DNA of 60,424 nucleotides from Erysipelothrix sp. (GTDB lineage: Bacteria > Bacillota_I > Bacilli_A > Erysipelotrichales > Erysipelotrichaceae). Below, one piece after another: positions 1-60,424 of the stretch. The notes under the pieces were generated by a model, which saw nothing but the letters and a program-made list of their open reading frames with translations, had not been told where the DNA came from and ran no database searches. Within the stretch, counting starts at the first letter, position 1. Every line of letters starts with the position of its first letter. The stretch spans positions 1 to 60,424 of the forward strand of contig JAAZDW010000003.1 of the NCBI GenBank assembly GCA_012512595.1, in the 5' to 3' direction. The translations under genes were made by a program, and so were the position numbers.

Positions 1-364
1 CTATTAATAGGGGTAAAAATTTTAAGTTGCGTGGTCTTAGCGTCCACTTTAACTTATTGATCCCATAAGGAAGCAAATTATCCCTTGATTTTTCATACTC
101 TGCTAATACGATTACAGAGGATAATTCAATCATTAATAAAAACATTAAAATCCCAAGTCCAAAAACTATAAAAATCAATACTGAAGGCTTGGTTAACAAA
201 AATAAGGCCGTTTCAGTGCTCATGAATTGGACCTTATGATAATTAAGTAATAGCTTACCTAGATAAAGAAAAAAAGGAGTAATTAATAGTTGCATAATAA
301 AACGGTATATCATTGAAAACTTTAAGACTTTTTTAAAGTTATCTTGTTTTATTAAATTAAACAC
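1..364 (-). CDS. Partial membrane protein, N-terminus only (resembles membrane domain of glycerophosphodiester phosphodiesterase)
   Basis: An open frame runs from a GTG at 364 to the window edge, giving 121 residues with no stop; the C-terminal part lies outside the window. The GTG is preceded by a good ribosome binding site (AGGGGAG). The translation has an amphipathic start, a hydrophobic stretch at about residues 16-40, a short polar loop, and a second strongly hydrophobic segment at about 60-85 followed by a basic region. This layout resembles the N-terminal multi-helix domain found in membrane-anchored glycerophosphodiester phosphodiesterases of Firmicutes, but the catalytic domain cannot be seen. 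It lies 63 bases downstream of metK on the same strand. The reading frame is well supported; the family assignment is tentative. Confidence 0.5.
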   Translation of the reverse strand, partial: MFNLIKQDNFKKVLKFSMIYRFIMQLLITPFFLYLGKLLLNYHKVQFMSTETALFLLTKPSVLIFIVFGLGILMFLLMIELSSVIVLAEYEKSRDNLLPYGINKLKWTLRPRNLKFLPLLI

Positions 365-427
365 TAAATCACTCCCCTAATTAATAACAATTGTATCTTT
401 ATCCTACATTTTTAGCATGTAAAATGA

Positions 428-1534
428 TTAATTAAGCTTTAATTTTATGACTTGCTCCCATGGTAACTGCAAGTCATTTCTTCCAAAGTGTCCAAAGTTT
501 GCAGTTTGACGATATATTGGTCTCAAAAGATCAAGTTCTTTAATAATATTATCAACACTAAAATCAAAGTTAGCCCTAATAATATCTAATATTTCTTGGT
601 CGGTATGTTTGCTTGTATTAAATGTATTGATATTTATTGATAAAGGATCAACCATTCCAATTGCATATGAAACTTGTATTTCAAACTTTTCTGCTAACTT
701 ATTGGCGACAATATTTTTTGCAACATAGCGAGCATAATATGCTGCACTACGGTCAACTTTAGATGGGTCTTTAGAACTCAAGGCTCCCCCACCAATGCGA
801 CCATGGCCACCATAAGTATCAACAACAATTTTTCGCCCTGTTGTTCCACTATCTCCATATGAACCACCTACGATAAAGGATCCACTTGGATTAACATATA
901 TTTTTGTATTTTCATCGATAAGATCTTTATCGATTATTGGTGAAATAACATTGTCAAAAATATACGTCTTTAAAAAGGCTTGACTAATATTTTCATAGTG
1001 TTGGGTTGAAACAACAATTGTATCAATTCTTGAAATTTTACCATCGACATATTCGACAGTTACTTGCGTTTTTCCATCTGGTTTTAAAATTTCCGACTTT
1101 TGATTTAAAAAGACCTTAGTTAGTCTTTGAGCTAAATGATGGGCCATCTCAATTGATAGTGGCATGAAGGATTCAGTCTCATTACAGGCATAACCAAACA
1201 TAATACCTTGATCTCCTGCAGCAATTTTACCAGAACCATTGACCGCCTTATTAATTTCAGGTGACTGTCTTGAAATTTTTTCAACTATTTCATATTCAAA
1301 ATCATAGCCTATTTCCTTAATTACTTTTTGTGCAATGTTACTGTAATCTAATTGAGCTTTAGTCGTAATTTCACCAAAGATAAATAAAAAATTATCTTTA
1401 ATAGAAGCTTCTACGGCAACTTTACTATGTTTGTCTTCACTTAGAGCTGCATCCAAAATAGCGTCTGCTATTTGATCACATATTTTATCTGGATGTCCAG
1501 GTGTAATTGATTCACTTGTAAAAAATACTTTCAT
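428..1534 (-). CDS. metK: S-adenosylmethionine synthetase
   Basis: Makes S-adenosylmethionine from methionine and ATP in the cytoplasm; the methyl donor also serves TrmD and the SpoU methyltransferase encoded in this window. The 368-residue product is slightly short for the family (about 380-400) but complete. GHPDK is at residues 13-17, an AAGDQG motif at 105-110 (usually GAGDQG) leads into MFGYACNET, and a GGGALSSKDPSKVDRSAAY stretch near residue 250 matches the phosphate-binding loop (usually GGGAFSGKD). The start at 1534 has the ribosome site AAGGAGAG. The gene is transcribed alone behind a SAM riboswitch and a good promoter, so its product probably represses it. Confidence 0.98.
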   Translation of the reverse strand: MKVFFTSESITPGHPDKICDQIADAILDAALSEDKHSKVAVEASIKDNFLFIFGEITTKAQLDYSNIAQKVIKEIGYDFEYEIVEKISRQSPEINKAVNGSGKIAAGDQGIMFGYACNETESFMPLSIEMAHHLAQRLTKVFLNQKSEILKPDGKTQVTVEYVDGKISRIDTIVVSTQHYENISQAFLKTYIFDNVISPIIDKDLIDENTKIYVNPSGSFIVGGSYGDSGTTGRKIVVDTYGGHGRIGGGALSSKDPSKVDRSAAYYARYVAKNIVANKLAEKFEIQVSYAIGMVDPLSININTFNTSKHTDQEILDIIRANFDFSVDNIIKELDLLRPIYRQTANFGHFGRNDLQLPWEQVIKLKLN

Positions 1535-1550
1535 GTTATCTCTCCTTAAA

Positions 1551-1680
1551 ATAAAAACATCCCTAGAAAAAGAGATGTCGATGTAATGTTATTATCGATG
1601 TTAGCTTTACCACCTTGCACTGCAGGTTGGTATGAGTTCAGTGAGCTAACTCTCTCCCTCATTCTTGATATTTTTATTGC
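1551..1680 (-). promoter_or_regulatory. S-box (SAM-I type) riboswitch leader with intrinsic terminator upstream of metK
   Basis: Reading the minus strand, the leader contains GAG(N13)CUC with a UGA-containing kink-turn-like loop (1635-1653), then the S-box-like core ACCAACC...AAGGUGGUAAA (1605-1632). GUUAGCU at 1650-1644 is fully complementary to AGCUAAC at 1606-1600, the position of the S-box pseudoknot. A small P4-like hairpin follows at about 1580-1599. An intrinsic terminator (ACAUCUC/GGGAUGU, 1557-1578, then a U-rich run) ends just before the metK ribosome site. The position before metK fits a SAM sensor. The P1 helix was not assigned with certainty. Confidence 0.8.
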
Positions 1681-1686
1681 TTATAC

Positions 1687-1714
1687 ATTATACCTTATTT
1701 GTAGATAAAATCAA
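1687..1714 (-). promoter_or_regulatory. Sigma-A-type promoter of metK leader
   Basis: The minus strand has a perfect TATAAT (-10) at 1692-1687 and TTGATT (-35) at 1714-1709 with a 16-base spacer. Transcription would start near 1680, exactly at the 5' edge of the riboswitch fold. Confidence 0.75.
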
Positions 1715-1723
1715 ATATGATTA

Positions 1724-2386
1724 TTAATAATAAAAAGATTTTTTAAAGTCATCAATACTCATTTTAATTAACAATAAAAACCCAATACTTTGAACTAAAA
1801 GAAATATATAATAAACCAAAGGCACATAGGCATTAAAATCCAAAAAAGTTAAACTAATATTAATTAGATTTATGATTAAGATAATTACTGGAAATAATTT
1901 AAAATCAATGCCACCCGCAAGCTTATTATGTTGTAAAAACAGCACATTAATTATTCCTAAAACAAAAATGTTAATTATATGGGGAAGAACACTAGTCACT
2001 TGCTGATTAAAAATCGTGACATATTGAAATTTATCATTAAACAAAAGTCCTATCGCAACAAAACTCAATAAGAAAATAAAAATCTTATAGTTTTGCTTTG
2101 CCAATTGGTTGAATCTAATCTCCCAGGTTTTAAACAATAACAAAGTGAAAATTACAAACAATATATTTGTATAAAAGACAAGATCATAATTACCAATAAA
2201 CAGGTTAAAAAGATGATTAAAATATATGAAAAAATAGAGTAAAGTGATTGTAATACAAACTATACCATTATACGAAATATTTAAATAAAGCGAACTTCCT
2301 CCAGCCTTAGACAACAAGAAAAAAGTATAGTAAGCCTGCAGTGAAATAACTAACATAAATCCAACTAATATTAAATAGTAATACAT
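1724..2386 (-). CDS. Uncharacterised membrane protein, about seven transmembrane segments
   Basis: I do not recognise a family. The 220-residue product is almost entirely hydrophobic, with about seven predicted membrane-spanning stretches separated by short loops, and no catalytic signature that I can identify. A short charged stretch (WEIRFNQLAKQNYK) near residue 88 would be a cytoplasmic loop, and the C-terminus (SIDDFKKSFYY) is polar. The start at 2386 follows AAGGGAG. It is the last gene of the coaX-DUF1287 transcription unit, 23 bases after the DUF1287 gene, so it is probably expressed with these envelope and cofactor genes. Its role is unknown. Confidence 0.75.
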   Translation of the reverse strand: MYYYLILVGFMLVISLQAYYTFFLLSKAGGSSLYLNISYNGIVCITITLLYFFIYFNHLFNLFIGNYDLVFYTNILFVIFTLLLFKTWEIRFNQLAKQNYKIFIFLLSFVAIGLLFNDKFQYVTIFNQQVTSVLPHIINIFVLGIINVLFLQHNKLAGGIDFKLFPVIILIINLINISLTFLDFNAYVPLVYYIFLLVQSIGFLLLIKMSIDDFKKSFYY

Positions 2387-2409
2387 AAAACAACTCCCTT
2401 AATTTAAAC

Positions 2410-3123
2410 TTAATCTTTCCATTTAACCAAAATATCTGAATCAACCATTTGTGCATCAAATCTAAAATGTGCTGTAACATTCGCTCTTTTTAGGTAATCT
2501 TCTTCCCTTTTTGTTTGACCACCATTATGGATAATATATACTTCACCTTTTTTATTTCTTTTATCCGAAACAATTCCAATATGTTTATCATTATCAAAAA
2601 TTATAATGTCTCCTGCCTGCCACATAGCATGATCTTTTTTATCAATTGAAAGATTTTGGGCATACTCTTGAAAAAATACTCTTAAATTTTTCACTCTTCT
2701 AAAATCAATATTTTTATCGCGTTTATTTATTTCTTTATAAACATCAGGTCTTTTAATAATATCTTGATTTACCATTTCTTTTAATGAATATCCCGCTTGC
2801 CTAAAAGCTCTCCAGATTACATCTGTACAAACACCAACATTATCTGGCGGATAGCCACCATCATAGTATCTCCCATCATATTTAGGGCGGTTATTAGCAT
2901 CTATTTTTGCCCCTTGCAAAAAATCTTGATTGTCACTAATTCCATTATTATTAAAGTCAATATTACTGTTAATAGTTTTTATATCAAAGTCTTCATTTGT
3001 ATACATTTTTTTTGGAATTAAGTTATACAAGTTTGTCAAGTAAAAAGTGAGGCTTAAAATTAACAGCAGTGTTATTGAATAAGTAATTGAATTTTGATTT
3101 TTTATTGTTTTAAATCTTTTCAT
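2410..3123 (-). CDS. DUF1287 family protein, membrane-anchored
   Basis: The 237-residue product begins with a basic stretch followed by a hydrophobic segment at about residues 14-33, consistent with an uncleaved signal anchor that places the rest outside the cell. The remainder matches the DUF1287 pattern: YYDGGYPPDNVGVCTDVIWRAF, then IDFRRVKNLRVFF, then WQAGDII and a conserved histidine in the KHIGIVSD and IIHNGG motifs. The Cys and His resemble the arrangement of NlpC/P60-type cysteine hydrolases, so a peptide or cell-envelope hydrolase role is plausible, but the family has no established function. It overlaps coaX by 14 bases, which indicates translational coupling. Confidence 0.85.
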   Translation of the reverse strand: MKRFKTIKNQNSITYSITLLLILSLTFYLTNLYNLIPKKMYTNEDFDIKTINSNIDFNNNGISDNQDFLQGAKIDANNRPKYDGRYYDGGYPPDNVGVCTDVIWRAFRQAGYSLKEMVNQDIIKRPDVYKEINKRDKNIDFRRVKNLRVFFQEYAQNLSIDKKDHAMWQAGDIIIFDNDKHIGIVSDKRNKKGEVYIIHNGGQTKREEDYLKRANVTAHFRFDAQMVDSDILVKWKD

Positions 3124-3877
3124 AAGTCTTATCTTTTAAATGATAAATTGAATATAGTCCATCATTAACTAGATTCTCTTTGTATTCATAATCTTTTAAT
3201 TTTGCTAAAAATAGTCTAGAAATGCCCCCTGTAATTATCTTGGCTACTTTATTTTCAAAGTGTTCTTCAATTAATGCCGTATAACCATTAATTGTCGCAA
3301 TCGTTGAAAACATTACTCCTGATTGGATTGCTTCAATTGTTGTTTTGCCAACGACATTTGCAGGAAACTTCAATTCAACTTTTGGTAAGTGAGGTATTGA
3401 TTGGACAATTGCTTTGGCATTTTTTTTAACCCCGAGCAATATTGCAACCCCAATTATTGTATTTTTATCAACTACGATAATTTTAGTTGCAGTACCCATG
3501 TCTATAATAATTGTTGGTTGATCATAGTTTTCGATTACTTCAACACTGGCCGCAATTAAATCGGCACCAATTTCTTGGGGAGGACTTAATAACTTTGAAA
3601 TATCGGGATAGCTAGTGTAGTCGATAAAATATCCAAAATCTAAATTATCTTCTAAAACTTCTTTTAAAGTTTCGCTTATACTTGGTACAACACAAGAAAC
3701 GATATAGTTGACAGTTGAAATATTAAAAAGTTTCTTTATATCTTTTATATATTGAGCGTATAAACTATATTGTGATTTCTTTATTGTTTCGCGGCGATCA
3801 CTTTTTCCAATATTTTTTTTCTCATCATATAATATCGTTACTATGTCACTATTGCCAACATCAATCGTTAAAAGCAT
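3110..3877 (-). CDS. coaX: Type III pantothenate kinase
   Basis: Phosphorylates pantothenate in the first step of coenzyme A synthesis. The product has the ASKHA-fold hallmarks: LTIDVGNSDIV at the N-terminus (phosphate 1 loop), IGADLIAAS in the middle, IIDMGTATKI (phosphate 2) and ITGGIS near the C-terminus (adenosine loop). An in-frame GTG at 3886 lies right next to the GAGGG ribosome site and cannot be used efficiently. The ATG at 3877 has the normal spacing and gives 255 residues beginning MLLTIDVGN, the usual CoaX start. It heads the unit coaX-DUF1287-7TM and has TATAAT at 3901-3896 but no clear -35. Confidence 0.96.
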   Translation of the reverse strand: MLLTIDVGNSDIVTILYDEKKNIGKSDRRETIKKSQYSLYAQYIKDIKKLFNISTVNYIVSCVVPSISETLKEVLEDNLDFGYFIDYTSYPDISKLLSPPQEIGADLIAASVEVIENYDQPTIIIDMGTATKIIVVDKNTIIGVAILLGVKKNAKAIVQSIPHLPKVELKFPANVVGKTTIEAIQSGVMFSTIATINGYTALIEEHFENKVAKIITGGISRLFLAKLKDYEYKENLVNDGLYSIYHLKDKTYEKI

Positions 3878-3925
3878 ATATATCACCCTCTATTAATTAT
3901 AATAATGTAATAATGGGTAATTTAC

Positions 3926-3962
3926 AAATAAAACCCAAAGTATTTATTGGATACTCCGGGTT
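3926..3962 (-). terminator. Intrinsic terminator of the Tad operon
   Basis: A 12-bp stem without mismatch, counting two G-U pairs (AACCCGGAGTAT with ATACTTTGGGTT), has a 7-base loop and is followed by TTATTTG. The left arm overlaps the last codons and stop of the TadE-like gene. It separates the pilus operon from coaX. Confidence 0.85.
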
Positions 3963-4273
3963 AGCGACTTAATACTAGCGGTTGTTTTAAAATTGGCAAC
4001 AGGAATACTAACCTTGAAATTGACAAATACCATATATTTATCATCAATTTGATTAACATTAAAGCTACACTCTTGACACCTAAGCTTTGATTCAGTGATT
4101 AACTGTTTTATATCATTATCATAGCGGTTGTGTCTTTCTATTATTGAAATTATCGTTTCTTGATACAATCTTGCATTGTTATAGCGAAGCGTTGTCTCAA
4201 CCATTGAAAATCCCAACAAGACAAAGGTCATCCCAACTAAAATTAATAAATATGTTTCAAAAGCCCCTTTCAT
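3944..4273 (-). CDS. TadE-like pseudopilin
   Basis: The 109-residue product starts MKGAFETYLLILVG, a very short basic leader followed at once by one hydrophobic helix (about residues 7-27), with a Glu at position 6 next to the helix as in Tad pseudopilins. The rest is a soluble domain with two cysteines in a CQEC motif near residue 65. It lies directly after the Flp-like pilin gene (stop TAG immediately followed by this ATG) and is the last gene of the Tad operon. TadE-type proteins are minor subunits of Flp pili or their secretion machinery. The exact subtype (TadE or TadF) cannot be told from the sequence. Confidence 0.75.
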   Translation of the reverse strand: MKGAFETYLLILVGMTFVLLGFSMVETTLRYNNARLYQETIISIIERHNRYDNDIKQLITESKLRCQECSFNVNQIDDKYMVFVNFKVSIPVANFKTTASIKSLTRSIQ

Positions 4274-4420
4274 CTAATTACCCTCTTCTGTCATATTATC
4301 CCACATTGAGTTTAAATTAGTCGTCATCGTATCTTTAAAACTATTAGAAAATATTATCATTCCAGTTGCAATTATTGTAACAACTAAAACCATCCCATAT
4401 TCTTCGAAAAATGCTTTCAC
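4274..4420 (-). CDS. Flp-like pilin, 48 residues
   Basis: This small gene fills the space between TadC and TadE. The start is a GTG at 4420 that overlaps the TadC stop as GTGA; the frame ends in TAG at 4274, directly before the TadE ATG. The 48-residue product begins MKAFFEEYGMVLVVTIIA, then has a polar, acidic tail with one Trp (SMWDNMTEEGN). The Glu-Tyr pair at residues 7-8, just before a hydrophobic helix of about 16 residues, is the signature of Flp major pilins, and the size fits mature Flp pilins (about 50-60). No longer leader or classical processing glycine is present. Position, overlap and composition support a real gene; the pilin role is inferred. Confidence 0.75.
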   Translation of the reverse strand: MKAFFEEYGMVLVVTIIATGMIIFSNSFKDTMTTNLNSMWDNMTEEGN

Positions 4421-5184
4421 ACTCCTACCCCCTCTCTAAATAAGTTAGTTAACAAACTTGCCATAATAACTAAAAAAACAAAGGTGACGCCCATTAAAGG
4501 GATAATTCCGATCCATTCAAAATATGTTAATTTATTTTCTTGTCTTGTCATTCTTTCTTGTCGAATCCATTTTGTTGTTGAGGCAATCATTCTATTTAAT
4601 TGCTTATATGATTCATCTTTATCAACAATATAACAACGATATAGAAGTTTCATAGCACGATTTACTTCAGATATTTTAAATGAATCCATAAAGTCAGCAA
4701 AAGCTGCAAAATTATTGGGCGAAATACTTAGTGTTTCTATTAACTCTTTTAAGTCATTTTTAATTATCGGGGGTGCCAACGGTAGAGATAAAATTAATGA
4801 GTTAATTACGTTATTATTGTGAAGTAGGATTTGAATTTGTCTTAGCCATATTGGAAATTGATATTTAACAAAATTTAAATCCTCTTGATACATTTTTTTT
4901 AAATTGTTATATGGTTTTTTATAAGTGAAGTATGTGAGCAATAAAATCCCGATTAGAAAATAAATATTGAATCTTAGTAAAGGCAAAAATAATATAAAGA
5001 AGAGGATTCGACTACTCTTAATATATCTATTTCTTTGAAAAACTTCGAAATTTTGATCTTTTTCATATCTCAGCAACATAACTAAATCCTTTTCATAAAG
5101 ATAGTTTATAAAAAAAGCACTTATAGTTTTTTCAAACAAAAACAAGGCTAAAACAATAGGAATAAATATGATCGCAGTAATCAT
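4417..5184 (-). CDS. tadC: TadC-like inner membrane protein (GspF/T2SSF domain)
   Basis: The 255-residue product has paired hydrophobic segments near the N-terminus (about 1-20 and 60-88), a central soluble helical domain (about 105-220) of the T2SSF type, and a final membrane helix (IIPLMGVTFVFLVIMASLL). This is the two-gene TadB/TadC architecture of the membrane platform of Flp/Tad systems, which couples the CpaF motor to pilin assembly. It overlaps the tadB gene by 4 bases and the pilin gene by 2-3 bases, so the proteins are translationally coupled. It ends in TGA. Confidence 0.85.
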   Translation of the reverse strand: MITAIIFIPIVLALFLFEKTISAFFINYLYEKDLVMLLRYEKDQNFEVFQRNRYIKSSRILFFILFLPLLRFNIYFLIGILLLTYFTYKKPYNNLKKMYQEDLNFVKYQFPIWLRQIQILLHNNNVINSLILSLPLAPPIIKNDLKELIETLSISPNNFAAFADFMDSFKISEVNRAMKLLYRCYIVDKDESYKQLNRMIASTTKWIRQERMTRQENKLTYFEWIGIIPLMGVTFVFLVIMASLLTNLFREGVGV

Positions 5185-6041
5185 AAACTTTCACTACTTT
5201 CAATCCATTTTGAATTTAAAACTGAAATTGAAGTAACGTAGGTAATTATTTGTACTAAACAAAAGATGAAAATTGAAATTTGGTAATTTATAACACTAAT
5301 TTCGATGTCAATTGATAAAATCATTTTTAAAGCCATAAAACAAATAAATAAAGCGAAAATAATTAAGACTGTAAGTTTAGTAATTATCTTATTTTTATTA
5401 TAATTATAAGCTGCAACATCTTCAACCCAATCATCAACATCATCTTGAATTAAATCAAGTGCTTCATAGTACTCAGTCGTTCCATACTGCTCTATGCTAT
5501 AAGCTAAACTGTGTAAATTATGAATTATAAAATGTGGGTAAACTATTGTAATCGCATTTAAACTATCAAAACTACTGTGACCATTTTTAATGTTTTCAAT
5601 GCTATTATTTACTAAGCTGTTTAATTGTCCAGAAACTGTATTTTCAATTTCAATTAAGGTTGGATATATTTTGGGATATGTTTTAAAAACCATGATAAAT
5701 TGATTTATATAAATAATCAGATTATTAAAATTGTACTCTTGTTTTTGATAATTTAGTCTCCAGACAACAATTAAAGGTAAAAGTAAAACACTTACTATGA
5801 TTAAAGTTATTGTAAAGATCATATTTAATTTGAAGGCAATTGCCATAAAAATAATAAAGCCAAACATCGCAATTATATTAAAATATAGTTTGTACAAAGA
5901 CAAACTATTATTAGTATTAAATACTCTGTATAGGTTTATTATGCCTTTGTGTGAGATTGGTATTAATTTTAATATTTCTCGTTGTTTTTTAAATAAATAC
6001 AAGTAAACAAGCAAAATTATAAAACCACTCAAATAAATCAT
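5181..6041 (-). CDS. tadB: TadB-like inner membrane protein
   Basis: The 286-residue product has an N-terminal membrane helix (about 1-15), two adjacent helices at about 55-110, a soluble helical domain (about 115-220) with the LYSIEQYGTTEYYEALDLIQ stretch expected of T2SSF platforms, and two C-terminal helices (about 222-275). With the tadC gene (4-base overlap) it forms the membrane platform of the Tad apparatus. The gap to the upstream cpaF gene is 30 bases. The sequence is diverged, so the call rests on size, topology and position between cpaF and tadC. Confidence 0.82.
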   Translation of the reverse strand: MIYLSGFIILLVYLYLFKKQREILKLIPISHKGIINLYRVFNTNNSLSLYKLYFNIIAMFGFIIFMAIAFKLNMIFTITLIIVSVLLLPLIVVWRLNYQKQEYNFNNLIIYINQFIMVFKTYPKIYPTLIEIENTVSGQLNSLVNNSIENIKNGHSSFDSLNAITIVYPHFIIHNLHSLAYSIEQYGTTEYYEALDLIQDDVDDWVEDVAAYNYNKNKIITKLTVLIIFALFICFMALKMILSIDIEISVINYQISIFIFCLVQIITYVTSISVLNSKWIESSESL

Positions 6042-6071
6042 CTCAACCCCCTTGTATAATAATTATCATTT

Positions 6072-7016
6072 TTATATTAAACCTTTTTTGTGGGTATAAA
6101 TAGTTTTTGTATGATAAGTACTGTCTTTTACAAAAAACTTACATACTTGATCAATGTAGCGACTAATCCCTTCATCTGAAATGTTTGACCTAATATGAAC
6201 ACCATAGTTAATACTTTCATGAATATTATATAAAAGCTTGTCATTGGTAATTTCATTGCCTGGAAACATGTGTAATATACGTTGAGGTATCGTTTCTGCG
6301 TTATCAGCATGAATAGTACTAATAAGATTTGCACCTGTAGAAACAGCTTGTAATAGCTCAACTACTTCATCGCCTCTAACCTCTGATAGCAAAAGCCAGT
6401 CCGGTCTTTGTCTAAGGCAAGCCTTTATAGCTTGTCGATAATTTAAATTAGCATTAACTTTGAGCATTAAACCATCTTTATCAGGATGAATATTACTATA
6501 TCTAATTTCTAAACTGTCCTCAATGGTAATTACCCGTTGGTTTGCTTTGATAAATGAAGTTAAAAACTTTACTAATTCTGTTTTGCCAACCCCTGGCAGC
6601 CCACTAATAATAATATTGCTGCGCTTTTCAACTAATGTTTTTAAAAAGTTGATTAAGTCTAAACTAGCATAGTTTTGCTTTAGTAAAAGTTCAGTATTTA
6701 AACGCATAACTGGTGGCGTTTTTCTAATTGAAATACTATAGCCTGATGCAGCAATGCTTTTATGAATAATACTTATTCTTAAATCTTTAGTTTCACTTTC
6801 TAAAATAGGATAAGAATTATTGAACTGTTTATTGCTATAGTTGGCCACTTTATAACAAAACTTTTCTAAATCAACTTCACTTATATTAATTGCTTCTTTA
6901 AAACGACCTTTTTCAAGATGGTCTACCCAAAGAGTATTTCCATTGTAATTAACATCTGTAATCTTCTCATCGCTGATAAATTCTTTTAAAAATTCAAAGT
7001 CAAAGTCATGGTTCAT
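6072..7016 (-). CDS. cpaF: CpaF/TadA-family secretion ATPase
   Basis: The hexameric ATPase that powers Flp/Tad pilus assembly at the cytoplasmic face. The 314-residue product has the family order: an N-terminal domain (ISDEKITDVNYNG), the ASGYSISIRK strand, Walker A GLPGVGKT at residues 139-146, an acidic box (ITIEDSLEI), Walker B followed by the LSEVRGDE motif, and the STIHAD His box. It is shorter than most CpaF proteins (about 400-450), lacking an N-terminal extension. It overlaps the upstream CpaB-like gene by 11 bases. The motor domains are intact, so it should be active. Confidence 0.93.
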   Translation of the reverse strand: MNHDFDFEFLKEFISDEKITDVNYNGNTLWVDHLEKGRFKEAINISEVDLEKFCYKVANYSNKQFNNSYPILESETKDLRISIIHKSIAASGYSISIRKTPPVMRLNTELLLKQNYASLDLINFLKTLVEKRSNIIISGLPGVGKTELVKFLTSFIKANQRVITIEDSLEIRYSNIHPDKDGLMLKVNANLNYRQAIKACLRQRPDWLLLSEVRGDEVVELLQAVSTGANLISTIHADNAETIPQRILHMFPGNEITNDKLLYNIHESINYGVHIRSNISDEGISRYIDQVCKFFVKDSTYHTKTIYTHKKGLI

Positions 7017-7722
7017 AATTAATATATTCCAAAATCAAAGCTTCACTATTGAACGTTGATTCCATCTGGTCACTTGCTTTGGTTGAATATGCAACTAACT
7101 CTACTTTTGCTATTTCATCAGCACTTCTTATTATCGGTAAAAGTTTTTGATCAATAGCCAATAAAACTATATGTGGTACTCCATTACTATCAGGATGGCT
7201 GACATCGAAACCTTTTTTATCTTTTACTCCGATTACTCTCACAGCTTTAATCAAAAGGTCTACAATTGGTTTTTCATTTCTTTTATGATAAGTTGTGTAA
7301 ATATCTACCTTTTGGCCAACGACAATTGAATTTCCAGAAAGTTTAATTAAATCAGTTGCCATATTATATGCAACTTGTTGATCATTTAAAAGTATTGCTG
7401 GATAATCAGGTAAATCCTTTTCTTCAAATAATAGTTCTTTATAAAACAGTGATGAAGTCGGCATTAGTGCTCTAATGTCCGTATACTTATTAATAATGTC
7501 TTTTTTGTCAAGATAAAATTTATCATTGACAAAAATACTGGGAACTTCAATAAAAGTTATATCATCTTCACTAATTTTACTTCTTGGATGAATTGTTTCT
7601 TTTACTACAGGAATTTTAATTAAATCTACTTCTCTTTTTAAAGCAATATTGAAAATAAAATAATTGAGTAAAACAACGATGACGACACTAAAACCAAATA
7701 GAACATTCTTATTTTTCGGCAT
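7006..7722 (-). CDS. cpaB: CpaB/RcpC-like protein with SAF domain
   Basis: The 238-residue product has a single N-terminal membrane anchor (about residues 7-27), then an SAF-type domain (KIPVVKETIHPRSKISEDDITFIEVP, then IRALMPTSSLFYKELL) followed by a beta-rich region (GNSIVVGQKVDIYTTY) as in CpaB/RcpC. In Gram-negative bacteria CpaB acts at the envelope together with the secretin; here there is no secretin, so the protein probably works outside the membrane in pilus assembly or envelope interaction. It overlaps the gene before it by 14 bases and cpaF by 11. Confidence 0.85.
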   Translation of the reverse strand: MPKNKNVLFGFSVVIVVLLNYFIFNIALKREVDLIKIPVVKETIHPRSKISEDDITFIEVPSIFVNDKFYLDKKDIINKYTDIRALMPTSSLFYKELLFEEKDLPDYPAILLNDQQVAYNMATDLIKLSGNSIVVGQKVDIYTTYHKRNEKPIVDLLIKAVRVIGVKDKKGFDVSHPDSNGVPHIVLLAIDQKLLPIIRSADEIAKVELVAYSTKASDQMESTFNSEALILEYINYEP

Positions 7723-8080
7723 TTACAATCTCCTTTTCTATTAAGGTTTCTTCTAAAGTAAAACTATACAAATTATTTTTACTTTTACAAGTCATTTTGA
7801 TTCTAACTAAAAGTGGCTCTGCGCTAAATCCCAACAGTTCAAATTGATAATTAAAGTTTTCTGGTAAAGATCCTTGTATTTCGCTAATAAAAGTATCAAT
7901 TACCCTTGTTTCATCAATGTCAGATTCACCATGTAAGATATTTGCGGTTTGAAATAGTGAGTTTTTTAAATTATTATTAATAAAACTGCGATTATGATCA
8001 TAACTCACATACCAACCTAAGCTTATAAATGTAGCAAAAATCAAAATAAAAAAAGAAGTACTAAAAATTACTCCTTTCAT
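7709..8080 (-). CDS. Minor pseudopilin-like protein, first gene of the Tad operon
   Basis: The 123-residue product starts MKGVIFSTSFFILIFATF, with a very short leader and one membrane helix at about residues 5-24, then a soluble domain of about 95 residues ending in acidic and basic repeats (EETLIEKEIVNAEK). The architecture matches TadE-type or DUF5411-like pseudopilins found in Firmicute Tad loci, though the Glu seen near the start of the TadE-like protein is missing. It overlaps the CpaB gene by 14 bases, so it belongs to the operon. The function within the pilus is inferred from position. Confidence 0.65.
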   Translation of the reverse strand: MKGVIFSTSFFILIFATFISLGWYVSYDHNRSFINNNLKNSLFQTANILHGESDIDETRVIDTFISEIQGSLPENFNYQFELLGFSAEPLLVRIKMTCKSKNNLYSFTLEETLIEKEIVNAEK

Positions 8081-8125
8081 ATTAACACCTCAATATACTA
8101 TAATCACTAAAAAAAAGATTTCCTA

Positions 8126-8512
8126 TTAAATGTCAGACTCGGCCCAGGCTGGAATGCCATTATCTCTTGAAATAAGTACTGATTTTTGTAAATCAGTTTG
8201 ATTTAAGAAAAATAGTATTTCTGTGATTTCATCATCTGTACAATCGATTAGTAATTTAACTTCGACATCCTTTTTTAAAATATCAGCTGAAATTGCCAAG
8301 TGTTGTAGCCCACTTTTAGATGTCCCCTTATATACAGCAATTCCTTCGCCATTTGCAAGTGTGTCTGAAATATAGCCATAATCGACTGGATACACTAAGT
8401 TTGCATACAAAGGATGTACATAACCTTTTGGTTTATCGATAACAACTTTATTTGATAAATATAGTGTATCTAATTTTTGCCAAAATAATGCGTTATTTAA
8501 ATACTTACTCAT
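8126..8512 (-). CDS. Short inorganic-pyrophosphatase-like protein
   Basis: The 128-residue product has the segment VVIDKPKGYVHPLYANLVYPVDYGYI, which resembles the YPxxYGY region of soluble family I inorganic pyrophosphatases and the small homologues (about 110-130 residues) found in Firmicutes. The acidic metal-binding cluster (DxDxxD) of true family I enzymes is not apparent; the C-terminal half has a DCTDDE stretch instead. Catalysis is therefore doubtful, and a true family II pyrophosphatase is encoded at 16.1 kb. The start follows GGAGG. It lies just upstream of the Tad operon, 45 bases away, without a convincing terminator between. Confidence 0.7.
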   Translation of the reverse strand: MSKYLNNALFWQKLDTLYLSNKVVIDKPKGYVHPLYANLVYPVDYGYISDTLANGEGIAVYKGTSKSGLQHLAISADILKKDVEVKLLIDCTDDEITEILFFLNQTDLQKSVLISRDNGIPAWAESDI

Positions 8513-8554
8513 AAAATTACCTCCATAACTTCTTTATATCATAACACAAAACTA

Positions 8555-9130
8555 TTATATTATTAATTTTTTTGGAATTAAATGTACTTTTTCTAAAAGT
8601 TCAGTTAATTTTAACGTATCTGTAAGAATCATGCACCTATATACAATCATAGCTGAAGCGATGGCATCACTTTTAGCATTATGGTGATTTAAATTAATTT
8701 CTAAAAAGTCACTAACGGTATTTAATTTATGATTAGAAAGATACGGTAAAACTTCCCTGGCTAAATCGACTGAACAAAAGTAATTAGCATTGGGCAAATT
8801 AAGCCCATAAAATTCATTTAGAGTTTTAAAAACATTAATATCAAATCTAGCATTGTGTGCGACTATTAGAGAATTGTCTAAGTATGGTTTAATTAACGGA
8901 TAAACTTCTAACCAAGTTTTAGCATCTTTTACATCACTGGCCGTAATTTTGTGGATTGTTGTATTAAAGTATAAAAACTCTCCATATTTTTTTGGCGGTT
9001 TAATTAATGATTCAAATTCAAAAATAACTTCCCCCGCTAAAAAAACCACTAGTCCTATCGAACAAGCACTAAGTGGGTTACTATTTGCAGTTTCAAAATC
9101 AATACCTATAAATAATTGATTATTATCCAA
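8555..9130 (-). CDS. DnaQ/DEDDh-family 3'-5' exonuclease
   Basis: The 191-residue product is a stand-alone exonuclease domain: Exo I motif IGIDFETAN near residue 9, Exo II AHNARFDINVF near residue 94, and Exo III HNAKSDAIAS near residue 153, which supply the four acidic metal ligands and the His of the DEDDh class. It resembles the epsilon proofreading subunit and related repair nucleases. The start is a TTG at 9130 with AGGAG nine bases upstream; there is no ATG near the conserved N-terminus. It overlaps the preceding gene by 8 bases. The physiological substrate (proofreading, RNA or repair) cannot be told. Confidence 0.9.
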   Translation of the reverse strand: MDNNQLFIGIDFETANSNPLSACSIGLVVFLAGEVIFEFESLIKPPKKYGEFLYFNTTIHKITASDVKDAKTWLEVYPLIKPYLDNSLIVAHNARFDINVFKTLNEFYGLNLPNANYFCSVDLAREVLPYLSNHKLNTVSDFLEINLNHHNAKSDAIASAMIVYRCMILTDTLKLTELLEKVHLIPKKLII

Positions 9131-9551
9131 CGTTTTTATCTCCTATTACCATTTTTAAATATTCTTCAACTTTTTTATCTGACAGTAAAAAGTTATATTC
9201 ACTCTCATCTTCACACAATATTTTTAGTTCGACATTATTTCTATTTTTCAAAACTACTTGGTAGTTAACAATTTCATCAAAGTATATTAGTATTACAAAT
9301 TCATCATCGACAAAATATAGCAAAAAATCTTCACGAACTTCAAACTCAACCTTGTACCTGCCTGATAAAAACAAGTAGATTATAATCAAGATGATTACGA
9401 TTAAATATATTTCTACATTTAAAAGGACAAAACTAAGCCCAAATAAAAACATAGTAAAAAAAGTATATTCAAAACTGTTAATTATTTGATAAACAAGTTT
9501 TGTATCTGGGATATTTTCAATCCTAATTTTACGTTCTTTACTATCTTTCAT
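9123..9551 (-). CDS. Uncharacterised protein with a central membrane hairpin
   Basis: I do not recognise a family. The 142-residue product has a charged N-terminus (about residues 1-25), two hydrophobic segments (about 30-62) that could form a membrane hairpin, and an acidic beta-rich C-terminal domain (about 68-140) facing the cytoplasm. The downstream exonuclease gene overlaps it by 8 bases, so the two are coupled. A promoter ends only six bases before its ATG, so the transcript may be leaderless; no in-frame alternative start with a ribosome site was found nearby. Confidence 0.65.
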   Translation of the reverse strand: MKDSKERKIRIENIPDTKLVYQIINSFEYTFFTMFLFGLSFVLLNVEIYLIVIILIIIYLFLSGRYKVEFEVREDFLLYFVDDEFVILIYFDEIVNYQVVLKNRNNVELKILCEDESEYNFLLSDKKVEEYLKMVIGDKNVG

Positions 9552-9557
9552 ATTGCC

Positions 9558-9586
9558 ATTATAGTCCTATACTCTCTAAGATTCAA
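9558..9586 (-). promoter_or_regulatory. Promoter directly abutting the 9551 start codon
   Basis: TTGAAT (-35) at 9586-9581 and TATAAT (-10) at 9563-9558 are separated by 17 bases on the minus strand. The ATG begins at 9551, so transcription should start at or within a base or two of the start codon. The 35-base gap after the ABC exporter gene holds only this promoter. Confidence 0.65.
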
Positions 9587-11356
9587 TTAATTGCTATCTT
9601 CATACATTCTATACAATTCATAATAGCTACCCTGCTTATTCATTAATTCTTGGTGGCTACCAATTTCTTCAATTCCCTCTGCTGTTAAAACGATAATTCT
9701 TGAAGCATTTTTAATCGTTGTTAAGCGGTGGGCGATTGTTATAGTTGTTCTGTTTTTAGCAAGAGCTTCAAGTGAGTCTTGAACTAGTTTCTCATTTTCA
9801 TTATCAAGAGCACTTGTTGCCTCATCTAGGATTAATATTTGTGGGTTTTTCAAAAATACTCTAGCTATACTAATTCTTTGTTTTTGACCCCCAGATAATT
9901 TAACTCCACGTTCGCCAACATAAGACTCATAACCATGCGTAAGTTCACTAATAAAGTCGTGGGCTCCAGCTAGTTTTGCGGCTTGAATAATTTCTTTATG
10001 ACTTGCACCTGGGTTACCATATTCAATGTTATCAAAGACACTACCTGAAAATAAGTAAACATCTTGCTGGACAACACCAATATTATTACGTAAACTATTC
10101 AACTTAATGTCTTGAATACTATAATTATCAATACTAATCTTACCACTATCAATTTCATAAAACCTTTGCATTAAGTTTGAAATCGTTGTTTTGCCACCAC
10201 CTGATGGACCAACTAAAGCAACATTTTCACCGGCACTAATAGATAGGTTAAAATCTTTTAAGACATCACTACCATCTTTATAACCAAAATCAACATGTTC
10301 AAAGCGAATTTCACCTTTTACATCTTTAAGATCAATAGCATCAACTTTATCTTCAATATCAACTTTTGTGTCTAAAATCTCAATAAATCTTTCAATTCCA
10401 GTCATCCCTCTTTGAAATTGTTCTAAAAACTGGACAATTCTTCTAATTGCGGTTAAAAGACTAGCTACATAGAGTAAGTAGGCCATATAGTCAGCAACGG
10501 TAATTAAACCATCTTTAACGTAGAAAGCACCTAAAACAACTACTACGATATACATGATGCCATCAAAGATTCTGATAACACTATGAAATTGCGCCATTGT
10601 GTAGTAAACATCTTTTTTAATACTTAAAAATTCATCATTACCTAAGGCAAACTTATCAATTTCGAGATTTTCATTTGCAAATGATTTTACTACTCTAATT
10701 CCTAGCAAGCTGTCTTCAACACTTGAATTAATATGTCCAAGTTGAACTCGTTGTCTTTTAAAGCCAGCGCGCATTCTTTTATGCAACTTTCTTGAAAAAA
10801 ATAACATAAATGGTAGAAAAGCAAAAATAATTACAGTTAACTTTAAATTAATCGTACTCAAGATTGCAAAGGAAACACCAATAGTAATCGTTGCTACAAA
10901 TAATTCTTCAGGACCATGGTGAGCAAATTCGGTAACATCTGATAAATCAGAGGTTATTCTTGACATTATATGGCCAACTTTTGTATTATTATAAAACTCT
11001 AATGACATTTTTTGAATATGTGAAAATAAGTCGCGGCGCATATCTGTCTCAATTTTTGCACCCATAATGTGACCAATCGATTGCATATAATAGTTAGCAA
11101 CCGTTTCGATGATTCTTAAAATAATATAAGCTAAACCTGCCATTAAAATTAATTTACTTGTTAAGTCATTAGGAGATTCAGCGGCGGTTCCAGTAATAAG
11201 TCGTACGATTAAAGGCAATGATAAAGCAGCTACTGTAGTTAAACTTGCACAAAACAGATCAAAAACTAATATATTTAAATAAGGTCTGTAATATGGTAAA
11301 AACCGCTTAAGTAAGTAGCTTGTCTTCATCACTCTTTTTTCTTTAAAATTATCCAA
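9587..11356 (-). CDS. ABC exporter, fused permease and ATPase (MsbA/BmrA type)
   Basis: The 589-residue half-transporter has six membrane helices in the first 330 residues and a C-terminal nucleotide-binding domain: Walker A VGPSGGGKTTISN, Q-loop VVQQDVYLF, signature KLSGGQKQRISIAR, Walker B ILILDEATSALD with the catalytic Glu, and H-loop TIAHRLTTI. All catalytic residues are present, so a homodimer is expected, exporting lipids, peptides or drugs. The substrate cannot be deduced. It is the last gene before the separate promoter at 9.56 kb and follows the rRNA methyltransferase gene by 17 bases on the same strand. Confidence 0.93.
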   Translation of the reverse strand: MDNFKEKRVMKTSYLLKRFLPYYRPYLNILVFDLFCASLTTVAALSLPLIVRLITGTAAESPNDLTSKLILMAGLAYIILRIIETVANYYMQSIGHIMGAKIETDMRRDLFSHIQKMSLEFYNNTKVGHIMSRITSDLSDVTEFAHHGPEELFVATITIGVSFAILSTINLKLTVIIFAFLPFMLFFSRKLHKRMRAGFKRQRVQLGHINSSVEDSLLGIRVVKSFANENLEIDKFALGNDEFLSIKKDVYYTMAQFHSVIRIFDGIMYIVVVVLGAFYVKDGLITVADYMAYLLYVASLLTAIRRIVQFLEQFQRGMTGIERFIEILDTKVDIEDKVDAIDLKDVKGEIRFEHVDFGYKDGSDVLKDFNLSISAGENVALVGPSGGGKTTISNLMQRFYEIDSGKISIDNYSIQDIKLNSLRNNIGVVQQDVYLFSGSVFDNIEYGNPGASHKEIIQAAKLAGAHDFISELTHGYESYVGERGVKLSGGQKQRISIARVFLKNPQILILDEATSALDNENEKLVQDSLEALAKNRTTITIAHRLTTIKNASRIIVLTAEGIEEIGSHQELMNKQGSYYELYRMYEDSN

Positions 11357-11373
11357 TCTTAACCCTCATTTCA

Positions 11374-12081
11374 CTATTTAAAATGGTGTAATACAATTCC
11401 CGCGCTAACGGCTACATTTAATGAATCAAAGTTATTCATTTCTATGTAGACTTTTTCTGTCGCTAATTTTAAAACAGGTTCACTAACCCCACTACCTTCA
11501 TTGCCAAACACAACTACCATTTTATTTTTTTTATTTATATGCTTAATATCTATAGCCTTTTTATCTAAGGCCGTTACAAAAATCTCATAGCCTTTATTTA
11601 AACAATCTTCTAAATTGATTTCATCGACAATAGAAATGTGGAACATTGCACCCTTGGCAGCATGGATAAGCTTATGATTATACTTATTAACAGAATTATT
11701 TGCTAAAACAACTTGATCATAACCAAAGGCATAGGCACTTCTAATTATTGTGCCAACATTACCTGGGTCTTGGACGTTATCTAAGTAAACAATTTTATTG
11801 CTGTTTTCAGCTTTTATATCATAAAAATCACAGACTGCAATTACTTCATTTAAAGATTCATTGGTTGAAATCTTTTTCATTATTGCATCAGATACATAGT
11901 AATCAGCTTTTATATCACTATCAACAACGGCAATAATAGTGCAGTTTAAGTTTGCCTTAACGGCTTCTTTTATTAGTAATTTTTCCTCTATTATAAATTG
12001 TTTGGCTTGGCGTTGATGTTTTGTTTGTTTTAGTTTACTCCAAGCAACAACTTTCGCGTTAGTTTGTGATGTAATCAACAT
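11374..12081 (-). CDS. SpoU/TrmH-family RNA 2'-O-methyltransferase
   Basis: A SPOUT-class methyltransferase with the trefoil-knot motifs in order: VQDPGNVGTIIRSAYAFG (motif 1, near residue 110), VVVFGNEGSGVS (motif 2, near 190) and SLNVAVSAGIVLHH (motif 3, near the end). The N-terminal 90 residues form a substrate-binding domain typical of the rRNA enzymes (RlmB/TsnR group). It uses S-adenosylmethionine to methylate a ribose in rRNA or tRNA; the exact nucleotide is unknown. At 235 residues it is a normal length. The gene begins right after the ileS stop, in the same operon and under the same T-box. Confidence 0.9.
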   Translation of the reverse strand: MLITSQTNAKVVAWSKLKQTKHQRQAKQFIIEEKLLIKEAVKANLNCTIIAVVDSDIKADYYVSDAIMKKISTNESLNEVIAVCDFYDIKAENSNKIVYLDNVQDPGNVGTIIRSAYAFGYDQVVLANNSVNKYNHKLIHAAKGAMFHISIVDEINLEDCLNKGYEIFVTALDKKAIDIKHINKKNKMVVVFGNEGSGVSEPVLKLATEKVYIEMNNFDSLNVAVSAGIVLHHFK

Positions 12082-12082
12082 T

Positions 12083-14782
12083 TTATAATCCTAAAATATT
12101 TTGACAACGATCACATAAGTGATCTTCATTAACACTAACTCTAACATTCCAACATCTTGGACAAACTTCTCCATCAGCCTTTGTTACCTCAATTTTTTCA
12201 CTCTGGTTGTTGTCAAAGGTTACTGTAGAAACAGTTAACCACTGATTGATACTATCTTTAAAGAATGATTCTAAAATTGTCTTAGTTTCACTATCAATAT
12301 TTAAAGTAACATGGGCCTCTAAAGGCTTGCCAATAATTTTTTGCTCACGCATTACTTCTAAGGCTTTTAAAACCTCATCGCGTAAAGATTCAACTTTTTC
12401 GATTTCATTAATTAAATGTTGAGCATGACTAAAGTCTTTAACTAATTCAAAGTTGGTATTATGAATTGAATCATGTTTCATAAATTGGTCATTAATTTCT
12501 TCAGCTGTAAAGACAATTACAGGCGCCCACAGTTTAAGTAGTGTATTTACTGAATGCCATAAAACAGTTTGAACCTGGCGACGTCTTTTTGAATCTTGTT
12601 GTTCAATATAAAGAATGTCTTTACTAATATCTAAGTAGTATGAGCTTAAATCATTATTCATAAAGACAGACATTGCAATTGTCGCTTGTTGAAAGTCAAA
12701 CTTTTCGTAGTTATCTAAAACTTTTTTGTTTAAATTATTTAAGCGCATCATCATAACTTGATCAAACGGATTTAAGTCATCAAAACTTACTTCATCTTTA
12801 TTAATGTCAAAGTCACTTAAGTTACCCAACATAAATCTAAAGGTGTTTCTAGTTTTACGATAAAGATCTGATGCTTGTTTAATAACATCATCGCCAATTC
12901 TAACATCTTGTTTAAAATCAATGCTAGCCGCCCACATTCTTAAAACATCGGCACCATTTCTTTTAATTACATCATTTGGATCAATAACATTACCTACAGA
13001 CTTACTCATTTTATCGCCAGCTCGATCTAACACATAACCATGTGACATAACTGACTTATATGGAGCAATACCATTTGTAGCAACACTTAAAATAAGTGAT
13101 GAGTTAAACCATCCACGATATTGGTCACTTCCTTCAAAGTAAAGATCAGCTGGAAGTGGTAAATTTCTTTCTTTTAAAGTATTAAATGATGACCCTGAAT
13201 CAAACCAGACATCTAAAATATCTTTTTCTTTAGTATATTGGTTGTTTGGTGAATCTTCATTTTTATAGCCTTCTGGCAATAAGTCGAAAGCTTCACGTTC
13301 ATACCATACTTTTGATCCATGTTCTCTAAATAAAGCTTCTAAGTGGTCAAATACTTCTTTATCAAAGATTGGTGTTTTTTTCTCTGTATAAATGATTGGA
13401 ATTGGTAGTCCCCAAAATCTTTGTCTACTAATTGTCCAATCAGCCCGATCAGCAACCATATTGTGAAGTCTAACTTCACCCCACTCATTTTTCCAATCAA
13501 CTTTTTTAATTTCGGCTAAGGCTTGGTCACGAATCTTGTCAATTGATGCAAACCACTGAACTGTCGCCCGATAAATAATTGGTGTTTTCATTCTTTCGTC
13601 GTATGGATAACTATGCACGATATACTCTAAATTTAAAAGTACATCCAATTCTTTTAGTTTATTAATGATTGTAGTATTAGCTTTTTCATAATATTGACCT
13701 GCAATAAAATCGCCAGCTTCAGCTGTCATATGACCTTTATCATCAATTGGTGAAAATGGTTCTAAACCATACTTAACACCGACGTTATAGTCATCAGCAC
13801 CATGACCTGGAGCCGTATGAACACACCCTGTACCTTCATCAGAAACATGGTTTCCAAGAATTACTAGTGATTTTCGATCTTTGTATAATGGGTGTTGAGT
13901 TTCAATATATTCAAGGTCAGACCCTTTAAAGACTTTTTCAACTCCAAGATTGGTAAGTTTAAACTGTTCTAAGAGCTCATCAACATTATCGGCTAAAATA
14001 ACCAGTTTGCCTTTTTCGGTATTAACCAGGGCATAGTCATAGCTAGGATTTAGTGAGATTGCTAAATTTGCTGGAATTGTCCATGGTGTTGTTGTCCAAA
14101 TAACAAACTTACCTTCACTTAAAACGTCATTGCCTTTGACAATATCAAAAGTTACAAAGATTGTTGGGTCTGTTTTATCTTGATAAACGACTTCCGATTC
14201 AGCTAAGGCTGACTCTGAGGCTGTTGACCAAATAACCGGTTTTAAACCTTGGTAAATTAATCCTTTACTTGCCATAATTCCAAATGTCTTTAATTGGTCG
14301 GCTTCATATTCTTTTGTCAAAGTAATGTATGGATTTTTATAGTCTCCAATTGTTCCCATTCTGATCATAGTTTCTTTTTGTGTTTTAATTTGATTTAGGG
14401 CATAGGCTTCACAAGCTTCTCTAAATTCAACTTTACTTACTGTCTTTTGATCGACACCACTTTTTATTACTGCATTTTCAATTGGTAATCCATGAGTATC
14501 CCAGCCTGGATAAAAGGGTGTATAAAATCCTTGCATGGCCTTGGTTCTTACGACAAAGTCTTTTAAGATTCTATTCATGGCTGTTCCTGAGTGTAAATCA
14601 CCATTGGCATAAGGTGGCCCATCATGTAAAACATAGGCTTCTTTACCTTTATTGCTTTTTAGCATATTTTCATAGTAGTTATCTTTTTGCCATCTTGCTA
14701 GAATTACTGGTTCTTTCTTTACTAAATTGCCTCGCATTTCAAAATCTGTCTTTGGCATCAGTAGTGTGTCTTTATAATCCAT
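12083..14782 (-). CDS. ileS: Isoleucine--tRNA ligase with an altered HIGH motif
   Basis: Charges tRNA-Ile. The class I catalytic core is complete, with PPYANGD before the signature, KMSKSVGN near residue 600, an editing domain with the conserved WTTTPWT segment, and a C-terminal zinc site (CPRCW...CDRC). The HIGH signature reads HSGT (residues 64-67 from the chosen start), an unusual version. The ATG at 14800 sits in the U-run of the leader terminator; the ATG at 14782 follows the ribosome site AAAGGA and gives 899 residues starting MDYKDTL. It lies in a sepF-divIVA-ileS order known from Bacillus and is controlled by a T-box. Confidence 0.97.
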   Translation of the reverse strand: MDYKDTLLMPKTDFEMRGNLVKKEPVILARWQKDNYYENMLKSNKGKEAYVLHDGPPYANGDLHSGTAMNRILKDFVVRTKAMQGFYTPFYPGWDTHGLPIENAVIKSGVDQKTVSKVEFREACEAYALNQIKTQKETMIRMGTIGDYKNPYITLTKEYEADQLKTFGIMASKGLIYQGLKPVIWSTASESALAESEVVYQDKTDPTIFVTFDIVKGNDVLSEGKFVIWTTTPWTIPANLAISLNPSYDYALVNTEKGKLVILADNVDELLEQFKLTNLGVEKVFKGSDLEYIETQHPLYKDRKSLVILGNHVSDEGTGCVHTAPGHGADDYNVGVKYGLEPFSPIDDKGHMTAEAGDFIAGQYYEKANTTIINKLKELDVLLNLEYIVHSYPYDERMKTPIIYRATVQWFASIDKIRDQALAEIKKVDWKNEWGEVRLHNMVADRADWTISRQRFWGLPIPIIYTEKKTPIFDKEVFDHLEALFREHGSKVWYEREAFDLLPEGYKNEDSPNNQYTKEKDILDVWFDSGSSFNTLKERNLPLPADLYFEGSDQYRGWFNSSLILSVATNGIAPYKSVMSHGYVLDRAGDKMSKSVGNVIDPNDVIKRNGADVLRMWAASIDFKQDVRIGDDVIKQASDLYRKTRNTFRFMLGNLSDFDINKDEVSFDDLNPFDQVMMMRLNNLNKKVLDNYEKFDFQQATIAMSVFMNNDLSSYYLDISKDILYIEQQDSKRRRQVQTVLWHSVNTLLKLWAPVIVFTAEEINDQFMKHDSIHNTNFELVKDFSHAQHLINEIEKVESLRDEVLKALEVMREQKIIGKPLEAHVTLNIDSETKTILESFFKDSINQWLTVSTVTFDNNQSEKIEVTKADGEVCPRCWNVRVSVNEDHLCDRCQNILGL

Positions 14783-14800
14783 ATCTTCATTTCCTTTCAT

Positions 14801-14964
14801 AAAAAAAACGTCTCTAAAGGACGCTGTAGCGTGTTACCACCTAAATTCACAGGTAGTCCCCGTGCACTCTTTGACTCTAACGCAGTCCTACGATAGTTTT
14901 TCAACTATTAACTCACAAGTGATCTATTATTTAATTCATCTCTATTTTCACCAAGCATAGAGTC
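14801..14964 (-). promoter_or_regulatory. T-box riboswitch leader upstream of ileS
   Basis: The minus strand carries the T-box core AGGTGGTAACACG (14842-14830), the element that senses the uncharged tRNA acceptor end. Stem I is closed by GACTCTA (14964-14958) and TAGAGTC (14879-14873), making it a short stem of 92 bases. A terminator hairpin (CGTC...GACG, 14809-14823) with an eight-U run (14801-14808) follows directly. Two AUC triplets that could be the isoleucine specifier occur in stem I; I could not decide between them. Uncharged tRNA-Ile should prevent termination and switch on ileS. Confidence 0.92.
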
Positions 14965-14996
14965 TCTAAAAATAAAATTAAATAAATATCTTGATC

Positions 14997-15473
14997 TTAG
15001 TTTTCTTCATTTATCCAATCAATAACTAATGGCTCAATAATCTCAATATCAATTACTGAGTTTGTGATTGAAAATAACTTTTCTAATAATTCGTTTTTAA
15101 ATTCTTTTGTATTTAGTGCTGTTTCAGACAAGTTGTCTAAAATCTCTTTCGCAATCATTAAGGCTTCCAAGATAATCTCATCAGCTGTTTGTTGGGCCTT
15201 AAATCTTTCATCATTATTCATGTAAGCTGGAATTTCTTCTGGTAAAACCATTCGTTCAGCACTACTTTGCATAAGTTTTAATTCATTAATTAATTGTAGA
15301 CACTGCTTTTGCTTTACATCTAGTTGAGCAGTTAAAAAATCTAGTTGATTACGATAAACATCTAGTCTCGCCTCACTAAACTCCAGTTTTTGATTAATTT
15401 CGTCAATATGAGCATCAACAGCGAATTTATCATAACCCCGTTTTTTTATATTAAATTTTGGTGATTGTGACAT
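14997..15473 (-). CDS. divIVA: DivIVA-domain protein
   Basis: A 158-residue coiled-coil protein. The N-terminus FNIKKRGYDKFAVDAHIDEI matches the membrane- and curvature-sensing DivIVA start (consensus F-x-x-x-x-x-GYd-x-x-x-V), followed by two predicted coiled-coil stretches at about residues 25-70 and 85-120. DivIVA proteins mark negatively curved membrane and recruit division or growth proteins. The position between sepF and ileS matches the Bacillus gene order. It is transcribed just before the T-box leader, so it shares a promoter with sepF. Confidence 0.9.
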   Translation of the reverse strand: MSQSPKFNIKKRGYDKFAVDAHIDEINQKLEFSEARLDVYRNQLDFLTAQLDVKQKQCLQLINELKLMQSSAERMVLPEEIPAYMNNDERFKAQQTADEIILEALMIAKEILDNLSETALNTKEFKNELLEKLFSITNSVIDIEIIEPLVIDWINEEN

Positions 15474-15493
15474 TAAATCCCCCGTTTTCTATG

Positions 15494-15898
15494 TTAATCA
15501 AACTCTAATTCATCATCTAAATCTAAATTTATTTCGCCTTCAATTCCCATTGATTGCGGTGTACATAAAATCGTATTATGTCCAACTTTTTCAATTTTTC
15601 CATCAAGCGCAAAGGTAACTCCGGTTAAAAAATCAATTGTTCTTTGTGCAAAGTCTTTTTGCAAGCGATGAAAGTTAACAAAAACCGCTTTTCTTGCCTT
15701 TAAGTCTGAAGCAATTACTTCAGCTTCATCAAATGACCTTGGCTCATATAACTTCATAGTTATATTACTTGCTATTTTAGTCGCGTTTTTATTCTTTGGT
15801 GCTTCATATTCACTTAGGGATGAAACATCTTCATAGTCTAATTCTATTAACTCGTCTTCAGGTGCAATAAAGTTCTTAAACTTTTCCTTAAAACTCAT
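15494..15898 (-). CDS. sepF: Cell division protein SepF
   Basis: SepF binds FtsZ and the membrane and organises the division ring. The 134-residue protein has an N-terminal MSFKEKFKNFIAPEDE amphipathic membrane anchor, an acidic linker, and a C-terminal domain: YEPRSFDEAEVIASDLKARKAVFVNFHRLQKDFAQRTIDFLTG, which is the SepF dimerisation and FtsZ-binding fold, ending in an acidic tail. The length is normal. It heads an operon with divIVA, with an extended -10 promoter upstream, and its presence points to a cell that still divides by the FtsZ system. Confidence 0.95.
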   Translation of the reverse strand: MSFKEKFKNFIAPEDELIELDYEDVSSLSEYEAPKNKNATKIASNITMKLYEPRSFDEAEVIASDLKARKAVFVNFHRLQKDFAQRTIDFLTGVTFALDGKIEKVGHNTILCTPQSMGIEGEINLDLDDELEFD

Positions 15899-15926
15899 GT
15901 TAGCCCTCCTTCAAAATCTTATAATC

Positions 15927-15935
15927 ATTATAGCA
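15927..15935 (-). promoter_or_regulatory. Extended -10 promoter of sepF
   Basis: The minus strand has TGCTATAAT (TATAAT at 15932-15927). No convincing -35 lies at the expected distance, as expected for an extended -10 promoter. Confidence 0.55.
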
Positions 15936-16040
15936 TAATATAAGAATAAATTTAAGTGATATATTTACAAAAATAAAGTGTTTTATCACAACTTTTTATG
16001 ATTAGACGCTAGTCTTATAAGGTTTTAATCTTTTCATGGT

Positions 16041-16069
16041 TTAATATCACCTTTGATATATGCTATAAT
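16041..16069 (+). promoter_or_regulatory. Extended -10 promoter of the family II pyrophosphatase gene
   Basis: TGCTATAAT ends at 16069; a weak -35 (TTAATA, 16041-16046) is 17 bases upstream. The gene's ribosome site lies about 15 bases further on. Confidence 0.6.
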
Positions 16070-16095
16070 AACAATATCTTAAGGGAGGATTGATT

Positions 16096-17748
16096 ATGAA
16101 ACATCCTATTATAATCACAGGCCATAGAAATCCAGACTCAGACTCCGTTTGTTCTGCACTAGCCTATGGCGAACTAAAAAAACAACTAGGATATGATGTT
16201 TTACCAATTAGATTGGGACACATAAACTCTGAAACAGCTTATATTTTAAATCGTTTTGAGGTTAAACCACCAAAGCTAATGCGCAAACTTGAAACATTAA
16301 TCAAAGATATTACAATTGATGATGCCTTAATAGTCACTCCAGAGGCTACAATCAAGGAAGCATGGGATTTAATGCGCGACCATGATAAAAAAGCCATTAC
16401 TATTGTCGATAAAGACAATAAACTTGAAGGAATCGCAACACTGGGAACTATTACAGATGGCGTCTTAAGTTTAATAAAAAATAATTATGAACTAATGCGT
16501 CAAACACCCTATCAAAATATTGCCTCAGCGGTATGGGGAGAAGTTTTAATTGCTCCAAGAAATTATAATCCATCGGGAATAATTTCAATTAGTTCTGGGG
16601 TCTTAGTTGATAAAAAAGAGATTAGTTATCGAAATAAAATTGTCCTTGTTAGTACCCGCGAACATAGCCAAATTAAAGCCATTGAAACAGGGGCTTCCTT
16701 ATTGGTAGTTTGTTTTGCCAAAAGAAATCAAATTTCAGACCATGTAAAAGAAATGGCAGAAAAACATGGAACTGGAATTATTTATACAACTCTTGATTTA
16801 TTTACTACCTCTCAAACAATAACCCAAGCTGTACCAATAAAGCTAATTATGACAACCGATCTTGTAACTTTTAACATTATTGATAACTTAGAAGAAGTCA
16901 AAACTGTTATAAACAAGTCACGTTATAGAAGCTATCCAGTAGTTGATAGCTTGAATCAAGTTCAAGGCTTTATTTCTAGATATCACTTATGGAATCATGA
17001 GCGAATTAATCTTATTTTAGTTGATCATAATGAAACAAATCAGAGTATTCCCGGAATTGAAGAAGCCAATGTAATTGAAATTATTGATCACCACCGTTTA
17101 GGTGATATAGAAACTAACTCACCAGTGATGTTTAGAAACGAAATAATTGGTAGTACCTCATCAATTATCGCTAAAATTTATCGTGAAAACAACATTACAC
17201 CAACAAGGGAAATGGCTGGCATCATGCTTGGAGCAATTATCTCAGATACAATGAATTTTAACTCTCCAACCTCAACGCCTCAAGATGAAGAAATCGGCAA
17301 ATATTTAGCAAGTTTAATTGATATCGATATTGAAGAATATGCCGATAAGATTTTTGAAGCCAGTGCTACTTTGTCTAAAAAAACGCTTGAAGAGGTTGTC
17401 TTAACTGACTTTAAAGAATTTATGATTGAAGGCTTTAGTGTAGCGATATCACAAATAAACATTGTCGACTCTGATTATATCTTTGAAATTAAAGATGATC
17501 TAATCACATACCTACATAGTCTATGTATTAACAAAGCTTATGACATCGGCTTAGTAATGATTACTGACATCAAAGACAAAGGGTCTTATATGGTAGTTGC
17601 AGGACCACAGGCTCATATATTTGAATATGCCTTTGAAGGTCAAAAAGAGATGATTAATGATCTACTCTTTATTGAAGGTGTACTATCAAGAAAGAAACAA
17701 ATTATTCCTAATATAGCTTCTGCAATAAATAAATATCGTTCAATTTAA
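16096..17748 (+). CDS. ppaC: Manganese-dependent (family II) inorganic pyrophosphatase with CBS-DRTGG insert
   Basis: Hydrolyses pyrophosphate from biosynthetic reactions. The DHH-family N-terminus GHRNPDSDSVCSALAYGEL carries metal ligands; DHHRLGDIE, ISDTMNF and the DHHA2 region follow. Between them, from about residue 65 to 300, lie two CBS domains around a DRTGG-type segment, the arrangement of the nucleotide-regulated clostridial CBS-PPases (activity modulated by adenine nucleotides). A TTG at 16090 lies against the ribosome site; the ATG at 16096, seven bases from GGAGG, is the better start and gives 550 residues. It is one of two protein-coding genes on the plus strand, and stands alone. 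Confidence 0.95.
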   Translation: MKHPIIITGHRNPDSDSVCSALAYGELKKQLGYDVLPIRLGHINSETAYILNRFEVKPPKLMRKLETLIKDITIDDALIVTPEATIKEAWDLMRDHDKKAITIVDKDNKLEGIATLGTITDGVLSLIKNNYELMRQTPYQNIASAVWGEVLIAPRNYNPSGIISISSGVLVDKKEISYRNKIVLVSTREHSQIKAIETGASLLVVCFAKRNQISDHVKEMAEKHGTGIIYTTLDLFTTSQTITQAVPIKLIMTTDLVTFNIIDNLEEVKTVINKSRYRSYPVVDSLNQVQGFISRYHLWNHERINLILVDHNETNQSIPGIEEANVIEIIDHHRLGDIETNSPVMFRNEIIGSTSSIIAKIYRENNITPTREMAGIMLGAIISDTMNFNSPTSTPQDEEIGKYLASLIDIDIEEYADKIFEASATLSKKTLEEVVLTDFKEFMIEGFSVAISQINIVDSDYIFEIKDDLITYLHSLCINKAYDIGLVMITDIKDKGSYMVVAGPQAHIFEYAFEGQKEMINDLLFIEGVLSRKKQIIPNIASAINKYRSI

Positions 17749-17755
17749 TATCAAA

Positions 17756-17793
17756 AATAACTGGTTTAGCTCATTTGAGCTAAACCAGTTATT
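17756..17793. terminator. Bidirectional intrinsic terminator
   Basis: A perfect 18-bp inverted repeat with a 2-base loop sits between the convergent pyrophosphatase and YgjP-like genes, flanked by T-rich sequence on the plus strand and A-rich sequence on the other side. It should end both transcripts. Confidence 0.92.
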
Positions 17794-17797
17794 ATTT

Positions 17798-18472
17798 TCA
17801 GTTTTCCTTTAAATATTTAACAACACTTTTGTAGTTTGGCATATGTGATTTGATAAGTTCATAAAATAGTTTTGAGTGATTAGGTACTATTAAGTGCATA
17901 TACTCATGCATTAAAACATAGTCTAAACAAATACTTGGATAATGAATCAAGTTTTCATTTATATATATGACACTAGTCTTAACATAGCAGCTCCCCCACT
18001 TACCTTTCATTTTCTTGATTTTGATTTGAGGTAGGTCGATATTTTTACTTATTAGAAAATCATCTAAGTAGTCACGTGTTTGATTAATATAGTCTAGTAA
18101 TTGAATATTTAAATAGTCTTTTAAATCTTTTTGACTATGATTCTCACTTATTAAGAGGTTACTATCATTGAGTGTTATGCTTTTGATATTTGTTGTTATA
18201 AGTTTATATTTTTGGTCGAAAATATAAACCAAATCCTTTTTTAGATAACTATTTCTTTTAACTGCTAACGTATTTATTTTTTTTGAACTTTGATTTATCC
18301 AAGAACTGTTATCCTTTAAATATTTTTCCAATTGACTGATAGTAACCCGTTTGGGTTTTGAGATGTAAAGTTGGTTATCTTTCTTTATTCTCAAGTTAAT
18401 GTTTTTTCTAGGCTTTTTAGATAAAAAAACTGAGTATTTTTGATCTGATAGCACTATTTCAAAGACTATCAT
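17798..18472 (-). CDS. YgjP/DUF45-type metallopeptidase
   Basis: The 224-residue product has KGKWGSCYVKTSVIYIN before the zinc-binding LMHEYMHLIVPNHSKLFYELI helix: HExxH with a third His in the NHS motif, typical of the YgjP (DUF45) M48-like family. The usual sequence is HELAH; here HEYMH keeps both His and the Glu. The N-terminal half is beta-rich, as in the family. The ATG overlaps the trmD stop as ATGA, so it belongs to the rpsP-khpA-rimM-trmD operon as its last gene. Substrate unknown. Confidence 0.85.
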   Translation of the reverse strand: MIVFEIVLSDQKYSVFLSKKPRKNINLRIKKDNQLYISKPKRVTISQLEKYLKDNSSWINQSSKKINTLAVKRNSYLKKDLVYIFDQKYKLITTNIKSITLNDSNLLISENHSQKDLKDYLNIQLLDYINQTRDYLDDFLISKNIDLPQIKIKKMKGKWGSCYVKTSVIYINENLIHYPSICLDYVLMHEYMHLIVPNHSKLFYELIKSHMPNYKSVVKYLKEN

Positions 18473-19203
18473 AAATCCTCTTTGTTTTTATTAGCTTTTA
18501 AAGTTTTAAAAATTGCTTCTTGCTCGGGTGAGAGTTTAGCCTTTTCTAAAAGTTCTTTTCGATACTTAAACGTTTTTTCGATTGAACTTTCACTTCTATA
18601 GGTATCAATATTTTTATGGTGACCACTTAATAAAACCTCAGGAACACTAAAGCCATCAATCTTTCGTGGCTTAGTATATTGGGCATGTTCTAAGAGGTTG
18701 TTTTCAAATGACTCATATTGGTGTGATTCTTCTCTAATTACTCCTGGAAGCAAGCGAATGATAGAGTCAGTGACAACCATCGCCGCTAATTCGCCACCAG
18801 TTAATATATAATCACCAATACTGATTACTTCATCGACATGGTTTAAAATTCTTTCATCATATCCTTCATAATGTCCACAAATTAAAATTAAATGTTGTAT
18901 TTGCGAAAAACTTTTAACCTTGTTTTGATCATAAGTATTTCCAGCTGGTCCCATCATAACCACATAAGAATCCTTTGTCTTTATGCTCTTTAAAGCGTCA
19001 ATAATTGGTTGATAAAGCAGGACAAGTCCATGGCCACCACCATATGGTGGTGCATCAACACGATTATGTTTATCCTTTGTAAACAATCTAAAATCAACTA
19101 TTTCAACTTCAGCTAAGTCTTGTAAAATAGCTTTTTTAATAATTGATGTTGTTAAAAAACCTTCAAACATCTCTGGAAAGATTGAAAGTATTGAAATCTT
19201 CAT
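18469..19203 (-). CDS. trmD: tRNA (guanine37-N1)-methyltransferase
   Basis: Methylates G37 of tRNAs reading CNN codons, preventing frameshifts. The 244-residue protein contains the SPOUT knot: ISILSIFPEMFEGF at the start, VDAPPYGGGHGLVLL, LICGHYEGYDERI and SIGDYILTGGELAAMV, ending with a helical C-terminal domain. All family landmarks are present and the length is standard. It starts with an ATG that overlaps the rimM stop (TAATG) and ends in TGA. The rpsP-rimM-trmD order is widely conserved. Confidence 0.98.
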   Translation of the reverse strand: MKISILSIFPEMFEGFLTTSIIKKAILQDLAEVEIVDFRLFTKDKHNRVDAPPYGGGHGLVLLYQPIIDALKSIKTKDSYVVMMGPAGNTYDQNKVKSFSQIQHLILICGHYEGYDERILNHVDEVISIGDYILTGGELAAMVVTDSIIRLLPGVIREESHQYESFENNLLEHAQYTKPRKIDGFSVPEVLLSGHHKNIDTYRSESSIEKTFKYRKELLEKAKLSPEQEAIFKTLKANKNKEDL

Positions 19204-19685
19204 TAGAATCCCTCAATTAAGTTTATGTATACACGTTTTTTATCTAAGTCAACTTTCTCAATAAAGGCATCAACAAAAGGTAGTAGAATTTCGCGATCTT
19301 CTAATTGTATTCTTAAAAGCGTTTGGGCCGGTTTACTAACTGCGATTACCTTGCCGACTTTTTCGTCTTTTATATAAACATCAAGATCTTCAAGTTGAAA
19401 TAAATAGTATCCGACTTCTAGCGGTTCTATTTCATCCAAGTCAAAAAATATTTCCATATTTTTATACTTTTCAACTAAGTTAATATCTTCTAAATTATTT
19501 ATTCTAATTAATACATTGTTGTTGTGTTCTCTAAAAGATGTAATCTCAACTTTTAAATCTTGATCTAAGTAAAGATGATTTCCAACTTTAAAACGCTCTT
19601 CAACAAAGTCTGACTCACTGATAACTTTTAGTTCACCTTTAATGCCAAAGGTGTTGGCAATAATTCCAATTTTTATTTTATCCAT
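19203..19685 (-). CDS. rimM: 16S rRNA processing protein RimM
   Basis: Ribosome maturation factor that binds S19 and helps assemble the 30S head. The 160-residue product has the N-terminal domain IGIIANTFGIKGELKV and the C-terminal PRC-barrel domain with YYLFQLEDLDVYI and LLPFVDAFIEKVDLDKKRVYINLIEGF. Size and ends match the family. It is translationally coupled to trmD by a TAATG overlap and lies 29 bases after khpA. Confidence 0.96.
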   Translation of the reverse strand: MDKIKIGIIANTFGIKGELKVISESDFVEERFKVGNHLYLDQDLKVEITSFREHNNNVLIRINNLEDINLVEKYKNMEIFFDLDEIEPLEVGYYLFQLEDLDVYIKDEKVGKVIAVSKPAQTLLRIQLEDREILLPFVDAFIEKVDLDKKRVYINLIEGF

Positions 19686-19714
19686 AATAACCTCACTTTC
19701 ATAAAAAAAGATGC

Positions 19715-19972
19715 CTATGCATCCTTTTTTGACTCAAAATTAACCATAACTTTTTTATTTTCTAATCGTGATGCAATCATCATTGTTTGGCGTAAATCAT
19801 TAGCCATGCTACCTCTACGGCCAATTAAGCGTGCAATATCACCATCTGCAGTTGTGACGTTAAGATAAACTACTTTGTTGTTTTTAGACGTTGTCTCATT
19901 TACAACAAGACTATCCTTGTCATCTACAATTGGAATAATTAAATCATATAAAGTTTTTTCTAATTTAGTCAT
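19715..19972 (-). CDS. khpA: KH-domain RNA-binding protein KhpA
   Basis: The 85-residue protein consists of one KH domain with the LIGRRGSMANDLRQTM loop (the GxxG is GRRG) preceded by VVYLNVTTADGDIAR. KhpA binds small and messenger RNA, often with KhpB, and influences cell length in Gram-positive bacteria. It lies between rpsP and rimM, its usual place in Bacilli, one base after rpsP. Confidence 0.93.
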   Translation of the reverse strand: MTKLEKTLYDLIIPIVDDKDSLVVNETTSKNNKVVYLNVTTADGDIARLIGRRGSMANDLRQTMMIASRLENKKVMVNFESKKDA

Positions 19973-19973
19973 T

Positions 19974-20255
19974 TTATTTCTTCTTATTTGCTAATTTTTC
20001 TTCGTGATATTGTTTCATAACGCCTTCATTTGATAAGATGTTACGTACAGTATCTGATGGTTGTGCACCATTATGTAACCAACTTAATGCCGATTCTTTA
20101 TTAAGTTTTACATTGTTTTCGCTAAGTTTTGGGTCATAGTTACCTAAAATTTCGATAAATCTACCATCTCTTGGCGATCTTGAGTCTGCTACAACTATTC
20201 TATAAAAAGGTTTTTTCTTTGAGCCCATTCTTCTTAATCTAATTTTTACTGCCAT
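19974..20255 (-). CDS. rpsP: 30S ribosomal protein S16
   Basis: The 93-residue product starts [35 protein letters not shown], the standard S16 N-terminus, and ends in a lysine-rich tail. It heads the operon rpsP-khpA-rimM-trmD-YgjP. The start follows AGGAGG and the promoter upstream is nearly consensus. Confidence 0.98.
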
Positions 20256-20283
20256 ACTATTCCTCCTAATTCATTACTAAAGG

Positions 20284-20313
20284 ATTATAGCACGTAATTA
20301 GAGCTGCTGTCAA
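20284..20313 (-). promoter_or_regulatory. Sigma-A promoter of the rpsP operon
   Basis: Both hexamers are perfect on the minus strand: TTGACA (20313-20308) and TATAAT (20289-20284), with an 18-base spacer. The -35 box lies in a hairpin that follows the upstream rel gene. Confidence 0.88.
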
Positions 20314-20331
20314 GGCTTTTGGCTTAACAGC

Positions 20332-22533
20332 TTAAACTTCACCTTTTCTAACTACTGAATATACACTATCGATCTTTCTAAGATTAGTAATAATTAAGTT
20401 TAAGTGATGTAAATCAGTAACATTTAAGTTTGCGACGGTCATTGCATTAATTTGATCTGGCATGACTTTTGAGTTAATTTCATTGAGACTTGCCTTATAT
20501 TGAGATATAACCGTAACCACATCTGTTAGTAAATAATTACGATTACTTGATCTAACAATCAAAATACTTTCATAATTATAGATTGATGAATCATCAATCC
20601 ACTCACAAGAAATCAATCTTTTTTTAGCATCTGCAATATTAGCACAGTTTTCGCGGTGGATTGTTACACCCTTTCCTTTTGTAATATAGCCAACAATATC
20701 ATCATTTCTAACTGGATAACAGCACTGGCCTAAATTAATCATCATCGAATCTAAACCTTCGACTCTAACTCCAAACTTAGAACTTGAAACTGATAGTTTA
20801 CGTTTGTGGGTATGTTTTGGTTTTCTAATTTCATCAATACTAGCGCGAGCTTGTTTACTAATTTTTTCCATAACTCTAGGTAATGATAATGACTTAGAGC
20901 CAATGGCATGATAAAAGTCATCAAGACTTGTTAAACTAAATTGTGATAAGACACTAAATAATTGTTTTGAAGAAATTTTATCGACTTCAATTTCGCGTTC
21001 TTCTAATTCTTTGCGATACATCGCTTTCCCTTTTTCAATAAAAGGTTCACGGTCATCTTTTTCCTTTTTATTTAAAAAACTCTTGATCCTTGATTTAGCA
21101 GTTGATGTTTTTACAAAACTAAGCCAGTCTTGATTGGGGCCATAGGATTGTTTACTAGTTTTTATTTGAACAACATCGCCCGTTTTCAATTTAGTGTTTA
21201 AGGGAACTAAACTACCGTTAACAACTGCTCCAACTGCCTTATGGCCAATTTCAGTATGAATTCGATAAGCAAAGTCAATTGGGGTAGCATCCATTGGTAA
21301 ATCAATTACTCTACCTTGGGGTGACATTACGTAAACGGATGTATTAAATAAGTCATCTTGTAAATGTTCCATAAATTCAGTTGCGTCATGAATCTCTTGA
21401 TCATCTTTTAAATCAATTAAATCTCTAAACCAGTGGAGTTTTTCTTCGATTTCAGCTTGTTCGGTCTTAGGATTATAATTACTACCTTCTTTATAACGCC
21501 AGTGCGCCGCTACTCCATTTTCAGCAACATCATCCATTTTCTTAGTTCTAATTTGCACTTCAAAAATATTTCCATTATTTCCAACTACGGTTGTATGTAA
21601 AGATTGGTACATATTAAATTTTGGCATTGCAATATAGTCTTTTAAACGTCCTGGGACGGGTGTATATTTCTGATGAATATATCCTAGAGCCTCATAACAT
21701 TCAAGCTCTGTGTTAGTTATAACTCTAATTGCAAGTAAGTCTAAAATTTCATCAAAGCGAATGTTTTTTTGTTTCATTTTACGATTAATACTATATAAGT
21801 GCTTTGAACGTCCAAAAATGTCAAATTCAATATTTTGCTTTTTTAAGAGTTCCTTTAAGCCCAAAATCATTTTTTCTACATACTCATCACGTTCAGCACG
21901 ACGCGTTTCAACCATTTTAGCTATTTCATAGTAACGTTCTCGATCCAAATAGAAAAAACACAAGTCTTCTAACTCGTTTTTAATTTCAAACATTCCTAAT
22001 CGATGGGCTATTGGGGCATAAACATCTAGGGTTTCTTGAGCAATCCGCTTTTGCTTATCCGGTGACATATGCTCTAGAGTTCGCATATTATGTAATCGAT
22101 CAACTAATTTAATAATTATAACGCGAATATCATTAGCCATTGCAATAAAAATCTTTCGATGATTTTCAGCTTGATATTCTTTTAAATCATTAAATTCTAA
22201 ATTTCCAATTTTAGTAACACCATCAACTAAATTGAAAGTATTTTCTCCAAAGAGATCGACAAAGTCCTTTTTGCTGATATCAGTGTCTTCAATTACATCA
22301 TGCAAAAGCCCGGCGATAATTGTTTGTGGGCCTACATGTAAGGTTGCCAAAATATAGGCAACCTGAGCGATGTGAATAACATAAGGTTCGCCACTTTTAC
22401 GGTATTGACCCTCATGCATCTTTGCTGCAAAATTATAGGCCTTGGTTATTGCGTCAATATCCGCTTGATTTGTAATATACTTTTTAACCTCTGCAATAAT
22501 GTCATCATAGGTTTTGTTGTCTGTGTCTCTCAT
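20332..22533 (-). CDS. relA: Bifunctional (p)ppGpp synthetase/hydrolase Rel
   Basis: Makes and degrades the stringent-response alarmone (p)ppGpp. The N-terminal HD hydrolase domain has HDVIEDTD (residues 78-85) and the synthetase domain has the GRSKHLYSI segment and an RLKDYIAMP motif, the RxKD form of bifunctional enzymes. TGS (FDLPMDATPIDFAYRIHTEIG-like), zinc/helical and C-terminal ACT domains follow. The GTG at 22542 overlaps the GGAGG ribosome site, so the ATG at 22533 is chosen, giving 733 residues. It follows apt by about 30 bases on the same strand, as in many Firmicutes. Confidence 0.97.
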   Translation of the reverse strand: MRDTDNKTYDDIIAEVKKYITNQADIDAITKAYNFAAKMHEGQYRKSGEPYVIHIAQVAYILATLHVGPQTIIAGLLHDVIEDTDISKKDFVDLFGENTFNLVDGVTKIGNLEFNDLKEYQAENHRKIFIAMANDIRVIIIKLVDRLHNMRTLEHMSPDKQKRIAQETLDVYAPIAHRLGMFEIKNELEDLCFFYLDRERYYEIAKMVETRRAERDEYVEKMILGLKELLKKQNIEFDIFGRSKHLYSINRKMKQKNIRFDEILDLLAIRVITNTELECYEALGYIHQKYTPVPGRLKDYIAMPKFNMYQSLHTTVVGNNGNIFEVQIRTKKMDDVAENGVAAHWRYKEGSNYNPKTEQAEIEEKLHWFRDLIDLKDDQEIHDATEFMEHLQDDLFNTSVYVMSPQGRVIDLPMDATPIDFAYRIHTEIGHKAVGAVVNGSLVPLNTKLKTGDVVQIKTSKQSYGPNQDWLSFVKTSTAKSRIKSFLNKKEKDDREPFIEKGKAMYRKELEEREIEVDKISSKQLFSVLSQFSLTSLDDFYHAIGSKSLSLPRVMEKISKQARASIDEIRKPKHTHKRKLSVSSSKFGVRVEGLDSMMINLGQCCYPVRNDDIVGYITKGKGVTIHRENCANIADAKKRLISCEWIDDSSIYNYESILIVRSSNRNYLLTDVVTVISQYKASLNEINSKVMPDQINAMTVANLNVTDLHHLNLIITNLRKIDSVYSVVRKGEV

Positions 22534-22563
22534 GTAATTCACCTCCCTCCGCTTTTTTTTATT

Positions 22564-23076
22564 TTAGTACTTAATCAAAGTTAAGATGTCATACTGCTTT
22601 ATTAAATCGCGACCTTTTAAAGCTTCTAATTCAATTAAAAATGTACAGCCAACGACGATTCCACCAAGATCTTCTACAATTTTAATTGTGGCGTCAATTG
22701 TGCCACCTGTTGCGAGTAAATCATCAACAATTAAAACTCTTTGACCAGGTTTAATACCATCTTTGTGCATGTGTAGTTCATTTTGTCCATACTCAAGATC
22801 ATACTTATAACTTATTGTTTCTCGTGGTAGTTTATTTGGCTTTCTAACTGGTACAAAGCCAACCTCTAAATCCTTTGCCACAGGACAGCCAAAGATAAAG
22901 CCTCTTGACTCTGGTCCAACTACGACATCTACATTTCTTTCTAATGCAAAATCATACATTAAGTTACAGGCTGTCGCAAATGCTTTTCCATCGGCCATTA
23001 ATGGTGTAATATCTCTAAAAATGATACCTTCTTCGGGAAAATCTTTAATCGATGCTATATAATTTTTTAATTCCAT
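22564..23076 (-). CDS. apt: Adenine phosphoribosyltransferase
   Basis: Salvages adenine with PRPP to make AMP. The 170-residue protein has the family landmarks [27 protein letters not shown], and the PRPP-binding loop [17 protein letters not shown]. Size is normal. It is the first gene of the apt-rel unit, with a clear promoter and the ribosome site AGGAGG. Cotranscription links purine salvage to the stringent factor, a classic pairing. Confidence 0.98.
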
Positions 23077-23098
23077 TCTATTCCTCCTAGACTCGTTT

Positions 23099-23127
23099 AT
23101 TATATGTTTTATCCGTTCTTAAATCAA
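23099..23127 (-). promoter_or_regulatory. Promoter of apt-rel
   Basis: TTGATT (23127-23122) and TATAAT (23104-23099) with a 17-base spacer on the minus strand, about 20 bases before the apt start. Confidence 0.72.
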
Positions 23128-23151
23128 CTTGTTATATTTTGTACATAAGAC

Positions 23152-23778
23152 TTAGGTGTTTTTTATGATAATTGCTTCCATTTGCTTAGCAACTTCTTCA
23201 AAACTATCGGCACAATCTTCAAAACTATCATAAACTCTTGTCCAGATAAGTAGTTTTTTACAATTTTCCTCTTCAACATGTAATCGATGCATTTCTTCGA
23301 TGTAAATTTCATCAGCATCTAATTCTAATTCTTTAATCTTTCTAAGTTTATTAATTATTAGCTTAGACTTTTTAAAATCTTGAAATTCTTTTGTTGCTTC
23401 AAATAAAGCATGAGATAATTCAACAATTATCTCTGAAAAAACTACTGCTTGTGGTCTTACATTTTTTACATTAAATGTGTACATGCCAATTAAGATATCT
23501 TCAATCGCATCAACAACACTATCCAAACGACTATTTAACTCAACGATATCTTCGGCTGCGATTGGCGGTAGAAACTCTCTAAACAACTCGGCATCAATCG
23601 CATGTTTGTGTTTATCACAGTTACTCTCGATTTCATGCATCTTTACTTGTTGTTCTTCAAGATTGGCGATGTCAAAGTTTGTCACTATTTCATTTAAAAA
23701 CTCTGCAGCTTCTAGTGAAAACTTTGAAAACTCATGAAAACCTGCAAAATAATCAAAACTTTTTCTTCTACTAAACAT
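23152..23778 (-). CDS. DUF47/PhoU-like partner of the phosphate transporter
   Basis: A 208-residue, almost fully helical protein starting MFSRRKSFDYFAGFHEFSKFSLEAAEFLNEIV, the usual DUF47 beginning. The pattern of conserved acidic residues (HEIESNCDK, EDIVELNSRLDSVVDAIED) matches the PhoU-related metal-binding helical bundle. DUF47 proteins are encoded next to Pit-type transporters and probably regulate them. The gene follows pit by nine bases. Confidence 0.92.
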   Translation of the reverse strand: MFSRRKSFDYFAGFHEFSKFSLEAAEFLNEIVTNFDIANLEEQQVKMHEIESNCDKHKHAIDAELFREFLPPIAAEDIVELNSRLDSVVDAIEDILIGMYTFNVKNVRPQAVVFSEIIVELSHALFEATKEFQDFKKSKLIINKLRKIKELELDADEIYIEEMHRLHVEEENCKKLLIWTRVYDSFEDCADSFEEVAKQMEAIIIKNT

Positions 23779-23787
23779 AATTTCCTC

Positions 23788-24846
23788 CTATGAAAAGACC
23801 ATAATAAATAATTTGGCCATTAAAAATCCAATTAAACCACATCCTGGGAAAGTTAAAACCCAGGCCATAACCATTTCACCAACTAACTTCCAGTTGACCT
23901 TATTTACTCCTTGAGTTACCCCGACTCCCATAATTGCGGTTGTTTTAGTGTGAGTTGTACTAACTGGGATTCCAAAGATTGTCGTTAATAATAGTGCTCC
24001 CGCTGCAGCTGCATCAGCTGAAAAACCTTCATATAAGTCAAGGGAAACCATATCCATTCCAACTGATTTAATTATTCTTAAGCCTCCAATTGATGTTCCG
24101 ATGGCCATCGTTATCGATGATAAAAGCATAAGCCATATCGGAATATGAAAGGTTTGAGTTTGAGCATCGCCACTAGCAAGCGCAACACCTAAAAGAAAGA
24201 CTCCCATAAATTTTTGACCATCTTGGGCACCGTGCATAAAAGCCATGGCAGCACCACCTGAAATTTGAGCTTTTTTAAAGAATTTATTTGACTTTATTTT
24301 ATCGGTTCCTTTATAGAGTACTCGAACCGCCTTAGTGATCAAAAAACCAAAAAGAAAGCCAAAAATAGTTGAGATAAAGATACCATAGATAACCTTCATC
24401 CATTCTGACCCATTTATACCGGCAATCCCTCCTTGTAAGGCAATTGCCGCTCCAGATATTCCGGCGATTAAAGCATGACTTTCACTTGTAGGAATTCCAA
24501 AGTACCAGGCTGCAGTTGCCCAAAAAACAATTGCAACTAAAGCTGCGCAAAGGGCAATTAGCGAAAGACTGGGATCATGACCAAAATCTACCATGTTATA
24601 TATAGTTTGAGCCACTTCAGCTTGAAAAAGTGTCATCACAAAGACACCTAAAAAATTAAATACTGTAGCCATCAGGATTGCGTTTCTTGGCGTCATTGCT
24701 CTTGTTGAAACAACCGTTGCAATTGCGTTTGGAGCATCTGTCCAGCCATTAACCAAGATTACAGCTAAGATTAAAACCACAGTAATTAGTAAAACAGGGT
24801 TTTTAAATAACTCTGTTAAGAAATTTGAAAAATTTGAAACATCCAC
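23788..24846 (-). CDS. pit: Low-affinity inorganic phosphate transporter, Pit/PiT family
   Basis: A 352-residue membrane protein of about 10 helices with the duplicated PiT signatures NGWTDAPNAIATVVSTRAM (first repeat) and GIPVSTTHTKTTAIMGVG (second repeat). It couples phosphate uptake to a cation gradient. The start is a GTG at 24846 preceded by AGAGGGGAG at the right distance; the ATG upstream is in another frame. TATAAT lies upstream but the -35 is weak. The DUF47 gene after it confirms a phosphate uptake module. Confidence 0.96.
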   Translation of the reverse strand: MDVSNFSNFLTELFKNPVLLITVVLILAVILVNGWTDAPNAIATVVSTRAMTPRNAILMATVFNFLGVFVMTLFQAEVAQTIYNMVDFGHDPSLSLIALCAALVAIVFWATAAWYFGIPTSESHALIAGISGAAIALQGGIAGINGSEWMKVIYGIFISTIFGFLFGFLITKAVRVLYKGTDKIKSNKFFKKAQISGGAAMAFMHGAQDGQKFMGVFLLGVALASGDAQTQTFHIPIWLMLLSSITMAIGTSIGGLRIIKSVGMDMVSLDLYEGFSADAAAAGALLLTTIFGIPVSTTHTKTTAIMGVGVTQGVNKVNWKLVGEMVMAWVLTFPGCGLIGFLMAKLFIMVFS

Positions 24847-25032
24847 TCAAACATCTCCCCTCTTACATATACTTACATTATACACGATTTCACTATTTCA
24901 TTATATAAAATTCGCTATGTTTAGCTTTTGAAGACTTAGATAGCAGATTAAAGGTGGCAATAATAAACAGATTAGCCATCTTTGCGACAAAACACTATAA
25001 TTTACTTTATCTCTTTAAACTTTTATTGTATT

Positions 25033-25059
25033 AAAAAAGATACAAATTATATGTATCTT
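25033..25059 (-). terminator. Terminator after the PHP phosphoesterase gene
   Basis: AAGATACA / TGTATCTT form an 8-bp stem with a seven-base loop and a U-run, beginning about 10 bases after the stop codon of the PHP gene. The 224-base gap to pit has no other recognisable element. Confidence 0.82.
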
Positions 25060-25070
25060 AAGTTATAACT

Positions 25071-25823
25071 TTAAATGTCTAAATCAAAGATTAAATTTGC
25101 ACCTTTCTTTAATAAAAGCTTAGTGCTATCTTTTTGATGAGTTAAATTAAAGTCATTAGGGCTGTGGGCATCAATCCCAATAATTATTTTACAGTTTTCT
25201 TTTATTGCGACATCCCAAAATTCTTCACTTGGATAGTTACGGTTATTTTTGATTCCTGCCAAATTATACTCAAGGATAACTCCATGTTTATTAGCCATTT
25301 GACAGATGTCTCGACTTAACTTTTCACTGTGCTTATCCCAGTTTGGGTATGAATCCATAAAAAGATCGGGGTGGGCATAAATATCAAACTTATTAGACTC
25401 CAGGATCAATTTAGCAGCTTTATAATACTTGTTTAAAATATCATCTGCTTTGAAATTGCCAAAGTAATTATTTGAGTCTACTTTTTTATGAAAGTGGCTT
25501 CCAGCGATTGTATAATCAAGTGGATATTTATCAATTAAATAATCGACCCAATCGAGTCTGCCTTTTAAATATTCAAATTCAAATGATAATAATATATCTA
25601 TTTGATTTTTATATTTTTCTTTTAAACGTAAAACTTCTTCAACATAATCATCTACTTCATAAGGGGTCATCCGATAATTTGCTTCATTATCTTCAGCTGG
25701 AAGTGGCATATGGCCACTAAAGCCAAGCCTTTTGTAACCAGCCTTGATTGCGGCTTTTACATAATCCTCTTCAATTCCCTCTGCATGATTACATCTTTCT
25801 GTGTGTGTATGAAAATTATTCAT
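25071..25823 (-). CDS. PHP-domain phosphoesterase (histidinol-phosphatase type)
   Basis: The 250-residue product starts MNNFHTHTERCNHA, and has GFSGHMPLP, DYTIAGSHFH, YAHPDLFMD and IGIDAHSP, the set of metal ligands of the PHP fold as seen in histidinol-phosphate phosphatase HisK. There are no histidine biosynthesis genes nearby, so it may act on another phosphoester. It ends the ecfA1-ecfA2-ecfT-truA unit, nine bases after truA. Confidence 0.85.
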   Translation of the reverse strand: MNNFHTHTERCNHAEGIEEDYVKAAIKAGYKRLGFSGHMPLPAEDNEANYRMTPYEVDDYVEEVLRLKEKYKNQIDILLSFEFEYLKGRLDWVDYLIDKYPLDYTIAGSHFHKKVDSNNYFGNFKADDILNKYYKAAKLILESNKFDIYAHPDLFMDSYPNWDKHSEKLSRDICQMANKHGVILEYNLAGIKNNRNYPSEEFWDVAIKENCKIIIGIDAHSPNDFNLTHQKDSTKLLLKKGANLIFDLDI

Positions 25824-25832
25824 TAAATCCTC

Positions 25833-26573
25833 CTAGTAATTAACTTTTATTAAATAAAGCCCATTGGGCTCAATATTAAAGGGAGCCTTTTTTGAGTTTT
25901 TGTTTTTTAATAATATTTCTAAATCCTTGAGACTATACTTAGCGGCGCCAATGTAGACTATCATACCTACGATCATTCTTACCATATGTCTTAAAAAACT
26001 ATTACCTTCTATTTTAAAAATATAAAGATTATCTTTTTTTACTATTGAAACCTTAGTTAAAGTTCTTACCTGATTCATTTTCTGACTTTTTGGGGTAGTG
26101 TTAAAGGCATGAAAATCATGTGTTCCGACTAGCATTTGTGCGGCCTCTAACATAACCTGATAATTTAGTGGTTTATTATATTGAGTTATATAATCTTTTT
26201 GAAATAAATCATATTCACCACTATTTAAATAATAATGATACTCTTTGCTGACTGCACTAAAACGGGCATGAAAATCAGCTGCTACAACTTTAACATCTAA
26301 AATTTGAATGTCCGAAGGCAAGGCATTATTTAATGCATTAACTAATCTTTTTTCAGGGATTAAATGATCGTTTTCAAAGTGAAATACTTGGGCTAAGGCA
26401 TGGACACCACGATCGGTTCTGCCACTGGCAACAACTTCTGTAGGTCTTTTATTAATAATACTAACCGCGCGATTAACAACGTCTTCAACGGTTTTAAACT
26501 TTCTTTTACCATTTTGAACTTGCCACCCATAATAATGACTGCCATCATATTTTACAATTGCTTTAACTAACAT
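25833..26573 (-). CDS. truA: tRNA pseudouridine(38-40) synthase
   Basis: Isomerises uridines at positions 38-40 in the anticodon stem-loop. The 246-residue product has the active-site motif VVASGRTDRGVHALAQV (catalytic Asp in GRTDRG), FHARFSA and the C-terminal NSFLRHMVRMIVG. Its position right after ecfT (the ATG follows the ecfT stop TAA without a gap) repeats the Bacillus order. Confidence 0.98.
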   Translation of the reverse strand: MLVKAIVKYDGSHYYGWQVQNGKRKFKTVEDVVNRAVSIINKRPTEVVASGRTDRGVHALAQVFHFENDHLIPEKRLVNALNNALPSDIQILDVKVVAADFHARFSAVSKEYHYYLNSGEYDLFQKDYITQYNKPLNYQVMLEAAQMLVGTHDFHAFNTTPKSQKMNQVRTLTKVSIVKKDNLYIFKIEGNSFLRHMVRMIVGMIVYIGAAKYSLKDLEILLKNKNSKKAPFNIEPNGLYLIKVNY

Positions 26574-27368
26574 TTACATAACAGCCTTAATAATAAATGA
26601 AATTAAAATTGCAATGCTTACGCCTAGTAATAAAATATCTTGGCCATTAATTTTAAAGATACGATATCGGGTCCGCTTTTCCCCTGGAACATAGCCTCTT
26701 GCCTCCATGGCATCGGCCAATTCTTCTGCCCGTTGAAAACTTGAGGCAAAGAGTGGAATTATCAAAGCTAAGATAGAAGATATTTTCTCTTTTAAACTGC
26801 CTTCTTCAAAGTCGACCCCACGGCTAGCCTGAGCCTTCATAATGCGATTTGCTTCATCAATTAGGGTTGGAATAAATCTTAGCGCAATTGAGATGATCAT
26901 TGCAATCTCATGAGATGGAACTTTAAACACTCTTAGTGGCCCTAAAAGATCTTCGATTGCCATCGTTAAATCCATTGGTTTTGTCGAAACTGTTAAAATC
27001 GTTGTAATACTAACCATAATTAATAATCTTACAAAGATATAAAGTGTTTGTAAAACAGCTCCTTCATAAATTTTTATAAAGCCTAGATTTAGCCATACTG
27101 TACCTGTTTTAACGACAAATATATTTATAAAAAATAAAAAGATCATCATAAATAACATTGCACGCATCGATTTGAGAATCATTTTAAATGATACTTTAGA
27201 TATAACTAAGGCAAAGATTAAAAAACCACCGATAATTGCGTATCCTAAAAAACCAATGTCGATAAACACGGCAATAATCAAAATAATCATTGATATTAGT
27301 TTTATTCTTGGATCTCTTTTATGCATCCATGAATCTAAAGGTAAGTAGCGACCAATTGTTATATTCAT
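26574..27368 (-). CDS. ecfT: ECF transporter transmembrane subunit EcfT
   Basis: Integral membrane coupling protein of energy-coupling factor vitamin and metal transporters. The 264-residue product has about five membrane segments and the two coupling Ala-Arg-Gly-like motifs expected in EcfT, seen as KAQASRGVDFEEG (residues about 170-182) and DAMEARGYVPGEKRTRYR (near residue 215). It overlaps the ecfA2 start by 4 bases. No substrate-binding S protein is in the window, so substrates are set elsewhere. Confidence 0.96.
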   Translation of the reverse strand: MNITIGRYLPLDSWMHKRDPRIKLISMIILIIAVFIDIGFLGYAIIGGFLIFALVISKVSFKMILKSMRAMLFMMIFLFFINIFVVKTGTVWLNLGFIKIYEGAVLQTLYIFVRLLIMVSITTILTVSTKPMDLTMAIEDLLGPLRVFKVPSHEIAMIISIALRFIPTLIDEANRIMKAQASRGVDFEEGSLKEKISSILALIIPLFASSFQRAEELADAMEARGYVPGEKRTRYRIFKINGQDILLLGVSIAILISFIIKAVM

Positions 27369-28219
27369 TTCGCCACCTCTTGACTAACTTTTAAGACTAA
27401 TTCTTCCATCGTTAAAACTGTTTCTAAATTTGAAAAACCATATTCAATTAATCTTTCTCTAAGTTGAATTAAAGCTGGCATTTCAATTGCCAAATTTTTA
27501 AGTAAACCTCTTTGGTTAAAAAAGTCAGAAACACTAAAGTGACCTTGTATCTCACCCTTATCTAAGACAATAACTTCTTCACAATACTGTAAGACATGTT
27601 CCATATCATGGGTAACTATAATAACCGTTTTGTTTTCAACTTTATTAAGATGACTAAATAGTTGCATCATTTCATAAGCTCCTTGGGGATCAAGTCCAGC
27701 CGTTGGCTCATCTAAAACCAGGGTCTCTGACTCAAGTGCTAAAATACCGGCGATTGCAACTCTTCTTTTTTGTCCCCCAGATAAGTCTAAGGGTGATCTT
27801 TCAAATAAACTTTCTTCTATATTTACAATATTTAAATATTTTTTTGCTAACGCAAGGGCTTCTTCTTCACTGGCACCAAAATTTCTGGGACCAAAAGCAA
27901 CATCTTTTAAAATTGTTTCTTCAAAAAGCTGGTATTCTGGAAATTGAAATACAAGCCCAACATTTTTTCTTAACTGCTTGAGCCCTTTAGGTTTTTGTTC
28001 TGATGTTATTTCTTTACCATTTATCACAAGTTTACCTTTACTTGGAAGAAGTAAGGCATTAAAATGCTGAACTAAGGTAGTTTTTCCACTACCTGTCGCT
28101 CCGACAATGGCAATTATTTTTTTACTATCAATCTCTAGGTTAATATCTTTTAAAGCAGAATGCTCAAAGGGAGTATTATGGTTATATATATAACTAAGAT
28201 TTTCTACTTTAATTGACAT
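27365..28219 (-). CDS. ecfA2: ECF transporter ATPase EcfA2
   Basis: The second ATPase of the ECF module, 284 residues: Walker A VGATGSGKTTLVQ, Q-loop LVFQFPEYQLFEE, signature DLSGGQKRRVAIAG, Walker B LVLDEPTAGLD and H-loop IVTHDMEHV. The C-terminal segment carries the ECF-type extra domain. It overlaps ecfA1 by 16 bases. Confidence 0.96.
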   Translation of the reverse strand: MSIKVENLSYIYNHNTPFEHSALKDINLEIDSKKIIAIVGATGSGKTTLVQHFNALLLPSKGKLVINGKEITSEQKPKGLKQLRKNVGLVFQFPEYQLFEETILKDVAFGPRNFGASEEEALALAKKYLNIVNIEESLFERSPLDLSGGQKRRVAIAGILALESETLVLDEPTAGLDPQGAYEMMQLFSHLNKVENKTVIIVTHDMEHVLQYCEEVIVLDKGEIQGHFSVSDFFNQRGLLKNLAIEMPALIQLRERLIEYGFSNLETVLTMEELVLKVSQEVAK

Positions 28220-29022
28220 ATCTCTTTAACCAACCCTTCCATATTAATTTCTTTATTGATGTGAATATTTTGTTTTTCAAATAATTCTTGGATTTTTATT
28301 GCAAATGGAACATCTAAACTTAAACTAATCAGTTTGTCAGTTTGAATTAAAACATCTTTAGGTTTACCTGCCATTGCTATTTCACCTTCGTTTAAAACAT
28401 AAACAAAGTCACTTTCAACTACTTCTTCAATATCGTGAGTAATTGATATGACTGTAATTTCATTGACATGGTGAATATCTTTAATCAATTGTTTAATTTC
28501 ACGTTTACCACGTGGATCAAGCATACTTGTCGCTTCATCAAATACAATTATACTTGGAGACATCGCTAATACTCCAGCAATTGCGACTCGCTGTTTTTGA
28601 CCTCCAGATAAGTTTTCTGGTTCGCGCTCTAAATATTCCATCATTCCAACATCTTGAGCAAAACGATTTATAATTGCATCCATTTCGCTTTGTAAAACCC
28701 GTGAATTTTCCAGTCCAAAAGCAATATCGTCTCTTACTGTTGAGCCAATAAATTGATTATCTGGATTTTGAAAAACGGTTCCTACTTTTTTTCTGATTTT
28801 TCGAATATTTTCTTCGCTCATATCTAAGCCATCAATAATGATTTGTCCAGCTTCCTTTTCTAATAGTCCGACTATTAGTTTAGCTATTGTTGATTTACCA
28901 CTACCGTTGTGACCAATTAGCGTTGTATAACTACCTTTTTCAATACTTAAAGAAACATTTTTTATAACTGGTTGTCCTTCTTGGTAAGAAAAGACAACAT
29001 CTTTTAATTCGACATGTTTCAT
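28204..29022 (-). CDS. ecfA1: ECF transporter ATPase EcfA1
   Basis: First gene of the ECF energising module. The sequence has Walker A IGHNGSGKSTIAKL, Q-loop TVFQNPDNQFIG, signature NLSGGQKQRVAIAG, Walker B IIVFDEATSMLD and H-loop SITHDIEEV. An in-frame ATG at 29046 lies inside the -10 box of the promoter; the ATG at 29022, with AGAAGGTGA before it, is the start, giving 272 residues. Confidence 0.95.
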   Translation of the reverse strand: MKHVELKDVVFSYQEGQPVIKNVSLSIEKGSYTTLIGHNGSGKSTIAKLIVGLLEKEAGQIIIDGLDMSEENIRKIRKKVGTVFQNPDNQFIGSTVRDDIAFGLENSRVLQSEMDAIINRFAQDVGMMEYLEREPENLSGGQKQRVAIAGVLAMSPSIIVFDEATSMLDPRGKREIKQLIKDIHHVNEITVISITHDIEEVVESDFVYVLNEGEIAMAGKPKDVLIQTDKLISLSLDVPFAIKIQELFEKQNIHINKEINMEGLVKEICQLK

Positions 29023-29044
29023 AACTTCACCTTCTTGCCGTAAC

Positions 29045-29073
29045 ATTATACTATGTTAAAGACAATAACTCAA
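29045..29073 (-). promoter_or_regulatory. Promoter of the ecfA1-ecfA2-ecfT-truA operon
   Basis: TTGAGT (29073-29068), 17-base spacer, TATAAT (29050-29045) on the minus strand. The tRNA operon promoters lie back to back on the other strand. Confidence 0.75.
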
Positions 29074-29092
29074 TCAGTCCTATCAAAAGTAC

Positions 29093-29120
29093 TTGAAAAG
29101 ATATATATATGTTGTATAAT
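29093..29120 (+). promoter_or_regulatory. Upstream promoter of the tRNA cluster
   Basis: TTGAAA (29093-29098), 16-base spacer, TATAAT (29115-29120), about 100 bases before the first tRNA. Confidence 0.6.
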
Positions 29121-29173
29121 AGATTATGCATGAAATAAGTGCCGGAGATAAATGAGATTTAACGATTTTGCAA

Positions 29174-29202
29174 TTGACACCGTTGATTATATATGATATA
29201 TT
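29174..29202 (+). promoter_or_regulatory. Proximal promoter of the tRNA cluster
   Basis: Perfect TTGACA (29174-29179), 17-base spacer and TATATT (29197-29202). Transcription would start about 12 bases before tRNA-Val. Confidence 0.85.
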
Positions 29203-29220
29203 AATTAGGCGTCAAAAGAT

Positions 29221-29296
29221 GGAGGTTTAGCTCAGTTGGGAGAGCACCTGCCTTACAAGCAGGGGGTCGCAGGTTCAAGTCCTGCAATCTCCACCA
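29221..29296 (+). tRNA. tRNA-Val (TAC)
   Basis: A 76-base cloverleaf with anticodon loop CTTACAA (anticodon TAC), acceptor stem GGAGGTT/AATCTCC with one G-U pair, the GGTTCAAGTCC T-arm and an encoded CCA end. First gene of a six-tRNA array. Confidence 0.97.
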
Positions 29297-29303
29297 TTAT
29301 ATT

Positions 29304-29379
<76 letters not shown>

Positions 29380-29387
29380 TTTTATGT

Positions 29388-29471
29388 GGAGGGGTAGCGA
29401 AGTGGCCAAACGCGGTTGACTGTAACTCAATTCCTTAGGGTTCGGCAGTTCGAATCTGCCCCCCTCCACCA
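29388..29471 (+). tRNA. tRNA-Tyr (GTA)
   Basis: An 84-base class II tRNA with anticodon GTA and a long variable arm, acceptor stem GGAGGGG/CCCCTCC and encoded CCA. Confidence 0.96.
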
Positions 29472-29475
29472 TTTT

Positions 29476-29551
29476 TGGGGCATAGCCAAGCGGTAAGGCA
29501 TCAGACTTTGACTCTGACATCTCCCTGGTTCGAATCCAGGTGTCCCAGCCA
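29476..29551 (+). tRNA. tRNA-Gln (TTG)
   Basis: Anticodon loop CTTTGAC (TTG). Acceptor stem TGGGGCA/TGTCCCA has one G-U pair; U1 at the first position is the usual tRNA-Gln feature. CCA is encoded. Confidence 0.95.
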
Positions 29552-29572
29552 AATTTTATTTATACCATATTT

Positions 29573-29648
29573 GATCCGTTAGCTCAGTTGGTAGAGCATC
29601 TGACTTTTAATCAGAGGGTCGAGCGTTCGAATCGCTCACGGGTCACCA
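29573..29648 (+). tRNA. tRNA-Lys (TTT)
   Basis: Anticodon loop CTTTTAA (TTT), acceptor stem GATCCGT/ACGGGTC with one U-G pair, encoded CCA. Confidence 0.97.
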
Positions 29649-29650
29649 TC

Positions 29651-29724
29651 GCGGGTGTAGTTCAATGGTAGAACGTCAGCCTTCCAAGCTGAATACGGGG
29701 GTTCGATTCCCCTCACCCGCTCCA
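29651..29724 (+). tRNA. tRNA-Gly (TCC)
   Basis: A 74-base tRNA with anticodon loop CTTCCAA (TCC), acceptor stem GCGGGTG/CACCCGC and encoded CCA. Last gene of the array, two bases after tRNA-Lys. Confidence 0.97.
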
Positions 29725-29739
29725 AGAAAACAATAAATC

Positions 29740-29767
29740 AGCAGCTATCCATATAGTTGCTTTTTTT
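29740..29767 (+). terminator. Terminator of the tRNA cluster
   Basis: AGCAGCTAT/ATAGTTGCT, a 9-bp stem (one G-U pair) with a four-base loop and seven T residues, 16 bases after tRNA-Gly. Confidence 0.85.
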
Positions 29768-29786
29768 GTTATCAAAACATAGAAAA

Positions 29787-29813
29787 AAGAGTTTAGATAA
29801 TTTCTAGACTCTT
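29787..29813. terminator. Bidirectional terminator between rnhB and the tRNA cluster
   Basis: AAGAGTTTAGA and TCTAGACTCTT form an 11-bp stem with a five-base loop, flanked by A's on one side and T's on the other. It can stop rnhB transcripts and back up the tRNA terminator. Confidence 0.82.
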
Positions 29814-29814
29814 T

Positions 29815-30399
29815 TTATAGCATTGATTTGATTGGATTAAAGCTTTTTCTGTGGATTTGGATATAGCCATTATCAACTAGGGCTTGTTTATGTTTTTTAG
29901 TAGGATAACCCTTGTTATTTTTAAAGTCATACTCTGGATAAACACTATCGAAATTAAGCATAATCTGGTCACGAATTACTTTTGCGACAATACTTGCCGC
30001 AGCGATACTAATACTCTTAGAATCACCCTTTATAATGCTTACACAGGTCTTTTTGCTTTCTAACTTCATAGCATCTATCAAACAATAGTCAGCCTTACAC
30101 CTATCCGCTATCGTTTGCATGGCCAGTTTGGTCGCTTGATAAATATTTTCTTGATCAATTGTTTTTTCATTAATTACTTCGACTTCTATTGAAATTGCAT
30201 TCTCTAAGATCACATCAAATATAGTTAAGCGTCTTTTAAAACTTAATGTCTTAGAATCATTAATTCTGTCATCAAAATAGTTTTTAGGTAAAATCACTCC
30301 ACAAACAACCAAAGGTCCAGCGATGGGCCCCCTGCCTACTTCATCTATCCCACAAACTAGCTCATTTAACTTCCAATACTCTTGTTCAAAGGATGTCAT
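29815..30399 (-). CDS. rnhB: Ribonuclease HII
   Basis: Removes ribonucleotides and RNA from RNA-DNA hybrids. The motifs are GIDEVGRGPIAGPLVV (catalytic Asp-Glu), INDSKTLSFKRR, YCLIDAMKL and IVAKVIRDQIM, which supply the active-site acidic residues. A longer frame opens at 30480, but the ATG at 30399 puts 16 residues before GIDEVGRG, the normal distance, and gives 194 residues; it overlaps the last codons of rbgA by 14 bases. A second RNase H, RNase HIII, is encoded at 50.5 kb. Confidence 0.96.
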   Translation of the reverse strand: MTSFEQEYWKLNELVCGIDEVGRGPIAGPLVVCGVILPKNYFDDRINDSKTLSFKRRLTIFDVILENAISIEVEVINEKTIDQENIYQATKLAMQTIADRCKADYCLIDAMKLESKKTCVSIIKGDSKSISIAAASIVAKVIRDQIMLNFDSVYPEYDFKNNKGYPTKKHKQALVDNGYIQIHRKSFNPIKSML

Positions 30400-31216
30400 C
30401 AGGCGTTTCCCAACTAACTCTAAAAAATTCATTATTTCGAAGTTGACGCAAGTAAGCTTTTTGACTTCTTTCAATATCAACTTTATCTTCGACCATGTAA
30501 TTACGAGCTTGACCTAACTTTAAAATTAAGTCAGTATAATCACTATATTCAAAATCAAATAAATCAGGTTTTGCTTTAACTTTAGCAAAACTTTTTTTAA
30601 CTAATTTTTCATATGGTAACAGATCTTCATTAATAGAACCGATTAAGGCTAAATTAATCCCGATTATTTCATCTTCAAATTTTGGCCAAAGCATGCCTGG
30701 GCTATCAATAACTTCAAGGGTATTGTTAACTTTTATTAATTTTAAAGCCTTTGTTAAACCTGGTTTATTAGCAGTGCTCGCAACTTTTTTATTGGCCAAA
30801 CGATTAATTAAGGTTGATTTTCCAACATTAGGAATTCCCACAACTAAGGCGCGACTCGCTCTTGGTCTAATTCCGCGTTTTTGTAATCTTTTGTGCACAG
30901 GCTTCATTAAGTGTGCAACTTGCCGAGATATCAAACCTTTAACATCATCAGTAAGAATATTTAAATGAATTGCCATAATTCCTTGAGCTTGAAAATACTC
31001 AATCCAAGCTTGGGTAATATCTGCTTCTGCCATATCTGCTTTAGCTAGTATAATCAAGCGTGGTTTTTCACCAATTATTTCATCTAGTAAAGGATTAGCA
31101 CTTGACATTACAGCCCTTGCATCTCGAAGTTCGATTACAATGTCGGTTTGATTGATTTGTTTTTCTAACTGTCTTTTTGCCCTGGTCATATGGCCAGGAA
31201 ACCATTGAATTGTCAT
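30386..31216 (-). CDS. rbgA: Ribosome biogenesis GTPase A
   Basis: Circularly permuted GTPase needed for late 50S assembly. The 276-residue product has the G4-G5 part first (AKAD at 58-61), then G1 GIPNVGKSTLINRLANKK, G2 GLTKALK and G3 DSPGMLWP, and a C-terminal helical domain. The G4 motif is AKAD instead of the usual NKxD, which may weaken guanine selectivity. It follows lepB by 18 bases, overlaps rnhB, and repeats the Bacillus rplS-lepB-ylqF-rnhB order. Confidence 0.96.
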   Translation of the reverse strand: MTIQWFPGHMTRAKRQLEKQINQTDIVIELRDARAVMSSANPLLDEIIGEKPRLIILAKADMAEADITQAWIEYFQAQGIMAIHLNILTDDVKGLISRQVAHLMKPVHKRLQKRGIRPRASRALVVGIPNVGKSTLINRLANKKVASTANKPGLTKALKLIKVNNTLEVIDSPGMLWPKFEDEIIGINLALIGSINEDLLPYEKLVKKSFAKVKAKPDLFDFEYSDYTDLILKLGQARNYMVEDKVDIERSQKAYLRQLRNNEFFRVSWETPDDIL

Positions 31217-31234
31217 TTTAATCCTCCTAACTTT

Positions 31235-31786
31235 TTACTTCATCCCAAAATCTTCAAAAGGATAGATTACTAAAAGCGAATTAGACATTATTTGATCATA
31301 GTTAAAAGGTCCATATTCTCTTGAATCCTTTGAACGTGGACGATTATCTCCCATTAAAAAATAATGATCAGCTGGTATTTTAAGTTTTTCAAAATCATCG
31401 GTAAAATTTCGGTTGGAATCACCTAGACTTGTTTTCATGAAGTCTTTATCTAAATAGTTTTCAACAATTGGCTCATCGTTAATATAAATGATACTATTTT
31501 TAGCATAAATTGTTTCACCTGGTAGACCAATTACTCTTTTTACCAAGTATTGATCATCAGCCTCAACATATACTGTAACAACAGCTCCACGTTTTACTCC
31601 AAATAAATTTTTGGTTATGATATATGAAAAACCTATATCTTTATCCTTTAAAGTTGGCTCCATGCTTGTTCCAGTTACTATGACTGGTTTTAATACAAAG
31701 GTCGTCAGTAAAAAAATAGAAATATAAGATAAAATTAATACTTTTAAAAATGAAATTAGTTCATTTAAAATCTTTCGAGTGCGCAT
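31235..31786 (-). CDS. lepB: Signal peptidase I
   Basis: Cleaves signal peptides at the outer face of the membrane. One N-terminal membrane anchor precedes the catalytic Ser41 (VTGTSMEPTL) and Lys83 (KRVIGLPGE), followed by GDNRPRSKDSREYG. A TTG at 31795 overlaps the ribosome site AAAGGA; the ATG at 31786 is the natural start, giving 183 residues. Between rplS and rbgA on the same strand. Confidence 0.96.
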   Translation of the reverse strand: MRTRKILNELISFLKVLILSYISIFLLTTFVLKPVIVTGTSMEPTLKDKDIGFSYIITKNLFGVKRGAVVTVYVEADDQYLVKRVIGLPGETIYAKNSIIYINDEPIVENYLDKDFMKTSLGDSNRNFTDDFEKLKIPADHYFLMGDNRPRSKDSREYGPFNYDQIMSNSLLVIYPFEDFGMK

Positions 31787-31815
31787 GGTTATCAATCCTT
31801 TTGTTTAGTGTAAAG

Positions 31816-31840
31816 AAAAGCCGGCCAAAGCCAGCTTTTT
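31816..31840 (-). terminator. Terminator after rplS
   Basis: AGCTGGC/GCCGGCT, a 7-bp stem (one G-U pair) with loop TTTG and a T-rich tail, a few bases after the rplS stop. It may thin out transcription into lepB. Confidence 0.75.
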
Positions 31841-31844
31841 TTGA

Positions 31845-32192
31845 TTATCTTTTTTCTGTAAGTCGAGCAGCTCTACCTGAACGTTTACGTAAGTAATTAA
31901 GCTTGGATCTTCTAACCTTACCAATTTTAAGTACTCTAATTTCTTTTATAATTGGTGAATGAACAGGAAATGTTCTTTCAACTCCAATTTGTGATGAAAT
32001 TTTTCTAACTGTAAATGTTTCTCCAACTCCACTACCACTTCTTTGAATAACGACACCTTCGAATACTTGGATTCTTGATTTATCGCCTTCACTAATCAAA
32101 ACATCAATACTAACTGTTGCGCCTGGTCCGAAATCTGGTAGATCTCTTTTCATTTGATTGTTAGTAATTTCTCTTACTACTGATAAATTCAT
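31845..32192 (-). CDS. rplS: 50S ribosomal protein L19
   Basis: The 115-residue product begins MNLSVVREITNNQMKRDLPDFGPGATVSIDV, has RIQVFEGVVIQRSGSGVGETFTVRKIS and ends in RRSKLNYLRKRSGRAARLTEKR, matching L19 throughout. It is preceded by a long leader with a good promoter. Confidence 0.98.
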   Translation of the reverse strand: MNLSVVREITNNQMKRDLPDFGPGATVSIDVLISEGDKSRIQVFEGVVIQRSGSGVGETFTVRKISSQIGVERTFPVHSPIIKEIRVLKIGKVRRSKLNYLRKRSGRAARLTEKR

Positions 32193-32271
32193 ATGTATAT
32201 CTCCTTTTCTTAAAACAATTGCTCATTAGCTATTTTCTAAGCGGAACATTGCTACCTTTTTAGGCCTAACT
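32193..32271 (-). ncRNA. Structured 5' leader of rplS, candidate L19 leader
   Basis: About 75 bases separate the predicted transcription start from the rplS ribosome site. They contain inverted segments such as GCAAT...ATTG and GCT...AGC that could form a small fold, in the place where Firmicutes carry the L19 autoregulatory leader. No specific consensus was verified. Confidence 0.4.
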
Positions 32272-32300
32272 AGTATATCATATTTAAATAGATATATCAA
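32272..32300 (-). promoter_or_regulatory. Promoter of rplS
   Basis: TTGATA (32300-32295) and TATACT (32277-32272) with a 17-base spacer on the minus strand. Confidence 0.8.
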
Positions 32301-32334
32301 TTAGTTTTTCATTGTTTTAAGCGATTGATTTTTT

Positions 32335-34320
32335 CTATTTAAGTAAGTTTTTAGCCTTGTCTACAACATTTTCGACAGTAAAGCCAAACTCTTTAAATAA
32401 AACATCACCAGGTGCTGATCCACCAAAGTGGTCTAAGCAAACATAGTCGCCATCTAGGCCAACTAAACCGCCCCAACTTAGTGATGAGCCAGCTTCAATT
32501 GCTATTCTCTTTCTCACATTATTTGGAAGTACAGATTCTTTGTACTCTAAACTTTGTTCTTTAAATAGTTCGATTGATGGTACACTTACAACTCTAGTGT
32601 TTATTCCATCTTTTTCTAAGGCTTTTGCACTATCAATTGCTAGAGTAACTTCTGATCCACTTGCCATTAATATAAGGTCACAAGCTTTCTCACTATCATA
32701 AACAACATAGCCACCTTTTAGGGCATCTGCGCTTGTGTTTTCTAATTGTGGTAAATTTTGTCTTGTTAATATTAAAGCTGTTGGTTTATTAGTTGAACTA
32801 GCTGCTAATGCCCATCCATAAGCTGTTTCAGTTGCATCAGCTGGTCTAAAGACAGTTACATTAGGCGTAGATCTTAGCATTGTTAACTGTTCAATTGGCT
32901 CATGGGTTGGCCCATCTTCTCCAACTCCTATACTATCATGGGTAAAGACATATGTTAGTGGAATTGCCATTAGGGCACTTAAACGTAACATTGGTTTCAA
33001 AAAGTCGGCAAAGACAAAGAAAGTAGCTACATAAGGTTTTAGTCCACCATATAATGTTAAACCATTGCCAATTGAAGCCATTGCATGTTCTCTAACTCCA
33101 AAGTGTAAATTTCTACCAACATAATTATCAGCACTAAAGGAAGATTCATCATCCATTAGTGTCATTGTTGATGAAGCCAAGTCGGCTGAGCCACCAATCA
33201 AGTTTGGTAAATGATCTTTTAAACGATTAATCATCATTCCAGATAATACTCTTGTTGACATTGGTTTGTTTTCAAAGTCTAAATATCCATCTATTTCAAC
33301 AATATCTTCAACAGTAATTTCACTAAAGTCTTTTTCCCATTGACTTGCTAATTGTGGATACTTTTCTTTATATTCATTAAACATTGTTGTCCATGTATTA
33401 TACACAGCTTTTTTAGCTTGTACTGTTTCTTCAAAATGCGCTTTAACCTCTTGTCCAACAGTAAATGGTTCTGTGTGTGGATAATTTAGTTTAGCTTTTA
33501 AATCTAAGATTGCTTGCTCACCAAGTGGTGCCCCGTGCGATTTTTCGCTGCCTTCTTTATTACTGGCATAGCCAATTTTTGTTTTAATTTCAATAAATGA
33601 TGGTTGGTCTAAGTTGGACTTAGCCTTTTCTATTGCAGCATTAACGGCTTCTATATCATTACCATCTTCAACTAAAAATGTTTCAAAGCCATAAGCTTCA
33701 TAACGTTTTCTTGTATTTTCTGTAAAAGCAATATCAGTACTACCTTCAATTGTAATTGCATTTGAATCATATAAAACAATTAAGCGTCCCAGTTTTAATG
33801 TTCCAGCTAGTGATGATGCTTCACTTGTAACACCTTCCATCATGTCGCCATCGCCAGCTAAAACATAAGTAAAGTTATCAATAATTGGATAACCTTCTTG
33901 ATTGTATTTGGCTGCCATATGTTCTTGAGCCATTGCCATTCCTACTGCTGCTGATAAACCAGCCCCTAAAGGTCCGGTTGTTGCTTCAACACCATCAGTA
34001 TATCCATATTCTGGATGGCCAGGCGTATTTGATTCAAATTGTCTAAAGTCTTTTAAATCATCAATTGTTACATCAAAAGAATAAAGGTGTAAAAGTGAAT
34101 AAAGAAGCGCTGAAGCATGTCCAGCTGATAAGACAAAACGATCGCGATTAATCCATTTTGGCGCTTGTGGATTAAAATTTAAATGTTTTTCCCAAAGCGT
34201 GTAGGCAATTGGTGCGGCACCTAATGGCATTCCTGGATGTCCAGAATTTGCTTTTTGGACTGCATCAACTGACAAAGCACGCATTGTGTTTATTGCATTA
34301 TTTGTTATATTATTTTTCAT
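32335..34320 (-). CDS. tkt: Transketolase
   Basis: Thiamine-diphosphate enzyme of the pentose phosphate pathway that moves two-carbon units. The 661-residue product has the N-terminal ALSVDAVQKANSGHPGMPLGAAPIAYTLW, the ThDP and metal motif GDGDMMEGVTSEASSLAG...SNAITIEGST, and the Pyr domain with HDSIGVGEDGPTHEPIEQL. Standard length. It is monocistronic between rplS and engB, with an extended -10 promoter. Confidence 0.98.
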   Translation of the reverse strand: MKNNITNNAINTMRALSVDAVQKANSGHPGMPLGAAPIAYTLWEKHLNFNPQAPKWINRDRFVLSAGHASALLYSLLHLYSFDVTIDDLKDFRQFESNTPGHPEYGYTDGVEATTGPLGAGLSAAVGMAMAQEHMAAKYNQEGYPIIDNFTYVLAGDGDMMEGVTSEASSLAGTLKLGRLIVLYDSNAITIEGSTDIAFTENTRKRYEAYGFETFLVEDGNDIEAVNAAIEKAKSNLDQPSFIEIKTKIGYASNKEGSEKSHGAPLGEQAILDLKAKLNYPHTEPFTVGQEVKAHFEETVQAKKAVYNTWTTMFNEYKEKYPQLASQWEKDFSEITVEDIVEIDGYLDFENKPMSTRVLSGMMINRLKDHLPNLIGGSADLASSTMTLMDDESSFSADNYVGRNLHFGVREHAMASIGNGLTLYGGLKPYVATFFVFADFLKPMLRLSALMAIPLTYVFTHDSIGVGEDGPTHEPIEQLTMLRSTPNVTVFRPADATETAYGWALAASSTNKPTALILTRQNLPQLENTSADALKGGYVVYDSEKACDLILMASGSEVTLAIDSAKALEKDGINTRVVSVPSIELFKEQSLEYKESVLPNNVRKRIAIEAGSSLSWGGLVGLDGDYVCLDHFGGSAPGDVLFKEFGFTVENVVDKAKNLLK

Positions 34321-34340
34321 AAAAATTCCTCCTATTTATA

Positions 34341-34349
34341 ATTATATCA
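34341..34349 (-). promoter_or_regulatory. Extended -10 promoter of tkt
   Basis: TGATATAAT on the minus strand (TATAAT at 34346-34341); no clear -35. Confidence 0.55.
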
Positions 34350-34404
34350 TATCAATTTATTAATGGCTTGTTTTACAGAAATATAGCCAAAAGTTTGGTG
34401 TATA

Positions 34405-34433
34405 TAAAAAAAGACTAAGCTTTTGCCTAGTCT
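34405..34433 (-). terminator. Terminator after engB
   Basis: AGACTAGGC/GCTTAGTCT, a 9-bp stem with one G-U pair, an AAAA loop and a seven-T run, close after the engB stop. Confidence 0.85.
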
Positions 34434-34439
34434 AAATCT

Positions 34440-35090
34440 TTATACTTCTTCAGTAACTTCTTCTTCATCATCTTCAAATTTAGCATCTTTTGCTAATAGA
34501 TTATCGATCATAATCCAGACTTGCTCAGTATCACTTTCATCTTCTGATTTTATTGCAGAGTGAATTAATAATGCATCTTCTGGTATGTCCATTGCTGCAG
34601 AAATAATTTTTCTTTGTTTTAATTGATTTTGTCTTGTTAATTTATCGGCTTTAGTTAAAACGCCAAAGTATGGTAAACCTAAGGCTTCCATGTATTTTTT
34701 CATTACAATATCTTGTTTGGATGGTAAATGTCTAATATCTAAAACTAAGATACAACCTTTTAAGTTTTCGCGGGTTGAAAAATACTCATCAACAATTGCA
34801 CCATAATTGACAATTTCATCTTTACTTCTTTGAGCATAACCATAGCCTGGTGCATCGACTATCATTACGTCATCATCTAAATTGTAGAAATTTAAAAATC
34901 TTGTTTTTCCAGGTCGACTTCCGACATATGCAAGAGCTCTTCTTGAAACCATTGAGTTTATTAAACTTGATTTGCCAACATTACTTCTACCAGTCATTAC
35001 GACTTCAGGTACTAAAGTTGTTGGCCACTGTGATGAATCGTTAGCCGTAATTACGTGCCTAGGATTTTTAAATTTTCTTAAAAGCATCAT
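34440..35090 (-). CDS. engB: Ribosome biogenesis GTP-binding protein EngB (YsxC)
   Basis: GTPase required for 50S assembly. Motifs: G1 GRSNVGKSSLINS, G2 in SRPGKTRFLNF, G3 DAPGYGYA, G4 TKADK. 216 residues, with an acidic tail. The ATGATG start overlaps the lon stop (ATGA), and the ribosome site GAGGGGG lies inside lon. The lon-engB pair is the Bacillus order. Confidence 0.97.
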   Translation of the reverse strand: MMLLRKFKNPRHVITANDSSQWPTTLVPEVVMTGRSNVGKSSLINSMVSRRALAYVGSRPGKTRFLNFYNLDDDVMIVDAPGYGYAQRSKDEIVNYGAIVDEYFSTRENLKGCILVLDIRHLPSKQDIVMKKYMEALGLPYFGVLTKADKLTRQNQLKQRKIISAAMDIPEDALLIHSAIKSEDESDTEQVWIMIDNLLAKDAKFEDDEEEVTEEV

Positions 35091-37435
35091 ACTAACGCCC
35101 CCTCTAAGACTTCTTCCATACTGTCTACTGCGATGATTTCCATACTGTTTCTAACAACATCTGGAATTTCATGTAAATCTTTTTTATTTTTACTTGGAAT
35201 AATTACTCTAGTAATTCCACTTCTGTAGGCCGCAAGCGTTTTTTCCTTTAAGCCACCAATTGGAAGTACATTACCTCTAAGAGTAACTTCTCCTGTCATT
35301 GCCACATCGGCTCTTACAGCCCGATTAGTTAACAGTGAGATTAATGCCGTCGATAAGGTAACGCCAGCACTTGGTCCATCCTTTGGTACTGCTCCTTCTG
35401 GAACATGGATGTGGATATCATGACTTTCAAAGAATTTTGGATCAATATCAAACTTTTTAGCATTTGTTTTAACATAACCTATTGCTATTTCAGCTGATTC
35501 TTTCATAACGTCACCTAATTGTCCAGTAATAATATATTTACCCTTACCTTCAAATGTAGTAACTTCAATTGGAAGAATATCTCCACCAAATTGTGTATAT
35601 GCAAGACCAGTTACAACCCCGATTTGATCTTTTTTCTCTTTAACTCCATATTCAAATTGTTCTGGACCTAGCCAATCTTCGACTACTTCTTTAGTAATTG
35701 TAATATGTTCTTTTTTGTCTTTCATAATTGCTAAAATACTTTTTCGACAGATTGAAGAAATAACGCGGTCAAGTTGTCTTACGCCCGCTTCTCTTGTATA
35801 GTGTCTAATTAAATGTCTTATCATTTCTTCACTTAAATCAATTTGATCTGCTTTTAATCCATTTTGAGTTAAGTTTTTGCCAATTAAGTGATCAATCGCA
35901 ATATTCAACTTTTCCTCTTCAGTATATGAAGATAGATTGATTATTTCTAGACGGTCACGTAATGCTTCAGGAATATTTCCTAAGTAGTTTGCTGTGGCAA
36001 TAAACAATACTTTAGATAAATCATAAGGTTCTTCTAAGTAGTGGTCTGAAAAGACTGAGTTTTGTTCTGGGTCTAATACTTCTAACATTGCACTTGATGG
36101 ATCGCCTTTATAGTCGGCCCCCATTTTATCAAGTTCATCGATTAAAAAGACTGGATTTACAACCCCGGCTTTTTTCATTCCTTGAATAAAGCGTCCTGGC
36201 AGTGCACCTAAGTATGTACGGCGGTGTCCTCTAATTTCAGCTTCATCACGGACTCCACCTAAACTTATTTTCACAAATTCTCGGTCAAGTGCACGTGCTA
36301 CTGATTTAGCCAGAGATGTCTTACCAACACCTGGTGGCCCAACTAAAGCTAAGATTGGCGCTTCTAGAGATCCTGTAACCTGCTTTACAGCTAGATACTC
36401 TAAAATTCGCTCTTTTACTTTTTCTAAACCATAGTGATCTTCATTTAGTCTTTGTTCAACTAAGTTTAAATCATCATTGTCAGTTGTTTCTTGCCACCAC
36501 GGAACATCTAGTAGCCAGTCTAAGTAATTTCTAATAACGCCTGACTCACCACTTGCTGGTGGAACCATTTCATAACGTTTTAATTCATCTAAGGCCTTCT
36601 TTTTAATTACTTCCGGATATGGGTTTTTTAAAATACGTTCTTTCAGATCATCGACATCATCGCCACCTGAAGAAACGTCGCCTAATTCTTCTTTAATTGC
36701 CCGCATTTTCTCTCTTAAGTAATATTCTTTTTGAGACTCATCTATACGGTCTTTTACTTTTTTATTAATATCTGAATCGATTGATACTTTTTCACTCTCT
36801 AAGCTCATATCTTCTAAAATAGCGAGTAATCTTTCATTGACATCATTAATTTCTAATAAACTTTGACGTTTTTCAAATGCCATTGGCAATATTTGGGCAA
36901 AGTAATCAGATAATTCAGCTGGATCAACTGATTCTGTCATTCTTTGAACCGTTCCATCTGGCAAATTATGATTTTTCATAAAATTGCTGACAAACTTATC
37001 AAAGTTTCTTGCGATCATAACGACTAATTCATCGGCTTCTTCTTCATCTGTGTAGTAATCTTTTAAAAGTTCTACATCTGCGATGATAGTTTCACCATTA
37101 TCATTAATTTTAATATGACTAGCTCTTACTAAGCCTTTTAAAGTTAGTTTGGAATAATCCATTTCTTCGCTTACTTTAACAACTTTAGCAATTGTCCCAA
37201 CTTGGTATAATTCATCGACTTCTGGATCGTTTTCCATAACATCTCTTTGTGTTACTAAAAAGACGTATTTATTTTCACTTTCCATTGCGAGTGATATTGC
37301 TTCTAAACTCTTTGGTCTTCCTACTTCTATCAGTATTTCTTGATTCGGAAATAAGATGACGCCACGAGTTGCTATTGTTGGAAGATTCACTAAATCCTTT
37401 TTAAGGATTTTAATATTTTTATTTTTTTCGTCCAT
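35087..37435 (-). CDS. lon: ATP-dependent protease Lon
   Basis: Hexameric AAA+ serine protease that degrades damaged proteins. The 782-residue product has the N-terminal substrate domain, Walker A GPPGVGKTSLAKSVA near residue 360, Walker B VFLIDELDKM, and the C-terminal protease with the catalytic Ser in PKDGPSAGVTLSTAL and Lys in GGLKEKTLAA. The start follows AAAGGAGG. It is downstream of tig, beyond a terminator hairpin, and should share the heat-inducible control of tig through readthrough. Confidence 0.98.
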   Translation of the reverse strand: MDEKNKNIKILKKDLVNLPTIATRGVILFPNQEILIEVGRPKSLEAISLAMESENKYVFLVTQRDVMENDPEVDELYQVGTIAKVVKVSEEMDYSKLTLKGLVRASHIKINDNGETIIADVELLKDYYTDEEEADELVVMIARNFDKFVSNFMKNHNLPDGTVQRMTESVDPAELSDYFAQILPMAFEKRQSLLEINDVNERLLAILEDMSLESEKVSIDSDINKKVKDRIDESQKEYYLREKMRAIKEELGDVSSGGDDVDDLKERILKNPYPEVIKKKALDELKRYEMVPPASGESGVIRNYLDWLLDVPWWQETTDNDDLNLVEQRLNEDHYGLEKVKERILEYLAVKQVTGSLEAPILALVGPPGVGKTSLAKSVARALDREFVKISLGGVRDEAEIRGHRRTYLGALPGRFIQGMKKAGVVNPVFLIDELDKMGADYKGDPSSAMLEVLDPEQNSVFSDHYLEEPYDLSKVLFIATANYLGNIPEALRDRLEIINLSSYTEEEKLNIAIDHLIGKNLTQNGLKADQIDLSEEMIRHLIRHYTREAGVRQLDRVISSICRKSILAIMKDKKEHITITKEVVEDWLGPEQFEYGVKEKKDQIGVVTGLAYTQFGGDILPIEVTTFEGKGKYIITGQLGDVMKESAEIAIGYVKTNAKKFDIDPKFFESHDIHIHVPEGAVPKDGPSAGVTLSTALISLLTNRAVRADVAMTGEVTLRGNVLPIGGLKEKTLAAYRSGITRVIIPSKNKKDLHEIPDVVRNSMEIIAVDSMEEVLEGALV

Positions 37436-37456
37436 CTTTATTTACCTCCTTTGTTT

Positions 37457-37477
37457 AAAAAAGACGCGATGCGTCTT
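37457..37477 (-). terminator. Attenuator-like terminator between tig and lon
   Basis: AAGACGC/GCGTCTT, a 7-bp GC-containing stem with an ATC loop and a U-run. The stem begins inside the tig stop codon. Lon has no other recognisable promoter in the 40-base gap, so some polymerase must read through. Confidence 0.8.
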
Positions 37478-38744
37478 AGTTTGATTCTTTCACAAGGTCA
37501 TAAGCTTTTCTGATTTTAAGATCATACTTAACATTTTGATCATCAATTGCAGTTTTTACTTCCTCAAGTTCCATATTATAGGCTTTTGAAAGTTCTTCAT
37601 ATTCATTTGCAACTTCTTCATCAGTAACGTCAAGCTCTTCTGTTTCAGCGATTTTATCTAAAACTAAACGAAGTTTAACTTGTTTTTCTGCATCTAGTTT
37701 TAAATTATCTTTTAAAGCTGTTTCATCTTGGCCAGTCATTTGAATGAACTGATCAAATGGAATCCCTTGTTGTTCAATACGCATTTTCATATCTTGATAT
37801 AAACGTTGTGTTTCTTGTTCAATCATTACTTCTGGAATGTCTGCTTGTGCAGCATCTACTACTTGAGTAAGGATATTATTTTCGCGTTCACGTTCTGCTT
37901 CTTCTTCTTTTCTTTCGACAATAGTTTCTCTAACGTTTTCTTTTAAATCTTCTAAAGTTTTTACGCCTTCTTTGTCAACATCCAAAGCAAAATCATCATT
38001 TAATTCTGGTACAACACGTTCTTTGATTTCATGTAAGACAACTTTAAAGACTACATCTGCACCTTTTAGATCGTCTACTTGGTAATCTTCAGGGAAGGTT
38101 AATTCAATATCTCTGGCTTCGCCTGACTCCATACCAACCATTTTTTCTTCAAAGCCTGGAATAAACTGTCCTGAACCAATTTCTAAAGAAAAGTTTTCGG
38201 CTTTTCCACCTTCAAATGCAACATCGTCTTTAAAGCCTTCAAAGTCTAAAACAGCTGTATCGCCATCTTCTAACTTACCTTCTTTTAAAACTAATTCTGC
38301 ATGTTGTTCACGTAATTGTTCTAACTCTTCATCTATTTCTGTATCAGTAACTATAACTTCATCTTTTTCTACACCTAAGTCTTTATATTGACCTAGAGTT
38401 ACTTCTGGTGTTACTGTACAAACAAACTTTAATTTTACTTGAGTATCAGAGATAGCTTCAATTTGTAATTCTGGACTTGCCACTAACTCTAAATTGTTAT
38501 CTTCAATGCCTTTAATAAGTGCTTCTTGAGCAACTTCTTCAACAGCGCTTATCATTACATTTTCATTTTTAATGTGTTTTTTAGCTATTGCCGTTGGTAT
38601 TTGACCTTTTCTAAAACCGTCAACTTCTAAATCTTTTGCTGCTTTTTTAAAAGCTGTTTCTTGGGCCTTTATCCAAAGGTCACCTTCAACTTCTACTAAT
38701 AATTCTACTTGCGAATTTTCTAATTGTTTTACTGTACTTTTCAT
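37476..38744 (-). CDS. tig: Trigger factor
   Basis: Ribosome-bound chaperone and peptidyl-prolyl isomerase. The N-terminal ribosome-binding domain includes VDGFRKGQIP; the FKBP domain reads GDTAVLDFEGF, GSGQFIPGFEEKMVGM and ELTFPEDYQ; a long helical C-terminal domain follows. 422 residues, complete. A CIRCE operator covers its promoter, which puts it under HrcA heat-shock control. Confidence 0.97.
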   Translation of the reverse strand: MKSTVKQLENSQVELLVEVEGDLWIKAQETAFKKAAKDLEVDGFRKGQIPTAIAKKHIKNENVMISAVEEVAQEALIKGIEDNNLELVASPELQIEAISDTQVKLKFVCTVTPEVTLGQYKDLGVEKDEVIVTDTEIDEELEQLREQHAELVLKEGKLEDGDTAVLDFEGFKDDVAFEGGKAENFSLEIGSGQFIPGFEEKMVGMESGEARDIELTFPEDYQVDDLKGADVVFKVVLHEIKERVVPELNDDFALDVDKEGVKTLEDLKENVRETIVERKEEEAERERENNILTQVVDAAQADIPEVMIEQETQRLYQDMKMRIEQQGIPFDQFIQMTGQDETALKDNLKLDAEKQVKLRLVLDKIAETEELDVTDEEVANEYEELSKAYNMELEEVKTAIDDQNVKYDLKIRKAYDLVKESN

Positions 38745-38766
38745 AATTTCCTCCTAGACTATAAAC

Positions 38767-38795
38767 ATTATAACAGTAAGCATTAGCACTGTCAA
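38767..38795 (-). promoter_or_regulatory. Consensus sigma-A promoter of tig
   Basis: Perfect TTGACA (38795-38790), 17-base spacer and perfect TATAAT (38772-38767). The CIRCE repeat covers the -35 box. Confidence 0.9.
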
Positions 38796-38809
38796 CCATT
38801 GAGTGCTAA
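38783..38809 (-). promoter_or_regulatory. CIRCE operator (HrcA binding site) at tig
   Basis: TTAGCACTC-N9-CAGTGCTAA matches the CIRCE consensus TTAGCACTC-N9-GAGTGCTAA with one mismatch in 18 positions and exact spacing. It overlaps the -35 box, so a bound HrcA would block the polymerase. No hrcA gene is in the window. Confidence 0.9.
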
Positions 38810-38872
38810 AACGCCTACTTTTAACAACCTTATTATAACCGAAAACGGCTTTAAATACACTACATATGCCTA

Positions 38873-39553
38873 TTAGTTATAAAATTCTCCGAGCATCTGA
38901 ATACTATCAATATCAAACATTTCGCTCACTTCTTCAATGATTGCTTGACATATAGATACAACATTATCTTTTAGAAAAACCCGGGGATAAATACTGTAAA
39001 CTTTCTCTACTAAAGCTATTTGACAAATCTGGATCAAACTTGGATTTTTATATAAGTGATTATTAAAATAATCAAAGGCAAAACCAATAAAATCCATATC
39101 ATCAACGGCTTCTAAAACACTTGGGTTAACTGAAATTATTTCATCATTGACTTTGAAATCAAAATTTACGTCAATATTTTGTCCAACACATAAATCTAAT
39201 AAGCGCCCTTTTAATTGAGCTAAATTATCTGAGACAAAGAAATCGGATATTATATCTAAGTAATTCCTTAAATTTAAACCTTCCAAATTGTTGATTGCGG
39301 CAAATTGTTGTTCACGACTTCCATTTAGTAAGCCAATTAATTGTTGCTTACTCATAATAGTAGCATCCTCTTCAAAATCAATTAAAAAAGATTCCGCTTC
39401 ATTGTAAAGATTATGAAAAACATCTTCATATTCATTAGGTATATACACTTGGTTTAATTCTGCAGTTATAATTTCGACCGCAGCTGTATATTCTTTTATT
39501 TCAATTAAATTTTTAATTTTTTTAATAATATTTTCATAATAATTTTCTTCCAT
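38873..39553 (-). CDS. DUF3196-like protein
   Basis: The 226-residue product starts MEENYYENIIKKIKNLIEIKEYTAAVEII and is mostly helical and acidic throughout, with repeated helices of the TPR/armadillo kind and a hydrophobic core pattern. It resembles the DUF3196 family known mainly from mollicutes, which has no established function. The frame opens at 39643, but the ATG at 39553 has AAAGGA nearby and follows a promoter at 39580-39608. It lies between the tig promoter and the tRNA-Arg pair. Confidence 0.7.
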   Translation of the reverse strand: MEENYYENIIKKIKNLIEIKEYTAAVEIITAELNQVYIPNEYEDVFHNLYNEAESFLIDFEEDATIMSKQQLIGLLNGSREQQFAAINNLEGLNLRNYLDIISDFFVSDNLAQLKGRLLDLCVGQNIDVNFDFKVNDEIISVNPSVLEAVDDMDFIGFAFDYFNNHLYKNPSLIQICQIALVEKVYSIYPRVFLKDNVVSICQAIIEEVSEMFDIDSIQMLGEFYN

Positions 39554-39579
39554 AACCATTCCTTTCTGCAACACTCTAA

Positions 39580-39608
39580 ATATTACCATATCTAGATTAG
39601 ATAAACAA
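39580..39608 (-). promoter_or_regulatory. Promoter of the DUF3196-like gene
   Basis: TTGTTT (39608-39603), 17-base spacer, TAATAT (39585-39580) on the minus strand, downstream of the first in-frame ATG and before the one chosen. Confidence 0.5.
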
Positions 39609-39734
39609 ATAAAGAGACCTGGTAAACATAAAGAAATGCACATTTCTTCTTGATTTATTAGTTGAAATGTTATATCATTAATAAGCGTTGGAATAAGTGG
39701 TAGTCAAACCAAGCATTATTAAATGATAATAAAT

Positions 39735-39811
39735 GTCCACGTAGCTCAGTTGGATAGAGCATCCGCCTTCTAAGCGGACGGTCAGGGGTTCGAATCCCTT
39801 CGTGGACGCCA
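39735..39811 (+). tRNA. tRNA-Arg (TCT)
   Basis: A 77-base tRNA with anticodon loop CTTCTAA (TCT), acceptor stem GTCCACG/CGTGGAC and encoded CCA. Reads AGA and AGG. Confidence 0.97.
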
Positions 39812-39824
39812 ATAAAACTATTCG

Positions 39825-39849
39825 AGCCAGTTTGTATAAACTGGCTTTT
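39825..39849 (+). terminator. Terminator after tRNA-Arg(TCT)
   Basis: AGCCAGTTT-GTAT-AAACTGGCT, a perfect 9-bp stem with T's after it, 13 bases past the tRNA. Confidence 0.85.
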
Positions 39850-39867
39850 ACTTTAATGTAATTACTT

Positions 39868-39944
39868 GTCTGCGTAGCTCAGTTGGATAGAGCAATCGCC
39901 TCCTAAGCGATAGGTCGCAGGTTCAACTCCTGCCGCGGACGCCA
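39868..39944 (+). tRNA. tRNA-Arg (CCT)
   Basis: A 77-base tRNA with anticodon loop CTCCTAA (CCT), acceptor stem GTCTGCG/CGCGGAC with one U-G pair and encoded CCA. It resembles the neighbouring tRNA-Arg(TCT) and reads AGG. Confidence 0.96.
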
Positions 39945-39957
39945 GTAAATAAAATAT

Positions 39958-39982
39958 AGCCAGTTTTATTAAACTGGCTTTT
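39958..39982 (+). terminator. Terminator after tRNA-Arg(CCT)
   Basis: AGCCAGTTT-TATT-AAACTGGCT, the same 9-bp stem as the first, again 13 bases past the tRNA, followed by T's. Confidence 0.85.
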
Positions 39983-40003
39983 ATAATATCTTTGTTTTAA
40001 TAT

Positions 40004-40528
40004 TTACTCAACTAAAAAGACAAAGTAGAAAATAACTGACTCATAACCTTTGGGTACATTATTATCCTTGTATTCAATTAGATAAACATAGTCCTTTTCG
40101 ATTACAAACTCTTGATCAAAATCAACATAGTTTGATTTTGCTACATTAATTCTTTCCCTTTTCTCTAAATCAGTATATTCAAGCTTGTCTATTAAAACTT
40201 TTCTAACATGGAATTGAGATAAATTTTGATTTTCACTTAAAACAAAAGTAACCTTATTACCAGCTTCTATATTTAAAATAGAATTTTTATTTTCAAGAAA
40301 AGTATTTAACTCCTTATCTTTATCCGAAACATCATGAATGACTACTTCATTAATATCCTTTTTTAAATGGACTTGAATTACTTCTAAATCAAATGTTTTA
40401 GCATTTTGGTTGATTTGAATTTTTGGGATTTCTTTAATTGGAAATTCATTTTTTTTATTTAAAAACCAGGTTGAAAACAGTCCAACGATTATTGCAATCA
40501 ATAATTGTGTTAAAATTCTTTTTTTCAT
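40004..40528 (-). CDS. Uncharacterised membrane-anchored protein
   Basis: I do not recognise a family. The 174-residue product has a basic start (MKKR), one hydrophobic segment (residues about 6-22) acting as a signal anchor, then a beta-rich, highly charged extracellular domain rich in Lys, Glu and Asp. No lipobox Cys is visible. It follows the 84-residue gene by about 50 bases on the same strand and may share its transcript. Confidence 0.65.
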   Translation of the reverse strand: MKKRILTQLLIAIIVGLFSTWFLNKKNEFPIKEIPKIQINQNAKTFDLEVIQVHLKKDINEVVIHDVSDKDKELNTFLENKNSILNIEAGNKVTFVLSENQNLSQFHVRKVLIDKLEYTDLEKRERINVAKSNYVDFDQEFVIEKDYVYLIEYKDNNVPKGYESVIFYFVFLVE

Positions 40529-40579
40529 CTCATCAGTACGCCCCTTAATTTAATGTTTACTGTCACAGCTTAAAAGTTT

Positions 40580-40834
40580 TTACTTTACTAGCCCTTCTGC
40601 TTTAAGCTCACTTAAAAACTTAAATGGTGCTTCTTCATCATTGCGATCATCAAAGGTTGCGTTATTATCTAAAAGATAATTTACTTCTAAAATTAACTCT
40701 TCTAAATTATTAAAGGTTTCTTGGTAATAGTCTTCACCCAGTTTTGTATATCCGGCTTTATTTAACCATTGAACATCTCGATTATCTTCTGCTAAAACTA
40801 TTACATAATTATCTTTTAATACTTCTACTAACAT
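40580..40834 (-). CDS. Small uncharacterised acidic protein
   Basis: The 84-residue product (MLVEVLKDNYVIVLAEDN...) has no membrane segment and no motif I recognise; it is acidic, with a beta-like N-terminus and a helical C-terminus. The start at 40834 follows AGGAGG. It lies 14 bases after the FtsX-type permease gene on the same strand, so it is likely cotranscribed with that ABC system. Confidence 0.6.
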   Translation of the reverse strand: MLVEVLKDNYVIVLAEDNRDVQWLNKAGYTKLGEDYYQETFNNLEELILEVNYLLDNNATFDDRNDEEAPFKFLSELKAEGLVK

Positions 40835-40848
40835 TAAATATCCTCCTG

Positions 40849-43734
40849 TTAAGCATCAAATGTTTTTAAAGCTTCACTCATGTCAACATCATTTGCTTTT
40901 CTACTCATTATAAAGTTGATTAAAACTGATATTACAAAGGTTAAGACAAGTGAAATCACAACACTAAACAAGTTTAATTGACGGTTAAACATAATCATAT
41001 CTAATTCAGCCGTAATTATCACAAACTTGTGAAGAAACACTCCAAATACTCCACCTAAAATTAAGGCAATTAAAGTGAGGGTTATGTTTTCTCTTAAAAT
41101 ATACTTAGCTAATTCCATTGGATAAAAACCTAGTACCTTTAATGTCGCTAACTCTTTTTTACGTTCACTTATATTCATTGTAATTAGATTTGATAAAACA
41201 ATTAATTCCAGCAAAAATGCCGCAATTACTACAACATAAATAATTACACTAAAGTTGCCCATTTGTTCTTGAAAAATATCTAAGATTCCAGATGCCAGTG
41301 TGACATTTAAAATCTTTTCTTCTTTAAGAATAGTTTCCGCAAAGTTTTCTGGTATATCTGCTTTTTTAAACATCCGCATATTCATTTCAACTTCACTGAG
41401 ACTTATTTCTTCATAGGCTTGTTGACTCATAAATAAATAGTGGTTGGCATAGTTTTCAATAATAGCGCCAACTTCACTCTCATAGCTTATCCCATCAACT
41501 TTAAACTTAAAGCTATCACCAATCTTTAGATCATTAATCAAAGCTAATTTTTCTGAGATTACAACTGTGTCATCATAAACTTCAATTTCATTTTTCGTCT
41601 TACTATTTCTAAATTTAAAGAATTCAGGAAACTTTGTAAAATCTTCGGCAACATACATCGTTACGTCATTTTCATTGACAGTAATATTGCTTGAAAAAAC
41701 ATTAGTGTAATCATCAAATAAAGTATTATCAATCTTTGCCTCTGGTTCATAAACAATAATTCCATCATAGTTCATAATTTCGTTAAACTGTAAGTCAATC
41801 ATTGAATTTACTGAATGGTCTAAACCAAAACCAGTAATTAATAAGCCAGCACAGCCACCAATCCCAATCACTGTCATTAAAAACCGTGTCTTATTTCTAA
41901 AGAGATTTCTAAAACTAACCTTGTATAAAAAGCCTAGGCGATTCCAAAGTGGTGTTATTCTTTCTAAAAAGATTCTTTGACCACTCTGAGGCATTGCTGG
42001 TCGTAATAACTGTGCGCCACGTTCACGGCTTACCATAATTGATTTATAGAAAGCAACGCCAACACTTGATAAAAAACTTACTAAAACGGGAATCCATAGG
42101 TATTTAAGAACTACTCTTGATACAAGTGGTGGTGTTTCATATAAAATCCGATAGGTATTGTAAATTAGATTTGGCAAAAGATAAAAGCCAATAATCAAAC
42201 CTAAAAAGGTTCCTATTCCCCATGCCATGGCTGCAAAACCAACATATTTTAATGATGCTTGAAACCAAGTATAACCAAGCGCCTTATAAACACCAAGTTG
42301 CATTCTTGATTCTTCAACCATTCTTGTAATTGTACTTAAAGTTACTAAAACAGCTACCCCAAAAAATATTAAAGGAAAGACAGCTCCAACAGCTTCAATT
42401 CTTTCACTGTCATCATAAAACTCTTTATAGCCAATGATTGAATCTTTACGGTCAAACACATATAGGTCACCGGTAGAAGTTGTTGCAATCTTTTCTCTAG
42501 CATCGGCAATCTTTTTACGATTTGTAGCAATTTCATTATTTAATGTTTTTTTACCTTCATCTAATTCGCGCTGGCCAGCTTCTAATTCTCTAACCCCTTG
42601 TTCATATTGAGCAACACCCTTTTCAAGTTCTGCAAAACCATCCGCAAACTGTGAAGTCATTGCGTCTAATTCTTGAATTTGAGTATCAAGTTGTTTACCT
42701 AGTTCAACTTTAACTAATTTTCCAACTTCAGTATCTTCAATAGCGTCTATTTGAATTCTTAAAGAATCAATTGAAGCTTCCGCTAATCTTTTAGCCGCAG
42801 CATAGTTTTGTTGTAATAAATCAAGTCTTTGTCCTAAGGTGTCAGTTGTACTTAATGTAAAACCAAAAGTTAGTTGATTCATCCCAGCTTCTAATTGTCT
42901 TTTTGCACCTGCCAATTCTGCCCTACCTTCATCAATTTTAGCTTGTTGGAGGGCAATTTCTTTTTCACCATCAATTTTAGCTTGTTCAAGTTCTATTTCT
43001 GCTTCATCTAATTTAACTAATTCTGGTGCTACCGCTCGATCAAATCTAGCTTGTGATATTTCTTCTGCCTTTGATTCTAAAAGTTTTATTTTGCGTTTTA
43101 CATCAGTGTCAGCTTCAAACTTATATCTAATTTCGGTTGATTCTTCTAATTTACTATCTAAGCCAACCCCATATACAAAGCCACTTATATCACCTGATCC
43201 CAAACTAGTATAGCCACGACTTTTGTTCATAAACAAACTCGATTGACCAATACCGACTACTTCAAGACTTGCTTCATTAAAAATATCATTTTTCTTTAAT
43301 TTTATTTCGTCAAAGAGTTTAATATCGTGAACTTCAAAGAGCATTGAATCAATAAACACTTCATTTTTATTAACTGGAAGTCGGCCTTGTAAGATTGTTA
43401 AGTCATCTTTTGTTGCTTCATTAAATTCATAAACAGAGATAACGTTATCAAATTTATTTGATTCGGCATATAGCGGTGTTGAACGTAGTCGATAGCCTTT
43501 TTGTTCTAAGATTTCATCAAGTTCGTCTTTCATCTCACTATCAACTCCAAGTGAGTGCATTACTTTTATATCTAATACATTTGCGTCTTCCATATAAGCG
43601 TCAGCGGTTAAACGCATATCATGGCCGGTTACTCTTATCCCAATGAAAAAGCCAACACCAAGTGTTGTAATAAGTAAGATTGCAAAAAATTGCAGTTTAC
43701 GCGCTTTTAGCTCTCTTAGGATATCTTTTACCAT
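40849..43734 (-). CDS. FtsX-type ABC transporter permease, long form with coiled coil
   Basis: A 961-residue membrane protein. An N-terminal membrane helix (about 13-35) is followed by a large extracellular region (about 36-440), which includes long coiled-coil stretches at roughly 245-290 and 370-430 rich in Glu, Lys and Ala heptads. Two FtsX-type sets of membrane helices follow, near residues 445-570 and 820-950, with a second extracellular domain (about 650-800) between. This is the duplicated FtsX arrangement found in large Firmicute exporters. It is encoded with its ATPase (7-base overlap). The substrate is unknown; MacB-like proteins act by mechanotransmission. Confidence 0.9.
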   Translation of the reverse strand: MVKDILRELKARKLQFFAILLITTLGVGFFIGIRVTGHDMRLTADAYMEDANVLDIKVMHSLGVDSEMKDELDEILEQKGYRLRSTPLYAESNKFDNVISVYEFNEATKDDLTILQGRLPVNKNEVFIDSMLFEVHDIKLFDEIKLKKNDIFNEASLEVVGIGQSSLFMNKSRGYTSLGSGDISGFVYGVGLDSKLEESTEIRYKFEADTDVKRKIKLLESKAEEISQARFDRAVAPELVKLDEAEIELEQAKIDGEKEIALQQAKIDEGRAELAGAKRQLEAGMNQLTFGFTLSTTDTLGQRLDLLQQNYAAAKRLAEASIDSLRIQIDAIEDTEVGKLVKVELGKQLDTQIQELDAMTSQFADGFAELEKGVAQYEQGVRELEAGQRELDEGKKTLNNEIATNRKKIADAREKIATTSTGDLYVFDRKDSIIGYKEFYDDSERIEAVGAVFPLIFFGVAVLVTLSTITRMVEESRMQLGVYKALGYTWFQASLKYVGFAAMAWGIGTFLGLIIGFYLLPNLIYNTYRILYETPPLVSRVVLKYLWIPVLVSFLSSVGVAFYKSIMVSRERGAQLLRPAMPQSGQRIFLERITPLWNRLGFLYKVSFRNLFRNKTRFLMTVIGIGGCAGLLITGFGLDHSVNSMIDLQFNEIMNYDGIIVYEPEAKIDNTLFDDYTNVFSSNITVNENDVTMYVAEDFTKFPEFFKFRNSKTKNEIEVYDDTVVISEKLALINDLKIGDSFKFKVDGISYESEVGAIIENYANHYLFMSQQAYEEISLSEVEMNMRMFKKADIPENFAETILKEEKILNVTLASGILDIFQEQMGNFSVIIYVVVIAAFLLELIVLSNLITMNISERKKELATLKVLGFYPMELAKYILRENITLTLIALILGGVFGVFLHKFVIITAELDMIMFNRQLNLFSVVISLVLTFVISVLINFIMSRKANDVDMSEALKTFDA

Positions 43735-44429
43735 TCAATATCTTCCACATCTATTATATTTTTATTCTTTTCATCAGATTCAACTAAACCATCTCTAATT
43801 ACAATCACCCGATCAGCAATTGCGGTTAAAGCCGCATTATGGGTAATAACGATAACTGTCATTCCTTGAATATCTGAACTATCACGTAAGACTTTTAAAA
43901 CTTGCGTACCAGTCTCAGTATCAAGCGCTCCGGTTGGTTCATCACAAAGTAATAGTTTAGGGTTTTTAGCAATTGCTCTGGCAATCGCTACTCTTTGTTG
44001 CTCACCCCCACTAAGTTGAGCGGGAAAGTTTCCAGCCCGGTCAGCTACGCCAACCATAGCTAAGGTTTCTAGGGAGTCTTTGGCATCAGTATTAATGTGG
44101 GTTGCTAATTCAACATTTTCTAAAGCTGTTAAATTTGGAATTAGGTTGTAGGATTGAAAAATAAAGCCTACATCATCACGGCGATACTTAGTTAACTCTT
44201 TGTCAGACTTAGAAGTAATTTCCTTGCCATCAATTTTAACACTACCTGATGTTGGAAGATCCATTCCTCCGATTATATTCATAACTGTTGTTTTGCCGGC
44301 TCCTGATGGTCCTAAGATTACAATGAACTCACCTTGTTCAATTGTAAAACTAATTCCAGCAACTGCCTTGATTTCAACAGTTCCCATTTGATATATTTTT
44401 TGAATATCTTTTACCTCGATATAACTCAT
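43728..44429 (-). CDS. ABC transporter ATPase, LolD/MacB type
   Basis: Partner of the FtsX-type permease. 233 residues with Walker [18 protein letters not shown]-loop [19 protein letters not shown], signature [15 protein letters not shown], Walker [13 protein letters not shown] and H-loop VITHNAAL. All catalytic residues are intact. It overlaps the downstream permease by 7 bases and the upstream fusion gene by 4. Confidence 0.95.
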
Positions 44430-45613
44430 AAAATGTCCCCCTCAATATTTACGCGCTTTACGGTATAGCCTGTTTTATTTACACTAATGATAGCATAAGA
44501 ATTTGGCGTCTGATCACGATTATAGAAAAGTGAGCCTGGATTAATGAGTAAGGTATCATTAATTACTGTTTCTTGGTATATATGTTCATGACCATAGCAA
44601 ATTATATCGGCATTTAATAAAGCCCCATCTTTATATATCTTTTTTCGGCGATTATGGCGTGGATGCTCATCACCATGGGTAATATATAATTTTAATCTAC
44701 CAACTTGGACGATTAAATTATCTGGATAAGTATAGTAAAAGTCATTGTTTCCATTTACAACATAAAAATCGGATACTAGTTGTGGGTCAAGTTCAACATC
44801 ACCACAGTGGATAAAAGCTGCGGCATCTTTGTTATCGGACAAGACTTTTGTGATTGGTCGGTGTCGGCCATGATTATCAGAAACTACCACTATTTTAAAT
44901 TCATCATCCTTTGGAAAAACGTCTAAATCATAATTAAATATTTCTAAAAGTTGAGTTTTTAAAACTTTTATATTAGCACTCGTATAAACAGTTAATTTTT
45001 TATCTCCGGTAAAATCTTTAAAGAATTCGATAGTTGGAGCAAGTGAGTCATAAACTTCTTTTTGTAATATTTCTTCAAATATTTCTTTAACAATGGAATA
45101 ATGGGTACAGGCAAGTAAAAAATCTTGATCTAAATCTACAGAACTTAATTCACGGACTAAGTATTCTTTTATAATATTTTTATCATTATATTCAACTAAA
45201 CCTGCTAAATCGCTTAAAGCCTTATAATTTGCAGCCTTTTTTAAATGGCGATTATATATTTTTGATGAAACTGTCCGATCAGTTCCAAAAATTAATAATT
45301 TTTTTGCTTCAGTAAACTGATTGGCAGTAATTTCAATAATACTATAAATATTTATGTCAGGAAATTTTTCTCTTAAAAAATCAATGTAGGTTGAAGCTGT
45401 ATTGCACGCAATTAAAACATCTTTGATATCTTTATCTAAAAACCATTGCATATTAGTTATTAAAATCGCCTTTAATAATTCTTCCGATTTATTTCCATAA
45501 GGTAAATTTTTATGGTCCGCTAAAAATACGATATCAAGGTTTGTATATTTTCTCAATTCACTCACAACATTGAATCCGCCAATGCCAGAATCAAAAACGC
45601 CTAATCTTTGCAT
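44426..45613 (-). CDS. murI: Glutamate racemase fused to a YfcE/MJ0936-type phosphodiesterase
   Basis: A two-domain protein of 395 residues. Residues 1-225 are a glutamate racemase: DSGIGG at 8-13 and the catalytic cysteines in ACNTAS (Cys70) and ACTHY (Cys169), with His171. Residues 238-395 are a calcineurin-like phosphoesterase: SDNHGRH (Asp246, His248), HCGD, NGNND, THGDEH and GHEHIY, all metal ligands present. The start ATG follows AAAGGAG. MurI makes D-glutamate for peptidoglycan; the phosphodiesterase hydrolyses phosphodiester substrates, possibly signals. Both halves look active. The gene sits next to uvrC, and an extended -10 promoter lies upstream. Confidence 0.93.
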   Translation of the reverse strand: MQRLGVFDSGIGGFNVVSELRKYTNLDIVFLADHKNLPYGNKSEELLKAILITNMQWFLDKDIKDVLIACNTASTYIDFLREKFPDINIYSIIEITANQFTEAKKLLIFGTDRTVSSKIYNRHLKKAANYKALSDLAGLVEYNDKNIIKEYLVRELSSVDLDQDFLLACTHYSIVKEIFEEILQKEVYDSLAPTIEFFKDFTGDKKLTVYTSANIKVLKTQLLEIFNYDLDVFPKDDEFKIVVVSDNHGRHRPITKVLSDNKDAAAFIHCGDVELDPQLVSDFYVVNGNNDFYYTYPDNLIVQVGRLKLYITHGDEHPRHNRRKKIYKDGALLNADIICYGHEHIYQETVINDTLLINPGSLFYNRDQTPNSYAIISVNKTGYTVKRVNIEGDIL

Positions 45614-45636
45614 AATCCAACTCCTTTGTAATGTTT

Positions 45637-45645
45637 ATTATATCA
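45637..45645 (-). promoter_or_regulatory. Extended -10 promoter before the murI fusion
   Basis: TGATATAAT on the minus strand (TATAAT at 45642-45637), in the 35-base gap after uvrC. Confidence 0.5.
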
Positions 45646-45648
45646 TAA

Positions 45649-47403
45649 TCAATCTTCAAAAAAATCTATAATGTTTTGTGCAATCCTGAGTGGAACTACT
45701 TCAAACAAGTCATTAATTGTCGCCTTTTTTATAGCATTAATCGTTTTAAACTTTGCTAGTAAGGCTTGTTTTCTCGCCTCACCAATCCCATCAATATCGT
45801 CAAGAATTGATCTAGTCTGACTTTTACTTCTAAGCTTTTTATGATAATTAATCGCAAAGCGGTGAACTTCATCTTGCATTCTACTTAAAAAGAAAAATAG
45901 TTCGCTTTCTTTGTCTACTTCTAACTCAATGTTATTAAAAGTTACAATTGCACGGGTATTATGAAATTGATCTTTAACTAGGCCAACTACTTCTAAGTCT
46001 AACCCTAAAGAAGTTATAACCTCCTTGGCAACATTAACTTGCGCAATCCCACCATCGACAATTATTAAGTCAGGAAAAGGCTGTTTTTCTTTTAATAGTC
46101 TAAAATAACGACGATAAATAACTTCTTGCATCGACTTAGTGTCGGAATTGTGGTCATCAAGTCGAAAAATTCGGTATTCCTTTTTATCTGGAAGACCTTC
46201 ATTAAAGTAAACCATGCCGGCTACTGTATTAGTGCCTGAAATGTGTGAAATGTCAAACATTTCTATTGAAAAGATCGTTTTGTCTAATAATTCATCTAAT
46301 TGCTTTGTAGCTAAACTAATTTTTTCTGGTAAAGTATTTATTAAAGAAAATTGGTCTTCTAAATGATGTTTAGCATTATTTTCACTCATTTCGATATATC
46401 TTACCTTACCACCACGTTGGGGCTTAAAAATTAAATCTTTAATATTATCAGTATATAAGTCCGTTTCACTCTTAAATGGGACAATAATCTCTTTAACAAG
46501 GGGAATCAGACTGTAGTATTGGTTTATGTAAGTAACTAAGGCATCTTGGGGCTTTTGATATAAAGCTGAAAAGTGTTTCTTTTGATTAATTACTTTACCA
46601 TTTCTGATTTGAATTAAAACAATGGAAATATAGCCATTAAAAACATAGTAATTAAACACATCAAAATTGTGCTCTGGATTGTTGGTCTGAACTTGTTGTG
46701 AATCAGAAATATGATTAATGGCATTTATTATTTTTTGCACATCGGCTGCGAGTTCAAATTTCATTTCTTCAATATATTTTTTTTGTTTGTCGATATTGGC
46801 TTTTAAAAGTTTCTTTGTGTCCCCTTTTAAGATCTTTTCAACATCATTTAACATGTCTTGGTAAACTTGTTTATCAACTTCAAACTCGCACATCCCAAGA
46901 CACTGTCCTAAATGATAATAAAGACAAGCCTTTTTTGGCATTACATTACATTTTCTAATTGGATAAAGTCGGCCTAATAGATTAATCATTTTACGCGCAG
47001 CACTACTATCAGGATATGGTCCAAAGATTTTCGCATTTTTATCTTTTTCACGATTTCTTGAGATAACTAATCTTGGCCACTCTTCATCAGTTATTTTTAT
47101 ATAAGGATAAACCTTATCATCCATAAAAATAACGTTAAATCGTGGTTGGTGTTTTTTGATTAAATTCAACTCTAAAATTAAAGCTTCTTTTTCTGAACTT
47201 GTAACTATATAATCAAAGTCAGCAATTAAAGATACCATCTTAGTTACCTTATAATCGTGGGCACCAGTAAAATAAGAGCTAACTCTGCTCTTTAAATTGA
47301 TTGCCTTACCAACATATATAATCAAACCATCCTTATCCTTCATTAGATAACAACCTGGTTGATCAGGTAGGTTTGTGATTTTTATTTTTATATTATTTTT
47401 CAT
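45649..47403 (-). CDS. uvrC: UvrABC system protein C
   Basis: Nucleotide excision repair endonuclease that cuts both sides of the lesion. The 584-residue product has the GIY-YIG domain at the N-terminus (PGCYLMKDKDGLIIYVGKA), a UVR segment, and the C-terminal endonuclease domain with LIIVDGGIAQVNVA and HNTRAIVTFN, then HhH repeats (DDIDGIGEARKQALLAKF). Length is typical. It is 33 bases after mutS2 on the same strand. Confidence 0.97.
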   Translation of the reverse strand: MKNNIKIKITNLPDQPGCYLMKDKDGLIIYVGKAINLKSRVSSYFTGAHDYKVTKMVSLIADFDYIVTSSEKEALILELNLIKKHQPRFNVIFMDDKVYPYIKITDEEWPRLVISRNREKDKNAKIFGPYPDSSAARKMINLLGRLYPIRKCNVMPKKACLYYHLGQCLGMCEFEVDKQVYQDMLNDVEKILKGDTKKLLKANIDKQKKYIEEMKFELAADVQKIINAINHISDSQQVQTNNPEHNFDVFNYYVFNGYISIVLIQIRNGKVINQKKHFSALYQKPQDALVTYINQYYSLIPLVKEIIVPFKSETDLYTDNIKDLIFKPQRGGKVRYIEMSENNAKHHLEDQFSLINTLPEKISLATKQLDELLDKTIFSIEMFDISHISGTNTVAGMVYFNEGLPDKKEYRIFRLDDHNSDTKSMQEVIYRRYFRLLKEKQPFPDLIIVDGGIAQVNVAKEVITSLGLDLEVVGLVKDQFHNTRAIVTFNNIELEVDKESELFFFLSRMQDEVHRFAINYHKKLRSKSQTRSILDDIDGIGEARKQALLAKFKTINAIKKATINDLFEVVPLRIAQNIIDFFED

Positions 47404-47436
47404 AATTGTACTTTTGATTAAGTTTTAAAAGAAACA

Positions 47437-49734
47437 TTACTTTAACTTAACAATTGTAGCTCCTGAGCCTCCTTGTGATTGGCTTGCATATTCAAAACTT
47501 TCGACATGGTTCATTTTACGTAAATGCTTATGAATTTCACTTCTTAATTTACCTGTGCCCATGCCATGGACAATTCTAACTGAGGGTAAATTATTAACAA
47601 TTGCATTATCAATAAATTTTTCAACTTCAGGTAGGGCCTGGTAAACAGTTTGACCTATTAAGTTTATTTCCATAGCTTTTTTAGATGAAACCTTAATTTT
47701 ATACGCTTTTTTAGGCTTTGTTATTTCTTGTTTAGCAACATAAGTCAACTTATTTAATTTAGTTTTAACAATGATTCCATTTAAAATTACGGATACATTT
47801 TTATTGTTGATTTCAATAATTTCGCCAATATGGTGAAAGCCATCAACACGAACTGAGTCATTTACTTTAAATTTTCTTGTTATCGGTTTTTTAACTTCAA
47901 AATTAGCCGCATGATCATCAACTTGTTTTTTGATATCAATTGCTTCATGTAATTTTGAAAAACGGTGAACTTCTTGAATCTCAGTATAAAGTCTATCCAT
48001 CTTAAGTTGAGTCTCTTTAACATATTTAGCGGCTTTTTCTTGGGCTTTATTTAAAATTTCTGATCCAAGCACTGCTTCATTTTCAAATCTTGCTTCTAAT
48101 TCACTTTGTTTTTCTAAAAGTTTGGCTTGTTCTGCTTCAAGTTGTTCTTCTTTATTTAAAAGTTGGCGTTCTTTGATTGTCAAATTTGCCATTAATTTTT
48201 CTTCATCAGTCAACATTGTATCTTTTAAAATTGTTGCCCTTTCCATAATCGTTTTAGGAAAGTTAAACTTGGCCGCAATTTCTAAGGCATTAGACTGTCC
48301 AGCTAAGCCTTCAATAAAACGGTAAGTTGGCGTTAGGGTTTCACTGTCAAATTCAACACTGGCTAAAATTGTGTCAGGATCATTTTGGGCATATTTTTTT
48401 AATCCTGATAAGTGAGTAGTAACTAGCGTAATCGCTTTTTTAGTTTTTAAGTATTCTAAAATAGCAATCGCTAAAGCTTCCCCTTCCTTAGGGTCAGTCC
48501 CACCTCCAAGCTCATCTAAGAGTACTAAAGAGTTATCAGTAACATTATTAACAATATGAGCAAGTTGGGTTAAATGCGATGAAAAGGTTGACAAGGATGA
48601 TACAACTGACTGTTGATCACCAAGGTCGATAAAGATATTATCAACTATTGGAACCCGAGCCTTTTCAGCAATTATTGGAATTCCACAAAGAGTCATTAAA
48701 ATACTTAAACCAATTGTTTTTAAAGTGACAGTTTTTCCACCCGTATTGGGACCACTGACAATTAACATTGAACCATCATTGATTGTATAAGTATTTTTAA
48801 CAACTTCCTTTTCATCAATTAAAGGATGGGCAGCATTTTTTAAATAAACTGAGTGGTCATTTGAAATATCGGCAATAATAGCTTGTCTTGCATAGCCCCA
48901 TTTAGCTATTGCCATAATCGCATCAAGTTTACCTAAGGTGTTTAAATTTGTTTTTATTTGATCACTTTCAGCTTTTACTAGTTGACTTAAATTAAATAGA
49001 ATCTTTAAAATCTCATCATCAATCATATTTAAAACCGACTGGCGGTTATTATTTAAATGGATAAAGGCTTCTGGTTCAAAGTAAACCGACTGACCACTTT
49101 TACTCTCACCATGAACTACACCTTTGACAGTGTTTTTATAAGTACTATTTAAAAGGATCACAACGCGACCATTTCTTTCATTTGAAATACTATCGGCCAA
49201 CATTGTTTTATTTTTATTTATAAAACTATTAACGGTTTTCTCAAAGTTTGCGGTTAAATTGTTTGCTTCTTTTCTTAAATCCCGAAGTTTACTTGAAGCA
49301 CTATCTAAAACTTCACCATAAGGACTAATTGAAGCCGTAATTTGTTTTGAAAGCTCATCTAAAACACTAAAGGTTGTAATTAAATCTTTAATATTATCAG
49401 CCTTAACTTCTGTGTTTTTTACACTGCTAATAACTGATTTTACCACATTATTAATTTCACTAATATAAAGTAAGTCCAATCCAGTTACTATGATGTCCTT
49501 TTCAACACGGTTTAATAAATTGCTAACATCACGGGCGCCCCCTAAACTGTACTCTTGGGCAAAATTTAACATGTCCATCGCTTCTTTAGTTAAGTTTAAA
49601 GACCTTTTAACTAAAAGGCTATTTCTTGATGGACTAAGTTTTGAAATTTCAGCTTTTCCAAGTGAAAAGGCACAAAGTGCTTCAATTTGATTAATTATTT
49701 CAGTAAACTCTAAACTTTTATATATATTATTCAC
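47437..49734 (-). CDS. mutS2: MutS2 (recombination/ribosome-rescue ATPase)
   Basis: A 765-residue homologue of MutS without the mismatch-binding domain. Walker A GPNTGGKTVTLKTIG near residue 325 and Walker B LVLLDELGGGTDP are followed by a coiled coil (about 515-620) and a C-terminal Smr domain (SVRIVHGMGTGKLRSEIHKHL). The Smr LDLRG element appears as INLIG, a degenerate form. Length normal. MutS2 acts on recombination intermediates or collided ribosomes. It is coupled to cvpA by an 8-base overlap. Confidence 0.96.
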   Translation of the reverse strand: MNNIYKSLEFTEIINQIEALCAFSLGKAEISKLSPSRNSLLVKRSLNLTKEAMDMLNFAQEYSLGGARDVSNLLNRVEKDIIVTGLDLLYISEINNVVKSVISSVKNTEVKADNIKDLITTFSVLDELSKQITASISPYGEVLDSASSKLRDLRKEANNLTANFEKTVNSFINKNKTMLADSISNERNGRVVILLNSTYKNTVKGVVHGESKSGQSVYFEPEAFIHLNNNRQSVLNMIDDEILKILFNLSQLVKAESDQIKTNLNTLGKLDAIMAIAKWGYARQAIIADISNDHSVYLKNAAHPLIDEKEVVKNTYTINDGSMLIVSGPNTGGKTVTLKTIGLSILMTLCGIPIIAEKARVPIVDNIFIDLGDQQSVVSSLSTFSSHLTQLAHIVNNVTDNSLVLLDELGGGTDPKEGEALAIAILEYLKTKKAITLVTTHLSGLKKYAQNDPDTILASVEFDSETLTPTYRFIEGLAGQSNALEIAAKFNFPKTIMERATILKDTMLTDEEKLMANLTIKERQLLNKEEQLEAEQAKLLEKQSELEARFENEAVLGSEILNKAQEKAAKYVKETQLKMDRLYTEIQEVHRFSKLHEAIDIKKQVDDHAANFEVKKPITRKFKVNDSVRVDGFHHIGEIIEINNKNVSVILNGIIVKTKLNKLTYVAKQEITKPKKAYKIKVSSKKAMEINLIGQTVYQALPEVEKFIDNAIVNNLPSVRIVHGMGTGKLRSEIHKHLRKMNHVESFEYASQSQGGSGATIVKLK

Positions 49735-50407
49735 TCTTTATCTCCTTAAAAAATTCGGTAACATCATTAAAGCTAACCTTGTTTTTCAGTAACCATTTAT
49801 GCATATTTTCAATATCACTAGTACTAGCTTGTTTTGGTGTCTTAATAATTTGTTGTAAAGACTGTAATTGCTTAATTGGATTATTAATCATTAACTCATC
49901 AACTACCTCAATAACTGGTTGATTATATTTTAATAGTGAATTATCAATCGCTTGGCCGCCATTTTTAAAAAGTGGGGTTGAAAGCCCAAAGATTATTAGC
50001 CAAGCTATAAGCACAAAATAAACTAAGCTAAAAACAACTCCGAGAAATCTATTTATAATATTAATACCTGGGGTTTTACTAATTACGTCTAAGACCTTGG
50101 TTATAAATTTTATAATAATTAAGGTTATTAAAAATATGATTAAAAACCACAACATCGAGTTAATTTTTATATAAAAGAATTCATGCAAACTTGTACTTTG
50201 AAAAGGGACAAGATTTTTTGGTAAAAGCTTAAATAGTTTTCCAAATGGAAGATATAAAATCCAAGCGACGATACTGGCAAGCAGTAAGCTAAAAATGCCG
50301 ATAATCTGGCTAATAAAACCTTTTTTATAACCTTTGTACACTAAAAAGATTAGGATTACGACTAACCCTATATTTATATATAAACTAATGTTTTCTGGTA
50401 GTTCCAT
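49727..50407 (-). CDS. cvpA: CvpA family membrane protein
   Basis: A membrane protein with four helices in the CvpA pattern: IGLVVILIFLVYKGYKKGFISQIIGIFSLLLASIVAWILY, then two helices ending LGVVFSLVYFVLIAWLIIFGL, and a cytoplasmic C-terminal tail. The longer frame opens at 50473 but its first ATGs lie before the TATAAT at 50428-50423; the ATG at 50407 with AGGTGATAAG before it is preferred, giving 226 residues. It heads the cvpA-mutS2-uvrC unit, divergent from rnhC. Confidence 0.88.
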   Translation of the reverse strand: MELPENISLYINIGLVVILIFLVYKGYKKGFISQIIGIFSLLLASIVAWILYLPFGKLFKLLPKNLVPFQSTSLHEFFYIKINSMLWFLIIFLITLIIIKFITKVLDVISKTPGINIINRFLGVVFSLVYFVLIAWLIIFGLSTPLFKNGGQAIDNSLLKYNQPVIEVVDELMINNPIKQLQSLQQIIKTPKQASTSDIENMHKWLLKNKVSFNDVTEFFKEIKSE

Positions 50408-50506
50408 CTTATCACCTACTTTATTATAATACGCAAAAACACACCTTTTTGCAACAAATACTCCCGCTCTCAATAAACTATGTTAAAATATCTTAGAGGT
50501 GTCACA

Positions 50507-51349
50507 ATGAGTATATTATCAATTGAATTAAGTAATATGGAAGTCGAAACATTAAAAGAAAACACAAAAAATTTGCCAGAAGTCACTCCGCCAGCCTATG
50601 CAAAGTATGCAGTTAGAGATGTTGGCTTAAATATTGTCGTTTACAATAGTAATAAGGTTGTTTTTCAAGGTGAAAAAGCATTGGCTTTTGCCAAGCCTTT
50701 TGAAAAAGAGATTATTTTACCCCAAGCTGGATCTGATGAAACAGGTAATGGTTCTTATTTTGGACCAATTTGTGTTTGTGCAGCTTATATTGATAAAGCA
50801 TCTTATGATAAAATTAAACACTTAAATTTAACCGACTCAAAGGCAGTTAATGATCAGTACATCATGGAAATTGGACAGTTTTTAAGAGATAATGTTATCC
50901 ATAGTTTACTAGTTTTAGATAATCATACTTACAATAAGGTCCAAAAAACTACAAACCAAAACAAAATGAAGGCTATTTTGCACAATCAAGCCTTTATAAA
51001 TTTAGAAAAACAAGTTAAAAAATTACCTAAATTAACTGTTATTGATCAATTTACTCCAAAAACAACTTATTTTAAATACCTAGTTGATGAAAAAGTGGTC
51101 TTTAGAGATTTAATTTTTGAAACAAAGGCTGAGTCTAAATATTTATCCGTCGCCGTTGGTTCAATAATTGCCCGTTTTGCCTTTGTTAGTGCCTTAAAAC
51201 AAATGTCAAAGCACTATAACTTTAGCTTTTTAAGTGGAGCCGGCAATTTAGTCGATGTATCAGCACAAAAGTTTGTCGATAAATATGGAAAAAGTGAACT
51301 AAGCCAAGTTGCTAAAGTCCACTTTGTTAACACTAAGAGAATTAAATAA
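50507..51349 (+). CDS. rnhC: Ribonuclease HIII
   Basis: Degrades RNA in RNA-DNA hybrids, without the ability of RNase HII to act at single ribonucleotides. The N-terminal TBP-like domain (about 1-80) binds substrate, and the catalytic domain has GSDETGNGSYFGPI, LTDSKAVND, TVIDQFTPK and SVAVGSIIARFAF. The ATG at 50507 after AGAGGTG is the natural start, giving 280 residues; the ATG at 50480 lacks a ribosome site. It converges with comEB seven bases downstream without a terminator. Confidence 0.95.
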   Translation: MSILSIELSNMEVETLKENTKNLPEVTPPAYAKYAVRDVGLNIVVYNSNKVVFQGEKALAFAKPFEKEIILPQAGSDETGNGSYFGPICVCAAYIDKASYDKIKHLNLTDSKAVNDQYIMEIGQFLRDNVIHSLLVLDNHTYNKVQKTTNQNKMKAILHNQAFINLEKQVKKLPKLTVIDQFTPKTTYFKYLVDEKVVFRDLIFETKAESKYLSVAVGSIIARFAFVSALKQMSKHYNFSFLSGAGNLVDVSAQKFVDKYGKSELSQVAKVHFVNTKRIK

Positions 51350-51355
51350 GGATGA

Positions 51356-51841
51356 TTAAATAACTTCTTCAACCTTAACCAGTAAGCGTTTTTCTACTTG
51401 TCTAATCGCTACACCAGCTGCCGCTAGCATTCTTTTGCTAGCTTTTACTGCATCTGTGTCTGCGTATTTATCATCTTCATAAACAATTAAAGTAATCCCA
51501 CTTTGAATAATCGCTTTTGCACATTCATTACATGGAAATAAAGAAACATAAATACTCGCTCCTTTTAAACTTGCGTGTGAATTTAAAATAGCATTTAATT
51601 CAGCATGCACGACAAAGGCATACTTAGTATCTAAAGTATCCCCTACATTGCCCCATGGAAATTCATCATCACTACAGCCTTTAGGAAGGCCATTGTAGCC
51701 AATTCCTAAGATAATATTATCTTCATTTACAATACAGGCTCCAACTTGGGTATTAGGATCTTTAGATCTTAAAGCTGATAAGTGGGCCACACTCATAAAA
51801 TATTCATCCCATGATAAAACATCTAAGCGTTTTTTACTCAT
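51356..51841 (-). CDS. comEB: dCMP deaminase (ComE operon protein 2)
   Basis: Deaminates dCMP to dUMP, feeding thymidylate synthesis. 161 residues with the zinc site VVHAELNAIL (His and catalytic Glu) and LFPCNECAKAI (two Cys). The N-terminus LSWDEYFMSVAHLSALRSKDPNTQVGACIV is typical. It ends the dUTPase-cca-lspA-rluD-rhomboid-comEB run and overlaps the rhomboid gene by 8 bases. dUTPase and dCMP deaminase both supply dUMP. Confidence 0.96.
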   Translation of the reverse strand: MSKKRLDVLSWDEYFMSVAHLSALRSKDPNTQVGACIVNEDNIILGIGYNGLPKGCSDDEFPWGNVGDTLDTKYAFVVHAELNAILNSHASLKGASIYVSLFPCNECAKAIIQSGITLIVYEDDKYADTDAVKASKRMLAAAGVAIRQVEKRLLVKVEEVI

Positions 51842-53084
51842 ATTTTTCTCCTATACTTTTATAATAAGTTTTTAACTTGACTTCAAGCTTGTTAGCATGC
51901 TTATCTAGACCAATTTCACGGTAAGCTTGAATTGAAAGTTTATCAACTTGCGGTCTAATATTATAAACATTGTCATCCATAAAAAGCGCATAGCCAAACA
52001 ACAGTACAACAACCATTGCTGTTGAAATATAGGCATGAATTTTCGCAAGTTTTAATGACTTAGCATTAGAGAGCGCAACTGAAATTAAAACTCCGCCAAT
52101 AAAGCCACCTAAGTGTCCCCAAAAACTAATTCCTGGTATTAAACTAATTAATAAATTTGCAAATAAAGTACTTATAATTTGACTTCTAATTTTCGGAACC
52201 TTATGTAAGTTAGCCGAAAACAAGTAAACAATAATCGCGCCCATTAAACCAAAGACACCGCCACTTGCTCCAAGTGAGATTGTGCCCCCATCCATCATTA
52301 CGAGGGCTAAAAGTGATGAAGTAATTATCGCTGTCATATAAATGATAACCATGTTTCTTTTGCCATAAACTTTTTCAACAATGGCCCCTGCTTGGAATAA
52401 GACAACCATATTCATCATAATATGGAAAACATCAACATGTAAAAAGCCAGAACTAATAATACGCCACCATTCATTGGCTCCATATACTAGATTTTTATAC
52501 ATTCCACCTAAAACAATTGCTGTTAATGAGTCTCCAAAGTCTTGTTTTAAAAATGCCGCAATGATAAAAACTAAAACATTTAAGGCAATAATGATTTGAG
52601 TTGGACCAATCATTGACAAAGTAAATTTGCCTTTCTTTTTTGGCTTGCTGTCAAGATCCAAGATTTTTAATTCGCGTCGTTTTAATTCCTTTTCTAAATC
52701 GTCGCCAATTTTTTTAACACTATGCTCAATTCCTTTGAAGTCCTGCTTTAAAAAAGGTGTTATATACGTTTCAGTAATTAATGACTGTTTATAATTATCG
52801 GCTTGTACTTCAGTTTGCTCAATTGTATTAAAATGAATGCAAAGCACTTCTTGCTTAATATTTAATAGATTAGTCATTTGCTGGGTTTGCATTAAAATTG
52901 CTTCTTTTTGGCGAAGGCCCTCTGCCAAAGAAAAGCCAGTTAAACGAATAATTGGATACTTACTACTGGTTTTGCTAATTAACCACATATCTAAGTCTTG
53001 ATTTATGACATTCATTCTTTGATAATCAAAGCGATCAATTAAAAAATAGGCAATATCCAACATCGCAATTCTTGTTTTTAACAT
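51834..53084 (-). CDS. Rhomboid intramembrane serine protease
   Basis: The 416-residue protein has an N-terminal cytoplasmic domain of about 155 residues and a seven-helix rhomboid core. The catalytic Ser274 sits in SLGASGGVFG (GxSG) and His324 in WGHLGGFIGG. The chosen ATG at 53084 follows GGAG; the ATG at 53102 is inside the rluD coding end. The extended N-terminus resembles GluP-like rhomboids of Bacillus, which act in the quality control of membrane proteins. Substrates are unknown. Confidence 0.92.
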   Translation of the reverse strand: MLKTRIAMLDIAYFLIDRFDYQRMNVINQDLDMWLISKTSSKYPIIRLTGFSLAEGLRQKEAILMQTQQMTNLLNIKQEVLCIHFNTIEQTEVQADNYKQSLITETYITPFLKQDFKGIEHSVKKIGDDLEKELKRRELKILDLDSKPKKKGKFTLSMIGPTQIIIALNVLVFIIAAFLKQDFGDSLTAIVLGGMYKNLVYGANEWWRIISSGFLHVDVFHIMMNMVVLFQAGAIVEKVYGKRNMVIIYMTAIITSSLLALVMMDGGTISLGASGGVFGLMGAIIVYLFSANLHKVPKIRSQIISTLFANLLISLIPGISFWGHLGGFIGGVLISVALSNAKSLKLAKIHAYISTAMVVVLLFGYALFMDDNVYNIRPQVDKLSIQAYREIGLDKHANKLEVKLKTYYKSIGEKYE

Positions 53085-53088
53085 ATAT

Positions 53089-53985
53089 TTAACTCCATTC
53101 ACTCATTAATTTTTTGAAATCTTCTCTAACATCTAATTTAAACTCCATTAACTTTTTTGTTTGTGGATGTTCAAACTCTAAATAATAACTTTGTAAAAGT
53201 TGTTGCTTTAAATCATAGTCATTTTTATAGCCATAAATAACATCACCTAAAACTGGATGTTTTATGTAGCGCATATGAACTCTAATTTGATGTGTTCTGC
53301 CTGAGGTTAATTCACATTCTAAAAAGGTGAAGTCTTCAAAGCGTTTGATAACTTTAAAATATGTAATGGCATCTTTCCCACTACCAATTACCGTCATTTT
53401 TGTTCGATTATGTTCATCTCTTCCAACTGGGGCATCAATTGTCCCAAAGTCATGTTCTAATTCTCCGCTAACAATTGTATAGTACTTGCGCTTTATTTCG
53501 CGTTTTCTTAACATGTCAGAAAGTAGATGGTGGGTCTTGTCATCTTTAGCAATTACCATTAGCCCTGAAGTATCCTTATCTAAGCGGTGGACAATTCCAT
53601 CGCGCATATCTTTATCCTCTGGTTGTGAAAGTTGCATGTTCATTCCCATTAAAGCGGCAACTAAAGAAACATCTTCCCTGCCAGCACCTGGATAAACGAC
53701 AATACCAGCTGGTTTATTAACAACCGCTAACCATTGGTCTTCATAGATAACTTCAATCTTTAAATCAATCGCAACAACCTCATTATCTTTCTCAAGTGGC
53801 ATGATTACAGTAATTACATCATTTTCACTCAAACGATAATTAGCCTTTTTCATTTCTTGGTTTACTAGGATGTCACCATCCTTAATCATTCTTTGAAGTT
53901 GTGACCTTGATATATCTTGGATTTGGTCACTTAAAAAAACGTCTAATCTTAAATTTTCGCTGCCTTTGTATTGTATAGTTTTCAT
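53089..53985 (-). CDS. rluD: 23S rRNA pseudouridine synthase, RluD/RluC family
   Basis: The 298-residue product has an N-terminal S4-like domain (LRLDVFLSDQIQDISRSQLQRMIKDG), the catalytic HRLDKDTSGLMVIAK with its Asp, and the RTHQIRVHMRYIKHPVLGD motif. It isomerises uridines in 23S rRNA; the exact site cannot be told from the sequence. It overlaps lspA by 4 bases, as is common in Firmicutes. Confidence 0.95.
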   Translation of the reverse strand: MKTIQYKGSENLRLDVFLSDQIQDISRSQLQRMIKDGDILVNQEMKKANYRLSENDVITVIMPLEKDNEVVAIDLKIEVIYEDQWLAVVNKPAGIVVYPGAGREDVSLVAALMGMNMQLSQPEDKDMRDGIVHRLDKDTSGLMVIAKDDKTHHLLSDMLRKREIKRKYYTIVSGELEHDFGTIDAPVGRDEHNRTKMTVIGSGKDAITYFKVIKRFEDFTFLECELTSGRTHQIRVHMRYIKHPVLGDVIYGYKNDYDLKQQLLQSYYLEFEHPQTKKLMEFKLDVREDFKKLMSEWS

Positions 53986-54440
53986 ATAAGCTCCTCTTCC
54001 GGATTTTTAATTAAAAATAAAATTACAAGTCCGACTCCAATCACTAGTGCCATATCAGCCACATTAAAGACTGGATAGTCATAAGTAAAGATAATAAAAT
54101 TTAGAAAATCGCGCACATAGCCAAATAAAAGTCGATCAATAAGATTACCCAAAGTGCCGCCAATCATTAATATTAAGGCAAAGCTAAAATAGTAATCCTT
54201 ATTTAAACTTTTTTTATATAATTTCAACATAAAATACAAGGCGATAATACTGACAATAAAAAACAACCACATATAGCCTGAAAATAAGCCCCATGCCGCG
54301 CCACTGTTTTTTACCTTTGTTAATGAGAAAAAACCCTTAACTATTTCAATATTATCTTTATTTAAATTAAACACCATAATTTTAGTTACTTGATCAATGA
54401 TTATGACTGCCAGTAAAATTAATATATCCCGCTTTTTCAT
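53982..54440 (-). CDS. lspA: Lipoprotein signal peptidase
   Basis: Aspartyl protease that cleaves prolipoproteins in the membrane. 152 residues with four helices and the catalytic aspartates in GNLIDR (Asp102) and NVADM (Asp129), plus NSGAAWGLFSG near residue 45. All family motifs are present. The organism therefore makes lipoproteins. It is coupled to rluD. Confidence 0.97.
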   Translation of the reverse strand: MKKRDILILLAVIIIDQVTKIMVFNLNKDNIEIVKGFFSLTKVKNSGAAWGLFSGYMWLFFIVSIIALYFMLKLYKKSLNKDYYFSFALILMIGGTLGNLIDRLLFGYVRDFLNFIIFTYDYPVFNVADMALVIGVGLVILFLIKNPEEELI

Positions 54441-54503
54441 ATTTACCTCTTATCTTTTAACGCAATCTACATTTTAACACAAAGACTTATTAATTAATAT
54501 TAT

Positions 54504-55667
54504 TTACAATAATGTCTTAAGGTAGTTTTTTAATGCTGCTGGCTTATTTTCTACTTTTTTTAAGATAACTTGTTTTTGTAAGCAAGTCAATATTGCATAT
54601 TTTTCTTTAAGCGACAAAGCAGTACTTAAGTCTTCTATTTTAATGTTAAGGTCACCAATTTTTAAGTAACCATTTTTTTTAATTTTAGCTAGCGAATGGT
54701 TTTTATCTTTATTAAGCAAATCTAACTTATTTAAAATTTTAAAAATATTATCTACTTCATTAATACCATAATCAATAATCAGAATAACTAATTGTTGATA
54801 AGTTATTTCACTTAAAATCATTTCAATCAAGACTTTGTCTTTATTCATTTTATTTATCGTTTTTTTATTGATGTCTAGATATTTAAAGATTGGATTTTCA
54901 TCATCAAACTTTAAAATGTAAATTAAGTAAACAAATAAAACTTCATCATCCATTAAGACAGTCCGGTCTTTAAGTTTGATATTTATAAAGCAATTGTTAG
55001 ATATATCTAAAAATAAAGCTTTTACATTGTCATAAACATAATCAAAATTATCACCGCTAATAATTCTTTTTAGTTCAATCGCTAAGTGATCACTTGAGGT
55101 TTTTAAGGCTTGGTCATACATCTTTTTTATAGTTTTTAAGGTTTTTTGCTCAATTGTAAAATTTAAGGTTGACGCAAGTCTTAAGCCTCTTAAAATCCGC
55201 ATTGGGTCTTCTTTAAAGCGTTGGCTTGGCAAGCCTATCACTCTGACTACTTTGTCCTTAAGATCATCAAGACCGCCAATATAATCTAAATAGCCATCTT
55301 TTAAACTATAGCCAAGGGCATTAATTGTAAAATCACGTCTTAAAACATCGACTTTAAAATCATCGGTAGCAATAATAGTTTGGGGAATGCGCTTGACATA
55401 GTCTTTTTCCATTCGAAAACTTGATACTTCACATTTAAATCCCTTGTAGTCAACTTTTAGCGCCCATTCACACTTGTCTCGATAAATGAGTGAACTATGT
55501 AAAAATAGCTCTGAGACCTCACTTAAACTGGCACTAGTGGCTAGGTCATAGTCTTTGATCTTTAAGTTAAGTAAATAATTGCGAACAGCTCCGCCAACAA
55601 TTAAGCATTGATGACCCCTATTCTCAATTGTTTCGATAATATCTTTTAAACGCTCATCAATAACCAT
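54504..55667 (-). CDS. cca: CCA tRNA nucleotidyltransferase
   Basis: Adds or repairs the CCA end of tRNAs. 387 residues with the class II signature GGAVRNYLL then DYDLAT (catalytic carboxylates), RRDFTINALGY and RILRGLRLAS. The usual GGxVRD reads GGAVRN. The eight tRNA genes in this window carry an encoded CCA, so the enzyme may act mainly in repair. It overlaps the dUTPase gene by 11 bases. Confidence 0.95.
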   Translation of the reverse strand: MVIDERLKDIIETIENRGHQCLIVGGAVRNYLLNLKIKDYDLATSASLSEVSELFLHSSLIYRDKCEWALKVDYKGFKCEVSSFRMEKDYVKRIPQTIIATDDFKVDVLRRDFTINALGYSLKDGYLDYIGGLDDLKDKVVRVIGLPSQRFKEDPMRILRGLRLASTLNFTIEQKTLKTIKKMYDQALKTSSDHLAIELKRIISGDNFDYVYDNVKALFLDISNNCFINIKLKDRTVLMDDEVLFVYLIYILKFDDENPIFKYLDINKKTINKMNKDKVLIEMILSEITYQQLVILIIDYGINEVDNIFKILNKLDLLNKDKNHSLAKIKKNGYLKIGDLNIKIEDLSTALSLKEKYAILTCLQKQVILKKVENKPAALKNYLKTLL

Positions 55668-56139
55668 GGTCTTGTCTTTTATGGTTAATTTTATTTTTCT
55701 CTAAGTAACTGTTGTAAATATCCTTTTCATCAAAGCCTAAGCTTTGACCAATTAACATAAAGGTGTTGTAAAGGCGAACATAAACAAACTTTGACTTTAA
55801 ATTTCTAATAATGTTTATGTCTCCATACATCGATAGAAATAACTCAGTTAAGTTTTTGTCAGTCGCTTTATCATAAAAACTAAGATTTGGTCTTTCTAAG
55901 TCAAGGCCAATAGTTAAAAGAAAATGTAAAACATCGCTAAACTCTTCAATAATTACATCCTTTGGCGATGGCTTTTTTAAACTCCAATATTTGAAACAAC
56001 GAGTTTCATTTGCCAACTCCCCTAACTCAACTAAAAGTGCCATATAGCGGTCATTACTTAAAGTTGTATTATCTAAATTGTGCTCTTTTACGATTCTGTC
56101 ATTTAATTCTTGTTGAATATCATATAATTCATTTATCAT
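55657..56139 (-). CDS. Dimeric all-alpha dUTPase
   Basis: A 160-residue helical NTP pyrophosphatase of the MazG-like superfamily with ALLVELGELANETRCFKYW and EEFSDVLHFLLTIGL, the metal-binding ExxE and ExxD helices of the dimeric dUTPase family. It hydrolyses dUTP to dUMP and keeps uracil out of DNA. It is the first gene of the run ending in comEB, with a promoter of the extended -10 type. Confidence 0.88.
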   Translation of the reverse strand: MINELYDIQQELNDRIVKEHNLDNTTLSNDRYMALLVELGELANETRCFKYWSLKKPSPKDVIIEEFSDVLHFLLTIGLDLERPNLSFYDKATDKNLTELFLSMYGDINIIRNLKSKFVYVRLYNTFMLIGQSLGFDEKDIYNSYLEKNKINHKRQDHGY

Positions 56140-56161
56140 TTATCTCACCAATCCTATAGTA

Positions 56162-56170
56162 ATTATAACA
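56162..56170 (-). promoter_or_regulatory. Extended -10 promoter of the dUTPase operon
   Basis: TGTTATAAT on the minus strand (TATAAT at 56167-56162), next to the terminator of the ABC exporter gene. Confidence 0.55.
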
Positions 56171-56172
56171 TA

Positions 56173-56196
56173 TAAAAGAGTCGCAGATGCGACTCT
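56173..56196 (-). terminator. Terminator of the ABC exporter pair
   Basis: AGAGTCGCA-TC-TGCGACTCT, a perfect 9-bp stem followed by TTTTATA. The stem overlaps the stop codon of the exporter gene. Confidence 0.9.
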
Positions 56197-58033
56197 AATT
56201 GTTACTTAAAATACTGGCATTAACCTCTTCATTAAACTGATTTGTATAAAGACGATAGTAATACCCTTTTAAGGCAATTAATTCTTGGTGACTTCCTGAT
56301 TCAACGATTTCACCTTTTTGAATTACAATTATTTTATCAGCATTGACAATCGTTGATAAACGATGGGCAACAATAAAGCTTGTCTTGTCTTTTAAAAGTT
56401 TATCAACAGCGTATTGAACAATTTGTTCCGTCTCAGTATCTATTGAGGCGGTTGCCTCATCTAAAACAAAAATGGCTGGATCTTTAATTATCGCTCTTGC
56501 AAAAGAAATTAATTGTTTTTGTCCAGTTGAGAGTTTACTGCCATCTTCACCAACATCACTGTTGTAACCATCCATAAAACTAGTAATGAATTCATGCGCA
56601 TTAACTTTTTTAGCTGCCGCAATTATTTCTTCATCAGTGGCATCTAATTTTCCATAGCGTATATTATCTTTGATGCTTCCACTAAATAAGTGTGGTGATT
56701 GTAAAACATAACCAAGATTGTCGTGCAGCCAGCCAATTGAGCGCTCTTTATAGTCAACCCCATCAACTAAAACTCTACCTGAAATTGGTTCATAAAAACG
56801 ACATAAAAGATTGACGATTGTACTTTTACCAGATCCTGTTTCGCCAACTAAGGCGATTGTCTCACCTTTTTTTACCGTTAAGTTAAAATCTTTTAAAACC
56901 GGTTCACTTGCTTGGTAGTGAAAGTTAATATTTTCAAAAACTATATCACCAAATACCTTGTCATAATTTTCAGGTTTGGGTGTTAAAATACTTCCATATG
57001 TGTCAATGACAGATGGGCTATCGACAATATCATTTGGTTGATTTAATAACGATATTACTCGCTCAGCTGAGGCTTGAGCCATTTGTAATTCTGCAATCAA
57101 ACGAGCAATTTGTCTTAAGGGCTCAAAAAAGAGATTGACATAAGAGGTAAACATCATTAGTGTTCCAAACTGCATATTATTTCTAACGACCTCACCGCCC
57201 CCATACCAAATAATTGTCGCCGTTGAAATCCCACTTAAAAAGACTACTACGGGGATAAACAATGCTGAGTAATAATTAGCCCGAATTGAAGTTGTCTTCA
57301 TTTTAGTCGTAATCGCTTCAAAATCATCTTTTTGAATATCTTCAATTCCAAGACTTTTTATTGTTTTAGCCCCATTAATACTTTCACTAAAAGCGGCTGT
57401 TATTTGTGAGTTTATCTTTCTAACTTTTCTTTGTTGTTTCAAGATTCTAGTCTGAAACCAATAAGAGGCAAAGACCAAGGGTGGCATTACGGCTAAAACT
57501 AGTAAGGCGAGTTTTAAATTTACAACCAGCATTACAACCGTTACTCCAATCATTGTTAAAAGTCCCCAGGCAAAATCGACAAAGCCCCAGGATAAAATTT
57601 CTGTGATTCGATAAATATCTGAAGTTAAACGCGAAATAATCCAACCTTCAGATGTTTTATCAAAATATGAAAATGATAACTCTTGGACTTTTTCAAAGGC
57701 TTTTTGACGCAGCTCATAAGCAAAGTTGTGCTCAATAATTCCAGCTAATGTTAAAAAGGCAAAGACCAAGGCTCCAAAAAGAATAATGGAAGTTCCATAG
57801 ACTACAATAAATAAAACTATTTCTTGGCTACTACCTTTTCCAACGGCAAAGTAGTCAATCGCAAAGCGATTTAAGACTGGATAAGTTACATCCAAAATTG
57901 CGACCAACGAAATAACTGTCATTAATAAAAGTAAATACTTTTTTTGGTTCATTAAGATTTTTATTACCGACTTCCAAATATTGGCGTCAATTTTTGTTTT
58001 AATATTGTCTTCGTTATTTTTCACTGTATTCAC
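56195..58033 (-). CDS. Heterodimeric ABC exporter, subunit with canonical ATPase site
   Basis: A 612-residue half-transporter: six membrane helices (about 30-310), Walker A VGETGSGKSTIVNLLCR, signature KLSTGQKQLISFARA (deviates from LSGGQ), Walker B IFVLDEATASID with catalytic Glu, and H-loop FIVAHRLST. Intact Walker B and His combined with a changed signature fits the 'consensus' subunit of a heterodimer such as BmrCD/YheHI. It overlaps the partner gene by 20 bases. The substrate is unknown; drugs or lipids are usual. Confidence 0.93.
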   Translation of the reverse strand: MNTVKNNEDNIKTKIDANIWKSVIKILMNQKKYLLLLMTVISLVAILDVTYPVLNRFAIDYFAVGKGSSQEIVLFIVVYGTSIILFGALVFAFLTLAGIIEHNFAYELRQKAFEKVQELSFSYFDKTSEGWIISRLTSDIYRITEILSWGFVDFAWGLLTMIGVTVVMLVVNLKLALLVLAVMPPLVFASYWFQTRILKQQRKVRKINSQITAAFSESINGAKTIKSLGIEDIQKDDFEAITTKMKTTSIRANYYSALFIPVVVFLSGISTATIIWYGGGEVVRNNMQFGTLMMFTSYVNLFFEPLRQIARLIAELQMAQASAERVISLLNQPNDIVDSPSVIDTYGSILTPKPENYDKVFGDIVFENINFHYQASEPVLKDFNLTVKKGETIALVGETGSGKSTIVNLLCRFYEPISGRVLVDGVDYKERSIGWLHDNLGYVLQSPHLFSGSIKDNIRYGKLDATDEEIIAAAKKVNAHEFITSFMDGYNSDVGEDGSKLSTGQKQLISFARAIIKDPAIFVLDEATASIDTETEQIVQYAVDKLLKDKTSFIVAHRLSTIVNADKIIVIQKGEIVESGSHQELIALKGYYYRLYTNQFNEEVNASILSNN

Positions 58034-59819
58034 CTAATTCTAACCGACTTTGGATTTCATTGATTCGCTGATAAAGACCCGGTTTGCTTATTAGTTGTGT
58101 GTGGGTTCCAGCTTGTGTAATCAGACCTTTTTCTAAGACAAAGATTTTGTCGGCACTAATACTTGAAGAAACGCGTTGAGTGATAATTATTGTCGTTGTA
58201 TCTTTACTAGCTTGTTTTAACTGTTTTCTAATACTGGCATCTGTTTCTGTATCAACCGCTGAAAGGGAGTCATCAAAAATCAAGATTGGGCTATTGTTGA
58301 TAACGGTTCTTGCAATTGCCATTCTTTGTTGTTGCCCACCAGACAGCGTTGTCCCACGTTCACCAACCATTGTGTCATAACCTAAGTCAAAACTACCGAT
58401 AACTTGGTCAATGTTTGCAATTCTTACTGCATGTTTTATTTGTTCGATATTTGCATTAGGTTTAGCAATTACAATGTTATCTTTAATTGTTTTAGAAAAC
58501 AAAAATGGTTCTTGTAAGACAATCGAAACGTTGTCACGTAAGTGTTTTTTTGAAATGTTTCTTAATTCATTTCCATCAATTTTTATACTGCCACTATCAT
58601 AATCATAAAGTCCTAATATTAAATGAACTAGCGAACTCTTGCCGGAACCTGTTGGTCCCAAAATAGCAACTGTCTCGCCTTTTTTGATTTTTAAGTTAAC
58701 TCCATTTAAGACGTGATCTTTACCATCAGCATATTTAAACTTAACGTTTTTAATCTCAATGTCGCCTTTTATTTTTGGAGTGATGCCTGATTCAAGGTCT
58801 TCTAAAGGGGTGTGTAAAATATTTTGAATTCTATCAATTGACACACTTACCTTACCTAAGTCCGCAATAATTCGCCCCAAGTGGCGCAGTGGCCAAACGA
58901 TCATGGAAGTATAGGAAACAAAGATAAAGGCATCACCAATTGTCAATTCATTATTTAAAACCTTAAAAACACTAAAGCTTAAAACCATTAAAATACTTGT
59001 TAAGCAAATAACATCGGATATACCCCAATAGTAAGCAAGTGACTTAATTAGTTTTTTACCACTAATCCGGTGGTTGTCATTTACAACTTCAAATTGTTCA
59101 CTCTCATAAACTTCACGATTAAAAGCTTTGACGACTCTGGCAGCTCCTAAATTTTCTTGGATTTTATTTGTCATTAAAGACTCTGCTTCTTCTAATTCAA
59201 GAAAATCCTTTTGAACGCGCTTAAAAAAGATAATCGCAAAAATAAAAATAATAGGAAATAAGGAAACCGCTATTAATGCTAAGCGGACATCTTTACTTAT
59301 CATAATTAGAAGAGCCATTAAAACCATTGATGTTGCATAAATAAATTCACTAATTTGGCCAGCGAAAACTTTTCTAATCATATCCACATCACTTGTACTT
59401 CTTTGAATCAATTCACCAGTTTTTGAGGTTACATAAAAGCTGTAAGGTAAGTACATAAAATGGTGATACATTTTATCTTTAATATTTTTAGCCACTCTTT
59501 CAGAAATAATTCCATTTAAGCGACTGCGACTAAAGATCATTATTCCACTTAAAAAAGTAACGCTAATTATTAATAAAGCGCCTATCCATAAATTATGTCG
59601 GATAAAGTCAATTCCTCCCAAACCTTGGGCAATGTTGTTTAAAAAGTTGTTTGTGATAACTTCCCTATTTACAACATTGTCAATTAAAAAGCCAAAGATA
59701 ATTGGTTGAATTAAAATCAATAAGACATAACCTAGGGTAAAAACTAATAAAGCAAAAAGTTTATAGATTTCTTTGTCTAACATTTCTAAAAGAAAACTCA
59801 AACGTGATTGTTTCTCCAT
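58014..59819 (-). CDS. Heterodimeric ABC exporter, subunit with degenerate ATPase site
   Basis: A 601-residue half-transporter: six membrane helices, Walker A GPTGSGKSSLVHL, signature TLSGGQQQRMAIART, but Walker B is ILIFDDSLSAVD (Asp replaces the catalytic Glu) and the switch His is Gln (IIITQRVSSS). With the altered signature of its partner, this gives one active and one degenerate site, the hallmark of heterodimeric exporters. The start follows AGAGGAGG. It is the first gene of the pair, after a terminator. Confidence 0.93.
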   Translation of the reverse strand: MEKQSRLSFLLEMLDKEIYKLFALLVFTLGYVLLILIQPIIFGFLIDNVVNREVITNNFLNNIAQGLGGIDFIRHNLWIGALLIISVTFLSGIMIFSRSRLNGIISERVAKNIKDKMYHHFMYLPYSFYVTSKTGELIQRSTSDVDMIRKVFAGQISEFIYATSMVLMALLIMISKDVRLALIAVSLFPIIFIFAIIFFKRVQKDFLELEEAESLMTNKIQENLGAARVVKAFNREVYESEQFEVVNDNHRISGKKLIKSLAYYWGISDVICLTSILMVLSFSVFKVLNNELTIGDAFIFVSYTSMIVWPLRHLGRIIADLGKVSVSIDRIQNILHTPLEDLESGITPKIKGDIEIKNVKFKYADGKDHVLNGVNLKIKKGETVAILGPTGSGKSSLVHLILGLYDYDSGSIKIDGNELRNISKKHLRDNVSIVLQEPFLFSKTIKDNIVIAKPNANIEQIKHAVRIANIDQVIGSFDLGYDTMVGERGTTLSGGQQQRMAIARTVINNSPILIFDDSLSAVDTETDASIRKQLKQASKDTTTIIITQRVSSSISADKIFVLEKGLITQAGTHTQLISKPGLYQRINEIQSRLELGEYSEK

Positions 59820-59836
59820 CTTAACCTCCTCTAAAA

Positions 59837-59858
59837 CAAAAAAAGCACTGGGTGCTTT
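59837..59858 (-). terminator. Terminator between the Gx-transporter gene and the ABC exporter
   Basis: AAAGCAC-CCA-GTGCTTT, a 7-bp stem followed by seven T's, just before the ribosome site of the exporter gene. The 59820-59925 gap holds little else; no clear promoter for the exporter was found. Confidence 0.85.
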
Positions 59859-59925
59859 AATCTTTATCGAAATACTTTACCATTAGTTTAAACGACAATT
59901 TATAGTTTTAAACCATTTAAACATA

Positions 59926-60414
59926 TCAAGTTCTTTTTAATCTATCTAAAGTCTTGGTTGAAATAATCCCGGTTACGATTCCGGTTATTACTGATAAAAT
60001 TAAAAGTGCTGGTAGTAAGATAAAGACTTGATTTAAACTGTAAATCTTTGATATGACAATTATCTGCCCTAGTGGATGAAAGATGGAACTAACTACACTT
60101 AATAGTAAAACACTAGGTTGAAAAATAAAATTAATAATTATTACGACAACTGTACTTAATGAAACGCCAGCCAGTGAAGTATAAAATGGAATACTAAGTA
60201 AGGTCCCACGCATTACTGATACTAGTAAAACGCGCATTAAATTATTGCCAATCATTGCCTTTGGCCCATACCACTTTAAAACAATGACCCCCACAATATA
60301 AGCAATTCCAAGTTTGGCGCCCAAGATGTTTAAGCCTGGATCAAAGGCATGGAGCACAATACTTAAAGTTAAAAATAAAGTTAAGTGCATCATTTTTCTT
60401 GTACCATTTTGCAT
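59926..60414 (-). CDS. Gx-transporter family / heptaprenyl diphosphate synthase component I-like membrane protein
   Basis: A 162-residue membrane protein with about five helices, a GAKLGIAYIVGVIVLKWYGPKA segment and RVLLVSVMRGTLLS, resembling proteins annotated as heptaprenyl diphosphate synthase subunit I or Gx transporters (S-component-like). The ATG at 60414 is the first in view, but the frame is open to the window edge, so the protein may start further upstream. Its function is not established. Confidence 0.72.
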   Translation of the reverse strand: MQNGTRKMMHLTLFLTLSIVLHAFDPGLNILGAKLGIAYIVGVIVLKWYGPKAMIGNNLMRVLLVSVMRGTLLSIPFYTSLAGVSLSTVVVIIINFIFQPSVLLLSVVSSIFHPLGQIIVISKIYSLNQVFILLPALLILSVITGIVTGIISTKTLDRLKRT

Positions 60415-60424
60415 AATGCACCAC

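Follow-up and report, generated by a model that had tools for sequence, protein, structure and literature searches.

The window analysed here, a 60,424-nucleotide stretch of DNA that makes up contig 34 of its host genome, carries seven open reading frames on the minus strand, running from position 8080 down to 3944 in the order psp1-CpaB-CpaF-TadB-TadC-Flp-TadE (Table 1). Successive genes are joined by a 14-nt overlap, an 11-nt overlap, a 30-nt gap and two 4-nt overlaps, and the Flp and TadE frames abut directly. The operon is closed by an intrinsic terminator with a 12-bp stem (-14.3 kcal/mol, z = -3.1), the stability of which was unmatched by any shuffled sequence. The reading frames and the folding of the terminator against shuffles bear out the original prediction of seven genes in this order forming a compact operon with a terminator, and inspection of the locus likewise upholds its statement that no secretin, TadZ or prepilin peptidase adjoins them. 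Within the operon, neither TadZ/CpaE nor TadD was found on inspection, and the ORF list holds no separate adhesin gene. Downstream of coaX, window positions 2410-3123 encode a possible wall hydrolase, a DUF1287 protein (PF06940, 2e-52) that also matches CHAP weakly.

Table 1 Features of the Tad-type operon, in window coordinates
Feature	Position	Strand	Description and basis
psp1, pseudopilin-like	7709..8080	-	123 aa; N-terminus MKGVIFSTSFF; ORF, AlphaFold model
CpaB/RcpC-like envelope protein	7006..7722	-	238 aa; TIGR03177, PF16976, PDB RcpC 9gzr
CpaF/TadA-like secretion ATPase	6072..7016	-	314 aa; PF00437, PDB CpaF 8rkd, tree
TadB-like platform protein	5181..6041	-	286 aa; position and same-slot homologues
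TadC-like platform protein	4417..5184	-	255 aa; weak T2SSF match and same-slot homologues
Purine-rich ribosome-binding region	4421..4435	-	GAGAGGGGGTAGGAGT; immediately upstream of the Flp start; sequence
Flp-like major pilin	4274..4420	-	48 aa; GTG start; MKAFFEEYGMVLVV...; alignment, register test
TadE-like minor pilin	3944..4273	-	109 aa; starts MKGAFETY; alignment, register test, AlphaFold
Intrinsic terminator	3932..3962	-	5' arm overlaps the end of the TadE gene

Sequence profiles firmly identify two of the products. Specifically, CpaF matches the T2SSE family (Pfam PF00437, 5e-29) and, by profile, the CpaF structure 8rkd in the PDB (2e-43), and it carries the Walker motif GLPGVGKTE. CpaB is matched by TIGR03177 (5.5e-9), PF16976 (2e-5) and, by profile, the RcpC structure 9gzr (1.9e-7), the TIGR03177 and RcpC matches lying under the curated family cut-offs, yet consistent. 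No family profile solidly matches TadB, Flp or TadE taken singly; TadB has no match of its own kind in Pfam or NCBIfam, and the names of all three rest on position and on conservation across relatives. The TadC product has a weak match of its own (T2SSF, 0.05), and its homologues occupy the same slot in relatives, most of which carry two membrane proteins with weak or absent family matches in the TadB/TadC slots. PDB profile searches with Flp, TadC and TadE found little.

The host genome comprises 954,570 bases in 35 contigs and is estimated to be 66% complete. Its closest named relatives are two MAGs filed under Erysipelothrix, with CpaF proteins 62-65% identical, which taxonomy assigns to the Erysipelotrichaceae, and contig C1 carries a gene whose product reads as a cell-wall transpeptidase, a penicillin-binding protein. 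The host, an Erysipelotrichales bacterium, is small, probably walled and no mollicute, and the earlier description of the genome as mollicute-like does not hold beyond its low G+C content and small size. Across 196 genomes of the order, no secretin was found above cut-off, though many of them keep CpaB, and secretin loss in monoderm Tad systems has been described by Denise et al. (PMC6668835). The retention of CpaB in the absence of a secretin, which had been singled out as notable, is therefore ordinary, because the host has one membrane.

The same gene set is widespread. Relatives of CpaF with 32-65% identity over their full length occur in many of the 196 genomes, and the core psp1-(CpaB)-CpaF-TadB-TadC-Flp-TadE recurs at about 48 distinct loci in the order, often beside coaX; in some branches flp has moved upstream, or genes have been fused, duplicated or dropped. 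Also present in this order are full Tad loci, in which CpaF is longer and an A24 peptidase gene is linked. Decay from such a complete locus, as the missing TadV, TadZ, TadD and secretin and the small genome might suggest, is a very improbable origin for the operon: similar gene sets, with undamaged reading frames, ribosome-binding sites and terminator, are widely kept, and in the CpaF tree the proteins of the full loci are all split off by one branch with support 100/100. This tree includes two rows that are not Tad CpaFs (L100 ComGA and one L103 ORF) and gave long-branch warnings, and the full-versus-minimal split is the one feature used from it. The minimal Tad core, the existence of which is supported by its recurrence, is thus a real, conserved, secretin-free system derived from Tad, and no relic.

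Two other arrangements were observed along the way. In family f12, which belongs to another order, a homologous Tad core is followed by T4SS-like genes (L135, L136, L138), so that the two kinds of gene stand next to each other, among them a T4SS pilin (PF18895, 0.001), a TrbL-like gene (9e-5) and a VirB4-like AAA_10/TraG P-loop gene, and it is preceded by a protein of ~870-1000 aa and, in some cases, a sortase. In genome G054 (L041:9289-10839, L141/L124), the start of flp seems to be interrupted by a serine-recombinase element that carries phage-like genes at its distal end: TadC ends at one junction, and the other holds TadE together with flp residues 7-47.

The main oddity of the operon, which the original prediction did not mention, is the apparent lack of leaders on its pilins. 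Its Flp-like pilin is the best conserved product (mean pairwise identity 65%; CpaF, compared at fewer loci, reaches 54% and the remaining products 24-33%). The window Flp starts MK-AFFEEYG..., and residue 3 aligns with position +1 of mature Flp, which puts a Lys at the -1 position. In an ungapped comparison with the mature Flp of full Tad loci this register is the best and scores 16.4, on a short match that consists of EYGL plus hydrophobicity. The same register is returned by hhalign of minimal-locus Flp against the Flp of full loci (4.4e-5) and by a weak match to the PilA filament chain 8u1k. Upstream of the start codon, an in-frame stop is reached after 5 codons (RGGRS), and in relatives a strong Shine-Dalgarno sequence, AAAGGAGGTGA, stands immediately before the flp start. 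M1, K2 and E7 are invariant in 30 aligned homologues, an invariance that is partly built in because the pattern by which the rows were chosen already required K/R at position 2, E/H at 7 and Y/F at 8. Type A proteins, the type to which the window Flp belongs, also occupy the same operon slot and carry E7-Y8-G9 in 19/19 cases. Minimal loci encode Flp as MK-AFFEEYGLVLVV and the TadE-like protein as MK(G/A)xxE(F/Y)..., whereas full loci encode, for instance, MKNWLLDESG/QGMVEYGLIIALV and ...KSESG/QAMLEYALTILMF (slashes mark cleavage sites). As such, neither Flp nor TadE of the minimal loci has, in its best register, a class III signal peptide with Gly at -1, and the leader of the pilin appears to be missing from the gene.

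Several of these residues could be read differently. Flp might be an ordinary prepilin with a short leader, MKAFFEEYG, which a shared ComC would cut after Gly9 to leave a mature pilin that is devoid of Glu5. The canonical leaders of the order are similar (MKNWLLDESG and NNFFEDERG; L111: FFEDERG/AADIV), and a Pfam Flp1_like match, below cut-off, spans residues 11-47 (E 0.03); most relatives have one A24 peptidase, and systems can share peptidases (PMC6668835). However, placing Gly9 at -1 lowers the register score to -0.9 in type A and to 5.9, against 13.8 for the leaderless register, in type C, and it gives up both Glu5 and the EYGL match. Gly9 itself, though invariant in the 19/19 type A homologues, is not found everywhere that E7 is, being Ile in L095 and several different residues in the paralogous subunits of L088-L092. 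A short leader would also leave TadE and psp1 unexplained, neither of which has a conserved Gly at such a place. We therefore regard this alternative, the main rival of pilins translated without a leader, as rather unlikely. The Flp of family f12 (MKAATGELNLT...), which is also devoid of a normal leader, was left out of this claim because its register is ambiguous, as Gly6 could be its -1 residue.

Other unusual Flp genes were seen among the relatives. In one genus (L098, L104, L106, L107), flp appears to begin with an ATA codon that follows a strong, well placed Shine-Dalgarno sequence, the alternative being a GTG three codons upstream. The L088-L092 branch carries several Flp-like paralogues of 48, ~145 and ~35 aa that mostly start M(K/R)xxxx(E/H)Y, and genome G031 (L139, L140) encodes four proteins of 220-330 aa with a leaderless Flp-like N-terminus (MKKFFEEYGSVAIIVIV), distant from any Tad locus.

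The other two small subunits can be compared with this pattern. In the TadE-like protein, E6 aligns with Glu5 of TadE, and the best register, with a modest score, has residue 2 at +1 and the initiator Met in the place of Gly-1; its AlphaFold model (pLDDT 77) consists of a helix over residues 2-48 and three strands. The psp1 model (pLDDT 84) has a pilin-like topology, with an N-terminal helix over residues 2-49 followed by three strands. Fold searches of the PDB with the two models gave no match, pilins included. The M1 and K2 of psp1 are invariant in 18 homologues, and Lys2 is invariant across all three subunit families (psp1, Flp and TadE-like). Since psp1 has no Glu5 equivalent, it is likely to be a minor or tip subunit; nor can a register be assigned to it.

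The distribution of prepilin peptidases bears on how these pilins are handled. No A24 peptidase is linked to the minimal core at any of the ~48 loci, over flanks that mostly reach 6-8 kb to either side and in some cases stop at a contig end, whereas 6/6 full Tad loci examined in the order have one. Two A24 genes are found in 13/14 genomes with a full-type CpaF versus 3/42 minimal-only genomes (Fisher 4e-9, in a test that ignores relatedness and uses counts taken by hand), and nearly all relatives have one. Linkage and counts per genome thus point to a minimal system that has no dedicated peptidase. A search for TadV elsewhere in the host genome, as the original prediction had proposed, found none in the incomplete (66%) assembly.

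Neither Pfam nor a family profile that does find divergent members in other genomes revealed an A24 gene in three MAGs of the genus, and the single weak A24 Pfam match in the genus falls in an ORF that reads as a PAP2-type phosphatase. No loss of the peptidase is claimed, because all three MAGs have ComGC with a normal leader, which suggests that a peptidase exists. These three MAGs, namely the host genome (contig C1, L005:9252-10702), G151 and G196, combine intact ComG prepilins with no detectable A24, which reflects either a chance gap or a very divergent peptidase. The A24-negative f12 genomes were also dropped as natural knock-outs, as canonical prepilins are seemingly kept there too, and an empty-slot test for comC failed, as its neighbours differ between relatives.

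With Tad (type IVc) pili, such as those built by CpaF/PilA in Caulobacter or from Flp1 in Aggregatibacter, the operon shares CpaF, CpaB/RcpC, a putative pair of TadB/TadC-like proteins, a short Flp-like pilin and a TadE-like protein; it differs in that TadV, TadZ and a secretin are missing from the locus, and in that Flp and the TadE-like protein have no leader or Gly-1 in their best register. The CpaF/TadA ATPase, short Flp-type pilin and CpaB/RcpC are Tad traits that the operon has, whereas a dedicated TadV was found neither beside the minimal loci nor in the incomplete host genome, and the secretin RcpA, a diderm trait that is unexpected in monoderms, in no genome of the order above cut-off. 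The machine would work like a Tad pilus, but because a class III signal peptide was looked for and, in the best register, not found, the operon is filed as a Tad variant and not as a canonical member. Closer at hand, the full 13-gene tad locus of Bulleidia extructa, which begins with tadV (PMC12786226), and L079, L110 and L112-L114 belong to the same order and have a homologous core and an EYGL-motif Flp. Unlike the operon, the full loci compared here have a linked A24 peptidase, an extra protein of ~400 aa before CpaF, a CpaF of ~450 aa and leaders of the type ESG/QGMVEYGL. Gram-positive tad-like loci of Clostridium kluyveri and others, described by Imam et al. 2011 as having tadV, tadZ and rcpC and no prepilin motif (PMC3244431), likewise have no recognisable prepilin signal, a likeness drawn from their description. 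No report of leaderless Flp pilins was found in the open-access literature.

The host genome also encodes a second assembly system. A ComG operon that looks complete lies on contig C1, flanked by efp and a metallo-beta-lactamase-like gene, a neighbourhood that has also been described in Bulleidia extructa (PMC12786226). The ComG pilus similarly uses an ATPase and a membrane platform to assemble pilin-like subunits, but it lies at a separate locus, has one platform protein and is made from canonical G/FTLLE pilins, which in the host retain leaders of the MRKG/FTLLE type. The Tad operon is not a ComG locus, as the ComGC-type prepilin and the MBL/efp neighbourhood are found on contig C1. DNA uptake, which had been among the roles first suggested for the operon, is thus unlikely, and, because uptake is served by its own pilus, attachment to surfaces or other cells is the likely role.

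On balance, we lean towards a Tad-type filament machine of a monoderm whose pilins are made nearly mature, with Lys2 perhaps substituting for the N-terminal amine, as far as can be judged from sequence. Sequence supports the CpaF ATPase, the CpaB/RcpC-like envelope protein and three short subunits that each have a hydrophobic helix at the N-terminus. In this machine, CpaF would power a TadB/TadC platform that draws Flp subunits out of the membrane to build a thin filament. The minor pilins, acting at the tip or in priming, would be psp1 and the TadE-like protein, and CpaB would guide the fibre across the wall zone, there being no secretin. It is quite unlikely that the products instead form a membrane-spanning short pseudopilus or an export or sensing complex: type II secretion pseudopili rely on the same kind of core, the operon has no separate adhesin and its subunits are small, but Tad pili typically use a Flp-like subunit of ~48 residues that has no globular head, and here this subunit is also the most conserved product. 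In ordinary filaments, Glu5 pairs with the N-terminal amine of a neighbouring subunit, a tip subunit has no Glu5, and cleavage depends on Gly-1 (PMC10191384, PMC4471445). With Flp translated as MK plus the mature sequence and TadE with Met in the place of Gly-1, Lys2 may offer the Glu5 of a neighbour the positive charge that otherwise comes from the freed amine. This charge-replacement role is speculative: Lys at position 2 occurs in 14/74 long ORFs of the host genome, and it also fits a positive-inside membrane topology. Because the pilins would be translated nearly mature, cleavage by a prepilin peptidase at the usual site would be neither possible nor needed.

The small size of the operon is by itself unsurprising; what was not met with in the literature searched is the apparent absence of prepilin leaders. 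Type IV pilins are defined by the cutting of their class III signal peptide behind Gly-1 and are taken to require it (PMC4471445, PMC10191384). More tentatively, and with somewhat less confidence than doubt, the findings may extend to a whole lineage of Tad-type filaments built from never-cut, leader-free pilins, in which processing is dispensable when Lys2 replaces the freed amine. Pilins without leaders would account for such proteins possibly being overlooked by motif-based pilin finders, and the operon offers a very small core for reconstitution. A natural filament that forms without leader cleavage would make the roles of cleavage and of the contact between Glu5 and the N-terminal amine testable.
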